Below, piece by piece: positions 1-64,000 of a stretch of DNA of 64,000 nt. Positions within the stretch are counted from its first letter, which is position 1; each line of letters starts with the position of its first letter. A program made the translations under genes and the position numbers. Origin of the DNA: Pontibacterium sinense (GTDB lineage Bacteria > Pseudomonadota > Gammaproteobacteria > Pseudomonadales > Balneatricaceae); assembly GCF_015209595.1 (NCBI RefSeq), contig NZ_JADEYS010000003.1, positions 1 through 64,000 of the forward strand, given 5' to 3'. The notes under the pieces are model-generated. The model made no database searches and was not told the DNA's origin. It worked only from the letters and a program-made list of their open reading frames with translations.

Positions 1-76
1 CGCCCGTAGCTCAGCTGGATAGAGTACCTGGCTACGAACCAGGCGGTCAGAGGTTCGAATCCTCTCGGGCGCGCCA
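1..76 (+). tRNA. tRNA-Arg (anticodon ACG), first base outside the window
   Basis: A cloverleaf can be folded. The 3' acceptor strand CGGGCGC at 66-72 pairs with the 5' end, whose first G lies just before base 1. The anticodon stem is CCTGG/CCAGG around the loop CTACGAA, giving anticodon ACG, and the T-loop is GGTTCGAATCC. CCA is encoded at 74-76. It would read CGN arginine codons after A34-to-I editing. No terminator follows directly. Confidence 0.95.
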
Positions 77-96
77 CTCCTCTTATGAAACACTTC

Positions 97-209
97 GCAC
101 CAACATATTAATATCCCGATTCTTTAGTATCTTGTTCTGACGCTTTATATCCCCGCTTCTGTATTACCTCGTTCTAACGCTTTATAATTCCGCTTCTGTT
201 TTTTACCTC
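97..209 (+). repeat. Degenerate tandem repeat (about 37-39 bp unit) between tRNA-Arg and thiI
   Basis: Two clear imperfect copies lie head to tail at 134-170 and 171-209. Both start GTTCT(G/A)ACGCTTTATA, continue with CCGCTTCTGT and end TTACCTC. The preceding bases 97-133 show a more decayed version (TTAATATCCCG, TTCTTTAGTATCTT). The array ends 16 bases before the thiI start codon. No coding potential is seen. It may be a remnant of a duplicated tRNA spacer or of a promoter region, but its function is unknown. Confidence 0.6.
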
Positions 210-225
210 GTTGGGCATTACATCG

Positions 226-1686
226 ATGAAGTTCATTGCGAAACTCTTTCCCGAGATTACCATCAAGAGTCGTCCCGTTCGTAAACGGATGATTCAGCGT
301 CTGCAATCCAATCTCCATAACATTCTTAAGCGCTCATGTGCTGATATTAAAGTTCAGGGGCACTGGGACAAAGTCGAAGTTTTCCTGTCAGGCGACGACG
401 CTGAGATGCGTGAGCTGATTGTTGACGTGCTTCAGCGTACGCCGGGTGTGCAGTACTTTATTGAAGTGCAGGAATACCCTCTGGGCGACTTCGACAGCGT
501 ATTTCAGCTCACCCGTGAGGCTTATGCTGACCGTATTAAGGGTAAGACCTTCAAGGTGCGTGTGAAGCGCGCGGGCCAGCATGACTTTAAGTCTCCGGAG
601 CTAGAGCGTTATGTCGGTGGCGGCCTGCGTGAGCACACTGAGGCGGCGGGTGTGGATGTTCATAACCCTGAGGTGTGGGTGGATCTGGAGATTAAGGACG
701 ACAAGCTCTATATCATTCGTGACACCTTTAAGGGGCTCGGTGGTTACCCGCTGGGCAGCCAGCAGGAGGTGCTGTCTCTGATCTCCGGTGGTTTTGACTC
801 GGTTGTTGCAAGTTATATGACGATGCGTCGTGGCTGTAAGACCCATTTCCTGTTTTTTAATCTGGGTGGTGCGGCACATGAGATCGGTGTTAAGCAGATT
901 GCGTTGTACTTATGGCAGAAATACGGTTCCTCCGGACGCGTAAAATTCATCACTGTGCCGTTTGAAGAGGTCGTTGGTGAGATTTTGCAGAGTGTGCATC
1001 ACTCCCATATGGGTGTCGTACTAAAGCGTATGATGATGCGTGCGGGTGAGCAGGTTGCTAATCGTATGAAGATTGATGCCCTGGTGACCGGTGAGAGTAT
1101 TGCGCAAGTATCCAGTCAGACCCTGCCCAACCTGGCGTTGATCGATGCATCCACCCAGAAACTGGTGGTGCGCCCGCTGGTGGTTATGGATAAGCAGGAC
1201 ATTATTGATGTGTCCAAACAGATTGGTACTTACGATTTGGCCAAGTGCATGCCTGAATATTGCGGCGTGATCTCTGACCGCCCGACGACGCATGCCAAAA
1301 TAGATCGCCTGGAAGAGGAAGAGTCTAATTTCGACGAAGAGGTTTTGGAAAAGGCGCTTCAATCTGCACAAGTGATCTCTATCGACGAGATTGTTGAGGA
1401 TATTAATAGCCATGCAAAAGTGGAAGCGCTGAGTAAGGTATCTGAGAATCAGGTGATTATTGATATTCGCGCACCTCACGAGCAAGAGAAGAAACCTCTG
1501 AATATGCCGGGTTGTGAAATCTTGGCCATCCCGTTTTATAGCTTGGGTGGAAAAGTTGATGGTCTTGAGCCTGAAAAAGAATACTTGCTGTACTGTGAAA
1601 AGGGCGTGATGAGCCAGATGCATGCCCAGCAGCTGCAAGATAGTGGGTATCAGAACATCAAGGTGTTCCGCCCTGCTGTTCAGTAA
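226..1686 (+). CDS. thiI: tRNA 4-thiouridine synthase / thiazole sulfur carrier ThiI
   Basis: Cytoplasmic enzyme that adenylates U8 of tRNA and, with IscS-derived sulfur, makes 4-thiouridine; it also supplies sulfur for the thiazole of thiamine. The 486-residue product has an N-terminal ferredoxin-like/THUMP region, a PP-loop motif SGGFDS at about 187-192, and a C-terminal rhodanese domain with the persulfide cysteine in LLYCEKG (Cys457). A second conserved cysteine sits in MPEYCGV. Length matches the enterobacterial protein (about 482). I place the start at the ATG at 226, because the protein then begins MKFIAKLFPEI as in known ThiI; an upstream TTG at 211 would add five residues without support. 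It appears monocistronic. Confidence 0.97.
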   Translation: MKFIAKLFPEITIKSRPVRKRMIQRLQSNLHNILKRSCADIKVQGHWDKVEVFLSGDDAEMRELIVDVLQRTPGVQYFIEVQEYPLGDFDSVFQLTREAYADRIKGKTFKVRVKRAGQHDFKSPELERYVGGGLREHTEAAGVDVHNPEVWVDLEIKDDKLYIIRDTFKGLGGYPLGSQQEVLSLISGGFDSVVASYMTMRRGCKTHFLFFNLGGAAHEIGVKQIALYLWQKYGSSGRVKFITVPFEEVVGEILQSVHHSHMGVVLKRMMMRAGEQVANRMKIDALVTGESIAQVSSQTLPNLALIDASTQKLVVRPLVVMDKQDIIDVSKQIGTYDLAKCMPEYCGVISDRPTTHAKIDRLEEEESNFDEEVLEKALQSAQVISIDEIVEDINSHAKVEALSKVSENQVIIDIRAPHEQEKKPLNMPGCEILAIPFYSLGGKVDGLEPEKEYLLYCEKGVMSQMHAQQLQDSGYQNIKVFRPAVQ

Positions 1687-1765
1687 TCGCGCGGTCTGGC
1701 GCTGAATTGCCTCTTAGACGGCCGGAACAAAGATCAACATTTTTACAGAAACTGTCGACAATACG

Positions 1766-1794
1766 CTGAAAAGTTGCGCATTTTTGTCTAAAAT
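1766..1794 (+). promoter_or_regulatory. Candidate sigma-70 promoter of oadGAB
   Basis: CTGAAA at 1766-1771 (4 of 6 to the -35 consensus) is separated by 17 bases from TAAAAT at 1789-1794 (5 of 6 to the -10 consensus). Transcription would start near 1801, leaving a leader of about 150 bases before oadG. This is pattern matching only. Confidence 0.45.
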
Positions 1795-1805
1795 GGCGGC
1801 CGTTT

Positions 1806-1854
1806 GGTTGCCTGAAATCTGCATTTCAGGTTTAATTGTGATCCATTTGCAACC
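1806..1854 (+). promoter_or_regulatory. Nested inverted repeats in the oadGAB leader
   Basis: A perfect 8-bp hairpin, CCTGAAAT (811-818 of kb 1) and ATTTCAGG (823-830), has a 4-base loop. An outer pair, GGTTGC at 1806-1811 and GCAACC at 1849-1854, encloses it and competes for one base. It lies just downstream of the predicted promoter, in otherwise noncoding DNA between thiI and oadG. It could be an operator or an RNA leader structure; no T-tract follows, so it does not look like a terminator. Confidence 0.4.
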
Positions 1855-1949
1855 AGTTTATGCGCTGTCTACGGCGTCTGCCGGGTGATCCTTCGGCGGA
1901 TTTTGCTGTAAGCAGTGTTGGGTTTCGTTATAGAAAGGAGCATCCATAG

Positions 1950-2192
1950 ATGGAAAATATCGTCTCAGAAGGCATCAATTTGATGATCTTCGGTATGGGC
2001 TTCGTTGTCGTCTTTTTGACGCTGCTCGTATTTGCAACTACGGCTATGTCAAAGCTGGTCGCTAAGATTGCTCCCGAGCAACCTCAGCCAAAGCCAGTTA
2101 AGGCAAAAGCAGCTCCGGCTGCCGCTGCTGGTAACAATGATGAGCTGATCGCAGTGATGACCGCTGCGGTACACAAATACCGTTCAAACTAA
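1950..2192 (+). CDS. oadG: Oxaloacetate decarboxylase gamma subunit OadG
   Basis: Small membrane subunit of the sodium-pumping oxaloacetate decarboxylase, which anchors OadA to OadB. The 80-residue product has one hydrophobic segment (about 10-32, IFGMGFVVVFLTLLVFA), then a charged and Pro/Ala-rich linker, and ends with a short helix. This matches the family's usual plan of one transmembrane helix plus a soluble tail. AAAGGAG lies 10-15 bases before the ATG. It is first of three genes in the order gamma-alpha-beta typical of oad operons. Assignment rests on context as much as on its short sequence. Confidence 0.92.
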   Translation: MENIVSEGINLMIFGMGFVVVFLTLLVFATTAMSKLVAKIAPEQPQPKPVKAKAAPAAAAGNNDELIAVMTAAVHKYRSN

Positions 2193-2246
2193 TAAGAACG
2201 GCTTAATAAAGAATAACCTGCATTAATCGACAGAAGGCCATTACCC

Positions 2247-4034
2247 ATGTCCGACGCAAAGAAACCTCTCGGCATTACTGATGTAGTACTACGTGACGCA
2301 CACCAGTCTCTGTTTGCTACTCGTATGCGAGTTGAAGACATGCTTCCGATTGCGGAAAAGCTGGATAAGGTAGGCTACTGGTCCCTAGAAAGTTGGGGCG
2401 GTGCCACTTTTGACTCTTGCATCCGTTTTATCGGTGAAGACCCGTGGGAGCGCATTCGTCTGCTGAAACAGGCGATGCCAAACACCAAACAGCAAATGTT
2501 GCTGCGCGGTCAAAACCTGCTGGGTTACCGTCATTACGCTGATGACGTTGTAAACAAGTTCGTAGAACGTGCTGCAACAAACGGCGTGGACGTATTCCGC
2601 ATCTTCGACGCAATGAACGATCCGCGTAACCTGGAAACAGCTATTAAAGCTGTGAAAGGCACCGGTAAACACGCTCAGGGCACTATCTCTTATACCAAGA
2701 GCTCTGTTCACACCAATGACACTTGGGTCGCGTACGCTAAAACCCTGGAAGACATGGGTGCTGACTCCATCGTAATCAAGGATATGTCAGGTATTCTGAC
2801 GCCTTACGATGGCTTTGACCTGGTATCCCGCCTGAAAGCGCAGACTGATCTGGAAGTGCAGTTGCACGCGCACGCAACGTCCGGTTTGTCCGATATGACC
2901 ATTCTGAAAGCTGTTGAAGCGGGCATTGACCGTGTAGATACTGCTATTTCTTCTATGTCTATGACATACGGTCACACGGCTACCGAATCTGTTGTGGCAG
3001 CGCTGGCTGGTACCGATCGCGATACCGGTCTGGATCTGCTTCAGTTGGAAGAGATCGCTGCTTACTTCCGTGAGGTGCGTAAGAAATACGCTGGTTTCGA
3101 AGGTTCTCTGCGTGGTACAGACTCCCGTATCCTGGTTGCTCAGGTACCGGGCGGCATGTTGACCAACATGGAAAACCAGCTGCGTGAACAGAATGCATCC
3201 GATAAGTTCGATGATGTACTGGCTGAGATTCCACGCGTACGTGAAGATCTGGGTATGATTCCACTTGTAACGCCAACGTCTCAGATCGTGGGTACCCAAG
3301 CGGTAATCAACGTCCTGATGGGCGAGCGCTACAAAACAATCTCTAAAGAAGTTCAGGGTATTCTGAAAGGCGAATACGGTTCTGCTCCTGCACCTTACAA
3401 TGCTGAGCTGCAGGCACGTGTACTGGATGGCGGTGAAGCGATCACTTGTCGTCCTGCAGATCTGCTGGAATCAGAACTGGACAAACTGGTAGGTGAACTG
3501 AAAGGTCTGGCGTCCGAGAAGGGTATTAGCCTGACTGCTGGTGAGAACGAAATTGATGACGTTCTGACTTACGCTTTGTTCCCGCAGGTTGGTCTGAAAT
3601 TCCTTGAAAACCGCGGTAATCCTGACGCATTTGAACCTGCACCGACACTAGAGGACGCACAAGCAATGGCTGCACCTAAGAAATCCGGCCCAGAAGTTTA
3701 CACTATCACTGTTAACGGTCAGAACTATGTAGTACAGGTAGCAGAAGGTGGTGATATCACTGCTGTTGCACCGGCTGCTGCGCCTGCTGCCGCGGCTCCT
3801 GCTGCTGCACCAGCGGGCAATGCTGAAGAAGTACCTGCACCGCTGGCAGGTAACATCTGGAAAGTCGAAGTCGCTGCTGGTCAGGCAGTTCAGGAAGGTG
3901 ACGTTCTGGTCATTCTGGAAGCGATGAAGATGGAAACTGAAGTACGTGCCGCTCGTGCAGGTACCGTAGCTTCTGTTGACGTTAAAGAAGGCGATGCCGT
4001 ACAGGTTGGCGATAGCCTGCTGACTCTGGCGTAA
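2247..4034 (+). CDS. oadA: Oxaloacetate decarboxylase alpha subunit (biotin carboxyltransferase) OadA
   Basis: Cytoplasmic subunit of the decarboxylase. It transfers the C4 carboxyl of oxaloacetate to its own biotin, yielding pyruvate; the carboxybiotin is then decarboxylated at OadB with sodium export. In 595 residues I see an HMGL-like TIM barrel (motif VVLRDAHQS near 12, carbamylated-lysine motif IKDMSG with Lys178, metal histidines 207 and 209 in LHAHATSG), a conserved carboxyltransferase C-terminal part (about 290-490), an Ala/Pro-rich hinge, and a biotinyl domain with EAMKMET, biotin on Lys561. AGAAGG precedes the ATG. Codon choice (CTG, CGT, GGT) suggests strong expression. Confidence 0.97.
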
Positions 4035-4045
4035 GGTATTCCTCA

Positions 4046-5347
4046 ATGGAAAAACTAATCGAACTGTTTCTTGCCTCTGGTGCTTATAACATCACTGGCG
4101 GTCAGGTCGTAATGATTGCTGTTGGTCTGTTACTTCTGTTTCTGGCCATCAAAAAGAATTTCGAACCGCTGCTTTTGGTGCCGATTGGTTTCGGTGGCAT
4201 TTTGGCGAACATCCCGGAAGCGGGCTTGGCGTACTCTGCAGTAGAGAATGCCGTGCACTTCGCAGTACCGGAAGTCATGAATGCAATGGCTGCTGCGCTG
4301 AATATTGCCAGCACGGATCCTCACGACATTCTGCACGCTTATCACAGCTCCACAGCTGCTGAGCATCAGGGTGCGATCAACGCTGCGCTTGATGGTGGTT
4401 ATGCCAACGGTATGTTGTATAACTTCTACTCTGTTGCGATTGGTTCCACCGTTGCGCCTCTGCTGATTTTCATGGGCGTAGGTGCGATGACCGACTTCGG
4501 TCCGCTGCTGGCGAACCCGCGTACCCTGTTCCTGGGTGCAGCGGCTCAGTTTGGTATCTTTGCAACCGTACTGGGTGCAGTCGGCATGTCCGCTATGGGC
4601 ATCATGGACTTCAACATCCAGGAAGCGGCAGCTATCGGTATCATCGGTGGTGCTGATGGTCCAACGGCTATCTACGTAACCAGCTTGCTGGCTCCTCACC
4701 TGTTGGGTGCAATTGCTGTAGCTGCATACTCTTACATGGCTCTGGTTCCACTGATTCAGCCACCAATCATGCGTGCGCTGACGACTGAAGCTGAGCGTAA
4801 GATTCAGATGAGCCAGCTGCGTCACGTATCTAAACTGGAAAAGATCCTGTTCCCGATCGTGTTGCTGATTCTGGTTGCTCTGTTGCTGCCGGATGCTGCG
4901 CCACTGCTGGGTATGTTCTGTTTCGGTAACCTGATGCGTGAGTGTGGTGTGGTAGATCGTCTGAGCGATACTGCTCAGAATGCACTGATCAACATCGTAA
5001 CCATCTTCCTGGGTCTGTCTGTTGGTTCCAAACTGTCTGCTGACAAGTTCCTGGATCTTCAGACTCTGGGTATCATGGCGCTGGGTATCGTTGCATTCTG
5101 TATCGGTACAGCGGCAGGTGTCCTGATGGCGAAGCTGATGAACAAGATGATGGGTGGCAATGCCATCAATCCTCTGATTGGCTCTGCAGGTGTATCCGCA
5201 GTGCCAATGGCAGCACGTGTATCCAACAAGATTGGTCTGGAGTATAACTCTCAGAACTTCCTGTTGATGCATGCGATGGGCCCGAACGTAGCCGGTGTAA
5301 TCGGTTCTGCGATTGCAGCCGGTGTGATGATCAAGTTCGTAAGCTGA
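4046..5347 (+). CDS. oadB: Oxaloacetate decarboxylase beta subunit (sodium pump) OadB
   Basis: Integral membrane subunit that decarboxylates carboxybiotin and couples this to export of sodium ions. The 433-residue protein is hydrophobic throughout, with about nine to eleven membrane segments. It carries the sodium-site signatures [13 protein letters not shown] (Asp204, equivalent to the essential aspartate near 203 in the Klebsiella protein) and [21 protein letters not shown] near the C-terminus. The gene starts 11 bases after oadA and is followed by a strong terminator, closing the operon. Whether the complex runs in the decarboxylation direction in this organism cannot be read from sequence. 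Confidence 0.97.
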
Positions 5348-5364
5348 TCATTGCATCTGAAAAC

Positions 5365-5393
5365 AAAAAAGCTGCCTTCGGGCAGCTTTTTTT
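5365..5393 (+). terminator. Rho-independent terminator, bidirectional
   Basis: Stem GCTGCC/GGCAGC with a TTCG tetraloop, flanked by six A on the left and seven T on the right. It ends the oadGAB transcript. Because of the A-run it can also work for the minus-strand hydrolase gene that ends at 5451. Confidence 0.93.
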
Positions 5394-5450
5394 ATGTCTG
5401 AATGGGCGCCAAATGATGTTAACAGAGGCGCCTGTTTCTAATCGCAGGGG

Positions 5451-6374
5451 CTAATGTCCGGCGAGTACTTCCATATGCGCCTGCACACTGAATGCGAGTG
5501 AGACAGGATTGTAGCCGCCTTCCAGCATAGAGACGATACGGTTTTCAGAGTATGTGCGAGCACTGTCTGCGAGCATGCTGGTAACCCAGCGGTAGTCTTC
5601 TTCATCCAGTTTGATATCTGCCATTGGATCTTCATGATGGGCATCGAAGCCTGCAGAGATGAATATCATGTCGGGTTTGTGTGCCTGAATCGCAGGGAGC
5701 CACCGGCTTTCTATGAGTTGTCGGAAGACTGCGCTTCCAGAATGAGCATCCATCGGGCAGTTGACGATATTATCCCGCTTGATTTCGCTGTAGCGTTCTG
5801 GATAGAACGGGTGCTGGAAGCTGGAGCAAACCAGCACTTCAGGGCGGTCTTTAAAGATATCCACAGTGCCATTGCCGTGATGTACATCGAAATCAAATAT
5901 GGCAACGCGATTGATCCCTGGTTGCTGAAGTGCGTGAATAGCAGCAATGGCAATATTGTTGTAGAAACAAAACCCCATAGGGATGTTGTGTTCAGCGTGG
6001 TGGCCCGGGGGTCTTACCGCACAGAAGGCATTTTGAGCCTTACCTTCTAATACGCGATTGACTGCAAGTATCCCGGAGCCAGCCGCAAGGCTTGCAGCAT
6101 GCAGGGAGTCTGGGCAGAGTGCGGTATCTTCATCGGCATAAAAGATTCCTTCCTTCGGAACTTTCATTTCAAGCCGCTTTTGGTGCAGCTCTGCGTGGGC
6201 AAGTTGGATCTGCTGAGCGGTTACATGCACAGATTGTTGTTGATCCAGTTCGGCCATCAGACCTGTTTTTTCCAGTACTTTGCGGATAGCAAGCAGGCGT
6301 ACTGGCGCTTCTGGATGTTCAGGGCCCATATTGTGCAGCCCACAGTCCTCGTGGGAGATAAATGCTGTTGTCAT
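5451..6374 (-). CDS. Class II histone-deacetylase-like / acetylpolyamine amidohydrolase family enzyme
   Basis: Zinc-dependent deacetylase of the arginase/deacetylase superfamily; bacterial members act on acetylated polyamines, lysines or other small amides, and the substrate here is unknown. The 307 residues contain the full catalytic set: RPPGHHAEHN (tandem His125-His126), FDFDVHHGNGT (zinc ligands Asp163 and His165), ISAGFDAHHEDP (zinc ligand Asp244) and LEGGYN (catalytic Tyr288). Length fits single-domain bacterial members. There is no signal peptide, so it should be cytoplasmic. It stands alone on the minus strand; its ATG has no strong ribosome-binding site. A link to the nearby acetate genes is tempting but unsupported. 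Confidence 0.92.
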   Translation of the reverse strand: MTTAFISHEDCGLHNMGPEHPEAPVRLLAIRKVLEKTGLMAELDQQQSVHVTAQQIQLAHAELHQKRLEMKVPKEGIFYADEDTALCPDSLHAASLAAGSGILAVNRVLEGKAQNAFCAVRPPGHHAEHNIPMGFCFYNNIAIAAIHALQQPGINRVAIFDFDVHHGNGTVDIFKDRPEVLVCSSFQHPFYPERYSEIKRDNIVNCPMDAHSGSAVFRQLIESRWLPAIQAHKPDMIFISAGFDAHHEDPMADIKLDEEDYRWVTSMLADSARTYSENRIVSMLEGGYNPVSLAFSVQAHMEVLAGH

Positions 6375-6665
6375 GTCTATTTTGTTTTCAGCCTTTTCTT
6401 TCAGTTTAAAGAAATCCTGTTGGCCCTGTCCTTATCCAAACGTCTTATTTTACTCAGTGAATGGCTTTGCTGTGTTTTTTTTGACCTATGTCATTAGATT
6501 CCGAGCACTTAATCGTTAGCATAGTTTTCACAGCATAGAACTGTCTTGGCACCGTGCGTTTCACCCTACGTACGGTGCTTTTTTTTTATAAGCTGATACA
6601 CTTTTCCCTATACTTCCAGTCACTTAGTAAGTCTGGAAGCCTTGCGGTGAGCATAGGTACGGAAA
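6375..6665. other. Divergent intergenic region, no gene seen; holds one + strand terminator
   Basis: 291 bases between the minus-strand hydrolase and the plus-strand receiver-TPR gene. The only strong element is an intrinsic terminator at 6549-6587 that points away from any annotated + strand gene. No convincing -35/-10 pair, tRNA or ORF was found. Confidence 0.6.
6549..6587 (+). terminator. Orphan Rho-independent terminator (possible 3' end of a small RNA)
   Basis: GCACCGT at 6549-6555 pairs with ACGGTGC at 6572-6578. The stem extends inward by four more pairs including one G-U, with an 8-base loop, and nine T follow. The left side has no A-run, so it acts only on + strand transcripts. The only genes upstream on the + strand end at 5347 behind their own terminator, so whatever this element ends must start in or antisense to the hydrolase region. 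Confidence 0.75.
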
Positions 6666-8270
6666 GTGGCAACAGTTGATTATTCGGATAAGCGTGTTTT
6701 ACTCGTTGAAAGCAGCGGGAATATGCGTGCATCCATTTTTTATATGTTGCGCTCTCTGGGTATCGTTAATGTTCGTGCGACAACTGTCAGTGATCGTGTT
6801 TTAGCTGATATTGCTAATCATGACTATGACATCGTTCTTCTTGGCCACAACGTCAGTGACTCCTTTGCGGGTATTCAATTGCTTGAAGAGGCGCGTTTTC
6901 GTGGCTACATGAAGCCCAGTGCCAGCTGGGTGTTTATGACCAGCGATGCTTCGCAGGAAGCGATACTGCACGCTATAGATAGCCAGCCTGATATTCTCAT
7001 TACCAAACCTTTTACCGTTGATAAATTAAAGGGGCGTCTTGACGCACTGATGACTCGCCGTGCGCGATTTCATGACATTGATCGTGCAATAGAGTCTGAA
7101 GACTATGAAGCAGCGATACGTCTCTGTCTGACGCGATTTACAACAGATGATCCTGATTACGATGGGGCTCAGCTTGTTGCTTGTATGGTGCTAAGTAAGC
7201 TGAAGCGCTACGAGCAACTCGGTAAGTTATCCGAAGAGTTGTATTGGCGTACTCGTGATAAGGAAGCGGGGTTATTTTGGGCGGAGTCTCTGGTGTTTTT
7301 GGGGCAGCCTGATGATTCGGTTAATTTATTGCAAGATATCATTGCCGCAAACCCCTTATATATGGGGGCCTATGACATGCTTGCACTGGCCCATGAGCAT
7401 CAGGGAGAGTTGGATGAAGCGCGTGAAATTGTAAAGCTGGCGACGTCTAAATCTCCGATGGGGATTCCTCGGCAGATGGAATTGGGGCGTTTGGCAACTC
7501 AAACGCGCCATCTTGAAGTCGCTGAAGGGGCTTATAGGCGTTCTATTACTTTGGGTCAAAAGAGTTGCTATAAATCGCCAGAGCCCTATTTAAAAATGGC
7601 GAATGTGCTTCGCCTTGGTGTTGGCTCGGTTAATGAGCACCAGTTGCTGGATGCAGAGCGGCGATTTGAAGGGTTGTTGCTGCAGGCGGCATCTCAGTTT
7701 AAGGACGATAAGTCGCTTAAAGTTAAGGCTGCGTTGCTGAAGTGTGAAATGGCGCGTTCTTTAGAGAGAGAAACTGAGGCGGAGAAGTTTGCCGTGGAGG
7801 CAAAGCGAGAAAATGATGCCTTGGAGGAGCCGCTGGATCTAGGTAGAGAGCAAGCCCTCTTGTCTGGGCAGCCTGTTGCTAGGCCTGAGAAGAAAGTTGA
7901 GAGTAAAACCGAGAAAGAGGGGGCGGTTAAACGGGATTCAAGTATGAGCCTGAAGGTTAACCGTCAGGGTGTAAAGCACTATTCAAATGGCCGATTATCT
8001 CAAGCATTGAGGCACTTTGGTTTAGCGTTGGAATATGATTACGCCAACGGAGACGCACTGTGCAACTTAGCGCAGATGTATCTTGAGCTCGCGCGTGATG
8101 ACAAGGCTAAGCGTGATGCTCGCCTAATTATGTTTGATCGCAATATGCACTTGGCAGGAAAGTTGAGGCTGTCTGCGGAAGCACTTAAAAAGAAAAAGGT
8201 GCTGCAGGCTCTACGAAAGAAGGATATTGATGGTTTGCCGCCGGGGCCTTTGGGAGCGTTGCTTAGGTAG
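6666..8270 (+). CDS. Receiver-like domain fused to TPR repeats, phospho-acceptor Asp missing
   Basis: 534 residues starting at GTG (upstream GGTACGGAAA is a weak ribosome-binding site). Residues about 1-130 resemble a response-regulator receiver: the beta-strand VLLVESSG replaces the usual acidic pair with a single Glu, Thr in VFMTSD and Lys in ITKPF are kept, but the phospho-acceptor position is Gly60 (DIVLLGHN). From about 135 on there are helical TPR-like repeats (YEAAIRLC, ADPLYMGAYDMLALAHEHQGELDEAR type, and SQALRHFGLALEYDYANGDALCNLAQMYLE near the end), with a charged linker around 400-430. Similar receiver-TPR proteins lie near motility genes in other gammaproteobacteria, but its role is not known. 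It is probably a protein-interaction scaffold rather than a phospho-switch. Confidence 0.8.
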   Translation: MATVDYSDKRVLLVESSGNMRASIFYMLRSLGIVNVRATTVSDRVLADIANHDYDIVLLGHNVSDSFAGIQLLEEARFRGYMKPSASWVFMTSDASQEAILHAIDSQPDILITKPFTVDKLKGRLDALMTRRARFHDIDRAIESEDYEAAIRLCLTRFTTDDPDYDGAQLVACMVLSKLKRYEQLGKLSEELYWRTRDKEAGLFWAESLVFLGQPDDSVNLLQDIIAANPLYMGAYDMLALAHEHQGELDEAREIVKLATSKSPMGIPRQMELGRLATQTRHLEVAEGAYRRSITLGQKSCYKSPEPYLKMANVLRLGVGSVNEHQLLDAERRFEGLLLQAASQFKDDKSLKVKAALLKCEMARSLERETEAEKFAVEAKRENDALEEPLDLGREQALLSGQPVARPEKKVESKTEKEGAVKRDSSMSLKVNRQGVKHYSNGRLSQALRHFGLALEYDYANGDALCNLAQMYLELARDDKAKRDARLIMFDRNMHLAGKLRLSAEALKKKKVLQALRKKDIDGLPPGPLGALLR

Positions 8271-8298
8271 CAGTTGAGCGGAGGTGTCGATCTTGGAA

Positions 8299-8375
8299 TG
8301 GCGTCCCAGAGAGGATTCGAACCCCTGGCCTGTCCCTTAGGAGGGGACCGCTCTATCCAGCTGAGCTACTGGGAC
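8299..8375 (-). tRNA. tRNA-Arg (anticodon CCT)
   Basis: On the minus strand a full 77-base cloverleaf: acceptor GTCCCAG/CTGGGAC, anticodon stem GTCCC/GGGAC with loop CTCCTAA (anticodon CCT, reads AGG), T-arm with GGTTCGAATCC, and encoded CCA. It converges with the receiver-TPR gene and lies 70 bases downstream of flgN. Such single-copy tRNA-Arg(CCT) genes are often integration sites, but no integrase or duplicated 3' end is present here. Confidence 0.96.
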
Positions 8376-8445
8376 ACAGATTGCTTGATGACGGCGGCGA
8401 TTCTAACGCTAAAGCGTCCAAGAGTCATCTGCTAGTTGGGGAATA

Positions 8446-8931
8446 TCAGGCTTTACCGATTCTGCTCTGAGCACGATAGTGTCCGGCAGAGCCTTTTTGA
8501 TTGTAGAGCCGGTCTTTTGCGCTACGGCCACTCATGATGGATAGCAGCTGCTCTATGTTCTTGAGGTTGCGAGAACTGATCAATCCGTTGATTTTGTTGC
8601 TTTCCTGTAGTGAACTCAGCTTGTTCTGAAGCTTGCTCCAGGAGTCGTTAAGCACTGTTTGGGCTGTAGGTGGTGCTGTGGCGATCAGGTTGTTTACGCC
8701 TTCACTGTCAGGGCTGTAACCGAGGTTCTGAAGCAATGTGACACGATCCTTATTGAGCTCAAGGTATCGGGTCAATAGGGCTTGCTTCTGTTCGGTACTG
8801 TCCTGAATCTCTTCCAGCTGGCGACTGCTTAACGCGGTGCGTTCTGCATTGAGAAGGTTTTCCAGCTGTTCTAAAACAGAAATGCCCTGCATAAGCTGGG
8901 CATTAAAGTGTTTCAGTTGTTCTGTATTCAT
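8446..8931 (-). CDS. flgN: Flagellar export chaperone FlgN
   Basis: Cytoplasmic chaperone that holds the hook-filament junction proteins FlgK and FlgL and brings them to the export gate. The 161-residue product is almost wholly helical, with heptad-like N-terminal coils (ISVLEQLENLLNAER) and a Gln/Ser-rich middle, as in FlgNp proteins; length is slightly above the usual 140-155. It begins 10 bases after the flgM stop and has no obvious ribosome-binding site, so it is probably translationally coupled. Sequence conservation in this family is low; the call depends on fold features plus position next to flgM. Confidence 0.88.
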   Translation of the reverse strand: MNTEQLKHFNAQLMQGISVLEQLENLLNAERTALSSRQLEEIQDSTEQKQALLTRYLELNKDRVTLLQNLGYSPDSEGVNNLIATAPPTAQTVLNDSWSKLQNKLSSLQESNKINGLISSRNLKNIEQLLSIMSGRSAKDRLYNQKGSAGHYRAQSRIGKA

Positions 8932-8941
8932 GGGATATGAA

Positions 8942-9259
8942 TCAGCTCATTAGGCTTTCGTAGCGCATGATACCTTCAGCAACTCTCTGGCTGTTGACCT
9001 GGTAGGTACCGCCTTCAATCTCTGCTTTTAGTTTTTCAACACGTTCACTGTCCACGTCAGGGGAACTATTAAGTGTCTGCTCTGAGCGCAGAAGCGCTTT
9101 GGCAGTACTGCTCAGCTTGACGGTATCACCTGCGTTGGACGGTGTAGTGCTGCTTGCACCGCTGTCTTTACCGCTAACGGCAGATCCTGCGGGTTGCGCT
9201 ACTTTGCCACGAGAGCTGGCCGTCTGTGATGACGTCAAGCTCGAGTAGTCAATTACCAT
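8942..9259 (-). CDS. flgM: Anti-sigma-28 factor FlgM
   Basis: Binds and holds the flagellar sigma factor FliA until the hook is complete, then is exported. The 105-residue protein has a disordered Ser/Ala/Gly-rich N-terminal half and a C-terminal helical half (DTVKLSSTAKALLRS, then VEKLKAEIEGGTYQVNSQRVAEGI), which matches the FlgM consensus ending in the IA.GTY.V....VA..I pattern. AGGATT precedes the ATG. A near-perfect sigma-28 promoter lies 33 bases upstream, so FlgM is likely made as a late gene under control of its own target. Confidence 0.95.
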   Translation of the reverse strand: MVIDYSSLTSSQTASSRGKVAQPAGSAVSGKDSGASSTTPSNAGDTVKLSSTAKALLRSEQTLNSSPDVDSERVEKLKAEIEGGTYQVNSQRVAEGIMRYESLMS

Positions 9260-9291
9260 TCGTCCAATCCTCAGTACGTGTTATGCCTTAG

Positions 9292-9318
9292 CTATCGGCA
9301 TTCAGATTAAGAACTTGA
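9292..9318 (-). promoter_or_regulatory. Sigma-28 (FliA) promoter of flgMN
   Basis: Read on the minus strand: TCAAGTTC, 11 bases, GCCGATAG, against the enterobacterial consensus TAAAGTTT-N11-GCCGATAA (13 of 16). It is correctly oriented upstream of flgM. Confidence 0.88.
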
Positions 9319-9370
9319 GAAAAAAAATAAGATTTTTTGCCATTATAGCAGGCTGATTCAACACGGGCCA

Positions 9371-10084
9371 TTACGGTGTACGGACTAAACCGGGAGATAT
9401 AACAAATGCTTTAATAACCCGGCCCGATTTGTCATTGCGAACGGGGATTTGTTCTCCTTTTTTTCCGCTACGTAATGCCGTGCCAGAGGTGCGAATTGTA
9501 AGGCCGCCACGAGTAACTTCAATTATTACCGAGTCTTGTCGGAGAACAATAGTCGCTTCAGAGAGCATATTGTTCTTAATAACTTTTCCAGCGCTTAGAT
9601 TTCGTTTGGCGGCTTTTCCCGCGATCGCTCCAAACTCTGTGAAGAACTCTCCGCGTAAACGTGTGATGTCGGTTTCTATGCTTGTGACATCCTGTGCCTG
9701 AAGGGTCTGTCCTTTGCTAATTGCAGCGTTAGTGACCAAAACAGGTTTAGTTATCTGAACTTTGGCCGTCATATATATTTGCCAGCGCGGTTGAGAGCAG
9801 TTTGCGCGCAGGCTTACCCGGCTGCCGCCAGAATTGTTCGGTTTAAACTGGACAGGTTGTTTGCAGCTTACTAGTTTTACTCGGGAGCTGAGCGGATTGA
9901 GCTTAATTTGAATATTGGCTTCTGGGTGAATCTGCTGAAAATGGTTTTGAAGGAATGAGTTAGCGTCTTTTTCCAAGGCTTGATTATTCGCGGCTTGTAC
10001 TACTGAAACTGATAGGAAAAGAGTGGTCAGCAGCAAAAGTCGTGTTAAATTACGTTTAATCAAGGCGTCGTCCGGAGAGGGCAA
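9371..10084 (-). CDS. flgA: Flagellar P-ring assembly chaperone FlgA
   Basis: Periplasmic chaperone that helps FlgI assemble into the P ring around the rod. There is an N-terminal signal peptide (KRNLTRLLLLTTLFLSVSVVQA, probable cleavage after VQA) and a C-terminal SAF/ChapFlgA domain, recognisable from TKPVLVTNAAISKGQTLQAQDV and SAGKVIKNNML and the ending GLTIRTSGTALRSGKKGEQIPVRN. The start is uncertain: the frame has no ATG, and TTG codons at 10084 and 24 bases further in (before IKRN) are both possible; the second gives a cleaner signal peptide. Length 229-237. It is divergent from cheV with only 43 bases between. Confidence 0.92.
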   Translation of the reverse strand: MPSPDDALIKRNLTRLLLLTTLFLSVSVVQAANNQALEKDANSFLQNHFQQIHPEANIQIKLNPLSSRVKLVSCKQPVQFKPNNSGGSRVSLRANCSQPRWQIYMTAKVQITKPVLVTNAAISKGQTLQAQDVTSIETDITRLRGEFFTEFGAIAGKAAKRNLSAGKVIKNNMLSEATIVLRQDSVIIEVTRGGLTIRTSGTALRSGKKGEQIPVRNDKSGRVIKAFVISPGLVRTP

Positions 10085-10127
10085 GCTGTTTAGAAGGTCT
10101 TATTAATTTCCACGGGATAGAGAGATC

Positions 10128-11069
10128 ATGTCAGGTATCCTCGATAGTGTAAACCTGAGAACCCAGATGGTTGGTCAGAACCGGATGGAGTTGCTGTTGT
10201 TCGGTTTGGAGACAGACCAGCGCTTTGGTATCAATGTTTTCAAGGTGCGAGAAGTGTTGCAGTGCCCCGACTTGACTGAAGTCCCAAGGCAGACTTCAGC
10301 CATCAAAGGGATGGCCCACATTCGTGGTGAAACTATTCCTGTATTGGATCTGTCTGAGGCCGTTGGCCGTGATCCTGTACCGAAGGAAGAGCGCGTTAGA
10401 TGTTTTCTGATTGTCGTTGAGTACAACCGTCGGATACTGGCATTTTTGGTGCGCCGTGTTGATCGTATCTTGAACACACAGTGGGATCAGATTAATGCGC
10501 CTCCAGCTGAAATTGGCGTGGAAAACTATCTGACGGCGATTTTGGAATATGAAGGTAAGCTCATCGAGATTATCGACGTGGAGCAGATCCTCGCGGATCT
10601 GTATCCAACGTCAACCGAAGTGAGTCATGAAGTCGCAGATGCTGGTGTGCGTAAACAAGCCGAAGAGCATCAGGTGCTGATCGTTGATGATTCCTCGGTG
10701 GCTCGAAATCAAATGCGCCGCAGTCTGGAAGGGCTGGGCCTGAAAGTAACCTCGGCCAACAATGGGCGAATTGCCTGGGGTTTGCTGGAAGGTTTGCTGA
10801 GCAAAGGGATGGATCCGAATGAAGTCTTTTTGATGGTTATTTCTGATATCGAAATGCCAGAGATGGACGGATATACGCTGACATCAATGATTCGGGAAGA
10901 TGAGCGTACTCGGGATTTGCATGTTGTATTGCATACCTCATTGTCTGGTGGATTCAACGTTTCCATGGTTAAAAAAGTGGGAGCGAACGGGTTCCTTGCC
11001 AAGTTTGATCCGAACGAGCTTGCAGAGGTGGTTGTGAGACGTATCAGACAAGTTGAAGGTGGTAGCTGA
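10128..11069 (+). CDS. cheV: Chemotaxis coupling protein CheV (CheW-REC)
   Basis: Couples chemoreceptors to CheA and can be phosphorylated for adaptation. Residues about 15-165 form a CheW-like domain (FGINVFKVREVL, GMAHIRGETIPVLDL, ILEYEGKLIEIIDVEQIL). Residues about 180-310 form a receiver with acidic pocket LIVDDSS, phospho-acceptor Asp240 in VISDIEMPEMDG, and Lys in FLAKFDPNE. Length 313 fits CheV. AGAGAG precedes the ATG. It is the first gene of a cheV-cheR pair directly before the flg operons, the same arrangement as in Pseudomonas. Confidence 0.96.
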   Translation: MSGILDSVNLRTQMVGQNRMELLLFGLETDQRFGINVFKVREVLQCPDLTEVPRQTSAIKGMAHIRGETIPVLDLSEAVGRDPVPKEERVRCFLIVVEYNRRILAFLVRRVDRILNTQWDQINAPPAEIGVENYLTAILEYEGKLIEIIDVEQILADLYPTSTEVSHEVADAGVRKQAEEHQVLIVDDSSVARNQMRRSLEGLGLKVTSANNGRIAWGLLEGLLSKGMDPNEVFLMVISDIEMPEMDGYTLTSMIREDERTRDLHVVLHTSLSGGFNVSMVKKVGANGFLAKFDPNELAEVVVRRIRQVEGGS

Positions 11070-11073
11070 GCCT

Positions 11074-11943
11074 GTGGAAAAGGATAATCTTCTTGCGCCG
11101 CTGAGTCGCCGGAATTTCCAGATTAGTAATCAGGAATTTGAGCGCTTCAGTCGTTTTCTGGAAGACAGCTGTGGGATATTGCTGGCTGGACATAAGCAAT
11201 ATCTGGTGCAGAGCAGATTAGGCAAAATTATGCAGGATCAAGGTTGTGAGACCTTGACTCAGCTTGTTGATCGACTCTCCTCGCCCGCCGGAATGGCGCT
11301 AAAAGAGGGGGTTATTGATGCGATGACCACCAACGAAACGTTATGGTTTCGTGATGCGCATCCGTTCGAGATACTGAGAGACAAAATTTTGCCTGAGCGG
11401 GTCGCTGAAAATTCGGCGGGACGTTTGCGTATCTGGTCTGCAGCCTGTTCCACAGGACAAGAGCCTTATTCGGTGAGCATGATCTTGGATGAGTTTAAAC
11501 AGCTTCATCCAGGGTTGTTGCGCGGTGGGGCTGAGATTGTCGCGACCGATATTTCCAGTAACGTGCTTTCCCGGGCAAAAGGTGGGGAGTATGAAATGCT
11601 GGCTATTGGTCGAGGATTATCCAAGGAGCGTTTGCATCGCTTCTTCTCGGACCGTGGTGACGGCTGCTGGTCTGTTAATCCTGATATCAAATCCAGGGTT
11701 CGGTTTAACAGTTTAAACCTGCTGGGTTCATACACTAGTTTGGGACAGTTCGATGTTGTGTTTTGCCGCAACGTTCTGATCTACTTTTCGACAGAACGAA
11801 AAATCGAGATCCTCAGAAAAATTCATAAGACCCTGAAACCCGGCGGTTACCTGTTATTAGGAGCCTCGGAATCCCTGTCAGGTCTGAACGACTGTTATAA
11901 AATGATCCATTGCCGTCCCGGCATTATCTATCAGGCAATCTGA
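11074..11943 (+). CDS. cheR: Chemoreceptor glutamate methyltransferase CheR
   Basis: Transfers methyl groups from S-adenosylmethionine to receptor glutamates during adaptation. It has an N-terminal helical domain (SNQEFERFSRFLEDSCGI), the linker TNETLWFRDAHPFE, and a Rossmann domain with SAM motif RIWSAACSTGQEPYS, then IVATDISSNVL and FDVVFCRNVLIYF. I prefer the GTG at 11074 (289 residues, like the 286 of E. coli), five bases past the cheV stop with AAGGTGG upstream. A TTG at 11053 would overlap cheV and has no ribosome-binding site. Confidence 0.95.
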   Translation: MEKDNLLAPLSRRNFQISNQEFERFSRFLEDSCGILLAGHKQYLVQSRLGKIMQDQGCETLTQLVDRLSSPAGMALKEGVIDAMTTNETLWFRDAHPFEILRDKILPERVAENSAGRLRIWSAACSTGQEPYSVSMILDEFKQLHPGLLRGGAEIVATDISSNVLSRAKGGEYEMLAIGRGLSKERLHRFFSDRGDGCWSVNPDIKSRVRFNSLNLLGSYTSLGQFDVVFCRNVLIYFSTERKIEILRKIHKTLKPGGYLLLGASESLSGLNDCYKMIHCRPGIIYQAI

Positions 11944-11948
11944 TAGAG

Positions 11949-11973
11949 CCTCTTGCCGCTTGGCGGCAAGAGG
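11949..11973 (+). other. Perfect 11-bp hairpin after cheR, no T-tract
   Basis: CCTCTTGCCGC at 11949-11959 and GCGGCAAGAGG at 11963-11973 pair fully around a 3-base loop, five bases after the cheR stop. No run of T follows, so it is not a standard intrinsic terminator. It may protect the 3' end of the mRNA or slow polymerase before the flgB promoter. Confidence 0.6.
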
Positions 11974-12053
11974 GCGGTAGGTTGTTGCCGCATTCCTCTC
12001 GTTTTACCGTATTAAAAATTCTTAATATCCCGTAAATAGGGTCTTTTCTCTAA

Positions 12054-12070
12054 TTGGCATTGTTTTTGCT
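12054..12070 (+). promoter_or_regulatory. Sigma-54 promoter of flgBCDE
   Basis: TTGGCAT, then TGTTT, then TTGCT, with the invariant GG (12056-12057) and GC (12068-12069) separated by exactly 10 bases as in the -24/-12 consensus TGGCAC-N5-TTGCW. It lies 35 bases before the flgB ATG. Confidence 0.88.
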
Positions 12071-12104
12071 TTTTCTGTCTTAGATTCATTCCAGAGGCAA
12101 GGTT

Positions 12105-12503
12105 ATGGCAATTTCTTTCGATAAAGCACTAGGTATTCATGATGACGCGATGTTGTTGCGTAGTCAGCGTGCTGAAGTGATCGCAAATAATATTGCCAAT
12201 GCGGATACACCGAACTATCAGGCACGGGACATTGATTTTAAAAGTGTTCTGTCAGGTATTTCGAGTGACCCTAAGCTGCAGGTTGCAAAAACGGATGGCG
12301 GTCACGCCTCTGGGTTCCTGAATCCTGATATGGCGGCGGATCTGATGTATCGGATCCCGTCTCAAGCATCGGTGGATGGAAATACTGTAGAAGTACAAGA
12401 AGAGATGGCGAGCTACACTGAAAATGCCTTGGCTTTCCAGTCTTCTTTTACGTTTGTAGACAAAAAATTCAAAGGCTTGATGGCCGCCATTAAGGGTGAA
12501 TAA
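12105..12503 (+). CDS. flgB: Flagellar proximal rod protein FlgB
   Basis: Structural protein of the proximal rod, exported by the flagellar type III system. The 132 residues carry the rod/hook N-terminal signature (LRSQRAEVIANNIANADTPNYQARDIDF) and the C-terminal helix (MASYTENALAFQSSFTFVDKKFKGLMAAI) that together form the D0 coiled domain. Length is typical. AAGG precedes the ATG. It is the first gene of the flgBCDE group, with two bases to flgC. Confidence 0.97.
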   Translation: MAISFDKALGIHDDAMLLRSQRAEVIANNIANADTPNYQARDIDFKSVLSGISSDPKLQVAKTDGGHASGFLNPDMAADLMYRIPSQASVDGNTVEVQEEMASYTENALAFQSSFTFVDKKFKGLMAAIKGE

Positions 12504-12505
12504 GC

Positions 12506-12937
12506 ATGTCGCTGAGTAATGTATTTGGTATCGCAGGGTCGGCAATGAATGCTCAGACTGTGCGTCTGAACACCACCGCAAGTAACTTGGCGAATGCTGA
12601 GAGTATCAGCTCCAGCGTAGACGAAACCTACCGGGCGCGTAAGCCAGTATTTTCGTTGAAGGCTGCAGATCTGGACGCTCCGTTTGCACAGAGTGATGTA
12701 ACTCAGGCGCAAGGCGTAGAGGTGCTGGGTATTGTTGAAAGCGATGCGCCATTGCGTCAGGAGTACAACCCGAATCACCCGATGGCTGACGAAGAGGGGT
12801 ATGTGTATTACCCCAACGTCAATGTCGTGGAAGAGATGGCGGACATGATCTCGGCGTCACGCTCTTTCCAGATAAATGCTGAAATAATGAACACTGCCAA
12901 GCAGATGGTACAGCGTACCTTGTCTCTGGGTCAGTAA
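12506..12937 (+). CDS. flgC: Flagellar proximal rod protein FlgC
   Basis: Second proximal rod protein. It opens with SLSNVFGIAGSAMNAQTVRLNTTASNLANAESI and has the FlgC-typical motif PNVNVVEEMADMISASRSFQINAE near the C-terminus. Residue 143 is near the usual 134-147 range. The start codon lies two bases after the flgB stop, so coupled translation is likely. Confidence 0.97.
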   Translation: MSLSNVFGIAGSAMNAQTVRLNTTASNLANAESISSSVDETYRARKPVFSLKAADLDAPFAQSDVTQAQGVEVLGIVESDAPLRQEYNPNHPMADEEGYVYYPNVNVVEEMADMISASRSFQINAEIMNTAKQMVQRTLSLGQ

Positions 12938-12965
12938 TAGAATTTGAAACCTGAGGGTATAAGCC

Positions 12966-13652
12966 ATGGCTGATATTAATGGCGTAAACCAAAACACCAA
13001 CGTATTTGAACAAATCAATACGAAGAATACGCAGAACTCATCGGCGGCTGGGAAATCTGAATCGCAGCAAACCAGCGATATGTTTATGCAGCTGATGATT
13101 GCTCAGCTTAAGAACCAAAGCCCCACCAGTCCGGCTGATACATCTGATTTTATGCAACAGATTTCCAGTATGAGTACTGTGGAAAACATTGCGAATTTGA
13201 ATGTATCAGTGGAGAAAATGAGTAGCTCCCTGATGACCAGTCAGGCGGCGTTGCAGGCGTCGTCCATGGTCGGGCAAACCGCATACATTAAGACGGATAA
13301 GGGCGTGGTTTCAGGTGAAGAGGGTGTTAAGGGCGTCGTGTCTTTGCCCTCGAGTGCATCTGATGTGCGTATTTCGGTATATGACAAATCCGGAACGTTG
13401 GTTGATCGCTTTTCCTTAGGTGCTCAGGCTGCGGGGGATCATGATTTTGTCTGGCAAAAAGAAGGGACTGCTGCCGGTGAATATCGTGTGGTTGCCGAAG
13501 TCGAAGATGGTGATACGTTTAAGGTTGCGGAGAGCTTTATTGGTTATCCGGTTAACAGTGTCACGCTGGGGCAGAGCGGTATTGGCATGACAATTAATAC
13601 TGATGCTGGATCCGTTAGCATGAGTGATGTGCGACAGCTTGGTAAAGCTTAG
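12966..13652 (+). CDS. flgD: Flagellar hook-capping scaffold FlgD
   Basis: Caps the growing hook and is discarded when FlgK takes over. The N-terminal part has the signal QTSDMFMQLMIAQLKNQSPTSPADTSDFMQQISSMSTVENI. The C-terminal part is a FlgD Ig-like/tudor region (SDVRISVYDKSGTLVDRFSLG, GDHDFVWQ). Length 228 is normal. It lies between flgC and flgE, where it must be made with the hook subunit. Confidence 0.96.
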   Translation: MADINGVNQNTNVFEQINTKNTQNSSAAGKSESQQTSDMFMQLMIAQLKNQSPTSPADTSDFMQQISSMSTVENIANLNVSVEKMSSSLMTSQAALQASSMVGQTAYIKTDKGVVSGEEGVKGVVSLPSSASDVRISVYDKSGTLVDRFSLGAQAAGDHDFVWQKEGTAAGEYRVVAEVEDGDTFKVAESFIGYPVNSVTLGQSGIGMTINTDAGSVSMSDVRQLGKA

Positions 13653-13661
13653 GAGATAACA

Positions 13662-15752
13662 ATGGCAGGGTTTAATACAGCAATTACCGGTCTGAAATCA
13701 GCTCAAACAGATCTGGACGTCACCGGCAACAACATAGCAAATGCAAGCACCGTTGGTTTCAAAGCGTCTCGCACACAATTTGGCGATCTGTACGCGACCG
13801 CTGTTGTTGGTGCCGGATCCAGTAATACGCCCGGAGCCGGTGTAACGGTCAGCGGTATCGCGCAGGATTTTAGTAGTGGCACAGTGGAATTCACCAATTC
13901 CAACCTTGATTTGGCGATTAATGGCAGTGGTTTCTTTCAGCTAGATGATGGTAAGGGTGGCGTTACTTATACGCGTGCAGGTTCCTTTGAGTTGGATAAA
14001 GAGGGTTTTATCGTTTCAAAGAATGGTAAGAACTTGCAGGGATACGGTCTTGACGCGAAAGGTAATCAGCTGCCCTTGCGTGATTTGGCGGTTGATCAAA
14101 AAGAAAGCCTACCGCATGCAACTGAAAATATCGGATTGTCTTTCAATATAGATTCTACACTGGACTCTTCTAAGCTTGCGGCCGTGTACGACAAGAACAA
14201 CGCTAACTCTTTCAGCTATACCTCCACGATAGAAACGTTTGATAGTTTGGGTAATGCGCAGAATATTAAGTTTAACTTTGCCGAACAGCGGCCTGTTCGC
14301 GAAGTTTACACGTTTCAGCCGACGCAAGCTGCTGTTGGAGAGGTTCCGGTCGATGACTCCGGTGATCCAAACGCGAAGAATGCGCGACAGATAGACATAT
14401 CCGGTGTGGGCATCAAATGGGAAGAAGTATTGCCAGCTCTAACACCTAAAGTTTATAAACCCGACGCTGCGTCTATTGATGCATTAGAAGTAAAAGATCC
14501 TCGTATTGACGCAGATACCATCAGGTTTTCAGTTGGTGCGGCTGCGCCAGCGACAGCTCCTGTTCTGTTTATGGAGTTTAACTCTGAAGCCAGTGCTACA
14601 GGGGATCTGATCATTGCTCAGGAAGGCACGGGTGAGCTAAAAGCGACCAATCTTGCAGACGGAGAGCCTGCAACTCGTAAAGCGAACAAAATACAGTCCT
14701 TTGTTATTCATGATGACAGTGGTATCGCGACTCCAGTTAAGTTTACGGCAGCGGGTAAGCTAGCTAATGAAACAACACTGACTTTTGGTGGCGTTAGTAT
14801 TCCGCTCGATACGAAAATGGGCCCTGATGATGTGGGTGAAGCTATCGCCAATGCGCAGCAGAAAATCATCGAACTGAATCCAAAAATTGAAGCGGTTCAA
14901 TACAATACGGCTTCTAATACGGTGTACGTCACTTGGACAGCGGAAGCTGGGGAGGTCGACGACCTCATACCGACAGATACAAATTCTCTGCTGACCGGCG
15001 CATCCACCTCGCCAGAGCCCGCTTCGCAAAAAGGTGACAACAGCTTTATGAGTGTCTATCGGATGTACAGCTATCTGAATGACTCTCAACAGTTGAACGT
15101 CGGTAAGCGCGTTGACCCGGGTGAGTCGGGTTTTGATGCTAAGAAGACCGAGGTGGGTCCGGTTATTATCAAGTTTGATACGACCAACGGGACGCTGAAA
15201 TCGATTAACGGTGAAACCATTGCATCCGGCGGTGCGGTGCCTAAACTCACCATCTTGGGCGCTGACCCTGCGAATCCAGATGACACCTTGCTGCCTACCG
15301 ATACCGATAATCTAAAAGGTTTGCAGCTGGATATTACGGGTGCCAGTCAGTTTTCTTCTGCATCTATCGTGAAGAAGCAGACACAGGATGGTTACACCAA
15401 AGGTGATTTGATCGGCGTATCGTTTGAAGAAACGGGGCAGATGGTTGCAAGCTTTAGTAACGGTCAGCGTCAGAATCTTGGTTTGGTGGCGATTGCGACA
15501 TTTGAAAACCAGTCTGGATTGCAGCCTAGCGGTGATACTGAGTGGTTGGCCTCTCTGACGTCTGGGCAGGCGATTCTCAACCCGCCCGGCACGGGGCTGA
15601 ACGGTACGTTGAGATCTGCAGCGCTTGAACAATCCAATGTGGATCTTTCCGAAGAGTTGGTTAGCTTGATTGAAGCGCAACGTAACTTTCAGGCGAACTC
15701 TAAGACCCTGGAAACACTGAATACAGTGACGCAGAATATTTTACAGATCTGA
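13662..15752 (+). CDS. flgE: Flagellar hook protein FlgE, enlarged
   Basis: Subunit of the universal-joint hook. The N-terminus (FNTAITGLKSAQTDLDVTGNNIANASTVGFKASRTQFGD) and C-terminus (NLGLVAIATFENQSGLQPSGDTEW..., then EQSNVDLSEELVSLIEAQRNFQANSKTLET) are canonical. At 696 residues it is much longer than the 402 of Salmonella. The extra mass lies between about 180 and 510 and contains acidic, beta-rich sequence, so it probably forms additional outer domains (D2 and beyond). The gene ends in a strong terminator. AGGAG precedes the ATG. Confidence 0.96.
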   Translation: MAGFNTAITGLKSAQTDLDVTGNNIANASTVGFKASRTQFGDLYATAVVGAGSSNTPGAGVTVSGIAQDFSSGTVEFTNSNLDLAINGSGFFQLDDGKGGVTYTRAGSFELDKEGFIVSKNGKNLQGYGLDAKGNQLPLRDLAVDQKESLPHATENIGLSFNIDSTLDSSKLAAVYDKNNANSFSYTSTIETFDSLGNAQNIKFNFAEQRPVREVYTFQPTQAAVGEVPVDDSGDPNAKNARQIDISGVGIKWEEVLPALTPKVYKPDAASIDALEVKDPRIDADTIRFSVGAAAPATAPVLFMEFNSEASATGDLIIAQEGTGELKATNLADGEPATRKANKIQSFVIHDDSGIATPVKFTAAGKLANETTLTFGGVSIPLDTKMGPDDVGEAIANAQQKIIELNPKIEAVQYNTASNTVYVTWTAEAGEVDDLIPTDTNSLLTGASTSPEPASQKGDNSFMSVYRMYSYLNDSQQLNVGKRVDPGESGFDAKKTEVGPVIIKFDTTNGTLKSINGETIASGGAVPKLTILGADPANPDDTLLPTDTDNLKGLQLDITGASQFSSASIVKKQTQDGYTKGDLIGVSFEETGQMVASFSNGQRQNLGLVAIATFENQSGLQPSGDTEWLASLTSGQAILNPPGTGLNGTLRSAALEQSNVDLSEELVSLIEAQRNFQANSKTLETLNTVTQNILQI

Positions 15753-15779
15753 CGACAGAGTTTGTTTGACTACGAAATT

Positions 15780-15802
15780 AAGAGGCCTTTGGCCTCTTTT
15801 TT
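15780..15802 (+). terminator. Rho-independent terminator after flgE
   Basis: AAGAGGCC/GGCCTCTT stem with a 3-base TTT loop, running into a six-T tract. It separates flgBCDE from flgFGHIJKL and explains why flgF has its own promoter. Confidence 0.9.
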
Positions 15803-15807
15803 CGTTT

Positions 15808-15825
15808 TTGGCGCATATATTGCTA
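15808..15825 (+). promoter_or_regulatory. Sigma-54 promoter of flgFGHIJKL
   Basis: TTGGCGC followed by ATATA and TTGCT; GG (15810-15811) and GC (15822-15823) are 10 bases apart. It begins within a few bases of the flgE terminator and lies 40 bases before the preferred flgF start. Confidence 0.87.
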
Positions 15826-15865
15826 ATACCTATGAAGCGGCAATCCTGACGATATGGGAATGGGT

Positions 15866-16609
15866 ATGGATAAAGTGCTTTATATAGGTATGAGCGGTGC
15901 GCGAGAGAATATGCTCTCGCAACAAGCGCATGCCAACAACTTAGCCAATGCAACAACCACCGGTTTTAAGGCTGATCTGGCGCAAGCCCGCGCTATGCAG
16001 GTTTTTGGCGAAGGGCATCCGTCTCGTGTTTATGCCATGAGCGAGCGTCCGGCAACCAATACTGATTCAGGCACACTCATTGAAACCGGTCGTCAGCTGG
16101 ATGTTGCGATTCAGGGTGAAGGTTGGATTGCTGTTCAGGCCCCTGACGGTACCGAAGGTTATACCCGTGCAGGTGAGCTGCAGATTGATGCCCAGGGGCG
16201 GATAGTGACCGGCAGTGGTTTGCCGGTTATCGGCAATGGCGGTGCGCCTATTACCTTGCCACCCATTGAGCAGATCGATATTGCTAACGACGGCAGCATT
16301 ACTGTACGTGAGCAGGGCACAGCAGCTACAGAGTTGATCCTTGTGGATTCGATCAAGATGGTGAAGCCAGAGCCTGGCACGTTGTTTAAAGGAGTGGATG
16401 GCTTGATGCGTACCGATAATCAGCAACCGCTGATACCCGCGTTGGATGTGCAGATTCGTTCTGGTTATCTGGAGTCGAGCAATGTGAACGGTGTCAGCGA
16501 GCTGACAGGCATGATTACGCTGGCTCGCCAGTTTGAAATGCATGTCAAAATGATGAAAACCGCTGAAGATAATTCCACCGCAGCGACCAAAATTTTGCAG
16601 CTGAGCTGA
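15866..16609 (+). CDS. flgF: Flagellar proximal rod protein FlgF
   Basis: Rod protein. It begins DKVLYIGMSGARENMLSQQAHANNLANATTTGFKADLAQ and ends with VNGVSELTGMITLARQFEMHVKMMKTAEDNS, the paired helices of rod proteins. I choose the third ATG of a run at 15854, 15860 and 15866: it gives the family's usual start (MDKxLY) and leaves GGGA six bases upstream. The product is 247 residues, against 251 in E. coli. Confidence 0.96.
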   Translation: MDKVLYIGMSGARENMLSQQAHANNLANATTTGFKADLAQARAMQVFGEGHPSRVYAMSERPATNTDSGTLIETGRQLDVAIQGEGWIAVQAPDGTEGYTRAGELQIDAQGRIVTGSGLPVIGNGGAPITLPPIEQIDIANDGSITVREQGTAATELILVDSIKMVKPEPGTLFKGVDGLMRTDNQQPLIPALDVQIRSGYLESSNVNGVSELTGMITLARQFEMHVKMMKTAEDNSTAATKILQLS

Positions 16610-16637
16610 TATAGAAACGGATACCGGAGAATAAAAA

Positions 16638-17423
16638 ATGCATGGTGCTTTATTCGTAGCAAAGACAGGTTTGAGTGCACAAGATACGTCGCTCAAAGTT
16701 ATCTCAAACAACCTGGCAAACGTTTCTACTGTTGGTTTTAAGAAAGATCGAGCGGTATTCGAAGATCTGTTGTATGAGATCCGGCGCCAGCCGGGGGCTC
16801 AGTCTGCAGAGGACTCTCAGTTACCTTCTGGTTTGCAGGTCGGTAGCGGTGTCAAAGTTGTAGGTACTCAGAAGCTGTTTAGCACGGGTACGATGGAGGT
16901 CACCGAACAAGCCTTTGACATGGCCATTAATGGCCGGGGTTTTTTCCAGGTGACATTGCCTTCCGGTGAGATCGGGTACACCCGAAATGGGCAGTTTCAT
17001 CTGAACGCTGACAATCAGCTTGTCACCGCTGAAGGTTATCTGCTTGAGCCGGCTATTACGTTGCCTGCGGAAACGACTAACTTCACGGCAGGTGGTGACG
17101 GTGTTTTGTCCGTAACAACAGCGGGCAGTTCTGTATCAACGCAGATCGGTCAGTTACAGGTTGCCGATTTTGTTAACCCGGCGGGTTTGCAAGCTATGGG
17201 GCAGAATCTGTTTTTGGAAACGACAGCTAGCGGCGCGCCGGCCCTTAACAATCCAGGGACTGCAGGTAGCGGTATATTGCGTCAGGGAACGCTGGAGACC
17301 TCTAACGTGAATGCGGTAGAGGAACTGGTCACGATGATAACGACTCAGCGCGCTTATGAGATGAACTCAAAAGTGATCTCTACGGCAGATGAAATGCTCT
17401 CCTTCGTGAGTCAGCAGCTCTAA
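16638..17423 (+). CDS. flgG: Flagellar distal rod protein FlgG
   Basis: Main subunit of the distal rod. The 261 residues open with GALFVAKTGLSAQDTSLKVISNNLANVSTVGFKKDRAVFEDL, have the FlgG-specific core QVGSGVKVVGTQKLFSTGTMEVTEQAFDMAINGRGFFQV, and end ETSNVNAVEELVTMITTQRAYEMNSKVISTADEML. CGGAGA is 8 bases before the ATG. Length and all landmarks are typical. Confidence 0.97.
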   Translation: MHGALFVAKTGLSAQDTSLKVISNNLANVSTVGFKKDRAVFEDLLYEIRRQPGAQSAEDSQLPSGLQVGSGVKVVGTQKLFSTGTMEVTEQAFDMAINGRGFFQVTLPSGEIGYTRNGQFHLNADNQLVTAEGYLLEPAITLPAETTNFTAGGDGVLSVTTAGSSVSTQIGQLQVADFVNPAGLQAMGQNLFLETTASGAPALNNPGTAGSGILRQGTLETSNVNAVEELVTMITTQRAYEMNSKVISTADEMLSFVSQQL

Positions 17424-17445
17424 TAATTAGCACGAGCAGGTGAAT

Positions 17446-18132
17446 ATGATGAAGACTCAGGTGAAATGGATGGTAGGGCTGGTGGCTCTGATCTCACTGA
17501 CAGGCTGTGTGCAAAAAGTCGCGAAGCCAAACAACCCTTATTACGCACCGATTACCCCTCAAAATCTGCAATCTGTCCGTCCGGTTACTGGCTCGATCTA
17601 TAGCGTGTCAACCAATCGGGATATCTACGGAGATGGTCGTGCTACGCGTATTGGGGACATTATCACCGTTCTTCTGACTGAGCGTACCCAGTCTTCAAAA
17701 AGCGCCAAAACATCATATGATAAAGAAACCCAGATTAACCTACCTCAGCCGACCATTTTAGGGCGTGGATTGAGCGCTTTCGGCAACCCGATAGGTGTTA
17801 GTCAACCCAATGCAAAGTCTGAGTTTGAGGGCGAAGGTCAGTCGGATATGAGCAATAGTCTAAACGGCAATATTACAGTGACCGTTCATGATGTATTGCC
17901 CAATGGTAGTTTAGTTGTCAGAGGGGAAAAATGGTTAACCCTCAATCAAGGGGAAGAATATATTCGTGTCAGTGGTTTGGTTAGGCCGCAGGATATTGAT
18001 CAGGATAATAGTATTGCTTCCACAAAACTGGCGGATGCGCGTATTGAGTATGCGGGTAACGGTGCAATCAATGACACCAATGCATCGGGTTGGTTGACAC
18101 GTTTCTTTATCGGTCCATTTTGGCCGCTTTGA
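17446..18132 (+). CDS. flgH: Flagellar L-ring lipoprotein FlgH
   Basis: Outer-membrane lipoprotein forming the L ring. It has a lipoprotein signal peptide ending in the lipobox LTGC (Cys about 21), the conserved GSIYSVSTNRDIYGDGRATRIGDIITVLLTERTQSSKSA block, and the C-terminal VRGEKWLTLNQGEEYIRVSGLVRPQDI and WLTRFF. Of three possible starts (GTG 17440, ATG 17446, ATG 17449) I take 17446, with GCAGG five bases upstream; 228 residues, against 232 in E. coli. Confidence 0.96.
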   Translation: MMKTQVKWMVGLVALISLTGCVQKVAKPNNPYYAPITPQNLQSVRPVTGSIYSVSTNRDIYGDGRATRIGDIITVLLTERTQSSKSAKTSYDKETQINLPQPTILGRGLSAFGNPIGVSQPNAKSEFEGEGQSDMSNSLNGNITVTVHDVLPNGSLVVRGEKWLTLNQGEEYIRVSGLVRPQDIDQDNSIASTKLADARIEYAGNGAINDTNASGWLTRFFIGPFWPL

Positions 18133-18144
18133 AGGAGATTGATG

Positions 18145-19236
18145 ATGAAACGTCTGTTATCTGTTCTGGTAATGCTGAGCTTAATCTCTCCGCTTGTGTT
18201 TGCCGATCGTCTGAAAGATATGGTGAGTATCGCGGGTGTGCGTTCCAACCAATTAGTGGGGTATGGATTGGTTGTGGGTTTGGACGGTACGGGCGACAAA
18301 ACCAGTTTCACCTCTCAGACGTTTCGTAACATGTTGAATAACTTTGGCTTGGTGTTGCCTCCAGGCACTGACCCTCAGTCAAAAAATATAGCGGCCGTTG
18401 CGATCCATACCGATCTGCCTGCGTTTTCCAAACCCGGTCAGAAAATTGATGTGACCGTGTCGGCACTGGGGAACGCGAAGAGTTTACGTGGTGGCACGTT
18501 GCTGATGAGTACGCTCAAAGGCGCAGATGGACAGGTATACGCCGTCGCTCAAGGTAACCTGGTTGTTTCAGGTTTTGGTGTTCAGGGCGCGGACGGTTCG
18601 CGTTTGTCATTGAATGTGCCCAGTGTCGGTCGTATTCCGAATGGTGCGACGGTAGAGCGTGCAGTACCCAACGCCTTCAGTCAGGGTGACAGCATGGTGT
18701 TGAACCTGAATTATCCTGATTTCACCACCGCGCGTCGGGTTGCTGAGCAGATCAATGGGCTGTTGGGTGACGGTGTTGCCAGTGCGCTGGATGCCACCTC
18801 AATTCGGGTGCGTGCCCCAAGAGACCCTGCACAACGTGTTTCTTTTGCATCCGTGCTTGAAAATTTGCAGGTTACCCCCGCTCAGGAAATTGCCAAAGTC
18901 ATCATTAATTCCCGTACCGGGACTATCGTGATCGGTCAGAATGTACGCGTGTCGCCTGTGGCGATTACTCATGGTGGGCTGACGGTATCCATCACCGAAG
19001 AGCAAGATGTTAATCAGCCTAATCCTCTAGGGGGCGGTCAGACGGTTGTGACACCACGTACGGGCATTGAAGTCGACGAAGGTTCAGGCCATATGTTCGA
19101 GTTTTCGCCGGGTACGAACCTGCGGGATATTGTTGAAGCTGTGAATCAGGTCGGGGCTGCACCGGGTGATTTGATGGCAATTCTTGAAGCGTTGAAGCAA
19201 ACCGGCGCGCTCAAAGCTGAATTGATAGTGATCTGA
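18145..19236 (+). CDS. flgI: Flagellar P-ring protein FlgI
   Basis: Periplasmic P-ring subunit around the rod, assembled with help from FlgA. It has a signal peptide ([19 protein letters not shown], cut before DRLKD), then the invariant [35 protein letters not shown] and, near the end, the [23 protein letters not shown] region with the usual C-terminal [20 protein letters not shown]. The start is a TTG-ATG-ATG run; the last ATG leaves AGGAG seven bases away. 363 residues, typical. Confidence 0.97.
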
Positions 19237-19238
19237 TT

Positions 19239-20321
19239 ATGAATATTAAACCGACCGGCGGCAGCGGCAACCACAGTGCGTTATATACCGAACTCAACGA
19301 GCTGAACAAAATTAGCCGGTTGGCGAAGGATGATAACGAAGCCGCGTTGAAGCAAGTGGCTCAGCAGTTTGAGCAGGTGTTTATGTCCATGCTCATGAAA
19401 AGTATGCGTGAAGCGAATAAAAGCTTTGGCGAAGACAACTTTATGAACAGCAGCCAGAGCCAGTTTTACGAAGAGATGCTGGATAGCCAGATGACGATGG
19501 AACTGGCCCAGGGCGGTGGAATGGGCTTGGCGGATGTCATCGTGAAGCAGCTATCTCGTCAGGCAGATCTGCCAATGAGTGGTGAAAGCGCTGACGATGA
19601 GAGCAAGGATAAGAACTTCCAGCTATCGAAAGCAGAACGCATGTTAAACCGGGCATTTGATACGACGGGTAATCTGGCGGCGAACACCATGCTGACAAAT
19701 GCGAGCACGAGTGGTGAGCAGACACCGGAGGTTCCCGATGTGCTGCTATCGAGTCTGACTGCGGCTCCGGCCCAGACAGAAAAGGCGGATTTAATCCGTC
19801 AGCCATCATCCGCACAGTCTTATCCACAGCGTTTCGAATCACCAGAACAGTTTGTTGATGCTCTTATGCCATTGGCTAAGTCGGTTGCTGAAGAGATCGG
19901 TGTCGACCCCAAAGTCCTGCTGGCACAGGCTGCACTTGAAACAGGATGGGGTAAGCACCTGATTCAGCGAGGTGACGGTGGTAGCAGTCATAACCTCTTT
20001 AACATCAAAGCGGACAGCCGCTGGGATGGCGACAGTGTTGTGACCAGTACACTGGAGTTTCGTGATGGTGTCGCGCAGCGTGAGCGGGCGGCATTTCGTG
20101 CGTATGACGGTTATGAACAGAGCTTTCGTGACTACATCAGTTTCCTGAAAGACAGTCCGCGCTATCAGATAGCGCTGCAGTCTACCGCTGATCCGTCTGC
20201 GTATCTGAATCAGCTGCAACAGGCTGGATATGCGACAGATCCACAATATGCACAAAAGATCTCAAATATTCTGGCAGGTGACGTTTTTGCCTCTGCTCCA
20301 TCAACTAAGGGAGAGGGGTGA
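19239..20321 (+). CDS. flgJ: FlgJ: rod cap fused to peptidoglycan beta-N-acetylglucosaminidase
   Basis: Caps the growing rod and cuts peptidoglycan to let it through. Residues about 30-110 are the rod-binding domain (AALKQVAQQFEQVFMSMLMKSMREANKS, FYEEMLDSQMTMELAQGGGMGLAD). A variable linker follows (110-195). Residues about 200-350 are a glucosaminidase of the GH73 type with catalytic Glu234 in QAALETGWGKH. The fused form is typical of gamma- and betaproteobacteria. It starts two bases after the flgI stop. Length 360 is above the 313 of E. coli because of the linker. Confidence 0.96.
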   Translation: MNIKPTGGSGNHSALYTELNELNKISRLAKDDNEAALKQVAQQFEQVFMSMLMKSMREANKSFGEDNFMNSSQSQFYEEMLDSQMTMELAQGGGMGLADVIVKQLSRQADLPMSGESADDESKDKNFQLSKAERMLNRAFDTTGNLAANTMLTNASTSGEQTPEVPDVLLSSLTAAPAQTEKADLIRQPSSAQSYPQRFESPEQFVDALMPLAKSVAEEIGVDPKVLLAQAALETGWGKHLIQRGDGGSSHNLFNIKADSRWDGDSVVTSTLEFRDGVAQRERAAFRAYDGYEQSFRDYISFLKDSPRYQIALQSTADPSAYLNQLQQAGYATDPQYAQKISNILAGDVFASAPSTKGEG

Positions 20322-20369
20322 ACATCATGATTTCATCTTGCCATCAGCACAGTATCGGGGGAATGCACT

Positions 20370-22391
20370 ATGGGCTTTAGTTTATTAGGACTGGGCGTAC
20401 AGGCGACGCAGGCTAATAAGACGGCCCTGAGTGTCGTTGGCCATAACATCTCCAACGTTAATACACCGGGTTATAGCCGTCAGGTGGCAAACTTTACGAC
20501 GCAGACCGATCAGCGTGGGGTGACGGTTGACAGTATCTCTCGTATTGCTGATGACTTTCTGACCCGGCAATTGTGGGCAGATACCGCGTCGTTTAACCGT
20601 TCCGATGTCTATGCGGATATGGCGGGGGAGCTGGATAATTTGCTGGCATCCGGCAATACCAGCATCTCCACCGCAATGGATAACTATTTCAAAGCCCTGC
20701 AAAACGCGGTGGATGACCCGACATCGTTGCCTAACCGAGAGTTGTTTGTTGCTGAATCAGAAGCGCTGGAAAGACGCTTCAATGACTTGAATACGGTGGT
20801 GATGCGCCAAAACGACGCGATTAACAGCAACCTTGATACGCTATCGAATCAGGTGTCAGTTCTCGCGTCTGATATTGCTAACCTTAACGGCAAGATTAGC
20901 TACGAGATTTCGTCCGGGCGTGATGCCAACGAGTTGCGCGACCAGCGAGATAATCTTGTTGAAGACATGTCAAAACTGATCGACGTCAGCGTTTTGGAGC
21001 AGGGGCGTGATGAATATTCGGTGTTTATCTCCAATGGTGAACCGCTGGTAATTGGTAATAAATCCAATGAACTGGTCTCTATTACCGGTGATCCGGATCC
21101 CACCAAAAAGCAGCTGGCTGTTAAGGTTGCTAATAATACGGTGGAGATTACTGATCGTATTGGTGGTGGTAAATTAGGTGGCTTGCTGGAGTACCGTAAG
21201 GAAGTTCTGGACCCTGCGATCAATGAGCTCGGCCGTATCGCCATCGCGTTTTCAGAAACCATGAATACTCAGCATAAGGCCGGTATGGATCTGGATGGGA
21301 ATCTGGGAGGCCTGATCTTTAATGATGTTAACAGCGCTTCCTTAATGTCCAGCCGTCTGGCTGCCAACAGCAACAATGCATCCAAGCTTTCATCGGGGTA
21401 CGTGAAAATCGTTGATGTTGCTCAGCTGCAGGCCAGCGACTACGAAATTACGTTTAATTCCAGTTCAACGCTTGAGATTGAGCGTATTAGCGACGGTCAA
21501 CGCATTACGCTCGATAACCTGACGAAGGTGAATACACCAGAAGAGCTTGAGGGCAAGTCAGACGCTTACTATGCCGATTTTAGCCAAGGTGAGTTACAGA
21601 TCGTCGTAGACGGCATCGAAATCAATATGGATGCGCAGAGCCGTTTTCAGGCACGCGATCGCTTTTTGATTCAACCGGTACGCACCGGTGCGGCTGATTT
21701 CGATACTGTGGTCAGCGATGGGCGTCAGTTGGCGTTGGCATCCCCTATAAGAATCAGTACATCTGCCGATAACACAGGGACAGGTGTTGCTGAGGTGAAG
21801 GTTACTGATCCCGCCGCAGCAACGTTTCAGTCTCAGGCAGAAACGATGAAGCCGCCAGTTGAGATTGTGTTTAACAATGCCACGCCATCGACGTATACGG
21901 TGTATGACATCACTGACCCTAATGCTCCAGTGCCGCATAAGCTGACCGGGCAGGGACCGTTGGTGGATCAGGTGTATACGCCGGGTCAGGCCATTGCGCT
22001 GGATGGTTACGAAATTACCATCACAAACCAGCCTAAGGCTGGGGATAAGTTTACTTTCGACTACAACAAAGGCGGTGTGTCGGATAACCGTAATGCACTT
22101 ATGCTGTCAAATTTGCAGTTAAAAGATGTGCTCGAAGGTGGGTCTTATCAAGATATCTACGGTAGCTTGATTGAACGTGTGGGGAGTAAAACCAGTGTTG
22201 CGGCTATTAATCGTACCGCGTCAGAGGCTGTACTCAACTCTACGCAAGACAGCAAAGCATCGCTGGTGGGTGTGAACCTGGATGAAGAGGCCGCGAAACT
22301 GATTCAGTTTCAACAGGCCTATCAGGCATCGGCTCAGTTGATCAGTACGTCGCAGACGCTGTTCGACACGCTTCTGAATAGTGTTAACTAA
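20370..22391 (+). CDS. flgK: Hook-filament junction protein FlgK (HAP1), enlarged
   Basis: First junction protein between hook and filament, exported with chaperone FlgN. The N-terminus LLGLGVQATQANKTALSVVGHNISNVNTPGYSRQ and C-terminus VNLDEEAAKLIQFQQAYQASAQLISTSQTLFDTLLN are canonical. At 673 residues it exceeds the 547 of Salmonella, with extra sequence in the surface-exposed middle (about 330-560, including a PSTYTVYDITD segment). GGGGGA lies 8 bases before the ATG. Confidence 0.96.
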   Translation: MGFSLLGLGVQATQANKTALSVVGHNISNVNTPGYSRQVANFTTQTDQRGVTVDSISRIADDFLTRQLWADTASFNRSDVYADMAGELDNLLASGNTSISTAMDNYFKALQNAVDDPTSLPNRELFVAESEALERRFNDLNTVVMRQNDAINSNLDTLSNQVSVLASDIANLNGKISYEISSGRDANELRDQRDNLVEDMSKLIDVSVLEQGRDEYSVFISNGEPLVIGNKSNELVSITGDPDPTKKQLAVKVANNTVEITDRIGGGKLGGLLEYRKEVLDPAINELGRIAIAFSETMNTQHKAGMDLDGNLGGLIFNDVNSASLMSSRLAANSNNASKLSSGYVKIVDVAQLQASDYEITFNSSSTLEIERISDGQRITLDNLTKVNTPEELEGKSDAYYADFSQGELQIVVDGIEINMDAQSRFQARDRFLIQPVRTGAADFDTVVSDGRQLALASPIRISTSADNTGTGVAEVKVTDPAAATFQSQAETMKPPVEIVFNNATPSTYTVYDITDPNAPVPHKLTGQGPLVDQVYTPGQAIALDGYEITITNQPKAGDKFTFDYNKGGVSDNRNALMLSNLQLKDVLEGGSYQDIYGSLIERVGSKTSVAAINRTASEAVLNSTQDSKASLVGVNLDEEAAKLIQFQQAYQASAQLISTSQTLFDTLLNSVN

Positions 22392-22403
22392 GGGGAATTC
22401 AAA

Positions 22404-24245
22404 ATGCGTATCTCTACCCGTCAGACCTTTTTGAACTCTGTATCTAACATGCAGAACTCCCAGTCGAAACTGGCTGATCTGCAAAATCAGATTGCTACGG
22501 GCAAAAAGCTTAATAAACCGTCTGATGACCCGGTTGCTGCGGCACAAGTTGTGAAACTGAACCGAGAGCTTGCACAGACGGAAAAATTTCAAGACAACAT
22601 CGATGTGACACAACGTCGTCTTGAGCTTGAAGAGACGGTGCTAGAAAGCCTGAACAACACCACAACACGTATTCGTGAGCTAACGCTGCAGGCCGGTAAT
22701 GGCATTGTCAGTGATGCGGATCGAAAGGCGATCGCCACAGAAATCAGGGGCTTGGTGGAATACAGTGCAGGCCTCATGAACACCCAGGATTCACAAGGTG
22801 AGTATCTGTTTTCGGGCAGTCAGGGTTTTGATAAGCCTTACGTACTCAATGGTGACGGCAGTTACAGCTACGTGGGTGATGACGGCAAGCGAATGATTCA
22901 GGTGGCACCAGAGCTGTTTGTGCCCTCTAACGATGCAGGCGAATACCTTTTCGAAGCCGCTACAGAAGCCGTAAGCGTTAAGTTTTTACCCGCCAATCCT
23001 TCCTTTATCACTGATATGGAAGTGGTTGATGAGGATGTCTTTGCCGCTTTTGCAAAAGGTAAGGGGGATTTGCAGTTTGAGGTGCAGCTGGATACGAGCC
23101 AATCAGTGCCAACGTATCAATATCAGTTTCGAGACAGTAATGGCGCAGTTGTGAATGGTCCTACTGCACTACCTGATATCGCGGCAGGTGAGACAGTAAC
23201 AGTTCAGGGTTTGCAGTTTAAACTCACAGAACCCCCCGTTTCTGATTGGGTAGTGGATCAGCAGTTTAAGGGTGTAAAAGAACTCACCGTTGCTGACGCC
23301 AAAACGGCGACCGCGCTGGATACCGACATTGGTGATATCACGCTCACATTTGATCCCGCGAACAATGAATTTGATCTGACCAATAGTCTGGGCAACCCGG
23401 TCACCATTGATGGCAAAGTTCAAACTGATATCAAATATACGCCTGAATCTGACCTGTTGGTGGGAGGCTACCGCCTTAAGTTAGGTACGCCGGTGGTCGG
23501 AGACAGTGTCACCTTAGGTTTGCCGTTGCAGCAGCTTTCACCGGTTTCAAAAATCGAAGTGACTGATAAAACTCAATACGCTGCCGCAACTGCAGATATG
23601 ACGGCGGTATTGCCTGCTGTGGCAGGCCTGGGTGAAATCAGCATCCGGTTTAATATGCCTGCCAGCACTTACGACCTTTTGGATGGCAGTGGTGCGGCCT
23701 TTATGACTGGCGTTGCATTGCCCGCAACACCAACAACAATCGCTTTGGAACGGCCTGATGCGCCCAATCCAAATATCCCTTTGGGGATCTCGTTAACGGT
23801 AAATAAAGCGCCGACAGATCAGGATATTGTGAAGCTTGAGGTGCCTGCGCACACTGAAACGGCGTTTCGTCCTGAAGAAAAACGGCAGAATATCCTTAAC
23901 GTGGCCACACAGCTTGCGACTGTTCTTGAGACTCCGGTAGAAAATGACGAACAGCGTGCCGCGCTGAAAACGGCAGTAAGTGACACGCTCAGTAAGTTGG
24001 ATCAAGTCAGGGAGCGCAATCTTGAAGCCCGAACAACCATTGGCTCACGCATTAACGCATTAGACAACACCAAAACGTCCAATGAAGATTTTAAGCTTTT
24101 CTCTAAGACGGCGCTGTCCAGCCTTGAAGATGTTGATTTCGCAGAAGCGATCAGTGAGCTGAAACTGGAAGAGGCTATTTTGCAGGCGGCTCAGGCAAGC
24201 TTTGTGAAAATACAGGAATTAAGTCTGTTTAGCTTTATTCGCTAA
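22404..24245 (+). CDS. flgL: Hook-filament junction protein FlgL (HAP3), enlarged
   Basis: Second junction protein, linking FlgK to flagellin. It starts MRISTRQTFLNSVSNMQNSQSKLADLQNQIATGKKLNKPSDDPVAA, which is diagnostic. The C-terminus (GSRINALDNTKTSNEDFKLFSKTALSSLEDVDFAEAISELKLEEAILQAAQASF) is flagellin-like. At 613 residues it is nearly twice the 317 of Salmonella; the additional 300 residues (about 170-490) are beta-rich and outward-facing by analogy. It is the last gene of the flgF operon and is followed by a terminator. Confidence 0.96.
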   Translation: MRISTRQTFLNSVSNMQNSQSKLADLQNQIATGKKLNKPSDDPVAAAQVVKLNRELAQTEKFQDNIDVTQRRLELEETVLESLNNTTTRIRELTLQAGNGIVSDADRKAIATEIRGLVEYSAGLMNTQDSQGEYLFSGSQGFDKPYVLNGDGSYSYVGDDGKRMIQVAPELFVPSNDAGEYLFEAATEAVSVKFLPANPSFITDMEVVDEDVFAAFAKGKGDLQFEVQLDTSQSVPTYQYQFRDSNGAVVNGPTALPDIAAGETVTVQGLQFKLTEPPVSDWVVDQQFKGVKELTVADAKTATALDTDIGDITLTFDPANNEFDLTNSLGNPVTIDGKVQTDIKYTPESDLLVGGYRLKLGTPVVGDSVTLGLPLQQLSPVSKIEVTDKTQYAAATADMTAVLPAVAGLGEISIRFNMPASTYDLLDGSGAAFMTGVALPATPTTIALERPDAPNPNIPLGISLTVNKAPTDQDIVKLEVPAHTETAFRPEEKRQNILNVATQLATVLETPVENDEQRAALKTAVSDTLSKLDQVRERNLEARTTIGSRINALDNTKTSNEDFKLFSKTALSSLEDVDFAEAISELKLEEAILQAAQASFVKIQELSLFSFIR

Positions 24246-24279
24246 TGACTGCCTGTACTTACCGTACAGAGTAAAACGT

Positions 24280-24302
24280 AAGGCAGACGAGCTCTGCCTT
24301 TT
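24280..24302 (+). terminator. Terminator-like hairpin after flgL
   Basis: AAGGCAGA/TCTGCCTT stem (8 bp) with a 5-base loop followed by only two further T. It sits 34 bases after the flgL stop. The T-tract is formed mostly by the stem end, so efficiency may be modest. The next 130 bases, down to the fliT-like stop codon, hold only a small GGCCG/CGGCC hairpin near 24330-24343. Confidence 0.65.
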
Positions 24303-24434
24303 GATGTGGGACGTGGGGAAAATCGAGAAAGGGCCGGTGAACGGCCTGTTCTGTCTAGTTGTAGTCGGATCCTGGAACTTGGAAAGGCTCAGTCGCAGCA
24401 AATGATAGTCAGGTGCTGATTGCTTTTTTATTTA

Positions 24435-24749
24435 TCAGCGGCCGTTGAAACCGTAAGCTTTTTGCATCGCTTTACCGCGTGATACTTTGCCATGTTCTGA
24501 GGTGAGCGAATCTCTGCGCTGACGCACCAATAGTTCACATTTCTTTTCCAGTGCTCTGCTTTCCTGCAGCAGCTGCGAGATTAATTCGCTATCCATTTTT
24601 TTGAGCTGTGCCGTTGGCTGTTTTTCAATCTGGCGTATCAGCGCAGCTCTAACCGTTTGTGTTTCTTCCAATAAATCCCACGCACCTTCCTCAGCCTGAG
24701 ACAGCAATTTTTGTGATTGTTCGAAAAGTTCTTGTGCCAGATCAATCAT
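24435..24749 (-). CDS. fliT: FliT-like flagellar export chaperone
   Basis: A 104-residue, fully helical, charged protein on the minus strand between flgL and fliC. The pattern LLSQAEEGAWDLLEETQTVRAALI resembles the FliT signature (A..G.WD.L..LE..R..L), followed by a second amphipathic helix (LISQLLQESRALEKKCELLVRQRRDSL) and a basic tail. FliT normally lies just after fliS and chaperones the cap protein FliD; no such gene follows fliS here, which supports this call. It is divergent from fliC, and no sigma-28 site points toward it. It could instead be another small flagellar chaperone of the same fold. Confidence 0.65.
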   Translation of the reverse strand: MIDLAQELFEQSQKLLSQAEEGAWDLLEETQTVRAALIRQIEKQPTAQLKKMDSELISQLLQESRALEKKCELLVRQRRDSLTSEHGKVSRGKAMQKAYGFNGR

Positions 24750-24775
24750 TTATCCAGTCCAACATAAAATGTTTG

Positions 24776-24802
24776 TAAAGCACAGTGTGCGCCTGCCGAT
24801 AA
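24776..24802 (+). promoter_or_regulatory. Sigma-28 promoter P1 of fliC (distal)
   Basis: TAAAGCAC, 11 bases, GCCGATAA: 13 of 16 to TAAAGTTT-N11-GCCGATAA, with a perfect -10 box. It lies about 170 bases before the fliC ATG and 27 bases from the divergent fliT-like start. Confidence 0.88.
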
Positions 24803-24853
24803 GTAATATCAACGACCGAGTAATAGCCCTCCTAATAAAAAGGAAAAAAGTGC

Positions 24854-24880
24854 TAAAGCGCTGAAACGGGTGGTCGATAA
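24854..24880 (+). promoter_or_regulatory. Sigma-28 promoter P2 of fliC (proximal)
   Basis: TAAAGCGC, 11 bases, GTCGATAA: 12 of 16 to the consensus, with a complete TAAAG and one mismatch in the -10 box. It lies 94 bases before the fliC ATG, 78 bases downstream of P1. Confidence 0.87.
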
Positions 24881-24974
24881 CTAAATCAAGCATTCGTTGG
24901 GTGAGCATTAAACACCCAATCAAGAATTTAAAAAGCGGCCGGTCAGACCAGGCTGATTATGAGGAGAAAATCTC

Positions 24975-27464
24975 ATGGCAATGGTAATTAATTCAAACAT
25001 CATGTCGCTGAATGCTCAGCGTAACCTGTCTACTGCTCAGGCAGACCAGAACCAAGCGATGGAGCGTCTGACCAGTGGTAAACGAATCAACTCTGCAGCA
25101 GATGATGCAGCCGGTCTGGCGATTTCCAACCGTATGACCTCTCAGATCAACGGTCTGAACCAGGCGGTACGTAACGCCAACGACGGTATCTCTTTAATCC
25201 AGACAGCAGAAGGCGCGCTGGATGAGTCCACCAACATCCTGCAGCGTATGCGTGAACTGTCCGTGCAGTCTTCCAACGGTACTTACGACAGTGGTAACCG
25301 TGACACGCTGAACGCTGAGGTACAGCAGCTGATAAAAGAGCTGGACCGTATCTCTGAGACTACCAGCTTTAACGGCCAGAAAGTTCTGGACGGCAGTTTG
25401 GGTAACATTGACCTGCAGGTAGGTTCCGAAGCCAACGAAACGATCGGTTTTGAAATTGATAAGATGGATGCCAAGTCTTTGGGCCGCGGAGAAGGTGCGG
25501 TTGGTGACGGTACCTTTACACTGGCGGTTGAAACATCAACAGCGCAGAGTGGTGCCTCAGGTAGCCTGAGTACCCTGAATGCTGATGACCTGACCCTTAA
25601 TGGTGTCACTGTTCCGGCATCAGAAACCTCTTCTGATACGGTTTCCTCGTCGGATAATGCTGCATCTGCAATCTCGACTGCGGCCGCGATTAATAGTATC
25701 TCGGGCCGGACGGGTGTGGTGGCGGAAGCTAATGCGACAACTGCAACGCTCAATTTGGGCGGTGCATCATCAGCCACGGCGCTGCAAGCGGGTGACCTTG
25801 TTATTAATGGGGTTGATATGGCAGCAGCCAGTGGTATTACTGCAACCTCCGATGGTTTAGCAGAGCACATAAATACGTTCTCAATGCAAACAGGTGTTCG
25901 GGCTGAGAATAACGCTAATGTATTGACTTTTACTGCTATAGACGGCCGTAACATCGAAGTGGCGTCTGATGGTGCGGTGACCAATCTTACTACCCTTGGA
26001 GCAACCGATTCTGTTGCAACAGGTACAGTTACTCTTCGCTCCAATGAAGAGTTCACGATCGGTGGGAATACCCCCGAATATGTTGGGCTGGACGAAAAAA
26101 CAGTGGCGGCTAACGAGACGGTTGCGTTGCAGGAGACCGTTGCTGCTATCACAGTGAGTGATTTGCAGATAACTAGTTCGAATGGTGGCGATGCCCTAAG
26201 TTTTGATATTAATGGGGCGACTATTACAGCCACTACAACCGCTGCAGATGCTACTACAGCAGATGCTTTAGTTGTGGCTATCAACGATGCTGCGGAGGGG
26301 ACTGGCGTCACCGCTGCCATTGATCCGGCAGATGATAATCAGATAGTCCTGAGCGCAATAGGTGATCTGGACATTACAAATGTTTCTACAGATGCTGGTA
26401 GTGCGAGTATAACAAGTGCGTCTTTAGCTATTAATGCATCTAACAACGTAGGGACGGAGCAAAGTGCTTCTGTTCAGGAAACTGACGGTACTAACTTCGA
26501 CCGGATGACGAACGGCGATCTGACCGTTAACGGTTATAACGTTGACTTTGATAATGTGCCAGTTATCGACGGTACCAATGAAAAATCTTTTGTTGGTGAT
26601 CGCGCCAGTGCTCAACATACTGCATTGTCGATTAACAATACCGAAGGCCTGAAAGACGAAGTTGTCGCGACAGCGAAGACTGAAGCCAATTTAGGTAAAG
26701 TGTCGGCTGACGCAGCTCTGGATGCTAACTTCGGTCTGGTGGTTAATGGCGACTTTATTGATCTGGACGGTGAGGTTAAGGACAGTGATGCCAGCGGCAA
26801 TCTGGTTGGCCAGCTGAATGCGGCGTTTGAATCGTCTAGCAGCGCCGATGTGAACGGTCTGGTCGCCAGTGTTAATGACAGCGGGGAACTGCTGATAACC
26901 GCCGATGATGGCCGTAACATCACTGTGCAGACCTACGATGCTGCGACTACTGAGGTTGAGGTTACTGCTAATGGGGGGGCCACTGTTGATGCTGCGGTAA
27001 ACTCTGACAGCTTCCTGGCGAGCTTTGATGTAACTGCACAGAATGCGGTCACTGCTAAAGGTACAGTAACCTTGGAAGCGAAAACAGGTCATACCGTGGG
27101 TGAAATTGGTGGTGACAAGCGTTCGTTGGCGGGCATTGATGCGGGGGCTGATGCCGTTGCCAATATCGATATCTCGACTGTTGAAGGTGCGCAGGCGGCC
27201 ATCGACTCTATCGATAATGCGCTGGAGTCTGTAAACGAAACCCGCTCTGAGCTGGGTGCGGTGAATAACCGTCTGGACTTCACTATCAATAACTTGTCCA
27301 ACGTATCTGAGAATGCGTCTGCAGCACGGTCCCGTATCGAAGATGCAGACTTCGCAGCTGAATCTGCCAACCTGTCCCGTGCACAGGTACTACAGCAGGC
27401 CGGTTCTGCGATGTTGGCTCAGGCGAACGCTGCTCCACAGCAGGTACTGTCACTGCTTCAGTAA
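24975..27464 (+). CDS. fliC: Flagellin FliC, very large
   Basis: Filament subunit, the only flagellin in the window. The N-terminal D0/D1 ([50 protein letters not shown]...) and the C-terminal D1/D0 ([65 protein letters not shown]) are canonical. In between, about 590 residues (150-740) are low-complexity Ala/Thr/Asp/Asn-rich and beta-like, with several flagellin-IN-like units ([44 protein letters not shown]). At 829 residues it is much larger than the 495 of Salmonella. GAGGAG is 9 bases before the ATG. Two tandem sigma-28 promoters drive it. Confidence 0.96.
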
Positions 27465-27480
27465 TAATCAGCCGTAACTA

Positions 27481-27511
27481 AAACTGCCCGGTCGCAAAGG
27501 CCGGGTGGTTT
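27481..27511 (+). terminator. Hairpin after fliC, possible attenuator
   Basis: AAACTGCCCGG at 27481-27491 can pair with CCGGGTGGTTT at 27501-27511 (11 pairs, two of them G-U) over a 9-base loop. The T stretch is short. It lies between fliC and flaG, so it could end most fliC transcripts while allowing some read-through into flaG-fliD-fliS. Confidence 0.45.
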
Positions 27512-27535
27512 CCACCATCAAACAGGAGGTGAGTG

Positions 27536-27940
27536 ATGGCTATCGAATCCGTAAACGCTGCAGCAGGTGCAGCCTCCTCAGCACAGCAAACATCCTCGCA
27601 ACAGGCTGATCAAACTCAGCAACAAGTCCAGCAAGCTCAGAAAGCTGAACAGGCTCAGAAAGTCTCTGATCAGGAAGTCCGCGCGAAAGAAGCGCTTCAG
27701 GAGTCGGAACAGGTGTCCGCTGAAGAACTACAGGCGGCGATTGATCGTCTGAATGAGTTGATGAAGGATGGTCAACGGTCTCTTGCCTTCAGTGTCGATG
27801 AAGAGCTTGGTGAAGTTGTTGTTAAGGTAATGGATACCAAAACCGAACAGCTGATCCGTCAAATCCCCAATGAAGAATCATTAAAATTTGCAAAAAACCT
27901 TGAAGGGGTTTTAGGTGTGATTTTTAATGACCGTGCTTAG
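27536..27940 (+). CDS. flaG: Flagellar protein FlaG
   Basis: Small protein of polar flagellar systems; in Campylobacter and Vibrio its loss changes filament length, but the mechanism is not settled. 134 residues: a Gln/Ser/Ala-rich disordered N-terminal half (QQADQTQQQVQQAQKAEQAQK) and a conserved C-terminal half (LAFSVDEELGEVVVKVMDTKTEQLIRQIPNEESLKF), which is the FlaG signature. The start is the ATG at 27536, with AGGAGG six bases upstream; the GTG three bases earlier is too close. Confidence 0.94.
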   Translation: MAIESVNAAAGAASSAQQTSSQQADQTQQQVQQAQKAEQAQKVSDQEVRAKEALQESEQVSAEELQAAIDRLNELMKDGQRSLAFSVDEELGEVVVKVMDTKTEQLIRQIPNEESLKFAKNLEGVLGVIFNDRA

Positions 27941-27977
27941 CAAAGAAAACGCACAAAATTAGGTCTGGAGATACATC

Positions 27978-30011
27978 ATGGGTAGCAACGTTATATCATC
28001 GTTGAACGCAGGTTCAGGGATTGATACTAAAAGCCTGGTTGAGGGCTTGGTAAAGGCGGAAAAAGGGCCTAAGGAACAGCTACTCACTTCTCGTCAGACC
28101 AAGTTGGAAACTCAGATTTCTGGATACGGTACCTTTAAAAGTATCTTAAGTGAGTTTAAAACAGCGATAAAACCCCTATCCGATGCCGATACGTTTAAAG
28201 CACGGGCGGTCTCTTTCCCGGATACTGATATCATTTCACCCTCAAAGCTGGATGCAGATGCTCAAGTTGGTAGCTTTCAGGTTGAGGTGCTTGGGGTTGC
28301 TCAATCTCAGAGCTTAGCATCAGCTGCAATCGATGATGCGGACGCCGCTTTAGGGGCAGGCTCTCTTACCTTTCAATTTGGCTCTTGGGCCGCTTATATC
28401 GAAGATAATAACAATCCCTTTGCCGTGAATGCAGATAAAGAATCACTCACCATTGAGTTGGATGCAGATGATTCCCTGAATGACCTGGTGCAGAAGATCA
28501 ATGATTCTGACACTGGCTTGCAAGCCGCTATTGTTCAGGATGAAGGTAAGTATAAATTTCTTCTTACGGCGCCTTCGGGTGAAAACAATGCGGTTAGTAT
28601 TGCGGCGACAGGTGCGCTATCTCAGTTCTCTTTTGATGGAACCGATACTCACATGAAGCAGCAGCAGGTTGCTGCTGATGCGTCTTTAAAAGTGAATGGT
28701 CTGTCAGTCTCCAGGGAATCTAATGAGATCGAAGACGTTATTCAGGGGTTAACCTTTTCTGTTAATAAAGCCAGTGCAGGCGAGAAAATAAACTTCTCCA
28801 TTTCAGAAGATAAATCGACGGGCGAAAAAGCCGTTCGGGATTTCGTAGAAGCATATAACACACTCTATGAAACGATGAAGAACCTCACGGGTAACAAGAA
28901 GGCCGACGAGGATGATGAGAACAAAACCTTAGGTTCTCTCTCATCGGATGGTACCGCGAAAGGTATGGTATCTCAGCTGCGGGAGATGCTAACGGGGTCT
29001 GTTGCAGGCTCAGATAGTAGTTTTGATGCGTTAACGTATTTAGGTGTCCGTACACAGCAAGATGGCAAACTTGAAATCATTGAGGATGATTTTAAGGCGG
29101 CCATCAAAGATAACTTCGATAAAATCGGTGAGTTGTTTGCGCCAAATTATTCGGCGACCAATTCTAATATTTCGGTAACGGCAGGCTCTTATGTTGAGAA
29201 GGCCGTTGCGGGCACTTATGTTGTAGAAGTCACCGCCGAGCCTGCCAAAGGGTATGTGTATGGAACCCAGTTGGACGCTAACTTCTCTTTAAATACGGCG
29301 TCAGATGACTATAGCTTTACGATCAATGTCAACGGAACTGAGTCGAATAGTATCTCTTTGCCAGCCAATAAAGCGTATGCCTCAAAGGATGCGATGGCGG
29401 CAGAACTGCAAAGCCTGATTAACGGTGACAGTAAGCTAAAAGCCACCGGTATCGCGGTTGATGTGATCCATAATAACAGCAGTCCCCCTGGAAATTTCGA
29501 ATTTGTCTCCCGACAGTACGGTGATTCGTCTAAGGTCAGTTTTTCTGCGACGGGTGCGGGTATGGCGAAGATGGGTATTACCGATGCCTTAACCGGAGTT
29601 GCGGGGGTTGATGCGGCAGGTACCATTGATGGCAAAGCTGCATTTGGCGCCGGTAATGTGCTTTTGCCAAAAGTGGATAGTGATCCTTATGGTTTGAACT
29701 TTACAGTTGGCGCGGGCAGTCTGGGGACTAGTAGCGTAACCTTTGGGCGTGGTCTGGCGGGTGAGTTATCGCTGCTGATTGATAACTTCCTGACGGGTGA
29801 TGGCGGTATCGCATCCCGGGAAAAAAACATCAACGAGCAGATTGATGGTATCAAGGAGGATAAAACCGACCTTGATACCCGAATGAGTAAGCTGGAGATA
29901 CGTTTGACCAACCAATTTCAGGCGATGGAACGTATTCTTTCATCTCTGAAAAATTCCGGTAATTCGTTGGACGGCCTTGTAGATCGCTTGCCATTTACAG
30001 CGAAAAAATAA
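27978..30011 (+). CDS. fliD: Flagellar filament cap FliD (HAP2)
   Basis: Caps the filament tip and folds in new flagellin. It starts SNVISSLNAGSGIDTKSLVEGLVKAEKGPKEQLL, typical of FliD, and ends with the C-terminal helix (LDTRMSKLEIRLTNQFQAMERILSSLKNSGNSL). The 677 residues exceed the 468 of Salmonella; a second flagellin-IN-like segment around 405-500 (GTYVVEVTAEPAKGY, SFTINVNGTESNSISLP) accounts for part of it. GGAGA precedes the ATG. Confidence 0.96.
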   Translation: MGSNVISSLNAGSGIDTKSLVEGLVKAEKGPKEQLLTSRQTKLETQISGYGTFKSILSEFKTAIKPLSDADTFKARAVSFPDTDIISPSKLDADAQVGSFQVEVLGVAQSQSLASAAIDDADAALGAGSLTFQFGSWAAYIEDNNNPFAVNADKESLTIELDADDSLNDLVQKINDSDTGLQAAIVQDEGKYKFLLTAPSGENNAVSIAATGALSQFSFDGTDTHMKQQQVAADASLKVNGLSVSRESNEIEDVIQGLTFSVNKASAGEKINFSISEDKSTGEKAVRDFVEAYNTLYETMKNLTGNKKADEDDENKTLGSLSSDGTAKGMVSQLREMLTGSVAGSDSSFDALTYLGVRTQQDGKLEIIEDDFKAAIKDNFDKIGELFAPNYSATNSNISVTAGSYVEKAVAGTYVVEVTAEPAKGYVYGTQLDANFSLNTASDDYSFTINVNGTESNSISLPANKAYASKDAMAAELQSLINGDSKLKATGIAVDVIHNNSSPPGNFEFVSRQYGDSSKVSFSATGAGMAKMGITDALTGVAGVDAAGTIDGKAAFGAGNVLLPKVDSDPYGLNFTVGAGSLGTSSVTFGRGLAGELSLLIDNFLTGDGGIASREKNINEQIDGIKEDKTDLDTRMSKLEIRLTNQFQAMERILSSLKNSGNSLDGLVDRLPFTAKK

Positions 30012-30077
30012 TTTTTTGGTAGAGCCGAGTATCAACTCCGCTTTGTCTATTCATCTCTTTTGATTAGGTCAGTAGTA

Positions 30078-30497
30078 ATGAGTGTTAATCTGAATGCTTT
30101 AAAGCAGTATCAAAATGTCGACCTTCGGGCTACTGCAGAAACGGCGTCTCCGCATAAGCTTATAGAGATGTTGATTGACGGTGCGTTGGGTGCAATGGCG
30201 AAAGCCAAAGGTGCAATTGAGCGCGGCAGCATCGAAGAGCGTACCCAGCATGTGAATAAAGCGGTTGAGATTGTGATTGGGTTGCGCGGATCCCTGGATC
30301 ATGAGAAGGGTGGAGAGGTGTCCGGTAATCTGGATTCTCTTTACGAATACATGACACGCACGTTAATGCTGGCTAATCGTGAGAACGATGGGGAGCGTGT
30401 ACAGGAGGTCATGAACCTGATGCTGGAGATTAAGCAGGGTTGGGCAGGAATGCCTGAAGACGTTAAGCAAGGCAAGGCTGCTGCTGAAAACGCTTAA
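30078..30497 (+). CDS. fliS: Flagellin export chaperone FliS
   Basis: Binds the C-terminus of flagellin in the cytosol and keeps it unfolded for export. 139 residues with the family pattern: NALKQYQNVDLRATAETASPHKLIEMLIDGALGAMAKAKGAIE, then VEIVIGLRGSLDHEKGGEVSGNLDSLYEYMTRTLMLAN. I start at the ATG at 30078; an in-frame TTG 18 bases upstream would prepend residues not seen in FliS. It closes the flaG-fliD-fliS group before a terminator. Confidence 0.95.
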   Translation: MSVNLNALKQYQNVDLRATAETASPHKLIEMLIDGALGAMAKAKGAIERGSIEERTQHVNKAVEIVIGLRGSLDHEKGGEVSGNLDSLYEYMTRTLMLANRENDGERVQEVMNLMLEIKQGWAGMPEDVKQGKAAAENA

Positions 30498-30522
30498 TAT
30501 AAGTTGTTTCGCTTCCTCTAAG

Positions 30523-30559
30523 AAAAATGGCGTGCTCCTTAGGTGCACGCCATTTTTTT
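30523..30559 (+). terminator. Strong terminator after fliS, bidirectional
   Basis: A 13-bp stem, AAAAATGGCGTGC at 30523-30535 and GCACGCCATTTTT at 30545-30557, with a 9-base loop and seven T at the end. It separates the filament genes from fleQ. Confidence 0.93.
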
Positions 30560-30655
30560 ATGCATAAACATTGTGATCTGATGGCAGTTCTTCCTCCGCG
30601 CTTGCTTCAGGAGAGCAGGGATTTTGACGATTGAATGTTTTGGTGTGCCAAAAAG

Positions 30656-30685
30656 TTGACATTCTGCTGTTTGGTGAAATACTTC
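30656..30685 (+). promoter_or_regulatory. Candidate sigma-70 promoter of fleQ
   Basis: A perfect -35 box TTGACA at 30656-30661, then 17-18 bases to ATACTT/TACTTC around 30679-30685. It lies about 35 bases before the fleQ start. In Pseudomonas fleQ is sigma-70 driven, which agrees. The -10 match is weak. Confidence 0.5.
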
Positions 30686-30717
30686 ATCTAATGATTTTTT
30701 GACGCTTAGCCACTGTG

Positions 30718-32154
30718 ATGACTCAATCAAACCTTAATTTGGTGTACGTGGATGACGGCGGAGATGGCTATTTGCCATCCTGTGCGGGTTTTCTGCAGCT
30801 ACCTTTACAGCATTTCGATTACCCCCTCTGGCTGCAAAATGCAGATCAACTGGACGGCATTGATTCACCGGTGCTGTTGCTCGGGGCTTGCCGCACACCG
30901 ATCGCTGTAGATCGAATGCTGATCCAGCTGGCCGAAAACAACCCCGATATGCCGGTGCTCTTGTGTGGGCTGGCGAGAGAGGAGCTGGTGGCGCTGCCCG
31001 ATGAGCTTAAACCGATGGTGGTGGGGGCGTTAACTGAGCAGTTCTCTTACGGTGAGCTGACGGATTTATTGCATAAGGCTCAGGTTTACCGCCAGCAGAA
31101 ATCCAGCGGACAGCCGGTAATCGCGCCTAATGGCAGCAGTGTGCTGGGTGTCTCGGATGCCGTGATTCAGGTCCGGGCGATGATCAATAAAGTCGCGATG
31201 CGGGATGTCAGTGTGCTGATTACCGGCGAATCCGGCACCGGTAAAGAGGTCGTGGCACGCAATCTACATGAGCATTCTACGCGTCAGGGTGGACCTTTTG
31301 TGCCAATCAACTGTGGCGCTATTCCGGCTGAGTTGTTGGAAAGCGAATTGTTTGGTCATGAGAAGGGGGCGTTTACTGGGGCGGTGAATAGTCGGCCCGG
31401 ACGGTTTGAACTGGCGAAAGGCGGCACCTTGTTTCTGGATGAGATCGGGGACATGCCGTTGAATATGCAGGTGAAAATCCTTCGTGTCATTCAGGAGCGG
31501 AAGTTTGAGCGTGTGGGTGGTACCAAGACACTGGATGCTGATGTACGCATCGTCGCCGCGACGCATAAAGATCTGGAGTTGATGATCGAAGAGAATGAGT
31601 TTCGGGAAGATCTCTACTTCCGCCTCAATGTTTTTCCTATCGAAATGTCCCCCCTGCGTGAACGTATTGAGGATATTCCTGTGCTGCTTGAGGAGATGGT
31701 ACGGCGTGCCGATGCTCAAGGTTTAGGAAAGGTTATTTTCCACTCGAGTGCGCTGCGGTCACTGCAATTGCATCCCTGGCAGGGGAATGTTCGTGAATTA
31801 TCCAATCTTGTTGAACGTTTAGTGATTATGTATCCCGATGGGGTGGTGGGTGTCTCTGAGTTGCCCGCTAAATTCCGACATATTGAAGAACCTGATCCCG
31901 ATCGTTATCAACAGAAACTGGATTTCGGCCAGATTCCTGAGCGTCCGGCAGCGGAACCGGTCACTTCCGGTGAGTGCCTGTTGCCGGAACATGGCCTGAA
32001 TATGAAAGAGTATTTAGAGCAACAGGAGCGGGCGCTAATTGAACAGGCCCTTGATAGTTGTGAGAGTGTGGTCGCACGTGCTGCCGAAAAGCTGCAGGTA
32101 CGTCGGACCACATTGGTTGAGAAAATGCGTAAGTATGGCATTCAGCGGAAATAA
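30718..32154 (+). CDS. fleQ: Flagellar master regulator FleQ (FlrA)
   Basis: Sigma-54 enhancer-binding protein that starts the flagellar cascade; orthologues bind c-di-GMP. 478 residues: an N-terminal degenerate receiver (FleQ type, about 1-120), AAA+ domain with Walker A GESGTGKE (Lys176), sigma-54 contact loop GAFTGA (217-222), Walker [13 protein letters not shown], and C-terminal Fis-type helix-turn-helix ([22 protein letters not shown]). The ExxxR after Walker A is kept (EVVAR). The LFRS segment that precedes the AAA+ domain in Pseudomonas FleQ reads NGSS here (138-141). GTG 30715 is an alternative start; neither has a clear ribosome-binding site. Confidence 0.95.
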
Positions 32155-32160
32155 TGATTA

Positions 32161-33252
32161 ATGGATAAGTGGGTTGCGGCAGAAGCTCGAATTGCCGAAC
32201 TGGAAACACAGGTTTTGCAGCTGGAACAGCAGTTAGAAAAAGAGCGTCAGGCAGAGTCGGATGAGTCCAAACGGCTGGCCTCCAAAATGCGTCAGTTGCT
32301 TGATCTTCTTCCGGCGGGTGTTATCCAGATAGGTGGGGACGGTGTGATCTCCGACTGTAATCCGGCCGCTGAGGAGCTGTTGGGAAGTCAGTTGCGCGGT
32401 GAGTTGTGGATAGCTGTGATCCAGCGTTGCTTTGCACCGCGCAGTGATGATGGTCACGAGGTCTCATTACACGATGGCCGTCGGGTCAGTCTGGCAACAC
32501 GGGCGATGGATAACGAACCGGGACAACTGGTGCTTCTGACCAACCTGACAGAAACACGATTGCTACAGGATCGCCTGTCTCATTATCAGCGTTTGTCTGA
32601 GATGGGACGGATGATGGCATCGCTGGCTCATCAGATACGTACGCCTTTATCGGCCGCCTTGCTGTACGTTGATCACCTGTCGCGCACAGATATCACCCTT
32701 GAGCAGCGCACCAAATTTACTGCTAAAGTGAAATCCCGTCTGACTCACCTCGAAAAGCAGGTGCGGGATATGCTGGTGTTTGCGCGTGCTGAAACCCGCT
32801 TGGATGATCAGCTCACAACGGAACAGTTGTTCAGTGATATAGAGGATCAGCTGGATGTGCCGTTAACGTCGTTTGATGCCGATTGTGACTGTATTAATCA
32901 TGCGCCGGGATTATCCATTCAGTGCAACAAAGATGCATTGTTAGGGGCGATTATTAATCTGGTTGAAAATGCGTTGCAGGCGACAGGCGAAGGAGCTGAA
33001 CTCACCCTGTCCTTGTCGACGGACAGCGGAAACCTGTGGATCAATGTTGAAGATCACGGACCGGGTATGGATGACGAAACGCTGAGTCGGGCGATGGAGC
33101 CCTTTTATACGACCAAGTCCCACGGTACCGGGCTTGGTTTGGCGGTTGCTCAGGTTGTGGCGATGGCACATCACGGTCAGTTCGAGCTTCAGTCGTCGCT
33201 GGGTGAAGGAACAACGGCGTCAATAATTATGCCAGCGCAGTCAGCTGGTTGA
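32161..33252 (+). CDS. fleS: Flagellar sensor histidine kinase FleS (FlrB)
   Basis: Cytoplasmic kinase that phosphorylates FleR to turn on hook-basal body genes. 363 residues, no membrane segment: an N-terminal coiled coil (IAELETQVLQLEQQLEKERQ), a PAS domain (about 40-130, LLDLLPAGVIQIGGDGVISDCNPAAEELL), HisKA with His157 in LAHQIRTPLSAA, and HATPase_c with N-box NLVENALQA and G-boxes VEDHGPGMD and HGTGLGLAV. It starts seven bases after the fleQ stop, so it may be co-transcribed with fleQ. Confidence 0.95.
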   Translation: MDKWVAAEARIAELETQVLQLEQQLEKERQAESDESKRLASKMRQLLDLLPAGVIQIGGDGVISDCNPAAEELLGSQLRGELWIAVIQRCFAPRSDDGHEVSLHDGRRVSLATRAMDNEPGQLVLLTNLTETRLLQDRLSHYQRLSEMGRMMASLAHQIRTPLSAALLYVDHLSRTDITLEQRTKFTAKVKSRLTHLEKQVRDMLVFARAETRLDDQLTTEQLFSDIEDQLDVPLTSFDADCDCINHAPGLSIQCNKDALLGAIINLVENALQATGEGAELTLSLSTDSGNLWINVEDHGPGMDDETLSRAMEPFYTTKSHGTGLGLAVAQVVAMAHHGQFELQSSLGEGTTASIIMPAQSAG

Positions 33253-33276
33253 GTGGTATAGCGGTAGATAGAGTAT

Positions 33277-34653
33277 ATGACAGCCCGAATTCTGATTGTT
33301 GAAGATGACAGCGCGTTGCGAGAAGCGCTCTGTGACACCCTTGAGTTAGCCGGTTTCGAATATGTGGCGGCAGAAAGTGGTGAGGCCGCGCTGAGTTTGT
33401 TGGCTGAAACGCACGTTGAGATGGTTGTGACCGACGTTAATATGCCGGGGATTGACGGTCATCAGTTGCTGGAGCGGATTAAACAGTTGCAGCCGGGTTT
33501 GCCCGTTATGCTGATTACCGCCTTTGGACAGGTGCATAAGGCGGTCGAGGCCATTCAGGCAGGTGCAGTCGATTACCTGATGAAGCCGTTTGAGGCGCAA
33601 GCTCTGGTGGAGGCTGTGCGGCGCTACGCGCAGGGCTCCCTGAGTGTTGAAGAGTCTGAAGAGCCGGTTGCTGACGAAACCAGCAGTAAACAGTTGCTCC
33701 AACTAGCACGTCGTGTGGCCGCGAGTGATTCAACCGTGATGATTACCGGCGAATCAGGAACGGGTAAAGAAGTGCTGGCACAATATATCCACCGCCACTC
33801 TTCTCGCCGTAAAGCGCCGTTTGTCGCGATTAACTGTGCTGCTATCCCTGAGAATATGCTGGAAGCGACGCTGTTTGGTTATGAGAAAGGCGCGTTTACC
33901 GGTGCTTATGCCGCCACACCGGGTAAGTTTGAACAAGCGGATGGTGGAACCCTATTGCTTGATGAGATCAGCGAGATGGATCAGGGCCTACAGGCTAAGT
34001 TGTTGCGTGTGTTGCAGGAGCAGGAAGTTGAACGGCTCGGCGGCCGTAAACTGATCAAGCTGGATGTGCGTGTGTTGGCGACGAGTAACCGGAAGCTCGA
34101 AACCTATGTGGCGGATGGCAAGTTTCGGGAAGATCTATATTACCGTCTGAATGTCTTTCCGTTGCAGTGGAAGCCACTACGCGAGCGGCGAGCGGATATT
34201 GTCCCTTTGGCCGAACGGTTGTTAGCTAAATACTGTACCAAGATGGGGCGGGCACCTGCATCGTTCAGTGCGGATGCACAACAGGCACTGACGCAGCACA
34301 ACTGGCCGGGCAATGTTCGGGAGCTGGATAATGTTGTGCAGCGTGCGCTGATTATGCAGGCCGGTACGGCAATCAGTGCGACCGACTTATTACTCAACCC
34401 TGACTCGGTCACTTCCGAACTGTGTAATCAGTTCGAGAATACTGAGGCAGACGTTGATGCGGATGATAACAATCAGCTCGGGGCTGATCTTCAGCAGCAC
34501 GAATTTCAGCTGATTATCGATGCGTTGAAAGCAACGGGTGGAAGTCGTAAAACGGCAGCGGAAAACTTAGGGATCAGTCCTCGAACGTTACGTTACAAAT
34601 TAGCCCGGATGCGCGAAGCGGGTCTGGATCTTGATAGATTGCTTGGAAAGTAG
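33277..34653 (+). CDS. fleR: Flagellar sigma-54 response regulator FleR (FlrC)
   Basis: Phosphorylated by FleS; activates sigma-54 promoters of basal-body and hook genes. 458 residues: receiver with LIVEDDSAL, phospho-acceptor Asp53 (VVTDVNMPGIDG), Thr in LITAFG and Lys in YLMKPFE; AAA+ domain with [14 protein letters not shown] and GGTLLLDEISEM; Fis-type helix-turn-helix (RKTAAENLGISPRTLRYKLARMRE). It is 24 bases after fleS. A long-range GGCCGTT/AACGGCC inverted repeat (34654-34717) followed by five T may act as a weak terminator. Confidence 0.96.
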   Translation: MTARILIVEDDSALREALCDTLELAGFEYVAAESGEAALSLLAETHVEMVVTDVNMPGIDGHQLLERIKQLQPGLPVMLITAFGQVHKAVEAIQAGAVDYLMKPFEAQALVEAVRRYAQGSLSVEESEEPVADETSSKQLLQLARRVAASDSTVMITGESGTGKEVLAQYIHRHSSRRKAPFVAINCAAIPENMLEATLFGYEKGAFTGAYAATPGKFEQADGGTLLLDEISEMDQGLQAKLLRVLQEQEVERLGGRKLIKLDVRVLATSNRKLETYVADGKFREDLYYRLNVFPLQWKPLRERRADIVPLAERLLAKYCTKMGRAPASFSADAQQALTQHNWPGNVRELDNVVQRALIMQAGTAISATDLLLNPDSVTSELCNQFENTEADVDADDNNQLGADLQQHEFQLIIDALKATGGSRKTAAENLGISPRTLRYKLARMREAGLDLDRLLGK

Positions 34654-34797
34654 GGCCGTTTAGGGGATTGCGCTTTTTGAGGGTTTAAGGCGCGCTGAAG
34701 TTGTGGATTTAACGGCCTGAGAGGGTTTTTAGCGGCAAGATCAGCTCTGTTTAAAGACCTTGTAAGGTTACCCCTGATGGTGACCAAAACCTAACCA

Positions 34798-34863
34798 AGA
34801 CCAATGTCTTAGGCCGGATAGACCAATGTCTAATTCAGGCGGTGAGTGCCGTACGGGTATAAA
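34798..34863 (+). promoter_or_regulatory. acs promoter with two activator-like sites (candidate CrbR operators)
   Basis: The 12-mer AGACCAATGTCT occurs exactly twice, at 34798-34809 and 34820-34831, centres 22 bases apart (two helical turns). Its ends form a dyad AGAC/GTCT. The proximal copy is 26 bases upstream of TATAAA (34858-34863), and the expected -35 position (TTCAGG) is poor, the usual sign of an activator-dependent promoter. A related site precedes the symporter operon at 41943. CrbR as the binder is inferred from family knowledge that it activates acs. Confidence 0.6.
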
Positions 34864-34910
34864 ACTTACCAGTTAACGGACACACGAAACGCCCGAATAA
34901 GAAGTATAAG

Positions 34911-34933
34911 GACCTGATGTTGTTTATCAGGTC
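34911..34933 (+). other. Hairpin in the acs leader
   Basis: GACCTGAT/ATCAGGTC, a perfect 8-bp stem with loop GTTGTTT, followed by TAAAAA. It falls about 40 bases after the predicted transcription start and 56 bases before the acs ATG. It could affect mRNA stability or translation. Confidence 0.5.
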
Positions 34934-34989
34934 TAAAAAGGGCCAACGGATTCCAAGAATTAAAATAATTTACAGCTAAGGGCATCACG

Positions 34990-36945
34990 ATGAGTGAAGA
35001 AAAGGTATATCCAGTTTCTCCTGAAATTGCAGCGGAAGCTCACATCGACAACGATAAGTATCTGGCGATGTACGAGCAGTCTGTAAACGACCCGGATGCA
35101 TTCTGGGGCGAAGCCGGTAAGCGTCTGGATTGGTTTAAGCCGTACACGAAAGTTAAGAACACATCCTTTGATCCGCACAATGTTGATATCCGCTGGTTCG
35201 AAGACGGTACGCTGAACGCATCTTACAACTGTCTGGATCGCCACCTGGAAACTCGCGGTGATCAGGTAGCAATCATCTGGGAAGGTGATGACCCTAGCGA
35301 ATCTGAAAATATTACTTACCGTGATCTTCATGAGCGCGTATGTAAATTCTCTAATGCTCTGAAAGCACGCGGCGTTGAAAAGGGTGATGTTGTTACCCTG
35401 TACATGCCAATGATCCCTGAAGCTGCGGTTGCCATGCTTGCATGTACCCGTATCGGTGCTGTTCACTCTATCGTTTTCGGTGGCTTCTCTCCGGAAGCAC
35501 TGGCAGCGCGTATTGAAGGTGCAAACTCCAAAGTAGTTGTGACCTCAAACTACTCTCTGCGTGCAGGTAAGTCTGTTCCTCTGAAAGACAACGTCGACAA
35601 AGCACTGCAGCAAGACGCTGCTAAAGCCTGCGTTGACAGTGTGATTGTTGTTAAGCGTGTCGACAAAGACGTTGCATGGAACGACAGTGTTGATGTTTGG
35701 TACGAAGATCTGGTAGCTGAAGCGTCTGCAGAATGTGCTGCAGAAGAGATGGAAGCAGAAGCTCCGATGTTCATTCTGTACACCTCTGGCTCAACCGGTG
35801 CGCCAAAAGGCCTGAAACACACGACCGGTGGTTACATGGTGTATGCGTCCATGACGCATGAATACGCTTTCGATTACAAAGAAGGTGATATCTACTGGTG
35901 TACTGCGGATGTGGGTTGGGTAACCGGTCACAGCTACATCGTTTACGGACCTCTGGCGAACGGCGGCACCTCTCTGATGTTTGAAGGTGTGCCTAGCTAC
36001 CCAGATAACAGCCGTTTCGGTCGTGTTATCGAGAAGCATAAAGTTAACCAGTTCTACACCGCACCGACTGCAATTCGTGCACTGATGCAGCAGGGTGAAG
36101 ATGTACTGGGTGATTCTGACCTGTCTACCCTGCGTATCCTGGGTTCTGTAGGTGAGCCGATCAACCCGGAAGCGTGGGAATGGTATCACCGTATTATCGG
36201 TCAGGGTCGTTGCCCTATCGTTGATACGTGGTGGCAGACTGAAACTGGCGGCATGATGATCCTGCCTCTGCCAGGTGCGACTGCAACTAAGCCGGGTTCT
36301 GCTACCCGTCCATTCTTCGGTGTACAGCCTGCGTTGCTGGATGCGGAAGGGAATGAGCTGGAAGGTGCTGTTGATGGTAACCTGGTACTGAAAGATTCCT
36401 GGCCTGGCCAGAGTCGCTCAATCTGGGGTGATCACGAACGCTTTATCCAGACATACTTCTCCACGTATAAAGGTGTTTACACCACGGGTGATGGTGCGCG
36501 TCGTGATGAAGACGGTTACTACTGGATCACCGGTCGAGTGGATGACGTAATCAACGTATCGGGTCACCGTATGGGTACTGCAGAGGTTGAGTCTGCACTG
36601 GTTGCACACGAAGCGGTTGCTGAGGCAGCTGTAGTGGGCTATCCACACGATGTGAAGGGGCAGGGTATCTACGTTTATGTAACCCTGCAGTCTGGCTTTG
36701 AACAGTCTGATGAGCTGCTTAAAGAGCTGCGCATGCACGTACGTTCTGAGATCGGTCCAATTGCATCTCCGGATCTGATTCAGTTTGCGCCAGGCATGCC
36801 AAAAACCCGTTCCGGTAAGATCATGCGTCGTATCCTGCGTAAAATTGCTGAAGACGATTTCGGTGCGCTGGGTGATACCTCCACACTGGCTGATCCAACG
36901 GTTGTTGATGATCTGATTGAAAATCGAATGAACCGTAAAGGCTAA
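34990..36945 (+). CDS. acs: Acetyl-CoA synthetase (AMP-forming) Acs
   Basis: Activates acetate to acetyl-CoA through acetyl-AMP, the high-affinity route for acetate use. 651 residues, the usual length (652 in E. coli): adenylate-forming motifs [68 protein letters not shown], and the C-terminal regulatory lysine in RSGKIMRR (Lys610), the site of reversible acetylation in this family. AAGGGC precedes the ATG. Highly biased codons suggest strong expression. A terminator follows at 36970. Confidence 0.98.
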
Positions 36946-36969
36946 TCTTTCCTGATAGCGTGATACTTG

Positions 36970-37004
36970 AAACTCCCACCCGGTTTTGCCTGGTGGGAGT
37001 TTTT
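36970..37004 (+). terminator. Rho-independent terminator after acs
   Basis: AAACTCCCACC pairs with GGTGGGAGTTT over a loop of about 11 bases, ending in a T-run. It isolates acs from crbR. Confidence 0.92.
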
Positions 37005-37091
37005 GTATTAACGGTGTTATGATGGAGCCGGGATTAAGTTGCAGTACAGGAACTTGCACTGTCAGAGGTGTAAGAGGGGGGTAGTAAACGC

Positions 37092-37757
37092 ATGCAGCTA
37101 GCACAAAAAATAATTATTGCCGATGATCATCCGCTGTTTCGAGCAGCGTTGAAGCAGGCAGTGGCACAGGCAGTGCCAGGTGTGGCAACAGTAGAAGCTG
37201 ATTCATTGGCGGCTGTGCAGGAAGCAGTAGATCAAAATCCTGACGCAGATCTGGTGTTGCTGGATATTCACATGCCGGGTACGAATGGCTTTTCTGGATT
37301 AGTGTTCCTGCGAGGTCAGAATCCGGGGATTCCCGTTGTTGTTGTATCGGGTAGTGAACAGCCACATGTTATGAAGCGCGCGCTTGATTATGGTGCGTCT
37401 GGTTTTATCCCGAAATCTGCACCACTGGAAACCATCTCCGACGCGATCAAAGCTGTACTCGAAGGTGAGGAGTGGTTGCCGCAAGAAGTAGCGGACAATC
37501 TGGGTGATGTCAGCGAAGAAGATCAGAAATTTGCCGCCGCGTTGGCCGCCCTTACACCACAGCAGTTCCGTGTATTGACGATGCTAACCGAAGGTCTGTT
37601 GAACAAGCAGATTGCTTATGAGCTGAATGTATCTGAAGCGACCATTAAGGCTCATGTAACCGCTATTTTGCGTAAGTTGGGCGTTCATAGTCGTACGCAG
37701 GCTGTTATCGCTGCTCAGCGTCTTGGTGTAGAGCCACCGAAGACGGATGTAGAGTAA
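37092..37757 (+). CDS. crbR: LuxR-family response regulator CrbR (ErdR)
   Basis: DNA-binding partner of the CrbS sensor; in Vibrio and Pseudomonas it activates acs and acetate/ethanol use. 221 residues: receiver with IIADDHPLF, phospho-acceptor Asp58 (LVLLDIHMPGTNG), VSGSEQ and Lys in FIPKSA; LuxR/NarL helix-turn-helix at about 148-210 (LTPQQFRVLTMLTEGLLNKQIAYELNVSEATIKAHVTAILRKLGV). AGAGGGGGG precedes the ATG. It converges with crbS and lies between crbS and acs, which supports the CrbR identity over other NarL-type regulators. Confidence 0.9.
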   Translation: MQLAQKIIIADDHPLFRAALKQAVAQAVPGVATVEADSLAAVQEAVDQNPDADLVLLDIHMPGTNGFSGLVFLRGQNPGIPVVVVSGSEQPHVMKRALDYGASGFIPKSAPLETISDAIKAVLEGEEWLPQEVADNLGDVSEEDQKFAAALAALTPQQFRVLTMLTEGLLNKQIAYELNVSEATIKAHVTAILRKLGVHSRTQAVIAAQRLGVEPPKTDVE

Positions 37758-37784
37758 AATACCGCTTAAACTCGGATCGATTGT

Positions 37785-37811
37785 AAAAGGTGCCTGATGG
37801 CACCTTTTTTT
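37785..37811 (+). terminator. Bidirectional terminator between crbR and crbS
   Basis: AAAAGGTGCC/GGCACCTTTT with loop TGAT and a longer T-run. It serves both convergent genes, since the stem is flanked by A on one side and T on the other. Confidence 0.92.
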
Positions 37812-37821
37812 GTGTCTGCTT

Positions 37822-40800
37822 TTATTCCGTTGCTAGTGCGCGGGCGTTAGCGATGAGTTTGTTGATAATGGCGCGCAGTGCTGCCGGTCGGATCGGTTTT
37901 GTCAGGAGCTGGGCACCCGCTTCGGCAATTTCGATTTTAACCTCTTCCGTTCGGTCGGCGGTGATGACGATGGCAGGTATATCGCGATCGGTGAGTATCT
38001 GTATCTCTTTGAGTGCATTGACCCCAGTATCGGTTTCGGACAGGTGATAATCCGCCAAAATAATGTCAGGTTCAAAATGTTCCTCCTGAATACGGGCGAT
38101 CGCTTCATTGCCTGAAATGGCCACGGCAACCTCACAGGACCAGCCACCCAGAAGTGCGCTCATCCCTTCCAGTATTTTTGGTTCGTTATCGATCACCAGT
38201 ACGCGTACACCATTAAGCCCCTTGCTGCGTATCCAACCACGGTTTTCCGGTTTCTGTTTGACGGCATTCTCAGCGACGCCCAGCGGAACTTCGACGCTGA
38301 ATACGGTGCCCTTGGTTGGCCAGGAGCGTACACGCAGACGGTGTTCCAGCATACGGGCGATGCGTTCAGTGATGGCGAGCCCCAATCCAAGCCCTTGAAC
38401 CTGGGAGTGTTTAGGGTTGTCGATGCGCCGAAACTCCTCAAACACCTCTTTGAGTTTATTCTGTGGAATGCCTACGCCGGTATCCCATACCTCGAATCTC
38501 AGTTTATTTCCGCGTTTACGGCAACCCAATAGAATGCCGCCATTTTGGGTGTAGCGAATTGCGTTAGACAGGAAGTTTTGCAATATACGGCGCAGCATCT
38601 GTTGATCTGAGCGGACAACCAGTTTGCAGGGGTGGCAGCGGAATTTGAGGGATTTATCCAAGGCCATGGCGGTGAACTCGACCGACAACGTGCTGAATAG
38701 GTCGCTAACGCAGAAATCGGTGATAGAGGGTTCCAGCGCGCCCGCATCGAGTTTGGATATGTCCAGAATCGCGGTGATCAGTTCTTCGGCCGCTTTCAGT
38801 GAGCCGTCCAGATTATCCACAAGCTGCCGGGTTTCGTCGCTGTGACTTTTTTGTGCCAATGCAGAAGAGAACAGGCGTGCCGCATTAAGTGGCTGCAGCA
38901 GATCGTGGCTGGCTGCAGCGAGGAATCGGGTTTTGCCCAGATCGGCAGCTTCCGCATCGGATTTAGCCTGACGTAGTTCATCCTCCATCAGTGCGCGGAT
39001 AGTGTTTTCTTTACGCAGCTCTTTGTTCACTACCGAAAGCGCATGTGTCCGTTCTCTGACGCGTTGTTCCAGTGTTTCGTTGGTTTCCTGTAGGGCCTGC
39101 TCAGCCAGTCGTCGTTCAGTAATATCCTGATACAGGGTGAAATAACCCAGTACGTCGCCGTATTCGCCGATGTGTGGAATATAGGTTACTTCGGCGTAGC
39201 GGATGCTACCGTCTTTGGTGGGCAGAAGGGTTTCAAAGCGCTGTCGTTGTCCTGTTAACGCTTCACGAATATACGGAGTGCGCAGTTCATATTCGTCTTC
39301 CGGCAGTACTTTGTAGCAGGGTTGGCCGGAGATATTGTGACGATCCAGATCAAAGGTGGATGCATAGGCTTTGTTGACGAACAGGTAGCGACGGTTCGGG
39401 TCCAGGTAGGCGATCAGTACCGGTACGTTGTCGGTATAGATGCGAATGTTCTGCTCGCTTTCACGCAGGGCTTCCTCGATCTGTTTGTGGTCAGTGATAT
39501 CCATGTAGGTATTCACATAACCGCCATTGGGCATGGGATTGCCACGTACGTCCAGTACCGTGCCGTCCGGGCGGAAACGTTCATAGCTATGAGGTTGGCT
39601 GGAACGAAGCACTTCTAATCGTTTCTTAACCTGGGTTTCTATATCACCTGGGCCGTATTCACCTTTGATGGCGTTGTGGCGGAAGACTTCCTCAATCGGG
39701 CGCCCGACACAGATCAAACCTTCCGGATAATCAAACATCTCCACGTAGGGGCGGTTCCAGGCCACCAGGCGCATCTGCTGGTCCACAACACTGATACCCA
39801 GACTGATGTTTTCAATGGTTGATTGCAGCAATGAGCGGTTAAAACGCAGCGCCTGAGAGGCTTCATCTACGATAGTAACTACATCGCCGATCTGCATATC
39901 ACGGCCCTGCAGAATGGATGCAAGTACGATACGTGCGGAGGAGGCACCAATCACCCCGGCTAATAAGCGTTCAGTGAACTGAATCAGTTCCGGGGTGGCT
40001 TTATCGCCGGACAGTGGGGGTTCCTCCCCCCGTTGCAGGGCAAAGCCTGTAAATGAGTGCTGTGTACGGCTGATGCCCAAGAAACGCTCGGTCAGCATCT
40101 GTAGATCGCCGACGGTGACATGTTCATAGTGACGCGAAGTTTCCGGCAGATCCTTGTTGTAGATATCGACAAAAGCGCTGGCCTGAATCCTGTCCACCAA
40201 ACGCCGCGAGCTATATCGGGATACGGCGATGTAGAGCATGATATTGATCGATAAGCTCCAGAGCACGCCGTGGGTTAAAGGGTCTAGGTCTGTCATGCCA
40301 AACAGGGCTGTGGGCTTGAGCCAGCTCACAGAAAGAAGTCCATTGGCAAGGAAGCTGTCGCCAATTAATCCGCCTTCCATCAGCGTAGGGATTACCAGCG
40401 TGTAGAGCCACAACAGGAAGCCTGCGGACATGCCTATAAAAACACCGTTGCGAGACCCGGTTTTCCAGTATAAGCCGCCAATAATTGCGGGCAGGAACTG
40501 GATAACGGCAACAAAGGCCAGCAGGCCAAAAGAGGCTAATGATCCCTGATCACCGAGGATTCGGTAATAAAAGTAAGCCAGTAGCATCAGGCACATAATC
40601 GTGACACGACGGACTTTTAACAGCAGTGCACCAAGATCTTTGCTTTGGGATAGATTTAGCCAGGATATGCGAAACAGTAACGGCATGACGATGTCGTTAC
40701 AGACCATGGTTGAAAGCGCAATCGATGCAACGATAACCATGCTGGTGGCAGCAGACAGTCCGCCAATGAATGCGAAGGTGGCGAGATTAAAGTGGCCCTC

Positions 40801-41760
40801 GGCTAATGGTAGCATCAAGACGAAGGTGTCAGCATCAACCGCGCTGTATTCGTCGAAGTAGGAAAGGCCAGCCGTTGAGATGGGTAGTACAAATATGGCC
40901 AGCAGTGCCATATAAAGGGGAAACAGCCAGCGCGCAAGTTTCAGGTTTTGGATGTCGCTGGTTTCGACAATGGTGACCTGAAACTGACGGGGTAGGCAGA
41001 TGACGGCTGCACAGGCCAATACCGTCTCGACTAAGAAGCTGTCTTGCAGAATAGAGTGAAAGTTCTGATTTTGTGCCAGCTGGTGGCTGATGCTGGCAAT
41101 CAACGGCGCCGGGCCGTCAAAGATCTCATATGTGACAAAGATGCCGACTGCAATGAACGCGGTGAGCTTAATGATGGATTCGAACGCGACGGCTAATACC
41201 AGGCCATCATGGTGTTCTGTTGCATCTATATGCCGGGTACCAAACAGGATGGCAAATACTGCCATCAGCATCGCGACAAAAAGGGCTGTATCGCTGCCTT
41301 TACCCAGAGAGGTTTCGCTGCCGGCGGTGATCGCACTAAAGCTGATCGCAACGGCTTTGAGCTGCATTGCGATATAAGGAATGGTGCCTAGTACCGCAAT
41401 CACGGTGACCAAAACCGCTAATAGCTGGCTTTTCCCGTAGCGGGAAGAGATGAAATCAGAGATTGAGGTGATGTTCTGTTGTTTGCTGACCAGAACGATC
41501 TTTTCAATGACCTGCCAGCCAAGCATAAATACAAGGATTGGGCCTAAATAGGTGGCGAGAAATTCCCAGCCATTGGTTGATGCCCGTCCAACTGCACCGT
41601 AAAAGGTCCATGAGGAGCAGTACACCGCAAGAGATAGGGCGTAAACGATCTGCTTGCCGATACGGTTTGGGGTGGTGGCCTTGTCTCCGTAATAGGCGAT
41701 GGCGAACAGCAGTCCGACATACGCCAGCGAGATCATGATAACTGTCCAGCCTGACAACAT
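37822..41760 (-). CDS. crbS: Transporter-like hybrid sensor histidine kinase CrbS (MxtR)
   Basis: Membrane sensor of the acetate switch. 1312 residues: residues about 1-490 are a sodium:solute-symporter-like domain with about a dozen membrane helices; then a linker, two PAS modules (about 650-770 and 775-890, MDITDHKQIEEAL and LYQDITERRLAEQAL ending each), a coiled coil, HisKA with His952 in AAASHDLLQPLNA, HATPase_c (NFLSNAIRYTQNGG, WDTGVGIP, GLGLGLAI) and a C-terminal receiver with Asp1237 in IILADYHLS. This order is that of CrbS/MxtR. AAGGAG is 10 bases before the ATG. It converges with crbR and is divergent from the DUF4212/symporter operon. Confidence 0.92.
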   Translation of the reverse strand: MLSGWTVIMISLAYVGLLFAIAYYGDKATTPNRIGKQIVYALSLAVYCSSWTFYGAVGRASTNGWEFLATYLGPILVFMLGWQVIEKIVLVSKQQNITSISDFISSRYGKSQLLAVLVTVIAVLGTIPYIAMQLKAVAISFSAITAGSETSLGKGSDTALFVAMLMAVFAILFGTRHIDATEHHDGLVLAVAFESIIKLTAFIAVGIFVTYEIFDGPAPLIASISHQLAQNQNFHSILQDSFLVETVLACAAVICLPRQFQVTIVETSDIQNLKLARWLFPLYMALLAIFVLPISTAGLSYFDEYSAVDADTFVLMLPLAEGHFNLATFAFIGGLSAATSMVIVASIALSTMVCNDIVMPLLFRISWLNLSQSKDLGALLLKVRRVTIMCLMLLAYFYYRILGDQGSLASFGLLAFVAVIQFLPAIIGGLYWKTGSRNGVFIGMSAGFLLWLYTLVIPTLMEGGLIGDSFLANGLLSVSWLKPTALFGMTDLDPLTHGVLWSLSINIMLYIAVSRYSSRRLVDRIQASAFVDIYNKDLPETSRHYEHVTVGDLQMLTERFLGISRTQHSFTGFALQRGEEPPLSGDKATPELIQFTERLLAGVIGASSARIVLASILQGRDMQIGDVVTIVDEASQALRFNRSLLQSTIENISLGISVVDQQMRLVAWNRPYVEMFDYPEGLICVGRPIEEVFRHNAIKGEYGPGDIETQVKKRLEVLRSSQPHSYERFRPDGTVLDVRGNPMPNGGYVNTYMDITDHKQIEEALRESEQNIRIYTDNVPVLIAYLDPNRRYLFVNKAYASTFDLDRHNISGQPCYKVLPEDEYELRTPYIREALTGQRQRFETLLPTKDGSIRYAEVTYIPHIGEYGDVLGYFTLYQDITERRLAEQALQETNETLEQRVRERTHALSVVNKELRKENTIRALMEDELRQAKSDAEAADLGKTRFLAAASHDLLQPLNAARLFSSALAQKSHSDETRQLVDNLDGSLKAAEELITAILDISKLDAGALEPSITDFCVSDLFSTLSVEFTAMALDKSLKFRCHPCKLVVRSDQQMLRRILQNFLSNAIRYTQNGGILLGCRKRGNKLRFEVWDTGVGIPQNKLKEVFEEFRRIDNPKHSQVQGLGLGLAITERIARMLEHRLRVRSWPTKGTVFSVEVPLGVAENAVKQKPENRGWIRSKGLNGVRVLVIDNEPKILEGMSALLGGWSCEVAVAISGNEAIARIQEEHFEPDIILADYHLSETDTGVNALKEIQILTDRDIPAIVITADRTEEVKIEIAEAGAQLLTKPIRPAALRAIINKLIANARALATE

Positions 41761-42035
41761 GATGTGCCCGCTCCTTGATATGAATTTGAAAGTTCTAGTT
41801 TACTCTTTCTGTAAAGGAACCCAAATCCTGCCTTATACCTTTGTATAGAACTTTGAACTCAAAGGTCTTTTTTGAAATCGCTGTAGCCCTTGAATTACGG
41901 GGCGTGTCTGAAATTTTGCTATATAAATCAAGTACTACGATCAGACTAAAGTCGGGCTTTGATTGGGGCAGTGCTCTGATAATCTCTACTCTGTCTTTAG
42001 TTTCACCTATTCATAAAAAAAATAAGGATGGTGCA
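41761..42035. other. Divergent control region between crbS and the symporter operon
   Basis: 275 bases. Minus-strand side: AAGGAG for crbS. Plus-strand side: AGACTAAAGTCG at 41943-41954, GATAAT at 41978-41983, AAGGAT before the DUF4212 ATG. A frame open across 41841-42035 is noncoding upstream extension, since the recognisable protein starts at 42036. Confidence 0.6.
41943..41983 (+). promoter_or_regulatory. Candidate CrbR site and core promoter of the DUF4212/symporter operon
   Basis: AGACTAAAGTCG matches the acs repeat AGACCAATGTCT in AGAC-N-A-A-N-GTC. It starts 35 bases before a GATAAT -10-like box (41978-41983), nearly the same spacing as the 38 bases at acs, and again there is no good -35 box. 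The shared motif and geometry are seen directly; binding by CrbR is inferred. Confidence 0.5.
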
Positions 42036-42296
42036 ATGTCTATCAGCCCTGAACAGGCGCAAGCGTACTGGAAAGAAAACTTGCGCATAATATACACCTA
42101 TCTTGCGGTGTGGTTCGTAGCCTCCTATGGCTGCGGAATCCTGTTTGTCGAACAGCTTGATGCGATCCAGTTCTTTGGATTCCCACTAGGCTTCTGGTTC
42201 GGTCAGCAGGGATCAATCTTCGTCTTCGTTGTCTTGATCTGGATGTATGTTGCATCTATGAACAAGCTTGACGAAAAGTATGACGTTCACGAATAA
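42036..42296 (+). CDS. DUF4212 small membrane subunit of a sodium/solute symporter
   Basis: 86-residue protein of the family found just upstream of VC_2705-type symporters, thought to be its small subunit. Sequence: a short amphipathic start (SPEQAQAYWKENLRIIYTYLAVWF), and two membrane segments (about 20-40 and 55-75, FGFPLGFWFGQQGSIFVFVVLIWMYVASM), then a charged tail LDEKYDV. AAGGAT lies 9 bases before the ATG. The pairing and position beside acs/crbRS suggest it acts in acetate or other short-chain acid uptake. Confidence 0.93.
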   Translation: MSISPEQAQAYWKENLRIIYTYLAVWFVASYGCGILFVEQLDAIQFFGFPLGFWFGQQGSIFVFVVLIWMYVASMNKLDEKYDVHE

Positions 42297-42332
42297 CAAC
42301 AATAAAAATAATCTAGTAAGGACGGCATTGTT

Positions 42333-44141
42333 ATGAGTCTCGATTTACTTACTTACCTCTTTATCGGTGGTTCGTTTGCGCTTTATATCGGTATTGCGAT
42401 TTGGGCGCGTGCAGGATCTACCAAAGAGTTCTACGTAGCAGGCGGTGGTGTACCACCAATCGCTAACGGCATGGCAACTGCAGCTGACTGGATGTCTGCA
42501 GCTTCCTTTATCTCCCTGGCTGGTTTGATCTCCTTCGTCGGCCGTGATGGTTCTGCCTACCTGATGGGTTGGACTGGTGGTTACGTACTGTTGGCACTGC
42601 TGCTGGCACCTTACCTGCGTAAGTTTGGTAAGTTCACTGTGCCAGACTTTGTAGGTGACCGTTACGGTTCAAGCACTGCGCGTATCATCGCCGTTGTTTG
42701 TACTATCGTAATCTCTTTCACTTACGTAGCTGGTCAGATGCGTGGCGTTGGTATCGTATTCTCCCGTTACCTGCACGTTGACATCAACACCGGTGTAATC
42801 GTCGGTATGGCAATCGTATTCTTCTACGCTGTACTGGGTGGTATGAAAGGTATTACCTATACACAGGTTGCACAGTACTGCGTACTGATCCTGGCGTTCA
42901 CCGTTCCAGCATTCTTCCTGTCTGCGCAGATTACTGGTCACTTCCTGCCTCAGTTCGGTCTGGGTGCGACTCTGGAAAGCGGTCAGTCTGTATTGGCGAC
43001 GTTGGACCAACTCTCTGTTGATTTGGGCTTCTCCCAGTACACCTCAGGTAAGAAATCAACGATTGATATCTTCTTCCTGACAGTCGCACTGATGTGTGGT
43101 ACTGCTGGTCTGCCTCACGTAATCGTACGTTTCTTCACTGTACCTCGCGTAAAAGATGCGCGTACTACTGGTGGTTACGCACTGATCTTCATCGCACTGC
43201 TGTACACTGCGGTACCAGGTGTTGCTGGTTTCGGTCGTGTAAACCTGATCCAGGAAGTAAACGGTCCACAGAACACGGGTACTGCTTACGCTGAAATGCC
43301 TTCTTGGTTTAAAAACTGGGAAAATGCGGGTCTGCTGGCATGGAATGACCGTAACGGCGACGGCATTGTACAGTACGCTGCTGGTGCTGCGTTCGATGCG
43401 AAGAAAGGTAAGCCTGCATTCATCGATGAGCGTGGTGAACACGGTCAGCGCATGACTTCCAACGCTAAAACAGATGCTTCTTTCGATGCTGCTAAACAGC
43501 CGTTCGCAAACGAAGTATACGTAGACCGTGACATCATGGTACTGGCTAACCCAGAGATCGCTCAGCTTCCAGGTTGGGTAATTGCTCTGGTAGCAGCGGG
43601 TGCGGTTGCGGCAGCACTGTCCACTGCAGCAGGTCTGCTGTTGGTAATCTCCACTGCAATCTCGCATGACTTGATGAAGAAGACCATCAACCCGAATATC
43701 TCTGATAAACAGGAATTGATGTACGCTCGTCTGGCTGCGGTGGTAGCAATCTGTATTGCGGGTTACTTCGGTATCAACCCTCCTGGCTTCGTGGCTCAGG
43801 TAGTGGCGTTGGCATTCGGTATCGCATGTGCGTCCGTATTCCCAACTCTGATGCTGGGTATCTTCTACAAGCGCATGAATACTCAGGGTGCGATCGCAGG
43901 TATGCTGGTAGGTCTGGTATCTACTGTTGGCTACATGTGGTACTTCGTATTCGGTGGCGGTAACTCTGCTGACTACTTCATGGGTATCTCCCCAGGTGGT
44001 TTCGGTACTGTTGGTATGATTCTGCACTTCATCGTTGCTTTAGTTGTTGCACAGATGACTCCTCCTCCTTCAGAGGAAATGCAGCGTATCGTAGAAGACC
44101 TGCGTATCCCTCGCGGTGCTGGTGTTGCTCACGATCACTAA
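42333..44141 (+). CDS. Sodium:solute symporter (VC_2705 family, ActP-related), probable acetate uptake
   Basis: 602 residues, 13 likely membrane segments, with SSS-family features: EFYVAGGGVPPIANGMATAADWMSAASFI, YVAGQMRGVGIVFSR, GTAGLPHVIVRFFTVPRVKDAR, AAALSTAAGLLLVISTAISHD. A polar extracytoplasmic loop (about 320-405) contains DRNGDGI at 339-345, an EF-hand-like calcium-binding pattern. It is related to acetate permease ActP but belongs with the two-component type that has a DUF4212 partner. AAGGACGG is upstream of the ATG. The substrate is inferred from the acs/crbRS context. Confidence 0.9.
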   Translation: MSLDLLTYLFIGGSFALYIGIAIWARAGSTKEFYVAGGGVPPIANGMATAADWMSAASFISLAGLISFVGRDGSAYLMGWTGGYVLLALLLAPYLRKFGKFTVPDFVGDRYGSSTARIIAVVCTIVISFTYVAGQMRGVGIVFSRYLHVDINTGVIVGMAIVFFYAVLGGMKGITYTQVAQYCVLILAFTVPAFFLSAQITGHFLPQFGLGATLESGQSVLATLDQLSVDLGFSQYTSGKKSTIDIFFLTVALMCGTAGLPHVIVRFFTVPRVKDARTTGGYALIFIALLYTAVPGVAGFGRVNLIQEVNGPQNTGTAYAEMPSWFKNWENAGLLAWNDRNGDGIVQYAAGAAFDAKKGKPAFIDERGEHGQRMTSNAKTDASFDAAKQPFANEVYVDRDIMVLANPEIAQLPGWVIALVAAGAVAAALSTAAGLLLVISTAISHDLMKKTINPNISDKQELMYARLAAVVAICIAGYFGINPPGFVAQVVALAFGIACASVFPTLMLGIFYKRMNTQGAIAGMLVGLVSTVGYMWYFVFGGGNSADYFMGISPGGFGTVGMILHFIVALVVAQMTPPPSEEMQRIVEDLRIPRGAGVAHDH

Positions 44142-44163
44142 TCGCTTGAGTTAGTTACTTCTT

Positions 44164-44196
44164 AAGGCACACCAGCGCGAGTTGGTGTGCCTTTTT
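44164..44196 (+). terminator. Rho-independent terminator after the symporter gene
   Basis: AAGGCACACCA/TGGTGTGCCTT, an 11-bp stem with loop of eight bases and three further T. It is only 20 bases before the next ribosome-binding site, so the DUF294 gene either depends on read-through or has a promoter inside this short gap; none is obvious. Confidence 0.9.
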
Positions 44197-44222
44197 CATT
44201 TATATGTTGGGAGAAAATGGAT

Positions 44223-46055
44223 ATGCCTTCATCTTTTAATATGGATAACATGCCGTTCAACCTGCTGGACGAGCGTGAGAGTAACCTGCTGCGCCAGAAT
44301 CTGGATATCGGGTACTATCAAAAAGGTGAGGTGCTGTTAGCCGCGGGTACAGAGCCGGAAGGGGTGTTTATCATTCTGAAAGGCCGCGTGAGTGAAAGCG
44401 AGGCGGTGGAAGAAGGTCAGTCTGATCAGCAGCATCATGTATTTGTGCATTACACCAATGAAGATTACTTTGGTGCTTGGTCGGCTATTCGCGGTAAAGC
44501 AATTCATAACTTTATTGCTGAAGAAGAAACGATCTGTCATATCCTGCCCACCAAGATCCTTTTGGATCTGATGTCTTCAAACAGCCTTTTTGCAGATTAT
44601 TTTCAGCAAAACCTCTCGGCGAAATCTGAAATTGTTGCTCAGCATGGCGGCGATCAGGATATGGCTGAGTTTATGCTCGCCAAAGTGTCTAGTGGGGTTA
44701 TTCGTGAACCGCTGATCATATTGGAAGGTACGAGTATTGATGAGGCAACCCGTTTAATGCGGGAAAAGAAAGCGGATTGCATGTTGATAAAAAGAGGGAG
44801 TCGTTACGGTATTGTGACGGGGACCGATCTATTGGATGCAATCGTGGTCAATCGTATTTCTCTGGATGGTGATATCGCTGATGTGGCGAGCTACCGGCTG
44901 ATTACGATTGAACCCGAAGATTATATGTTTAATGCCCTGATTATCATGACGCAGCAACATATTGAGCGTGTCGTTGTTATGAAGGGGGATCAGCTTGAAG
45001 GGATTGTTGAGCTGACCGATGTATTGAGCTATTTCTCCAGTCATTCGCATGTGATCGGTTTACGTATTGAGCGTGCCCAGACGATCGAAGATCTGCATGA
45101 GGCTGCGGAAGGCCTGGATGATCTTATTAAGGCATTGGTTTCGCACGGTGTGAAAACGCGCTTTGCGATGGATCTGTTGGCTGCTATGAATGGCCGTATT
45201 ATGGCTAAGCTGTTCGATATTATGATTCCTGCTGATATGCAGCCACACGTATGCCTGGTAGTGATGGGGTCAGAGGGGCGCGGCGAGCAGATCATGAAGA
45301 CTGATCAGGATAATGCGATTATCCATCGTGATGGTCTGGTGTGGCCGGAGATGCAGGACAGGCTGAATGAATTCAGCAAGACGCTTATTGAATTCGGTTT
45401 CCCGCCTTGCCCGGGTAATATCATGGTGTCCAACCCTGAATGGGTGAAATCTCTGGGCGACTGGACACAGATGCTGGGTGATTGGGCCGAGAAGTGCGAT
45501 GGCGAAGCACTGATGAATTTGGCGATAGCGGTGGATGCCAAGCCGGTGGCGGGTAACCCTGCGATCTTCAAGGCGAGCCGTAACTGGTTTATGCGTTATC
45601 TTCGCAATAACGATGTCTTTTTCTCCCATTTTGCGCGAGCGACCATCGAGTTTGATACGCCTTTGACCTTCTTTGGGAATCTCAAAGAGAAGGGACAGTT
45701 GGATATTAAAAAGGGTGGGATTTTCCCTATCGTACATGGTGTTCGCACGCTAGCGCTTGAGCATAAGGTAAAAGCGACTAACACGTTTAAACGCATAGAA
45801 GCGCTGGTTGAGTTGGGCGAGATGCAGGATAAACACGGTCGTGAAATGACCGAAGCGCTGAGCTTGTTTATTCAGCTGCGTTTGCGTCAGCAGATTAAGC
45901 GTATGGATCAGTCTGATAGTGGCGTAGACCAAACGCCTAATATCATTGAGCTGGCCTGTTTGGATAAAATGGAACGAGACCTCTTGCGTGATGCCTTGCA
46001 TATCGTAAAAGGATTTAAGAAACATTTGACCCTACGCTACCACCTTGGGAGCTAA
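44223..46055 (+). CDS. cNMP-binding / CBS / DUF294 nucleotidyltransferase-like protein
   Basis: Cytoplasmic regulator-like protein of about 610 residues. N-terminal cyclic-nucleotide-binding-type jelly roll (about 15-130, GYYQKGEVLLAAGTEPEGVFIILKGRV), two CBS repeats (about 155-275, LEGTSIDEATRLMREKKADCMLI and IEPEDYMFNALIIMTQQHIERVVVMKGDQLEGIV), a DUF294 nucleotidyltransferase-like domain (VMGSEGRGEQIMKTDQDNAII) and a helical DUF294 C-terminal domain. This protein type commonly accompanies SSS/DUF4212 symporters and resembles GlnD-like adenylyltransferases; its target is unknown. GGGAG is 9 bases before ATG 44223; ATG 44217 is the alternative. Confidence 0.92.
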   Translation: MPSSFNMDNMPFNLLDERESNLLRQNLDIGYYQKGEVLLAAGTEPEGVFIILKGRVSESEAVEEGQSDQQHHVFVHYTNEDYFGAWSAIRGKAIHNFIAEEETICHILPTKILLDLMSSNSLFADYFQQNLSAKSEIVAQHGGDQDMAEFMLAKVSSGVIREPLIILEGTSIDEATRLMREKKADCMLIKRGSRYGIVTGTDLLDAIVVNRISLDGDIADVASYRLITIEPEDYMFNALIIMTQQHIERVVVMKGDQLEGIVELTDVLSYFSSHSHVIGLRIERAQTIEDLHEAAEGLDDLIKALVSHGVKTRFAMDLLAAMNGRIMAKLFDIMIPADMQPHVCLVVMGSEGRGEQIMKTDQDNAIIHRDGLVWPEMQDRLNEFSKTLIEFGFPPCPGNIMVSNPEWVKSLGDWTQMLGDWAEKCDGEALMNLAIAVDAKPVAGNPAIFKASRNWFMRYLRNNDVFFSHFARATIEFDTPLTFFGNLKEKGQLDIKKGGIFPIVHGVRTLALEHKVKATNTFKRIEALVELGEMQDKHGREMTEALSLFIQLRLRQQIKRMDQSDSGVDQTPNIIELACLDKMERDLLRDALHIVKGFKKHLTLRYHLGS

Positions 46056-46058
46056 ACG

Positions 46059-46688
46059 ATGATTATCCCAAGAACGATAAGAAGAATAAAAGAACGTTAC
46101 GATCATAAGGGCGGGCCGTATGCCCACCTCTTCGAATCCTATGAAGGTGATGAAGTGGTTTCGCTGGATTGCGAGACCACCAGTTTGGATGTAAAGCAGG
46201 GCGAAATACTGTCAATTGGCGCGGTTAAGATTAAAGGCAACCGTGTGATGACCAGTGATCGTCTGGATATTAAGCTGAAAGCGCCTGAATCGCTGACTGG
46301 TGATTCGATCAAAATTCACAAAATTCGCGCCAGTGATTTGAGTGAAGGGATTGAGCTGGAAGATGCGTTGGAGCAGGTGCTGGAGTTTGTCGGTAATCGC
46401 CCAATTTTAGGCTATTACGTTAACTACGATATTCGTATGTTAGATAAATTCATTCGCCCGAAATACGGTTTTAGTTTGCCTAATAAGGCGGTTGAGCTGT
46501 CCCATGTTTATCATGACATCATAAAGTGGCGATTTGTTGGCGGGAATGTGGACCTGCGATTTGATACGATATCTAAGTCACTTGATATACCAATGCTTGA
46601 GCGTCATACGGCGTTAGGTGATGCGATTACCGTTGCGCTGATGTATGTTCGCCTGAAACACGGTGAGCCGCCCGCCGTAAACTGTTAA
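46059..46688 (+). CDS. DnaQ-like 3'-5' exonuclease (DEDD family)
   Basis: 209 residues with the three exonuclease motifs: Exo I LDCETTSLD (Asp37, Glu39), Exo II ILGYYVNYDIRMLDKFI, and Exo III HTALGDAITVALMY. It resembles the epsilon-type proofreading fold and small accessory exonucleases that occur next to DUF294 proteins and SSS symporters in Pseudomonas relatives. It lies three bases after the DUF294 stop, so the two are surely one unit. Whether it acts on DNA, RNA or nucleotides is unknown. Confidence 0.9.
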   Translation: MIIPRTIRRIKERYDHKGGPYAHLFESYEGDEVVSLDCETTSLDVKQGEILSIGAVKIKGNRVMTSDRLDIKLKAPESLTGDSIKIHKIRASDLSEGIELEDALEQVLEFVGNRPILGYYVNYDIRMLDKFIRPKYGFSLPNKAVELSHVYHDIIKWRFVGGNVDLRFDTISKSLDIPMLERHTALGDAITVALMYVRLKHGEPPAVNC

Positions 46689-46716
46689 ACTCTCTATACG
46701 CAGCAACGTCAATTTT

Positions 46717-46741
46717 AAAGCGGGCCATTGGTCCGCTTTTT
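46717..46741 (+). terminator. Terminator after the exonuclease gene, overlapping the fliE promoter
   Basis: AAAGCGGGCC/GGTCCGCTTT (10 bp, one G-U) with a 3-base loop and T-run of five. The right half is also the -24/-12 promoter of fliE. Confidence 0.88.
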
Positions 46742-46744
46742 GCA
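46728..46744 (+). promoter_or_regulatory. Sigma-54 promoter of the fliE operon
   Basis: TTGGTCC, GCTT, TTTGCA: GG (46730-46731) and GC (46742-46743) are exactly 10 bases apart, with a strong TTTTTGCA -12 side. The -24 side deviates from TGGCAC at two positions. It lies about 130 bases before the fliE ATG. Confidence 0.75.
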
Positions 46745-46814
46745 TTTATATTCTGTAAAGGTGCTTTAAACGGTTGTTCATGCCAAATTTTTGTCGTAAT
46801 TTTGGCGTTATACG

Positions 46815-46842
46815 TTGAAGGCCCCTGTCTGTTACCTATAAT
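46815..46842 (+). promoter_or_regulatory. Candidate sigma-70 promoter of fliE
   Basis: TTGAAG at 46815-46820, 16 bases, then a perfect TATAAT at 46837-46842. It is 32 bases before the fliE ATG. It could give a basal level of fliEFGHIJ, if real. Confidence 0.5.
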
Positions 46843-46873
46843 GTCAATAAATTGCCGAAGTGCGGAGTGAGGA

Positions 46874-47227
46874 ATGGTCGATCGAGCTGATATCAACAAT
46901 GTGCTGATGCAGATGCGGGCGATCCAGTCACAGGCTCAGGGTGGCGCGGGTATTACCGCTGCTGCACCTATTGCGCCAAATCAGGCGGAACTAAAGACAG
47001 ACCGTACAGGCTTTGGTGATCTGCTGAAGCATGCAGTGGACAGCGTTAACGAAGTGCAGGGAACCGCCAAAAAACTGGCGACGGCGTATGAAAAGGGGGA
47101 TCCTACCGTGGATCTTCCTCAAGTAATGATTGAGGCGCAGAAAGCGTCGGTGTCGTTTCAGGCGATGACTCAGGTGCGTAACCGGTTGGTGAGCGCATAT
47201 GAAGATATTATGAAGATGCCGATCTGA
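46874..47227 (+). CDS. fliE: Flagellar hook-basal body adapter FliE
   Basis: Joins the MS ring to the rod and is the first exported rod-type substrate. 117 residues: poorly conserved N-terminus (MRAIQSQAQGG), then the conserved FGDLLKHAVDSVNEVQGTAKKLATAYEKGDPTVDLPQVMIEAQKASVSFQAMTQVRNRLVSAYEDIMKMPI ending. Length is typical (104 in E. coli). GTGAGG is upstream of the ATG. It is the first gene of fliEFGHIJ. Confidence 0.96.
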   Translation: MVDRADINNVLMQMRAIQSQAQGGAGITAAAPIAPNQAELKTDRTGFGDLLKHAVDSVNEVQGTAKKLATAYEKGDPTVDLPQVMIEAQKASVSFQAMTQVRNRLVSAYEDIMKMPI

Positions 47228-47255
47228 TCTGGCATCTTGTGGGTGCAAGTAAGTT

Positions 47256-48941
47256 ATGGCTGAAGGTATAACTGCAAGCGGAATGGATAAAGGTAGTACA
47301 GTACTTGGCTTTAATCGCCTGAGTATCTTCCGTCAGATTGGTCTGATGGTAGGACTCGCGGCGACGATTGCTATCGGCTTTGCAGTGGTATTGTGGTCTC
47401 AGTCACCGGACTATCGCGTGCTATTTAGTAATCTGGGTTACGCAGATGCGAACCAGGTGATCGAACAGCTGCGTTTATACAATGTGCCCTACAAGTTTGA
47501 TTCTGAAGGTCGAGCTATTCTAGTGCCACAAGAGAGTGTGCATCAGGCTCGTCTGAAGTTGGCTGCGGAAGGATTTACTGCGGATAAAACCGTTGGCTTT
47601 GAGCTATTAGATAAAGATCAGGGCATCGGTAGTAGCCAATTTATGGAAACAACCCGCTACCGACGAGGCTTGGAAGGGGAGTTGGCTCGAACGATTGCCA
47701 GTATGATCTCTGTGCGTAATGCCCGTGTGCACCTCGCTATCCCCAAAGACTCCGTGTTTATCCGTGACGAACGGAAGCCCTCCGCATCGGTATTTGTCGA
47801 GCTGTTTGCTGGTCGAAAACTAGAGCGTGATCAGGTGGCGGCAATTGCGAATTTGGTCGCGTCCAGTATTCCTGAACTGAGGTTTGAGGATGTCACGGTT
47901 GTTGATCAGCGCGGCCGCCTGTTGAATAGCCGAGATGTTGACACAGAGGCTGTTCTGGCCGCCAAACAGCTCGAATATACTCAGAAAATTGAAGAGCGTC
48001 TGCTAAACCGCGTCAACAGCATTTTGATGCCGGTTGTTGGTTCTGAGCGTTTTCGGGCGGAAGTATCTGCGGATATCGATTTTACGGCTGTTGAGCAAAC
48101 CGACGAAATCTATAACCCTGATTTGCCTGCCTTACGTAGTGAGCAGACAAACAAAGAAAGCCGTGTGGGTTCGTTGGCAGCGATGGGGATTCCCGGTGCG
48201 TTATCTAATCAGCCACCTGGTCCGACCGCAGTACCTGAAGAGGCTCGGGGAGCGGGTGTTATCGGGCAGCCAACACCTGAAACGAAACAGCCTGGGAGCA
48301 GTCGGGATCAGGCAACGCGAAATTATGAATTGGATCGCTCCATCAGCTATACCCGTCATCAGCAGGGGCGGGTACGCCGTTTGAGTGTTGCGGTGGTGGT
48401 TGATGATCTGTCCGGTATCGATCCGGCGACTGGCGCGCCGAATCGCACACCGTGGACAGAAAATGAACTGGAACGCTTACGTTTGCTGGTGCAGGATGCC
48501 GTCGGGTTCTCTGCCCGCCGTGGTGATAGTGTCAATGTGATTAACTCGCCATTTGTTGCCGCACAGAAGATGGATACGGAAGAGACACCGATCTGGCAGC
48601 AAGGTTGGGTGTGGGAAATTGTTAAGCAGGTGCTGGCCGCACTGTTTGTCTTGGTGCTGGTATTTGGTATTTTGCGACCGATATTGCGTAATCTTGCGGA
48701 TACCGGATCGGCAAGTAGTGTGGCTGGTCTAGGCGCGGCAGGTGATGTCGCAGCTGAGCTGGAAGGGTTGGATGCTGCAGGTATGGCGGCAGATCAGGTG
48801 ACGTTTGGTGCTGATGATGAGTTGCTCCCAACTCCGAATGAAAGCTTTGATTATCAGGTTAATGCTATTCGCAGTATGGTGGCGGAAGATCCTGCAAAAG
48901 TAGCGCAGGCGGTAAGACAGTGGATCGCGGAAGATGAGTGA
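47256..48941 (+). CDS. fliF: Flagellar MS-ring protein FliF
   Basis: Inner-membrane ring that carries the rod, C-ring and export gate. 561 residues: first membrane segment about 31-51 (IGLMVGLAATIAIGFAVVLWSQ), ring-building motifs (YRVLFSNLGYADANQVIEQL, RYRRGLEGELARTIASMISVRNARVHLAIPKDSVF), a periplasmic region, second membrane segment about 450-470 (LAALFVLVLVFGILRPI), and a C-terminal FliG-binding tail (NAIRSMVAEDPAKVAQAVRQWIAED). Length is normal (552 in E. coli). Its last 8 bases overlap fliG. Confidence 0.97.
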   Translation: MAEGITASGMDKGSTVLGFNRLSIFRQIGLMVGLAATIAIGFAVVLWSQSPDYRVLFSNLGYADANQVIEQLRLYNVPYKFDSEGRAILVPQESVHQARLKLAAEGFTADKTVGFELLDKDQGIGSSQFMETTRYRRGLEGELARTIASMISVRNARVHLAIPKDSVFIRDERKPSASVFVELFAGRKLERDQVAAIANLVASSIPELRFEDVTVVDQRGRLLNSRDVDTEAVLAAKQLEYTQKIEERLLNRVNSILMPVVGSERFRAEVSADIDFTAVEQTDEIYNPDLPALRSEQTNKESRVGSLAAMGIPGALSNQPPGPTAVPEEARGAGVIGQPTPETKQPGSSRDQATRNYELDRSISYTRHQQGRVRRLSVAVVVDDLSGIDPATGAPNRTPWTENELERLRLLVQDAVGFSARRGDSVNVINSPFVAAQKMDTEETPIWQQGWVWEIVKQVLAALFVLVLVFGILRPILRNLADTGSASSVAGLGAAGDVAAELEGLDAAGMAADQVTFGADDELLPTPNESFDYQVNAIRSMVAEDPAKVAQAVRQWIAEDE

Positions 48942-49950
48942 TGAAACCCTAGATGGTGAGCTGACAAACCTGGATAAGGCGGCGATTTTGCTGATCAGTC
49001 TGGGGGAATCTGATGCGGCGGAAATCCTGAAGCACTTAGGTCCGAAGCAGGTTCAGAGCATTGGTCAGGCAATGGCGGCGCTCGACAACATACCCCAAAG
49101 CAAAGTGGAATCTGTAGTGACGGATTTCCTGGGCTTGCTGGGCGATCAGACCGGCATCGGTATCAACAACGATGCCTATATCCGTGCGATGCTGAACGAA
49201 GCGTTGGGCGAGGAAAAGGCTAAAACGCTGCTTGATCGGATATTGATTAGCAAGAATACCTCTGGTTTGGATACACTGCGCTGGATGGAACCACGGCAAA
49301 TCGCCGAAATTATCCATTATGAGCACCCTCAGATTCAGGCCGTTATTATTTCCTACCTTGAGCCTGACGTTGCCGCGGCTGTGCTTTCGTTTTTTGACGA
49401 AAAAGTCCGTCTCGATATTGTCATGCGTGTTGCTTCCCTGGATAGCATCCAGCCGGTTGCGTTGCAGGAGTTAAACGACATTTTGGAACGTCAGCTTACC
49501 GGTGGAGGAGGAACCAATACAGTTTCCAATCTGGGTGGTGTGGAGTCTGCCGCGAGTATCATGAACTTCATCGACAGCAATATTGAAGCTGAGGTGATGG
49601 ATGGTATTAAGGAAGCCGACGAGATTATGGCGAATAAGATTTCGGACATGATGTTCGTCTTTGAGAATCTTATCGACGTGGAAGACCGAGGTATTCAGGC
49701 AATATTGCGTGAAGTCTCCACCGATGTATTGGTTCTGGCGCTCAAGGGGGCTGATACGGCTCTGCAGGAAAAAATATTTCGCAATATGTCTAAACGAGCC
49801 GCAGAACTGCTGCGGGATGATCTCGAAGCGAAAGGACCTGTGCGCGTTAGTGAAGTGGAAGAAGCGCAACGTGACGTACTATCTACTGCTCGCCGTTTGG
49901 CTGATGAAGGTGAGATCCTTCTGGGCGGTGGCGGCGATGAGATGATCTGA
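48934..49950 (+). CDS. fliG: Flagellar motor switch protein FliG
   Basis: C-ring protein that meets the stator and sets rotation direction. 338 residues: N-terminal domain (LTNLDKAAILLISLGESDAAEILKHL), middle domain with the EHPQ motif (HYEHPQIQAVIISYLEP) and C-terminal torque helix region (FVFENLIDVEDRGIQAILREVSTDVLVLALKGAD), with charged residues for stator contact. Length fits (331 in E. coli). It overlaps fliF by 8 bases and fliH by one. Confidence 0.97.
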   Translation: MSDETLDGELTNLDKAAILLISLGESDAAEILKHLGPKQVQSIGQAMAALDNIPQSKVESVVTDFLGLLGDQTGIGINNDAYIRAMLNEALGEEKAKTLLDRILISKNTSGLDTLRWMEPRQIAEIIHYEHPQIQAVIISYLEPDVAAAVLSFFDEKVRLDIVMRVASLDSIQPVALQELNDILERQLTGGGGTNTVSNLGGVESAASIMNFIDSNIEAEVMDGIKEADEIMANKISDMMFVFENLIDVEDRGIQAILREVSTDVLVLALKGADTALQEKIFRNMSKRAAELLRDDLEAKGPVRVSEVEEAQRDVLSTARRLADEGEILLGGGGDEMI

Positions 49951-50756
49951 TGAGTAATAAAAGCGGATCAGAGGGTGATGTACGAATCCGCTCTACCGAT
50001 GCGGTGGCGTTAACGCCTTGGACGTTGCCGGAAGTGTCTGGTGATCATCTTGTGGCACTTGAAACGAAAAGCCAGCCAAAGAAAAAGCCCGCTTTACCTG
50101 AAGCTGATCTGCGTGATGTTGGTTTAGCCCTTCAGCGTGAAAAAGCCCCTAAAGACGTTGTTACCGTATCTGAAGCTGAATCCATCCGTAAGGCTGCGCA
50201 TCAAGAGGGTCTATTGCAAGGATTGGTTGAAGGGCGAGAGCAGGGATATCCTGAAGGTTTAGAAAAAGGCTTGCTCGAAGGGAAAGAGCAAGGCTATCAG
50301 GATGCGCTGACCCAGGGGCAGGCTGAAATTGATCAGGCGGTCGCCAATCTGGCTGAAATGGTACAGGCACTGCACCAGCCATTGGCGCAGCAGGGACAAA
50401 CATTGGAGTCCTTAATCTCGGGTTTAGTGGTTAAGTTATCCCGTGCAGTCATCGATGTTGAGTTAAACACGCGCCCTGAAATTATACAAAATTCGATTCG
50501 TGATGCGCTTCAGCAGCTGCCACAGGGCGGCGGTGCGTTAACGATCGAGGTTTCACCCGCCGACTTACCGCATGTGGAGCCTATTGCGGGTCGCCTGTCT
50601 TTTCCTGTATCTGTTACTGCAGATGGTTCTATTTCTCCCGGCAGCTTCCGATTGCACACCAGTGATAGTTTGATCGAATCTGATATTCAACAGCAGTTTC
50701 AGCTGCTCTCTGAACAGCTTTTTGCTTCATTGACCCAACAGAATCCGGAGGCCTGA
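49950..50756 (+). CDS. fliH: Flagellar export regulator FliH
   Basis: Cytoplasmic stalk protein that holds the FliI ATPase and docks it to the C-ring. 268 residues with a proline/charged N-terminal part, a Glu/Gln/Gly-repeat helix ([30 protein letters not shown]) with the FliH-typical GxxxG spacing, and a C-terminal V-ATPase E-like domain. The start overlaps the fliG stop (TGATG). Length slightly above E. coli (235). Confidence 0.94.
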
Positions 50757-52123
50757 TGGCTGACCTTCTGTCCCGTTTATCTCGCTGTGCGGATGTGACG
50801 CTCAAGCGACAGTCTCCTATTATCGAAGGACGTATTACCCGAATGATCGGCCTGACGCTGGAAGCTGTTGGGGTTCAGGCAGCTGTGGGTGACTGTTGTC
50901 GTATCGTGTTGAATGATAAGAGTGCGGTTGAAGCTGAAGTCGTTGGTTTTTCTGGCGATCGCTTATATTTGATGCCGCTTTATCCCATCGAGGGTCTGAA
51001 ACAGGGGGCTAAGGTTTACCCGTTGGCCGATTCAGGTCAGGTACCAGTTGGGGATGCGTTACTGGGGCGGGTGATCAACGGTATTGGCAATCCCATCGAC
51101 TCTCTCGGTGAGCTTAGAGACGTCGATGAGGTGTCGCTAGCGGGAGATATTATCAACCCATTATCTCGTGATCCGATCAAAGATACCTTGGATGTGGGTA
51201 TTCGGGCCATCAACTCCTTGCTAACCGTGGGGCGTGGTCAGCGTCTTGGCTTGTTTGCCGGCAGTGGTGTGGGTAAGTCGGTCCTATTAGGTATGATGAC
51301 GCGTTTTACCGAAGCCGAAATCGTCGTTGTGGGCCTGATCGGTGAGCGTGGTCGAGAAGTGAAAGAGTTCATCGAGCACAGCTTGGGCACCGAAGGATTG
51401 AAACGTTCGGTTGTTGTTGCTTCACCTGCGGACGATTCCCCTTTGATGCGTTTGCGGGCTGCTCAGTTAACAACGCGTATTGCTGAGCATTTTCGAGATC
51501 AGGGTAAAAACGTTTTATTGCTGATGGATTCTCTAACTCGCTACGCCCAGGCACAGCGAGAGATTGCTCTGGCTGTGGGGGAGCCGCCCGCGACGAAAGG
51601 TTATCCACCGTCGGTCTTTGCCAAAATTCCCAAGCTGGTCGAACGGGCAGGCAACGGTTTGCCCGGGGAAGGTTCAATTACTGCTTTCTATACAGTCCTG
51701 ACGGAAGGTGATGATCAGCAGGATCCCGTTGCGGATTCCGCGCGTGCGATTCTTGATGGGCATGTTGTATTGTCCCGACATCTCGCTGAACAGGGGCATT
51801 ATCCGGCGATTGATATCGAGGCATCGATCAGTCGAGCGATGCCGCAGATTATCCATCCTGATCATCTAAAGACCGCACTGCGCTTTAAGCAGCTATATTC
51901 AAAGTATCGGCAGAACGAAGATCTGATCTCTGTTGGTGCTTATGTGAGGGGCAGTGATCCTGATACGGATTTTGCAATGGAGCGAATGCCCGTTATGAAC
52001 GAGCTGTTGCGTCAGTCGATGTCTGACCCTATGCCGCTGCAGCCCTGTATTCAGCAACTTTCAATGGTATTAACACCGATGCCAAATGCGAATGCAAATC
52101 CAACGTCAGCTGTGGTGCAGTAA
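50756..52123 (+). CDS. fliI: Flagellum-specific export ATPase FliI
   Basis: Hexameric ATPase that unfolds and feeds export substrates. 455 residues: N-terminal beta domain (FliI type), Walker [12 protein letters not shown] (Lys174), Walker [36 protein letters not shown], catalytic [13 protein letters not shown], and the C-terminal helical domain. Length equals E. coli FliI (457). The start overlaps the fliH stop. Confidence 0.98.
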
Positions 52124-52567
52124 ATGGCAAAGCGATCTCAGCGCTTGAGAGTGGTGCTTGATCTTGCCGAGCGCAAGAAAAAACAGGCAGATCAGTTGCT
52201 GGCAGCCAGTCGGGCACGTGTGGAAAAGGATAAGCAGCAAATTGTACAGCTGGAAGCCTTTCTTGCCGATTATCAGCGTCAATATGAAGACGCGGGGCGT
52301 CAGGGATTTGGTATCTCGAAGCTTGAGGTCTATCAGTCCTTTATCCGTAAGATAGCGACGGCGTTAAACCAGCAAAAGAACGCACTGCGTATGAATGAAA
52401 ACGAGCTGTCTGCTGTTGAACGTCACTGGACTCAATGTTACGGCCAGGTTGTCGCAATGGATAAGCTGGTAGATAAGGCGCAGGATCAGGAGCGGAAGCT
52501 CGAAGATAAGAAGTTACAGCAGCAGCTTGACGAGCGTGCACAAATGATCAAATCAAACTTTATCTAA
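52124..52567 (+). CDS. fliJ: Flagellar export protein FliJ
   Basis: Coiled-coil stalk inside the FliI ring that also contacts FlhA. 147 residues, all helical (VVLDLAERKKKQADQLLAASRARVEKDKQQIVQLEAF, NQQKNALRMNENELSAVERHWTQCYGQV), same length as E. coli. It begins directly after the fliI stop and is the last gene of the fliE operon before a new sigma-54 promoter. Confidence 0.93.
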   Translation: MAKRSQRLRVVLDLAERKKKQADQLLAASRARVEKDKQQIVQLEAFLADYQRQYEDAGRQGFGISKLEVYQSFIRKIATALNQQKNALRMNENELSAVERHWTQCYGQVVAMDKLVDKAQDQERKLEDKKLQQQLDERAQMIKSNFI

Positions 52568-52568
52568 G

Positions 52569-52585
52569 TTGGCCTCCTTTTTGCT
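52569..52585 (+). promoter_or_regulatory. Sigma-54 promoter of the fliK operon
   Basis: TTGGCCT, CCTTT, TTGCT: GG (52571-52572) and GC (52583-52584) are 10 bases apart. The site begins at the fliJ stop, 49 bases before fliK. It would drive fliKLMNOPQR-flhB. Confidence 0.85.
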
Positions 52586-52594
52586 GGTTCTTGG

Positions 52595-52609
52595 TTGAGT
52601 AGTACTCAA
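52595..52609 (+). promoter_or_regulatory. Perfect 15-bp palindrome at the predicted fliK transcription start
   Basis: TTGAGTA, central G, TACTCAA: two 7-base arms. It covers the position about 12 bases after the -12 GC, where transcription should start. It could be an operator or the stem at the 5' end of the mRNA. Confidence 0.55.
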
Positions 52610-52633
52610 TGTTCTTCGTTTCAGGAGTGAAAA

Positions 52634-54418
52634 ATGAGTAACCAGCTATCTAACGCAGGCGCTTCCGGCCTGCTTGGGATGTTGAATGTTGCGCCAGTTG
52701 CACCGGGACAGCCCGCTTCCGGGGCTGGTGATTCAGCACTTCCGTTTGGTTCGGTTATGCAAGCGCAGACGGCAGGCGCGTATCCCTCTCAGGTTGATGC
52801 TAACGGCCAGCCATTGCCGCAGATGGGTGAAGGATTGCCACCGTCCGGTGAAATGTTGGCACAAATTCAGGCACGCTTGGCAGCAGAAGGTCGTGCACCA
52901 GAACTATCCGAATTAACAAGTGAGTCGCCTAACGGAGATCTGTTGGGGCCGGTGCTTGGTGAAGCCGAAAGTCTGCATGAAGGTGTGGTTGTTAAAGACC
53001 AGTGGTTAGGTCTGACTCCGCACAATAGCGAGTTTGATGTGCAGGCGCCGGAAGTTGTGACGCTTATGCAGGATATTATGACTGAGCAGTCTGCTCAGTT
53101 AAGGCCAGAGATTCATCAGACACGGCCAGATGCGTTGATCGAAGGTGATACGGGAAATACGCCTGTTGATGTGAGCGTCGTGTCTCTCGAAGCTGCAGCG
53201 AATAATATGGCTGCTAATGCTGCTAATGCTGCTAATGCTGCTAATGCTGCTACGGAAGCTGTGGTCAATGAAGGTGGTGCTAACAGGGCGTTGCCTTCCA
53301 CATCTGAAGTCGTTACTTCTCTGAGAGGAACGGGATCGGAGACGAAAAGTGTCGAAGGACTCGTTAGTCAGTCAGTGTTGCCGGTCTCTCCGTTTTCTGA
53401 GACCACAATTGATAGACCAGATACCGGCACTGAAACTCAGTCTTCCCGCTTTAGTGTTCTTTCAGAGGCTGTTCCAGGCGTTTCATCCCAGTCAGAGACT
53501 CCTGAACAAGTCGTACAACCTCCTTCAATGGATAGTCCTAATGTTGTTCCTGCAGCACCTGTGATGCCTGTAACTACGGATCAGATGCCGAGAAGTACGA
53601 CAGTATCTAAGTCTTCGGCTACCGGCGATAATCGACCCGCATCACCATCGTTGATGAACGCAGATAACAAAGGCTCGACTGGAGCGGGAGCTGTGGTGAC
53701 TCAACTGGTTTCTCCGCCAACTAATGCCACGGGTGTATCTGGATCACTCCCTCCGGCAGCGTCTGTAGACGGAGCTGCTATGACCGGAGATATGCGCTTA
53801 ACATCGGGTGAATCTGCTGACCTATTGCGGGCAGAACGCGCAAGTGGCGAAGGCACTCCGGGAGGTGGAGATAAGGCAGACAGCGGGCTGCGGGCAGATG
53901 GGCGAGGGTTCTCTTCTATATTGAGTACAGCGGCTCAAACTACAAGCACCGCGGATGCGGCGGCTAAAATGACCCCCTCGCAAACAGCATTCACTCTGGC
54001 GGGACAGGGACAAATGGGCTCCGCACCTTGGAGTAATGCTCTGAGTGAACGCATCATGGTCATGACGGCGCAAAATAATCAGGTTGCAGAAATTCAGTTA
54101 GATCCGCCGGAGTTGGGGTCATTAAAAGTCAGACTTCAGGTTGGCCAGGATCAGGTCAGCGTTAGCTTTGTTTCACCTCACGCATCGGTTCGGGATGCCG
54201 TGGAGCAAAGTATGCCTCGATTGCGAGAAATGATGGAGCAACAAGGATTAAATCTGGGCGAATCTTCGGTGAACGATCAGTCTTCAGGTTCGGGTGATGA
54301 AGGGCGTCAGGAACGCTTCGCATCGGGGAATGGGGATGACATGTCTGCAGGTTCGGAAGAGCAGGTTTCTATAGCCGCGGATGGAGAAGGAATATCGCTT
54401 GTTGATTACTATGCCTGA
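52634..54418 (+). CDS. fliK: Flagellar hook-length control protein FliK
   Basis: Exported ruler that measures the hook and switches export specificity. 594 residues: a long, low-complexity Ser/Ala/Pro/Thr/Gly-rich ruler region (about 1-460), including an in-frame AAN repeat at about 193-206, and the conserved C-terminal FliK domain (about 465-555, VAEIQLDPPELGSLKVRLQVGQDQVSVSFVSPHASVRDAVEQSMPRLREMMEQQGLNL). It is longer than E. coli FliK (375), in line with long hook proteins here. AGGAG is upstream of the ATG. Confidence 0.95.
   Translation: MSNQLSNAGASGLLGMLNVAPVAPGQPASGAGDSALPFGSVMQAQTAGAYPSQVDANGQPLPQMGEGLPPSGEMLAQIQARLAAEGRAPELSELTSESPNGDLLGPVLGEAESLHEGVVVKDQWLGLTPHNSEFDVQAPEVVTLMQDIMTEQSAQLRPEIHQTRPDALIEGDTGNTPVDVSVVSLEAAANNMAANAANAANAANAATEAVVNEGGANRALPSTSEVVTSLRGTGSETKSVEGLVSQSVLPVSPFSETTIDRPDTGTETQSSRFSVLSEAVPGVSSQSETPEQVVQPPSMDSPNVVPAAPVMPVTTDQMPRSTTVSKSSATGDNRPASPSLMNADNKGSTGAGAVVTQLVSPPTNATGVSGSLPPAASVDGAAMTGDMRLTSGESADLLRAERASGEGTPGGGDKADSGLRADGRGFSSILSTAAQTTSTADAAAKMTPSQTAFTLAGQGQMGSAPWSNALSERIMVMTAQNNQVAEIQLDPPELGSLKVRLQVGQDQVSVSFVSPHASVRDAVEQSMPRLREMMEQQGLNLGESSVNDQSSGSGDEGRQERFASGNGDDMSAGSEEQVSIAADGEGISLVDYYA
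53210..53251 (+). repeat. In-frame 9-bp tandem repeat in fliK
   Basis: GCTGCTAAT occurs four times in a row, followed by GCTGCT. Each unit encodes Ala-Ala-Asn. Because it is a multiple of three, copy-number changes keep the reading frame and only alter ruler length. Confidence 0.9.
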
Positions 54419-54516
54419 GTAGCTTCAGCCTGAAAAACAGTGTGTTATAGTTAGCGCTGTAAAAAGGGATAGTCCCTTAAGTATATTATTCGGCACTCTG
54501 TCACGGGAGATTGATG

Positions 54517-55071
54517 ATGGCTGAAGATCAGGCTGCAGCGGCTGAAAACGGTGAAGAAGAAGGCGGTAAAAAGAAGTCCAAACTGAAGCTAATCATCATT
54601 ATTGTGGTTGCGCTGTTGGTACTGGGTGGCGGTGGTGCTGCGGCATATTTTCTTTTGTTGGCAGAGCCTAATACGGAAGAAAGTGCTGAGAAGGAAGCGG
54701 AAGTTGTTGAGCCGGTGCGTGGCCCGGCGATCTATGTGAAAGTTCGTTCAATGGAAGGGCGCCCGATGTTTGTTGTGCCACTGCGTAGTAAGGAAAAAAC
54801 CCGCGCAGGGCGTGGCCACTATATGCAGGCGTATGTGGAAGCCAAAACGCGTAACCCGGAAGTGGAAGCTGCACTCAAATTGCATATGCCTGTGGTTGTA
54901 TCTCGTCTCAACAAAATGTTTTCCTCACAAGAGTTTGAAATATTGCAAACTAAAGAGGGGCGTAGTGAGTTGAGACAGCAGGCAGTTGATGAGGTACGCG
55001 AGGTTATGATGGAGAAAATCGGTAGACCTGGAGTGGAAACGGTGCTCTTTACTAACTTTGTAATGCAGTGA
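54517..55071 (+). CDS. fliL: Flagellar basal-body protein FliL
   Basis: Inner-membrane protein that surrounds the stator and supports torque. 184 residues: acidic N-terminus, a run of lysines, one membrane segment (about 26-48, LIIIIVVALLVLGGGGAAAYFLLL), then a periplasmic stomatin-like domain (YVKVRSMEGRPMFVVPLRSKEKTRAGRGHYMQAYVEAKTRNP) and the conserved C-terminal RPGVETVLFTNFVMQ. I use the ATG at 54517 (GGGAG seven bases upstream) rather than the TTG/ATG run before it. Confidence 0.95.
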   Translation: MAEDQAAAAENGEEEGGKKKSKLKLIIIIVVALLVLGGGGAAAYFLLLAEPNTEESAEKEAEVVEPVRGPAIYVKVRSMEGRPMFVVPLRSKEKTRAGRGHYMQAYVEAKTRNPEVEAALKLHMPVVVSRLNKMFSSQEFEILQTKEGRSELRQQAVDEVREVMMEKIGRPGVETVLFTNFVMQ

Positions 55072-55078
55072 TCCTTAG

Positions 55079-56071
55079 ATGTCGGTAAAAGACCTCCTCT
55101 CTCAGGACGAAATCGATGCGCTGTTGCACGGTGTGGACGACGGCGGCGTAGAAACATCGGAAGAGTCTGAACCTGAATCCGATGAAGAGGTTCGTCCCTA
55201 TGATCTGGCCAGTCACGACCGAGTCGTGCGTGGCCGGATGCCAACGCTTGAAATGATCAATGAGCGTTTCGCTCGTCATACCCGTTTGAGCCTATTTAAC
55301 TTGTTGCGCCGTACTGCAGATGTTGCTGTAGGGGGTATTCAGGTCATGAAGTACGGCGACTATGTACACACCCTATACGTACCGACGAGTATGAATTTGG
55401 TGCGGGTGAGTCCGCTGCGCGGCACAGCTTTGTTTATCATGGATGCCAAGCTGGTATTTAAGCTTGTGGATAACTTTTTTGGCGGTGATGGACGTCATGC
55501 CAAAATTGAAGGGCGCGAGTTTACGCCGACAGAAACACGTCTGGTGCATAAGGTGATTGGTCAGTTCTTCCATGACCTGAAAGAAGCCTGGGCGCCAGTG
55601 ATGGATGTCGACTTTGAGTATTTGGGACATGAAGTGAACCCGGCGATGGCTAATGTCATCAATCCGGGGGATGTAATCGTTATCAGTAGCTTTCAGGTCG
55701 ATATGGATAATGGTAGCGGCGAATTTCATGTTGCTATGCCTTACTCCATGCTGGAGCCGATTCGTGACAAGCTGGTAGCTGGGGTTCAGAACAGCGAAGA
55801 TCACTCTGATGAGCGTTGGCAAACGGCCATGAGACGCGACATTTTAATGGCGCGGATGAATTTGCAGATTACCTTGGCTGAGAAGGAATTAACATTACGA
55901 GATGTTCTGGAGTTGGAAGAGGGGGACGTTATCCCTGTGGAAATTCCGGAAAACTTGCGGCTGAAAGTGAATAAAGTACCTGTGTTTGAAGGTAAGTTGG
56001 GTGTTTCGCGAGGAAATCTGGCGATCAAGCTTGTCGGTCAGGTGAAAGAAGAGCTACGTCTGGATAAGTAG
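55079..56071 (+). CDS. fliM: Flagellar motor switch protein FliM
   Basis: C-ring protein that binds phosphorylated CheY. 330 residues: N-terminal CheY-binding peptide (LLSQDEIDALLHGV), middle CheC-like domain (MPTLEMINERFARHTRLSLFNLLRRTADV, ... GGDGRHAKIEGREFTPTE) and C-terminal SpoA domain. Length near E. coli (334). It lies seven bases after fliL. Confidence 0.97.
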   Translation: MSVKDLLSQDEIDALLHGVDDGGVETSEESEPESDEEVRPYDLASHDRVVRGRMPTLEMINERFARHTRLSLFNLLRRTADVAVGGIQVMKYGDYVHTLYVPTSMNLVRVSPLRGTALFIMDAKLVFKLVDNFFGGDGRHAKIEGREFTPTETRLVHKVIGQFFHDLKEAWAPVMDVDFEYLGHEVNPAMANVINPGDVIVISSFQVDMDNGSGEFHVAMPYSMLEPIRDKLVAGVQNSEDHSDERWQTAMRRDILMARMNLQITLAEKELTLRDVLELEEGDVIPVEIPENLRLKVNKVPVFEGKLGVSRGNLAIKLVGQVKEELRLDK

Positions 56072-56096
56072 CAGATAGTGGCTGGAGAGCAATTGA

Positions 56097-56534
56097 ATGA
56101 GCGATGAAAATAATCAGGACGTAGACCAGCAGGCGATGGCTGATGAGTGGGCTGCGGCTATGGAGCAGCAGCTAACTTCGGAGTCAGGAGCTGAAGGTGC
56201 GGCTAGCGCCGATGCTGGTGTAGGTGAGTCTGTAGAGCTTGATGAACTCCGGGACGATGCAAATCCTGTGGACGATCCCAAGCTGGATGTAATTCTGGAT
56301 ATTCCTGTGACGTTGTCCATGGAAGTCGGTGAGACCGATATTGCAATCCGCAACTTGCTGCAGCTCAATCAGGGATCGGTGATCGAGCTGAACCGTGTTG
56401 CGGGTGAGCCGTTGGATGTGAAGGTCAATGGAACGCTGATTGCTCACGGGGAGGTTGTTGTAGTTAATGACCGTTATGGTATTCGTCTGACTGATGTTAT
56501 CAGTCCGCAGGAGCGCATTAAGCGTCTCAAATAA
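56097..56534 (+). CDS. fliN: Flagellar motor switch protein FliN
   Basis: Lower C-ring protein and docking site for FliH. 145 residues: an acidic/Ala-rich N-terminus and the SpoA domain (LDVILDIPVTLSMEVGETDIAIRNLLQLNQGSVIELNRVAGEPLDVKVNGTLIAHGEVVVVNDRYGIRLTDVISPQERIK). Length as in E. coli (137). It follows fliM by 25 bases. Confidence 0.97.
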   Translation: MSDENNQDVDQQAMADEWAAAMEQQLTSESGAEGAASADAGVGESVELDELRDDANPVDDPKLDVILDIPVTLSMEVGETDIAIRNLLQLNQGSVIELNRVAGEPLDVKVNGTLIAHGEVVVVNDRYGIRLTDVISPQERIKRLK

Positions 56535-56541
56535 GGTGGTT

Positions 56542-57021
56542 ATGTTCAGCCGCATATCCTCAGCTCTCTCTTTGCTGTTTATCGGTCTCTTTGCTCAATA
56601 CGCGATAGCGGCTGATGAGGCCTTATCTGCGCCAGAAACGCCCGAGTCAGGTGAAAGTTCCGCTCGGGGCGTGACACCTATAACTGTGTCTGATCCTTTC
56701 TCTACTGAAGCCATTCTTCAGCTGCTTGTTGGTTTGTTGTTTGTTATTGCACTGATTTTTCTGTTGGCTTGGATTGCGCGGCGATCTTTAGGCGTAACTC
56801 AGACTGGTCGGCATATGCGTGTTATTACAGGATTGCCTTTAGGGGCACGCGAAAAAGTCGTGTTGGTTGAAGTGGGAAAAGAGCAGATGCTGTTGGGCGT
56901 CGCGCCAGGAAGAGTTAACTTGATTACTCGTTTTGAAGAGCCTGTCGTGGACAGTGCTGAGCCTGAAGGTGCGTTTGGGCAACGGTTAGTTGAAGCGTTA
57001 CAGCGGAGATCGGACTCTTGA
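56542..57021 (+). CDS. fliO: Flagellar export protein FliO
   Basis: Membrane helper for assembly of the FliP ring. 159 residues: a signal-like N-terminal segment ([17 protein letters not shown]), a second membrane segment about 62-82 ([19 protein letters not shown]), and a cytoplasmic part ([35 protein letters not shown]). I take the ATG at 56542, with AAGGTGG three bases upstream of it; a longer frame from 56494 overlaps fliN. The last four bases overlap fliP. Confidence 0.92.
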
Positions 57022-57758
57022 GGGCGTTATTGGCCGTTGTCATTTTACTGGGCTGGAGTACTACCGCTGTTGCTGCTGATGTCGGTATTCCCGCAATCAG
57101 CGTGACTTCAGGTGAGGATGGTGTCGAAAATTACAGCGTAACCATCCAGATCCTTGCGCTGATGACCATGCTGACGTTCTTGCCAGCCATGGTCATGATG
57201 ATGACGTCGTTTACCCGAATCATTATCGTTTTTGCAATTTTGCGTCAGGCATTAGGTTTGCAGCAAACACCATCGAATCAGGTGATGGTGGGCTTAGCGA
57301 TGTTTCTCAGCTTATTTATCATGACGCCAGTACTCGAAAAAGTGAACACTCAGGCTGTTCAACCCTATATGGAAGAGCAGATGGGGGTATTCCAGGCCCT
57401 GGAGGCAGCAAGTGGTCCTTTTCGTGAGTTTATGCTGAAACAGACGCGTGAAAGTGATCTCGATATGTTTATGAAAATCTCTAAGACGCCTAAAGTAAAT
57501 GGTGCCGATGAGATTCCGTTTTCGGTGCTGGTACCTGCTTTTGTGACGAGTGAACTGAAAACCGCCTTCCAGATCGGGTTTATGTTATTTATTCCGTTTT
57601 TGGTGATTGATATGGTGGTGGCCAGTGTCTTGATGGCTATGGGTATGATGATGTTGTCCCCGGTCATTATCTCGTTGCCATTTAAGATCATGCTGTTTGT
57701 GCTGGCTGATGGCTGGGCCATGGTGGTGGGTACATTAGCAGCCAGCTTCGGTATATAG
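57018..57758 (+). CDS. fliP: Flagellar export gate protein FliP
   Basis: Core of the FliPQR export channel. 246 residues: a signal peptide ([18 protein letters not shown]), then four membrane segments with the family motifs ([65 protein letters not shown]). Start codon TTG at 57018 inside the fliO stop region (CGGAG about ten bases upstream). Length as in E. coli (245). Confidence 0.97.
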
Positions 57759-57767
57759 AGGTCTCTT

Positions 57768-58037
57768 ATGTCGACCGATGTGGTACTCGATGTTTACGGT
57801 GAAGCGTTCATGCTCATCGTTATTCTGGTGGCTGTAATCATTACGCCAAGCCTGATTGTTGGTTTGTTGATATCTATGTTTCAGGCCGCGACGCAGATCA
57901 ACGAGCAAACATTGAGCTTTCTACCGCGTCTAATTATCACTCTGACGGTTATTATGGTTATGGGGCCCTGGATTGTGGGTAAATTTAAGGACCTGTTCTC
58001 CTATCTGTTTCATAATATCCCCTATCTGATCGGGTGA
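57768..58037 (+). CDS. fliQ: Flagellar export gate protein FliQ
   Basis: Small gate protein with two membrane segments. 89 residues, as in E. coli: ALxxxxLxxxI-type first helix (AFMLIVILVAVIITPSLIVGLLISMFQAATQINEQTLSFLPRLIIT) and second helix LTVIMVMGPWIVGKF. GAGG lies seven bases before the ATG. Confidence 0.96.
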   Translation: MSTDVVLDVYGEAFMLIVILVAVIITPSLIVGLLISMFQAATQINEQTLSFLPRLIITLTVIMVMGPWIVGKFKDLFSYLFHNIPYLIG

Positions 58038-58041
58038 TCCT

Positions 58042-58827
58042 GTGTTTGAGCTGGATCTAGGACAGATAGACCGCATCGTATCCTCCTTTCTATGGCCGTT
58101 TTTTCGTGTGGCCTCGTTCTTTATGGTTATTCCCATGATCGGCTCGCGCCTGGTGCCCGTGCGCATCCGTCTGGGGTTGGCGTTGGTGGTCTCTTTTCTG
58201 ATTGTACCGCTGTTACCGGATATGCCGGTTTATGATGGGCTGGCGTTCGAAACCGTAAAAATTATCGCGCAGCAGATCCTCATTGGTTCATTGATGGGGT
58301 TTCTTGTGCAGGTACTGTTTCAGGTGTTTGTATTAGGTGCTCAGCTGACGGCCATGCAGATGGGTTTGGGATTCGCGTCGACATCCGACCCGGCTAACGG
58401 TGTCTCAGTGGTTATTCTGGGTCAGTACTATTTGATGATCGTCATGATGTTTTTCCTGGCGACCAATGGGCACCTGATCATGATCGAATTATTGGTTAAG
58501 AGTTTCACGTTAGTGCCAGTTGGTGGTGCCAACATGGTGATCGATTCATACTGGAAGATGGCGTTAGCGGGCAGTTGGATGTTCTCAGGTGCCTTGATGA
58601 TTGCGTTGCCTGCCGTCACCGCTTTGTTGGTGGTTAACTTTGCGTTTGGTGTGATGACGCGTGCAGCCCCACAGTTGAATATCTTCGCAATTGGTTTCCC
58701 GTTTACTATGCTGATGGGACTGCTCATCGCCTGGATTTCAATGGGCGACCTGTTGGGGCATTACTTCAAGATGACCGAGTTCGCGTTGGATTATCTGTTG
58801 GATATGATTGTGGCGGAGAGCCGCTGA
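58042..58827 (+). CDS. fliR: Flagellar export gate protein FliR
   Basis: Third gate protein, five to six membrane helices. 261 residues with the family segments (FFRVASFFMVIPMIGSRLVPVRIRLGLALVVSFLIVPLL, LGAQLTAMQMGLGFASTSDP, FPFTMLMGLLIAWISMGDLLGHY). The start is GTG at 58042, four bases after the fliQ stop. Length equals E. coli FliR (261). Confidence 0.97.
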   Translation: MFELDLGQIDRIVSSFLWPFFRVASFFMVIPMIGSRLVPVRIRLGLALVVSFLIVPLLPDMPVYDGLAFETVKIIAQQILIGSLMGFLVQVLFQVFVLGAQLTAMQMGLGFASTSDPANGVSVVILGQYYLMIVMMFFLATNGHLIMIELLVKSFTLVPVGGANMVIDSYWKMALAGSWMFSGALMIALPAVTALLVVNFAFGVMTRAAPQLNIFAIGFPFTMLMGLLIAWISMGDLLGHYFKMTEFALDYLLDMIVAESR

Positions 58828-59967
58828 ATGGCTGAAGAGTCGGGTCAGGAAAAGTCAGAAGAACCCACGGCCAAACGGTTAACCGAGGCGCGTGAGAAGG
58901 GCGATGTTCCCCGATCACGTGAATTGGTGACCATGGCTGTTTTGCTGGCGGCGTCTGCTGCAGCATTGATGTTTGGCGGGAAGCTTGCGCATCACATGAT
59001 GAATGTGATGGTAAACAGTTACGAGCTGGAGCGAGCTGCAATTTTTGACGTCAACCAGATGATCATATTCTTGACGGCGGCGTTTTATGAATCCTTTCAA
59101 GGATTGCTGGGTTTCTTTGCGATCGTGCTGTTGGCAGCGCTTATTGGGCCTATTGCTTTAGGTGGGTGGAATTTTAGTGCTCAGGCGTTCGCGCCTAAGG
59201 GCAGTCGGCTGAATCCATTGTCGGGTTTGAAGCGCATGTTTTCGATGAATGCGCTGGTGGAGCTGATTAAAGCACTGGGTAAATTTTCGGTCGTCGCTGC
59301 GGTCGCGATAGGTGTCCTGTGGTCGATTAAATCGGACATTCTCGCGCTCGGATATGGTAGCCCGCAAACATCCTCTGAAGACGCAGTAGAGATAGTCATC
59401 TGGGTATTTTTAATGCTCAGTGCCAGTCTGATTATCATTGCGGCAATTGATGTTCCGTTTCAGTTGTACTCCTACACCAAGAAATTGAAGATGACGATGC
59501 AGGAGATCAAAGATGAATACAAAAATACGGAAGGTAAGCCGGAAGTCAAAGGGCGTATCCGGCAAATGCAGCGTGAAATCTCTCAGCGACAGATGATGAA
59601 GGATGTTCCTGAAGCCGATGTGGTTATTACCAACCCGACCCACTATTCCGTTGCGTTGAAGTACGACAGTGAACGTGGTGGTGCTCCATATGTTGTTGCG
59701 TTAGGCGCTGACTTTGTCGCCCTCAAAATTCGAGAGATTGCCAAAGAGAACGATATCCCTATTCTTTCTGCGCCGCCGCTAGCGAGAGCACTCTATTATT
59801 CCTCAGAAATCAACGAAGAAATCCCCACGGGCCTTTATACGGCAGTGGCCCAAGTGTTGGCATATGTGTTCCAACTCAAAAACTACAAAGCCTATCAGGC
59901 GGAAAAACCCTATCCACCGTCAGATAATGATCTGGATATCCCAGAGGAATATCGCCGGGACGAATGA
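58828..59967 (+). CDS. flhB: Flagellar export switch protein FlhB
   Basis: Export gate protein that changes substrate class from hook to filament after autocleavage. 379 residues: four membrane helices and a cytoplasmic domain with the self-cleaving NPTH (Asn269-Pro270-Thr271-His272). N-terminus has the typical KSEEPTAKRLTEAREKGDVPRSRELVT. Length as in E. coli (382). It follows the fliR stop directly. Confidence 0.98.
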   Translation: MAEESGQEKSEEPTAKRLTEAREKGDVPRSRELVTMAVLLAASAAALMFGGKLAHHMMNVMVNSYELERAAIFDVNQMIIFLTAAFYESFQGLLGFFAIVLLAALIGPIALGGWNFSAQAFAPKGSRLNPLSGLKRMFSMNALVELIKALGKFSVVAAVAIGVLWSIKSDILALGYGSPQTSSEDAVEIVIWVFLMLSASLIIIAAIDVPFQLYSYTKKLKMTMQEIKDEYKNTEGKPEVKGRIRQMQREISQRQMMKDVPEADVVITNPTHYSVALKYDSERGGAPYVVALGADFVALKIREIAKENDIPILSAPPLARALYYSSEINEEIPTGLYTAVAQVLAYVFQLKNYKAYQAEKPYPPSDNDLDIPEEYRRDE

Positions 59968-59968
59968 T

Positions 59969-59985
59969 CTGGCTTATTTCTTGCA
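59969..59985 (+). promoter_or_regulatory. Sigma-54 promoter of flhA(-flhF-flhG)
   Basis: CTGGCTT, ATTTC, TTGCA: GG (59971-59972) and GC (59983-59984) are 10 bases apart. It begins two bases after the flhB stop. The predicted leader before flhA is about 115 bases and carries no other clear element. Confidence 0.82.
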
Positions 59986-60111
59986 GTTTTCCATTCTGTA
60001 CTTGTGTTTATCGTCAAAAAATTGTCTTTCTCAGTGTTGTGGCGTTTGGTTGTGCTAAGGTAGACGTGTTGTTAGTTGTATGGTGTCATTATATTGACGT
60101 TGGTATGTTGA

Positions 60112-62232
60112 GTGGATAGAGCGGAACTTTTAACAAATGTACGCAGTTTAGGGCAAGGAAACCTAGGTGTTCCTTTCCTGCTGCTGATTATTCTGGCGAT
60201 GGTGACATTGCCGATGCCGCCATTCTTGTTGGATGTGTTGTTTACGTTCAACATCGCGCTGTCCATTGTTGTCCTGTTAGTAAGTATTTACGCATTACGC
60301 CCGCTGGAATTTGCAGTATTTCCAAGTATTTTGCTGGTCGCGACATTAATGCGATTAGCACTGAATGTAGCGTCTACCCGTGTTGTATTGCTTTATGGTC
60401 ATGAGGGGGGAGACGCGGCAGGTAAGGTCATTGAGGCTTTTGGTGCCGTAGTGATCGGTGGCAACTATGTCGTGGGTTTGGTGGTGTTCATGATTCTGGT
60501 CATCATCAACTTTGTCGTGGTTACAAAAGGTGCCGGACGTATATCGGAAGTAAGTGCTCGCTTTACGTTGGATGCGATGCCCGGTAAGCAAATGGCAATT
60601 GATGCCGACTTGAATGCGGGACTTATTGATCAGGATGCGGCTCGATCACGTCGTGAAGAGGTGACTCAGGAGGCAGACTTTTACGGCTCGATGGACGGTG
60701 CGTCGAAGTTTGTCCGGGGTGATGCGGTTGCAGGTATTTTGATCTTGGTGATCAACATTCTGGGTGGATTGTTGATCGGGATCTTCCAGCATGATCTTGA
60801 TGCCATGGTTGCAGTTGAGTTTTATACCTTACTGACCATTGGTGATGGCCTGGTTGCTCAAATACCATCTTTATTGCTGTCTACCGCAGCGGCGATTATG
60901 GTAACCCGGCAGAATACATCCCATGATATGGGGCGACAGGTTGTATCACAGTTGTTTGCATCGCCAAAATCGCTGGCGGTCACTGCGACGATCCTGGGTA
61001 TTATGGGTATTGTCCCGGGTATGCCACATTTTGCCTTTTTGTCGCTGGCAATCGCGGCGGGGGTGGGTGCTTGGTATATCCACAAACATCAGCAGCAGCA
61101 AGCACAAGAAGATGCCGTACGTGCTGAGCAGGATCAGAAAACAGATCTTGACGAAGTGGATGCTCAGGAAGAGCAGAAAGAGCTGGACTGGGATGATGTG
61201 ATGCCCGTTGATATGGTTGGACTGGAAGTCGGATACCGTCTGATCCCGATGGTCGATAAGATGCAGGGCGGTCAGCTGCTAAACAGGATCAAAGGTGTAC
61301 GGAAAAAACTGTCGCAGGATCTGGGTTTTCTGGTGCCTTCTGTACATATTAGGGATAACTTAGATCTATTGCCGGGGGCTTATCGCATAACTCTGATGGG
61401 CGTTGTTGTCGGAGAGGCTGAAATTTATCCTGATCGGGAACTTGCGATTGATCCTGGCCAGGTGTTTGGCCCGTTGCAAGGGATTGAAGTGAAAGATCCG
61501 GCATTTGGTCTTGATGCTGTATGGGTCGAGCAGGCACAGAAAGAGCATGCACAATCGTTGGGTTATACGGTTGTAGATGCATCAACCGTTGTGGCGACAC
61601 ATCTGAACCAGTTGTTGCAAAGTAATGCGCATGAGCTGCTGGGGCATGAAGAAGTCCAGCAGCTGTTGGATATGTTGTCGAAAGGATCGCCAAAACTTGT
61701 TGAGGAATTAGTACCGGGCAAACTATCTGTCAGCGTATTGTTGAAGGTGTTGCAGAACCTGTTGATGGAACAGGTGCCGTTGAAAGACTTTAGAACGGTG
61801 GCTGAGACATTAGCTGATGCAACCGGGCGGACACAAGATCCGGTGGCGTTGACTGCCGCTGTGCGAGTGGCATTAGCCAAGCTGATCGTGCAAACCATCA
61901 ACGGTGCCGAGCTGGAGTTACCTGTCATTACACTTGATTCTCAACTTGAGCAATTACTGTTGTCGTCCGTACAGCAGCAAGGCGAGGACGGAGGTTTGGT
62001 ATTGGAACCGGGTATGGCTGAGCGTTTGCAAGCATCGCTGGCGGCAACGGCAGCACAGCAAGAGATGAGCGGAAGGCCGTCCATACTGCTTGTGGCTGCG
62101 CCGGTGCGTCCGCTGATGGCTAAGTTTGTACGTTATGGAGATCACCATATTCACGTGTTGTCCTACCAGGAGATCCCGGAGAGTAAGCGGGTCACTATTG
62201 TCGCGACAGTAGGGGGGCAGCAGGGCGTTTAA
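60112..62232 (+). CDS. flhA: Flagellar export gate protein FlhA
   Basis: Largest export gate protein, a nonameric ring using the proton gradient. 706 residues: eight membrane segments in the first 330, the FHIPEP motif (VVVTKGAGRISEVSARFTLDAMPGKQMAIDADLNAGLIDQDAARSRREEV), then the cytoplasmic domain that binds FliJ and chaperones. The start is GTG at 60112; an ATG at 60105 is out of frame. Length as in E. coli (692). Confidence 0.97.
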   Translation: MDRAELLTNVRSLGQGNLGVPFLLLIILAMVTLPMPPFLLDVLFTFNIALSIVVLLVSIYALRPLEFAVFPSILLVATLMRLALNVASTRVVLLYGHEGGDAAGKVIEAFGAVVIGGNYVVGLVVFMILVIINFVVVTKGAGRISEVSARFTLDAMPGKQMAIDADLNAGLIDQDAARSRREEVTQEADFYGSMDGASKFVRGDAVAGILILVINILGGLLIGIFQHDLDAMVAVEFYTLLTIGDGLVAQIPSLLLSTAAAIMVTRQNTSHDMGRQVVSQLFASPKSLAVTATILGIMGIVPGMPHFAFLSLAIAAGVGAWYIHKHQQQQAQEDAVRAEQDQKTDLDEVDAQEEQKELDWDDVMPVDMVGLEVGYRLIPMVDKMQGGQLLNRIKGVRKKLSQDLGFLVPSVHIRDNLDLLPGAYRITLMGVVVGEAEIYPDRELAIDPGQVFGPLQGIEVKDPAFGLDAVWVEQAQKEHAQSLGYTVVDASTVVATHLNQLLQSNAHELLGHEEVQQLLDMLSKGSPKLVEELVPGKLSVSVLLKVLQNLLMEQVPLKDFRTVAETLADATGRTQDPVALTAAVRVALAKLIVQTINGAELELPVITLDSQLEQLLLSSVQQQGEDGGLVLEPGMAERLQASLAATAAQQEMSGRPSILLVAAPVRPLMAKFVRYGDHHIHVLSYQEIPESKRVTIVATVGGQQGV

Positions 62233-62271
62233 GAGCTGATATCTTAAAGGCCGCTGATAGATAGGTGGGTT

Positions 62272-63687
62272 ATGAAAGTTAAACGATTTTTTGCACCCGA
62301 TATGCGTCAGGCAATGGCGCGGGTACGTGAGGAAGTGGGTCCCGATGCGGTGATCGTTTCTAATCGTCGCGTCGCTGGTGGTGTGGAAGTTGTTGCGGCC
62401 CATGAACATGAATATGAAGCTGCCCAGGTTGAATTTAAGCGTGATCGGGCGCGTAAAAAACGTCGTGATGAGCAGATCCGTCTACTGACAGGTAAAGGGG
62501 GGCAGCCTTCGCCGTCGCCGCTCATTGCCGAAAAGGAAAAGGCAAAAGCGCGCATTGCTGCCGCTCAGCGGGAAGATGAAGTACCACCTGCCGTAACGGG
62601 TAACCGTAACCAGCAAATCGAAGCTGATGACGACCTTGAATCTATACTGGCATCGTTGAAAGAAAGGCAGCGTGCAAGGCCTGCTGAACCGGAAATGCCC
62701 GTTGCTATGGTGAGGCCTGAGCCTGCCTTTGATGTTTCTCCCATCTCTCCTGTTGCACCGCCTGTAGGGGGGGATAGCGCGCTGCAGGTCATGCAGCAAG
62801 AGATCCATCAATTGCGAGCGATGCTGGAGAAACAAGCTCAAATACCGTCTTCTTCTGAATCCCTGTTATCGCCTTTGGAGCGCAAGCTGAACGCGCTTGG
62901 TCTGAGTACCCGATTGCAAAAACATCTGATGACGGGTGTTGAATTGGGTATGGCGGCCGATAAAGCTTGGCAGAACGCATTAGCACGACTCGCCGAATCT
63001 GTGCCTGTCATGGGCGAAGAATTTACGGAACGCGGAGGAATGATTGCCTTCGTAGGGCCGACTGGGGTGGGTAAAACGACCACGATTGGTAAGTTGGCTG
63101 CACGTTACGTGCTGAAATACGGAAGTTCCAGTGTCGCACTTGTCACGACCGATACCTACCGTATTGCGGCACACGAGCAGCTAAAGACCTTCGGTCGAAT
63201 TCTGGATGTGCCTGTGCGGGTTGTTGATGACGTCAATAGTCTGGAGCAGGTGTTGCAGTCTTTACGGAACAAGCGTCTGGTATTGATTGATACAGCGGGG
63301 TTAAGTGCCAATGATCCCCACAGTCAGCAACAGTTGGAGATGCTTGAAAGCGTGACGTTGCGTATGAAGAAGCTGTTGGTGGTTTCTTGTTCCAGTCAGC
63401 GTCAGGTTATAGAAAAGGGTTATGAAGCCTATAAAGGCTTAGGTTTGAACGGCTGTGTTTTAAGCAAAATGGATGAGTCGGGCAGCCTGGGCGAGGCGTT
63501 ATCGTTCGCAATCGAGAAAAGCTTGCCTGTGGCTTATGCGGCCGATGGCCAGCGAATACCCGATGATATTGGTGTCGGAAATAAACGTGATCTTGTCAGT
63601 CGTGCGGTGCTGACTGCTCAGGAATCACAGTCTGAAAATGCGTTAGGGGACAGAAGTAGAGTGCCCCCTCTATTTAATGCAGGCTGA
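62272..63687 (+). CDS. flhF: Flagellar SRP-like GTPase FlhF
   Basis: Places the flagellum at the cell pole together with FlhG. 471 residues: basic N-terminal B domain (KVKRFFAPDMRQAMARVREEVGPDAVI), a variable linker, and the NG GTPase domain with G1 GPTGVGKTTT (Lys268), DTYRIAAHEQL, DTAGLS and SKMDESGSLG. Its presence indicates polar flagellation. AGGTGGG is upstream of the ATG; 40 bases after flhA. Confidence 0.97.
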   Translation: MKVKRFFAPDMRQAMARVREEVGPDAVIVSNRRVAGGVEVVAAHEHEYEAAQVEFKRDRARKKRRDEQIRLLTGKGGQPSPSPLIAEKEKAKARIAAAQREDEVPPAVTGNRNQQIEADDDLESILASLKERQRARPAEPEMPVAMVRPEPAFDVSPISPVAPPVGGDSALQVMQQEIHQLRAMLEKQAQIPSSSESLLSPLERKLNALGLSTRLQKHLMTGVELGMAADKAWQNALARLAESVPVMGEEFTERGGMIAFVGPTGVGKTTTIGKLAARYVLKYGSSSVALVTTDTYRIAAHEQLKTFGRILDVPVRVVDDVNSLEQVLQSLRNKRLVLIDTAGLSANDPHSQQQLEMLESVTLRMKKLLVVSCSSQRQVIEKGYEAYKGLGLNGCVLSKMDESGSLGEALSFAIEKSLPVAYAADGQRIPDDIGVGNKRDLVSRAVLTAQESQSENALGDRSRVPPLFNAG

Positions 63688-63711
63688 GTAGCGAAGGTAG
63701 GATTAGCAGAT

Positions 63712-64000
63712 ATGAGTGCAAGGCCTGTAAAAGTAGTTGCTGTCACAGGAGGAAAGGGCGGGGTTGGTAAAACCAACGTTTCCGTCAATCTTTCGCTGGC
63801 ACTCAGTCAGCTGGAACAGCGTGTAGTGCTGATGGATGCTGATTTGGGGCTCGCCAATGTCGATGTGATGATGGGGCTGAGTCCCAAGATGAATATCTCT
63901 GATGTGTTGGCTGGAGACTGTGCATTGCGTGATGTATTGATTCCCGTCAACGAATATTTTGGCATTGTACCGGCATCATCCGGTACGCAGGAGATGACGA
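63712..64000 (+). CDS. flhG: Flagellar number regulator FlhG (FleN), truncated by window end
   Basis: MinD-type ATPase that antagonises FleQ and limits flagellar number; partner of FlhF. The first 96 residues are visible: basic start, then the deviant Walker A GGKGGVGKTNVSVNLSLAL, and LMDADLGLANVDVMMGL. The ATG at 63712 lies 24 bases after flhF. The gene runs off the end, so later motifs cannot be checked. In related genomes fliA and che genes follow. Confidence 0.95.
   Translation, partial: MSARPVKVVAVTGGKGGVGKTNVSVNLSLALSQLEQRVVLMDADLGLANVDVMMGLSPKMNISDVLAGDCALRDVLIPVNEYFGIVPASSGTQEMT

Follow-up and report, generated by a model that had tools for sequence, protein, structure and literature searches.

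A fused stop-and-start element very likely lies between a 3'-5' exonuclease gene and fliE in the marine bacterium Pontibacterium sinense, where the terminator of the exonuclease unit appears, from sequence comparison, to share bases with a FleQ/sigma-54 promoter of fliE, and a sigma-70 promoter is predicted besides. The fusion is real, widespread in the family and probably dual in function.

The exonuclease-fliE boundary

The window analysed here is the whole stretch of 64,000 nucleotides, and its features at the exonuclease-fliE boundary are listed in Table 1. A first-pass annotation had proposed that the right arm and T-run of a hairpin at 46717-46744 overlap a sigma-54-like motif, and this was confirmed by sequence, spacing and fold. 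The stem at 46717-46739 comprises 10 bp, with six GC pairs and one G-U, and the 23-mer folds at -14.4 kcal/mol (z -4.4; as good in 1/200 shuffles); the GC-rich hairpin is followed by a T-run, as in intrinsic terminators. In the sigma-54-like site, GG (46730-46731) and GC (46742-46743) are separated by ten bases, giving the GG-N10-GC spacing together with TGGCAC-like and TTGCW-like boxes. The site shows two departures (T for C and C for A) from the consensus TTGGCACG, and all site scores reported here derive from a weight matrix that is rough. The pattern TGGYNNGN4TTGCW occurs twice without mismatch in the window, the other match being located at 33135 within the ORF at 32161-33252, while the exact 17-mer of 46728-46744 has a single occurrence in the 4.64-Mb genome. 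RpoN is encoded in the genome and, with the FleQ gene in the window, both the sigma factor and an enhancer-binding protein for a sigma-54 promoter are present. The proposal that the same 17 bases serve as both stop and start signal is supported at the sequence level, but the stop also requires the left arm, which forms no part of the promoter. Similarly, the T-tract had been said to supply the -12 element, which is correct only in part, as the T-run contributes just the TT of TTGCA.

Table 1. Coordinates of the features discussed, in window positions
Feature	Coordinates	Strand	Details
FleQ-type activator gene, likely enhancer-binding protein	30715..32154	+	Best PDB match FleQ (8p53), E 1.7e-147
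3'-5' exonuclease gene (PRK09145 type)	46059..46688	+	NF006601, 258.8 bits (cut-off 189)
Left arm of terminator hairpin	46717..46726	+	AAAGCGGGCC; outside promoter core; covaries with right arm in relatives
Hairpin loop	46727..46729	+	ATT; between arms AAAGCGGGCC and GGTCCGCTTT
Putative sigma-54 promoter core	46728..46744	+	TTGGTCCG-CTTT-TTGCA; matrix score 16.1
Right arm of hairpin	46730..46739	+	GGTCCGCTTT; common to -24 box and spacer of promoter
T-run of hairpin	46737..46741	+	Overlaps the 3' end of right arm GGTCCGCTTT, which is followed by TTGCATTTAT
Predicted fliE transcription start (sigma-54)	46755	+	12 bases downstream of the C in the -12 GC
Weak FleQ-like box 1	46782..46806	+	GCCAAATTTTTGTC (46782-46795, 10/14) or GTCGTAATTTTGGC (46793-46806, 9/14)
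Sigma-70 promoter candidate	46815..46842	+	TTGAAG-N16-TATAAT
FleQ-like box 2	46843..46856	+	GTCAATAAATTGCC; directly 3' of TATAAT; 13/14 to P. aeruginosa FleQ consensus
fliE	46874..47227	+	TIGR00205, 97.9 bits (cut-off 30)

A block at 34990-46688 separates fleQ, plus fleS/fleR-like genes named by position, from fliE. It holds an acetate-CoA ligase, an ErdR-like regulator (below the model cut-off) and the exonuclease, as well as ORFs resembling, by eye, a large sensor kinase and a transporter. Within it, a strong terminator hairpin (44164-44193; -23 kcal/mol) is located immediately upstream of the start of the ORF at 44187, or overlaps it, with a right arm and T-run that nearly amount to a sigma-54 site (TTGGTGTGCCTTTTTCA). 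Further sigma-54-like sites precede flagellar-cluster ORFs at 12054, 15808, 52569, 56428 and 59969; folds at 12054 and 52569 revealed no terminator at the site.

Rarity of the arrangement in the genome and class

A simple scan of both strands of 864 kb of the genome (~19%; the window and forty 20-kb stretches) identified 295 terminator-like hairpins, thirteen of which have a T-run followed by GC[AT]; the fliE element is the one hairpin that has GG in register too. Sigma-54-like sites over the right arm and T-run score at least 9 in two of the 295, and at least 12 in the fliE element alone. The pattern TGGN6TTTTGCW occurs at 29 places in the genome, all of which were folded, and the fliE element has the lowest energy (-17.1), followed by L151 (-13.3) and L137 (-12.1); L156 (-10.5) has a weaker stem likewise reaching the T-run. 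A tight fused pattern, which the Pontibacterium sinense fliE element itself does not fit, was found across the class at 30 places in 29/369 genomes (12 in the reversed control). Among the 26/30 that were folded, the right arm reaches the T-run in three by eye (L227, L228 and L245), and ORFs adjoin two of these places (L227 and L245).

Conservation of the sigma-54 site and hairpin among fliE loci

FliE is present in 92/116 genomes of the family, and the DNA upstream of fliE was compared for 90 of the 92 FliE genomes, leaving out G090, G101 and two second matches. An orthologue of the exonuclease adjoins fliE in 81/90 loci, and the best sigma-54 site within 450 bases scores at least 12 in 84/90, with no good site in L066 (9.3), L111, L123 and L126-L128. 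In L111 and L123 (genus codes g3 and g15) the exonuclease and fliE are adjacent with no sigma-54 site, and the two loci instead share AACAATTTAAGTAAGATGC, followed, by eye, by a hairpin.

A hairpin whose right arm lies over the -24 box occurs in 66/84 loci, by a definition that includes pairing of site positions 5-8. When the left flank was shuffled, a control free of the equal-loop circularity described below, hairpins arose in 3.5 of the 84 loci on average and in 9 at most; swapping left flanks among loci still gave a mean of 41/84, many loci having common arms. The full fusion of hairpin, T-run and site, in which the right arm coincides with the -24 box and the T-run continues into the -12 box, is found in 62/84 loci belonging to seven genus codes (g1, g2, g5, g8, g11, g12 and g13). 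Four hairpin loci (L044, L048, L075 and L098) have no full T-run, so that T-runs are present in 62 and absent from 4 of the hairpin loci, versus 5 and 13 of those without (Fisher 2.5e-8, kinship ignored). GC[AT] follows the T-run in 66/66 fliE hairpin loci, as compared to 13/295 ordinary terminators of the Pontibacterium sinense genome, although the former figure, like the invariance of GG and GC among the chosen sites, is partly a matter of construction. The median promoter score is slightly lower in hairpin loci (14.9 vs 16.2).

The sigma-54 site is retained without a hairpin in 18/84 loci. Marinobacterium (2 loci) and Pseudomonas/Halopseudomonas (4 loci) likewise have the site and no hairpin, and sites without full fusion occur in g6, g7, g9, g10 and g16, as well as in single members of g12 and g13. 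A quick tree built from 81 exonuclease and FliE pairs, which has many weak branches and gives no direction, requires at least seven changes of the fusion trait. Beyond the family, but in the same order, FliE occurs in 139/194 genomes, and none of the 24 extra-family loci among 29 newly read combines a stem and T-run at its best site. Two genomes (G017 and G088) have the exonuclease match in two pieces, one of which in G017 contains two TAA, and retain the fusion (L087 and L095).

Compensatory changes point to maintenance of the pairing itself. Across hairpin loci the right arms engage in G-C, A-T and G-U pairs, along with a small number that are inverted, and loop length (3-6) and stem sequence vary while pairing stays, as expected of an intrinsic terminator, subject to the circularity that follows. 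Between nearest same-genus pairs, for 32/39 right-arm differences the left arm has a change that restores Watson-Crick pairing, while six give G-U and one breaks the pair; this compensation is partly forced, and thus overstated, since a pair of loci counted only if both had the hairpin, with equal loops, and the loci are related. Control registers offset by 1-3 bases yielded between 1 and 13 such double changes. For example, L104 and L105 differ by only 0.3% in protein, yet one has G-C and the other A-T inside the -24 box. As the site is kept without the hairpin, and the hairpin is kept while its arms change, neither appears to be a by-product of the other. The dual terminator and promoter reading of the first-pass annotation is accordingly supported by comparison, in that both functions look conserved and separable across relatives.

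Candidate terminators of the exonuclease unit

A separate terminator between the exonuclease and the site was detected in 0/61 fused loci and 5/18 unfused loci (L049, L070, L079, L099 and L108), and under a stricter scan in 0/65 hairpin loci and 2/14 others (L070 and L079). The separate terminators of L049, L099 and L108 are modest hairpins; L099 and L108 are the sole unfused loci of g13 and g12, respectively. No terminator was found by the scan in the gap of the remaining 13/18 unfused loci, so one is not essential there. Seventeen exonuclease genes that are not followed by fliE were also read, one of which (L174) stops at the contig end and was hence not judged. The 15 belonging to g9 and g14 all lack a terminator within 200 bases, and the same stretches have no sigma-54 site scoring at least 12, and none above 10.4. 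In L158 (g8), where FliE was not found in the genome, the hairpin and a near-intact site (ATGGCCCGTTTCTTGCT) are retained, as would be compatible with a relic or with a locus in which only the terminator is functional.

FleQ-like boxes and a conserved sigma-70 promoter candidate

Two FleQ-like boxes recur between the site and fliE, near +28 and +89. The best box matches at least 11/14 positions in 76/85 loci, where shuffled regions would give ~4, and a box of this quality is located at +78 to +110 in 75/85; the box near +28 is weak in the window and a better match in several relatives. A FleQ consensus near the promoter is thus present, as would be expected if the promoter is FleQ-regulated. 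PMC6120874 quotes the FleQ consensus GTCaNTAAAtTGAC, against which box 2 was scored, locates it at F113 fliE and considers the motif unreliable by itself. Citing Jyot 2002, whose title refers to sites that are atypically downstream, it describes FleQ as bound, with no looping, close to the fliE promoter of P. aeruginosa.

The sigma-70 promoter candidate, which the first-pass annotation had named as the competing fliE start, proved to be a conserved element in the family. TATAAT stands directly before FleQ-like box 2 in 66/85 loci, and in 63 of these 66 TTG occurs at a spacer of exactly 16, with none at 15, 17 or 18. The first box matches at least 4/6 positions in 49/66 (~8 expected from shuffles), so that a TTGACA-like box and TATAAT at a conserved distance within the 16-18 range are found at 46815-46842. 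Given this conservation, two promoters probably serve fliE, of which the fused one is perhaps neither the sole nor the main start; most transcription of fliE could come from the sigma-70 promoter.

Alternative explanations

Were the element solely a terminator, its sigma-54 likeness would be accidental and fliE would be started by the sigma-70 promoter, whose strong conservation suits such a view; other terminators also approach the motif, as does the hairpin at 44164-44193, which runs into TTGGTGTGCCTTTTTCA. This is nevertheless very unlikely in view of the invariable GC[AT] after the T-run of fliE hairpins, partly by construction as noted, against its scarcity elsewhere, and of the 18 loci that keep the site without a hairpin. 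It is likewise unlikely, if a little less so, that the promoter alone is functional, with the inverted repeat being a protein-binding operator or functionless and the RNA not terminating. The 13/18 unfused loci with no terminator detected in the gap indicate that one may be dispensable, but stem sequence and loop length vary under maintained pairing, unlike in an operator, the T-run goes with the hairpin, and the scan detected no second terminator in any fused locus.

The sigma-54 motif has many near matches (33 in the window with at most one mismatch vs 20.5 expected), and a chance overlap with neither reading under selection could be imagined on that basis. It is hardly credible against 62/84 fused loci in seven genus codes, when randomised flanks reach 9/84 at most, and the family comparison led us to disfavour it.

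Proposed function and origin of the fused element

Under the favoured reading of a fused terminator and promoter, termination, sigma-54 initiation and FleQ action would, as we infer them, proceed as follows. Polymerase leaving the exonuclease gene would form the hairpin and halt in the T-run; as the U-run is just UUUUU before GC, termination may be incomplete. As DNA, the right arm would constitute the -24 box, and the T-run would at its end enter the -12 box, of the fliE sigma-54 promoter, at which FleQ-activated RpoN polymerase would start fliE ~14 bases beyond the T-run stop, with the FleQ boxes downstream of the start. FleQ on box 2 would probably cover the abutting sigma-70 promoter. Since the hairpin is upstream of both predicted fliE starts, it would be absent from the fliE mRNA. 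A more speculative and rather doubtful extension is that a parked sigma-54 closed complex acts as a roadblock boosting exonuclease termination, and is itself displaced or occluded by elongating polymerase, making a three-way switch of both units and the FleQ-coverable sigma-70 promoter. The sigma-54 promoter looks to be the older part, as Pseudomonas and Marinobacterium loci have the site without a fused hairpin, with the left arm having been added, or else retained, in much of the family.

Some ten bases would thereby be read in two codes, by RNA pairing and by sigma-54 recognition, across seven genera of a single family. Natural variants having only one of the two functions allow comparison, and make for a clean system for asking whether termination of the upstream gene is influenced by a poised sigma-54 polymerase. 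The element also carries a warning, as programs that predict sigma-54 sites and those that predict terminators can report identical bases.

Comparison with known systems

A literature search, with subscription papers mostly outside its coverage, returned no account of a fusion between a terminator and a sigma-54 promoter. The fusion joins two well-known kinds of element and is not a new class of system. The arrangement resembles that of Pseudomonas fliE (FleQ/RpoN class II) in its sigma-54 site, nearby FleQ gene and downstream FleQ-like boxes. It differs in that the Pseudomonas/Halopseudomonas loci (L014, L015, L017 and L018) and that of a Pseudomonadales MAG (L016) have no fused hairpin, and in the distance from the site to the fliE start codon, which is 129 bases in Pontibacterium sinense as opposed to 55-56 bases in those four Pseudomonas/Halopseudomonas loci. 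The GC-rich stem, short loop and T-run are those of intrinsic (rho-independent) terminators, but unlike in ordinary ones the T-run ends after five T, where GC stands in the register required for sigma-54. In PMC6424431, a putative sigma-70 promoter is described as overlapping the FleQ motif at P. putida PbcsD, with repression proposed to occur by blocking of polymerase. The fliE locus is similar in having a putative sigma-70 promoter at a FleQ motif, but here the candidate differs in lying beside a flagellar sigma-54 promoter and in having a -10 box that abuts, rather than overlaps, the motif.
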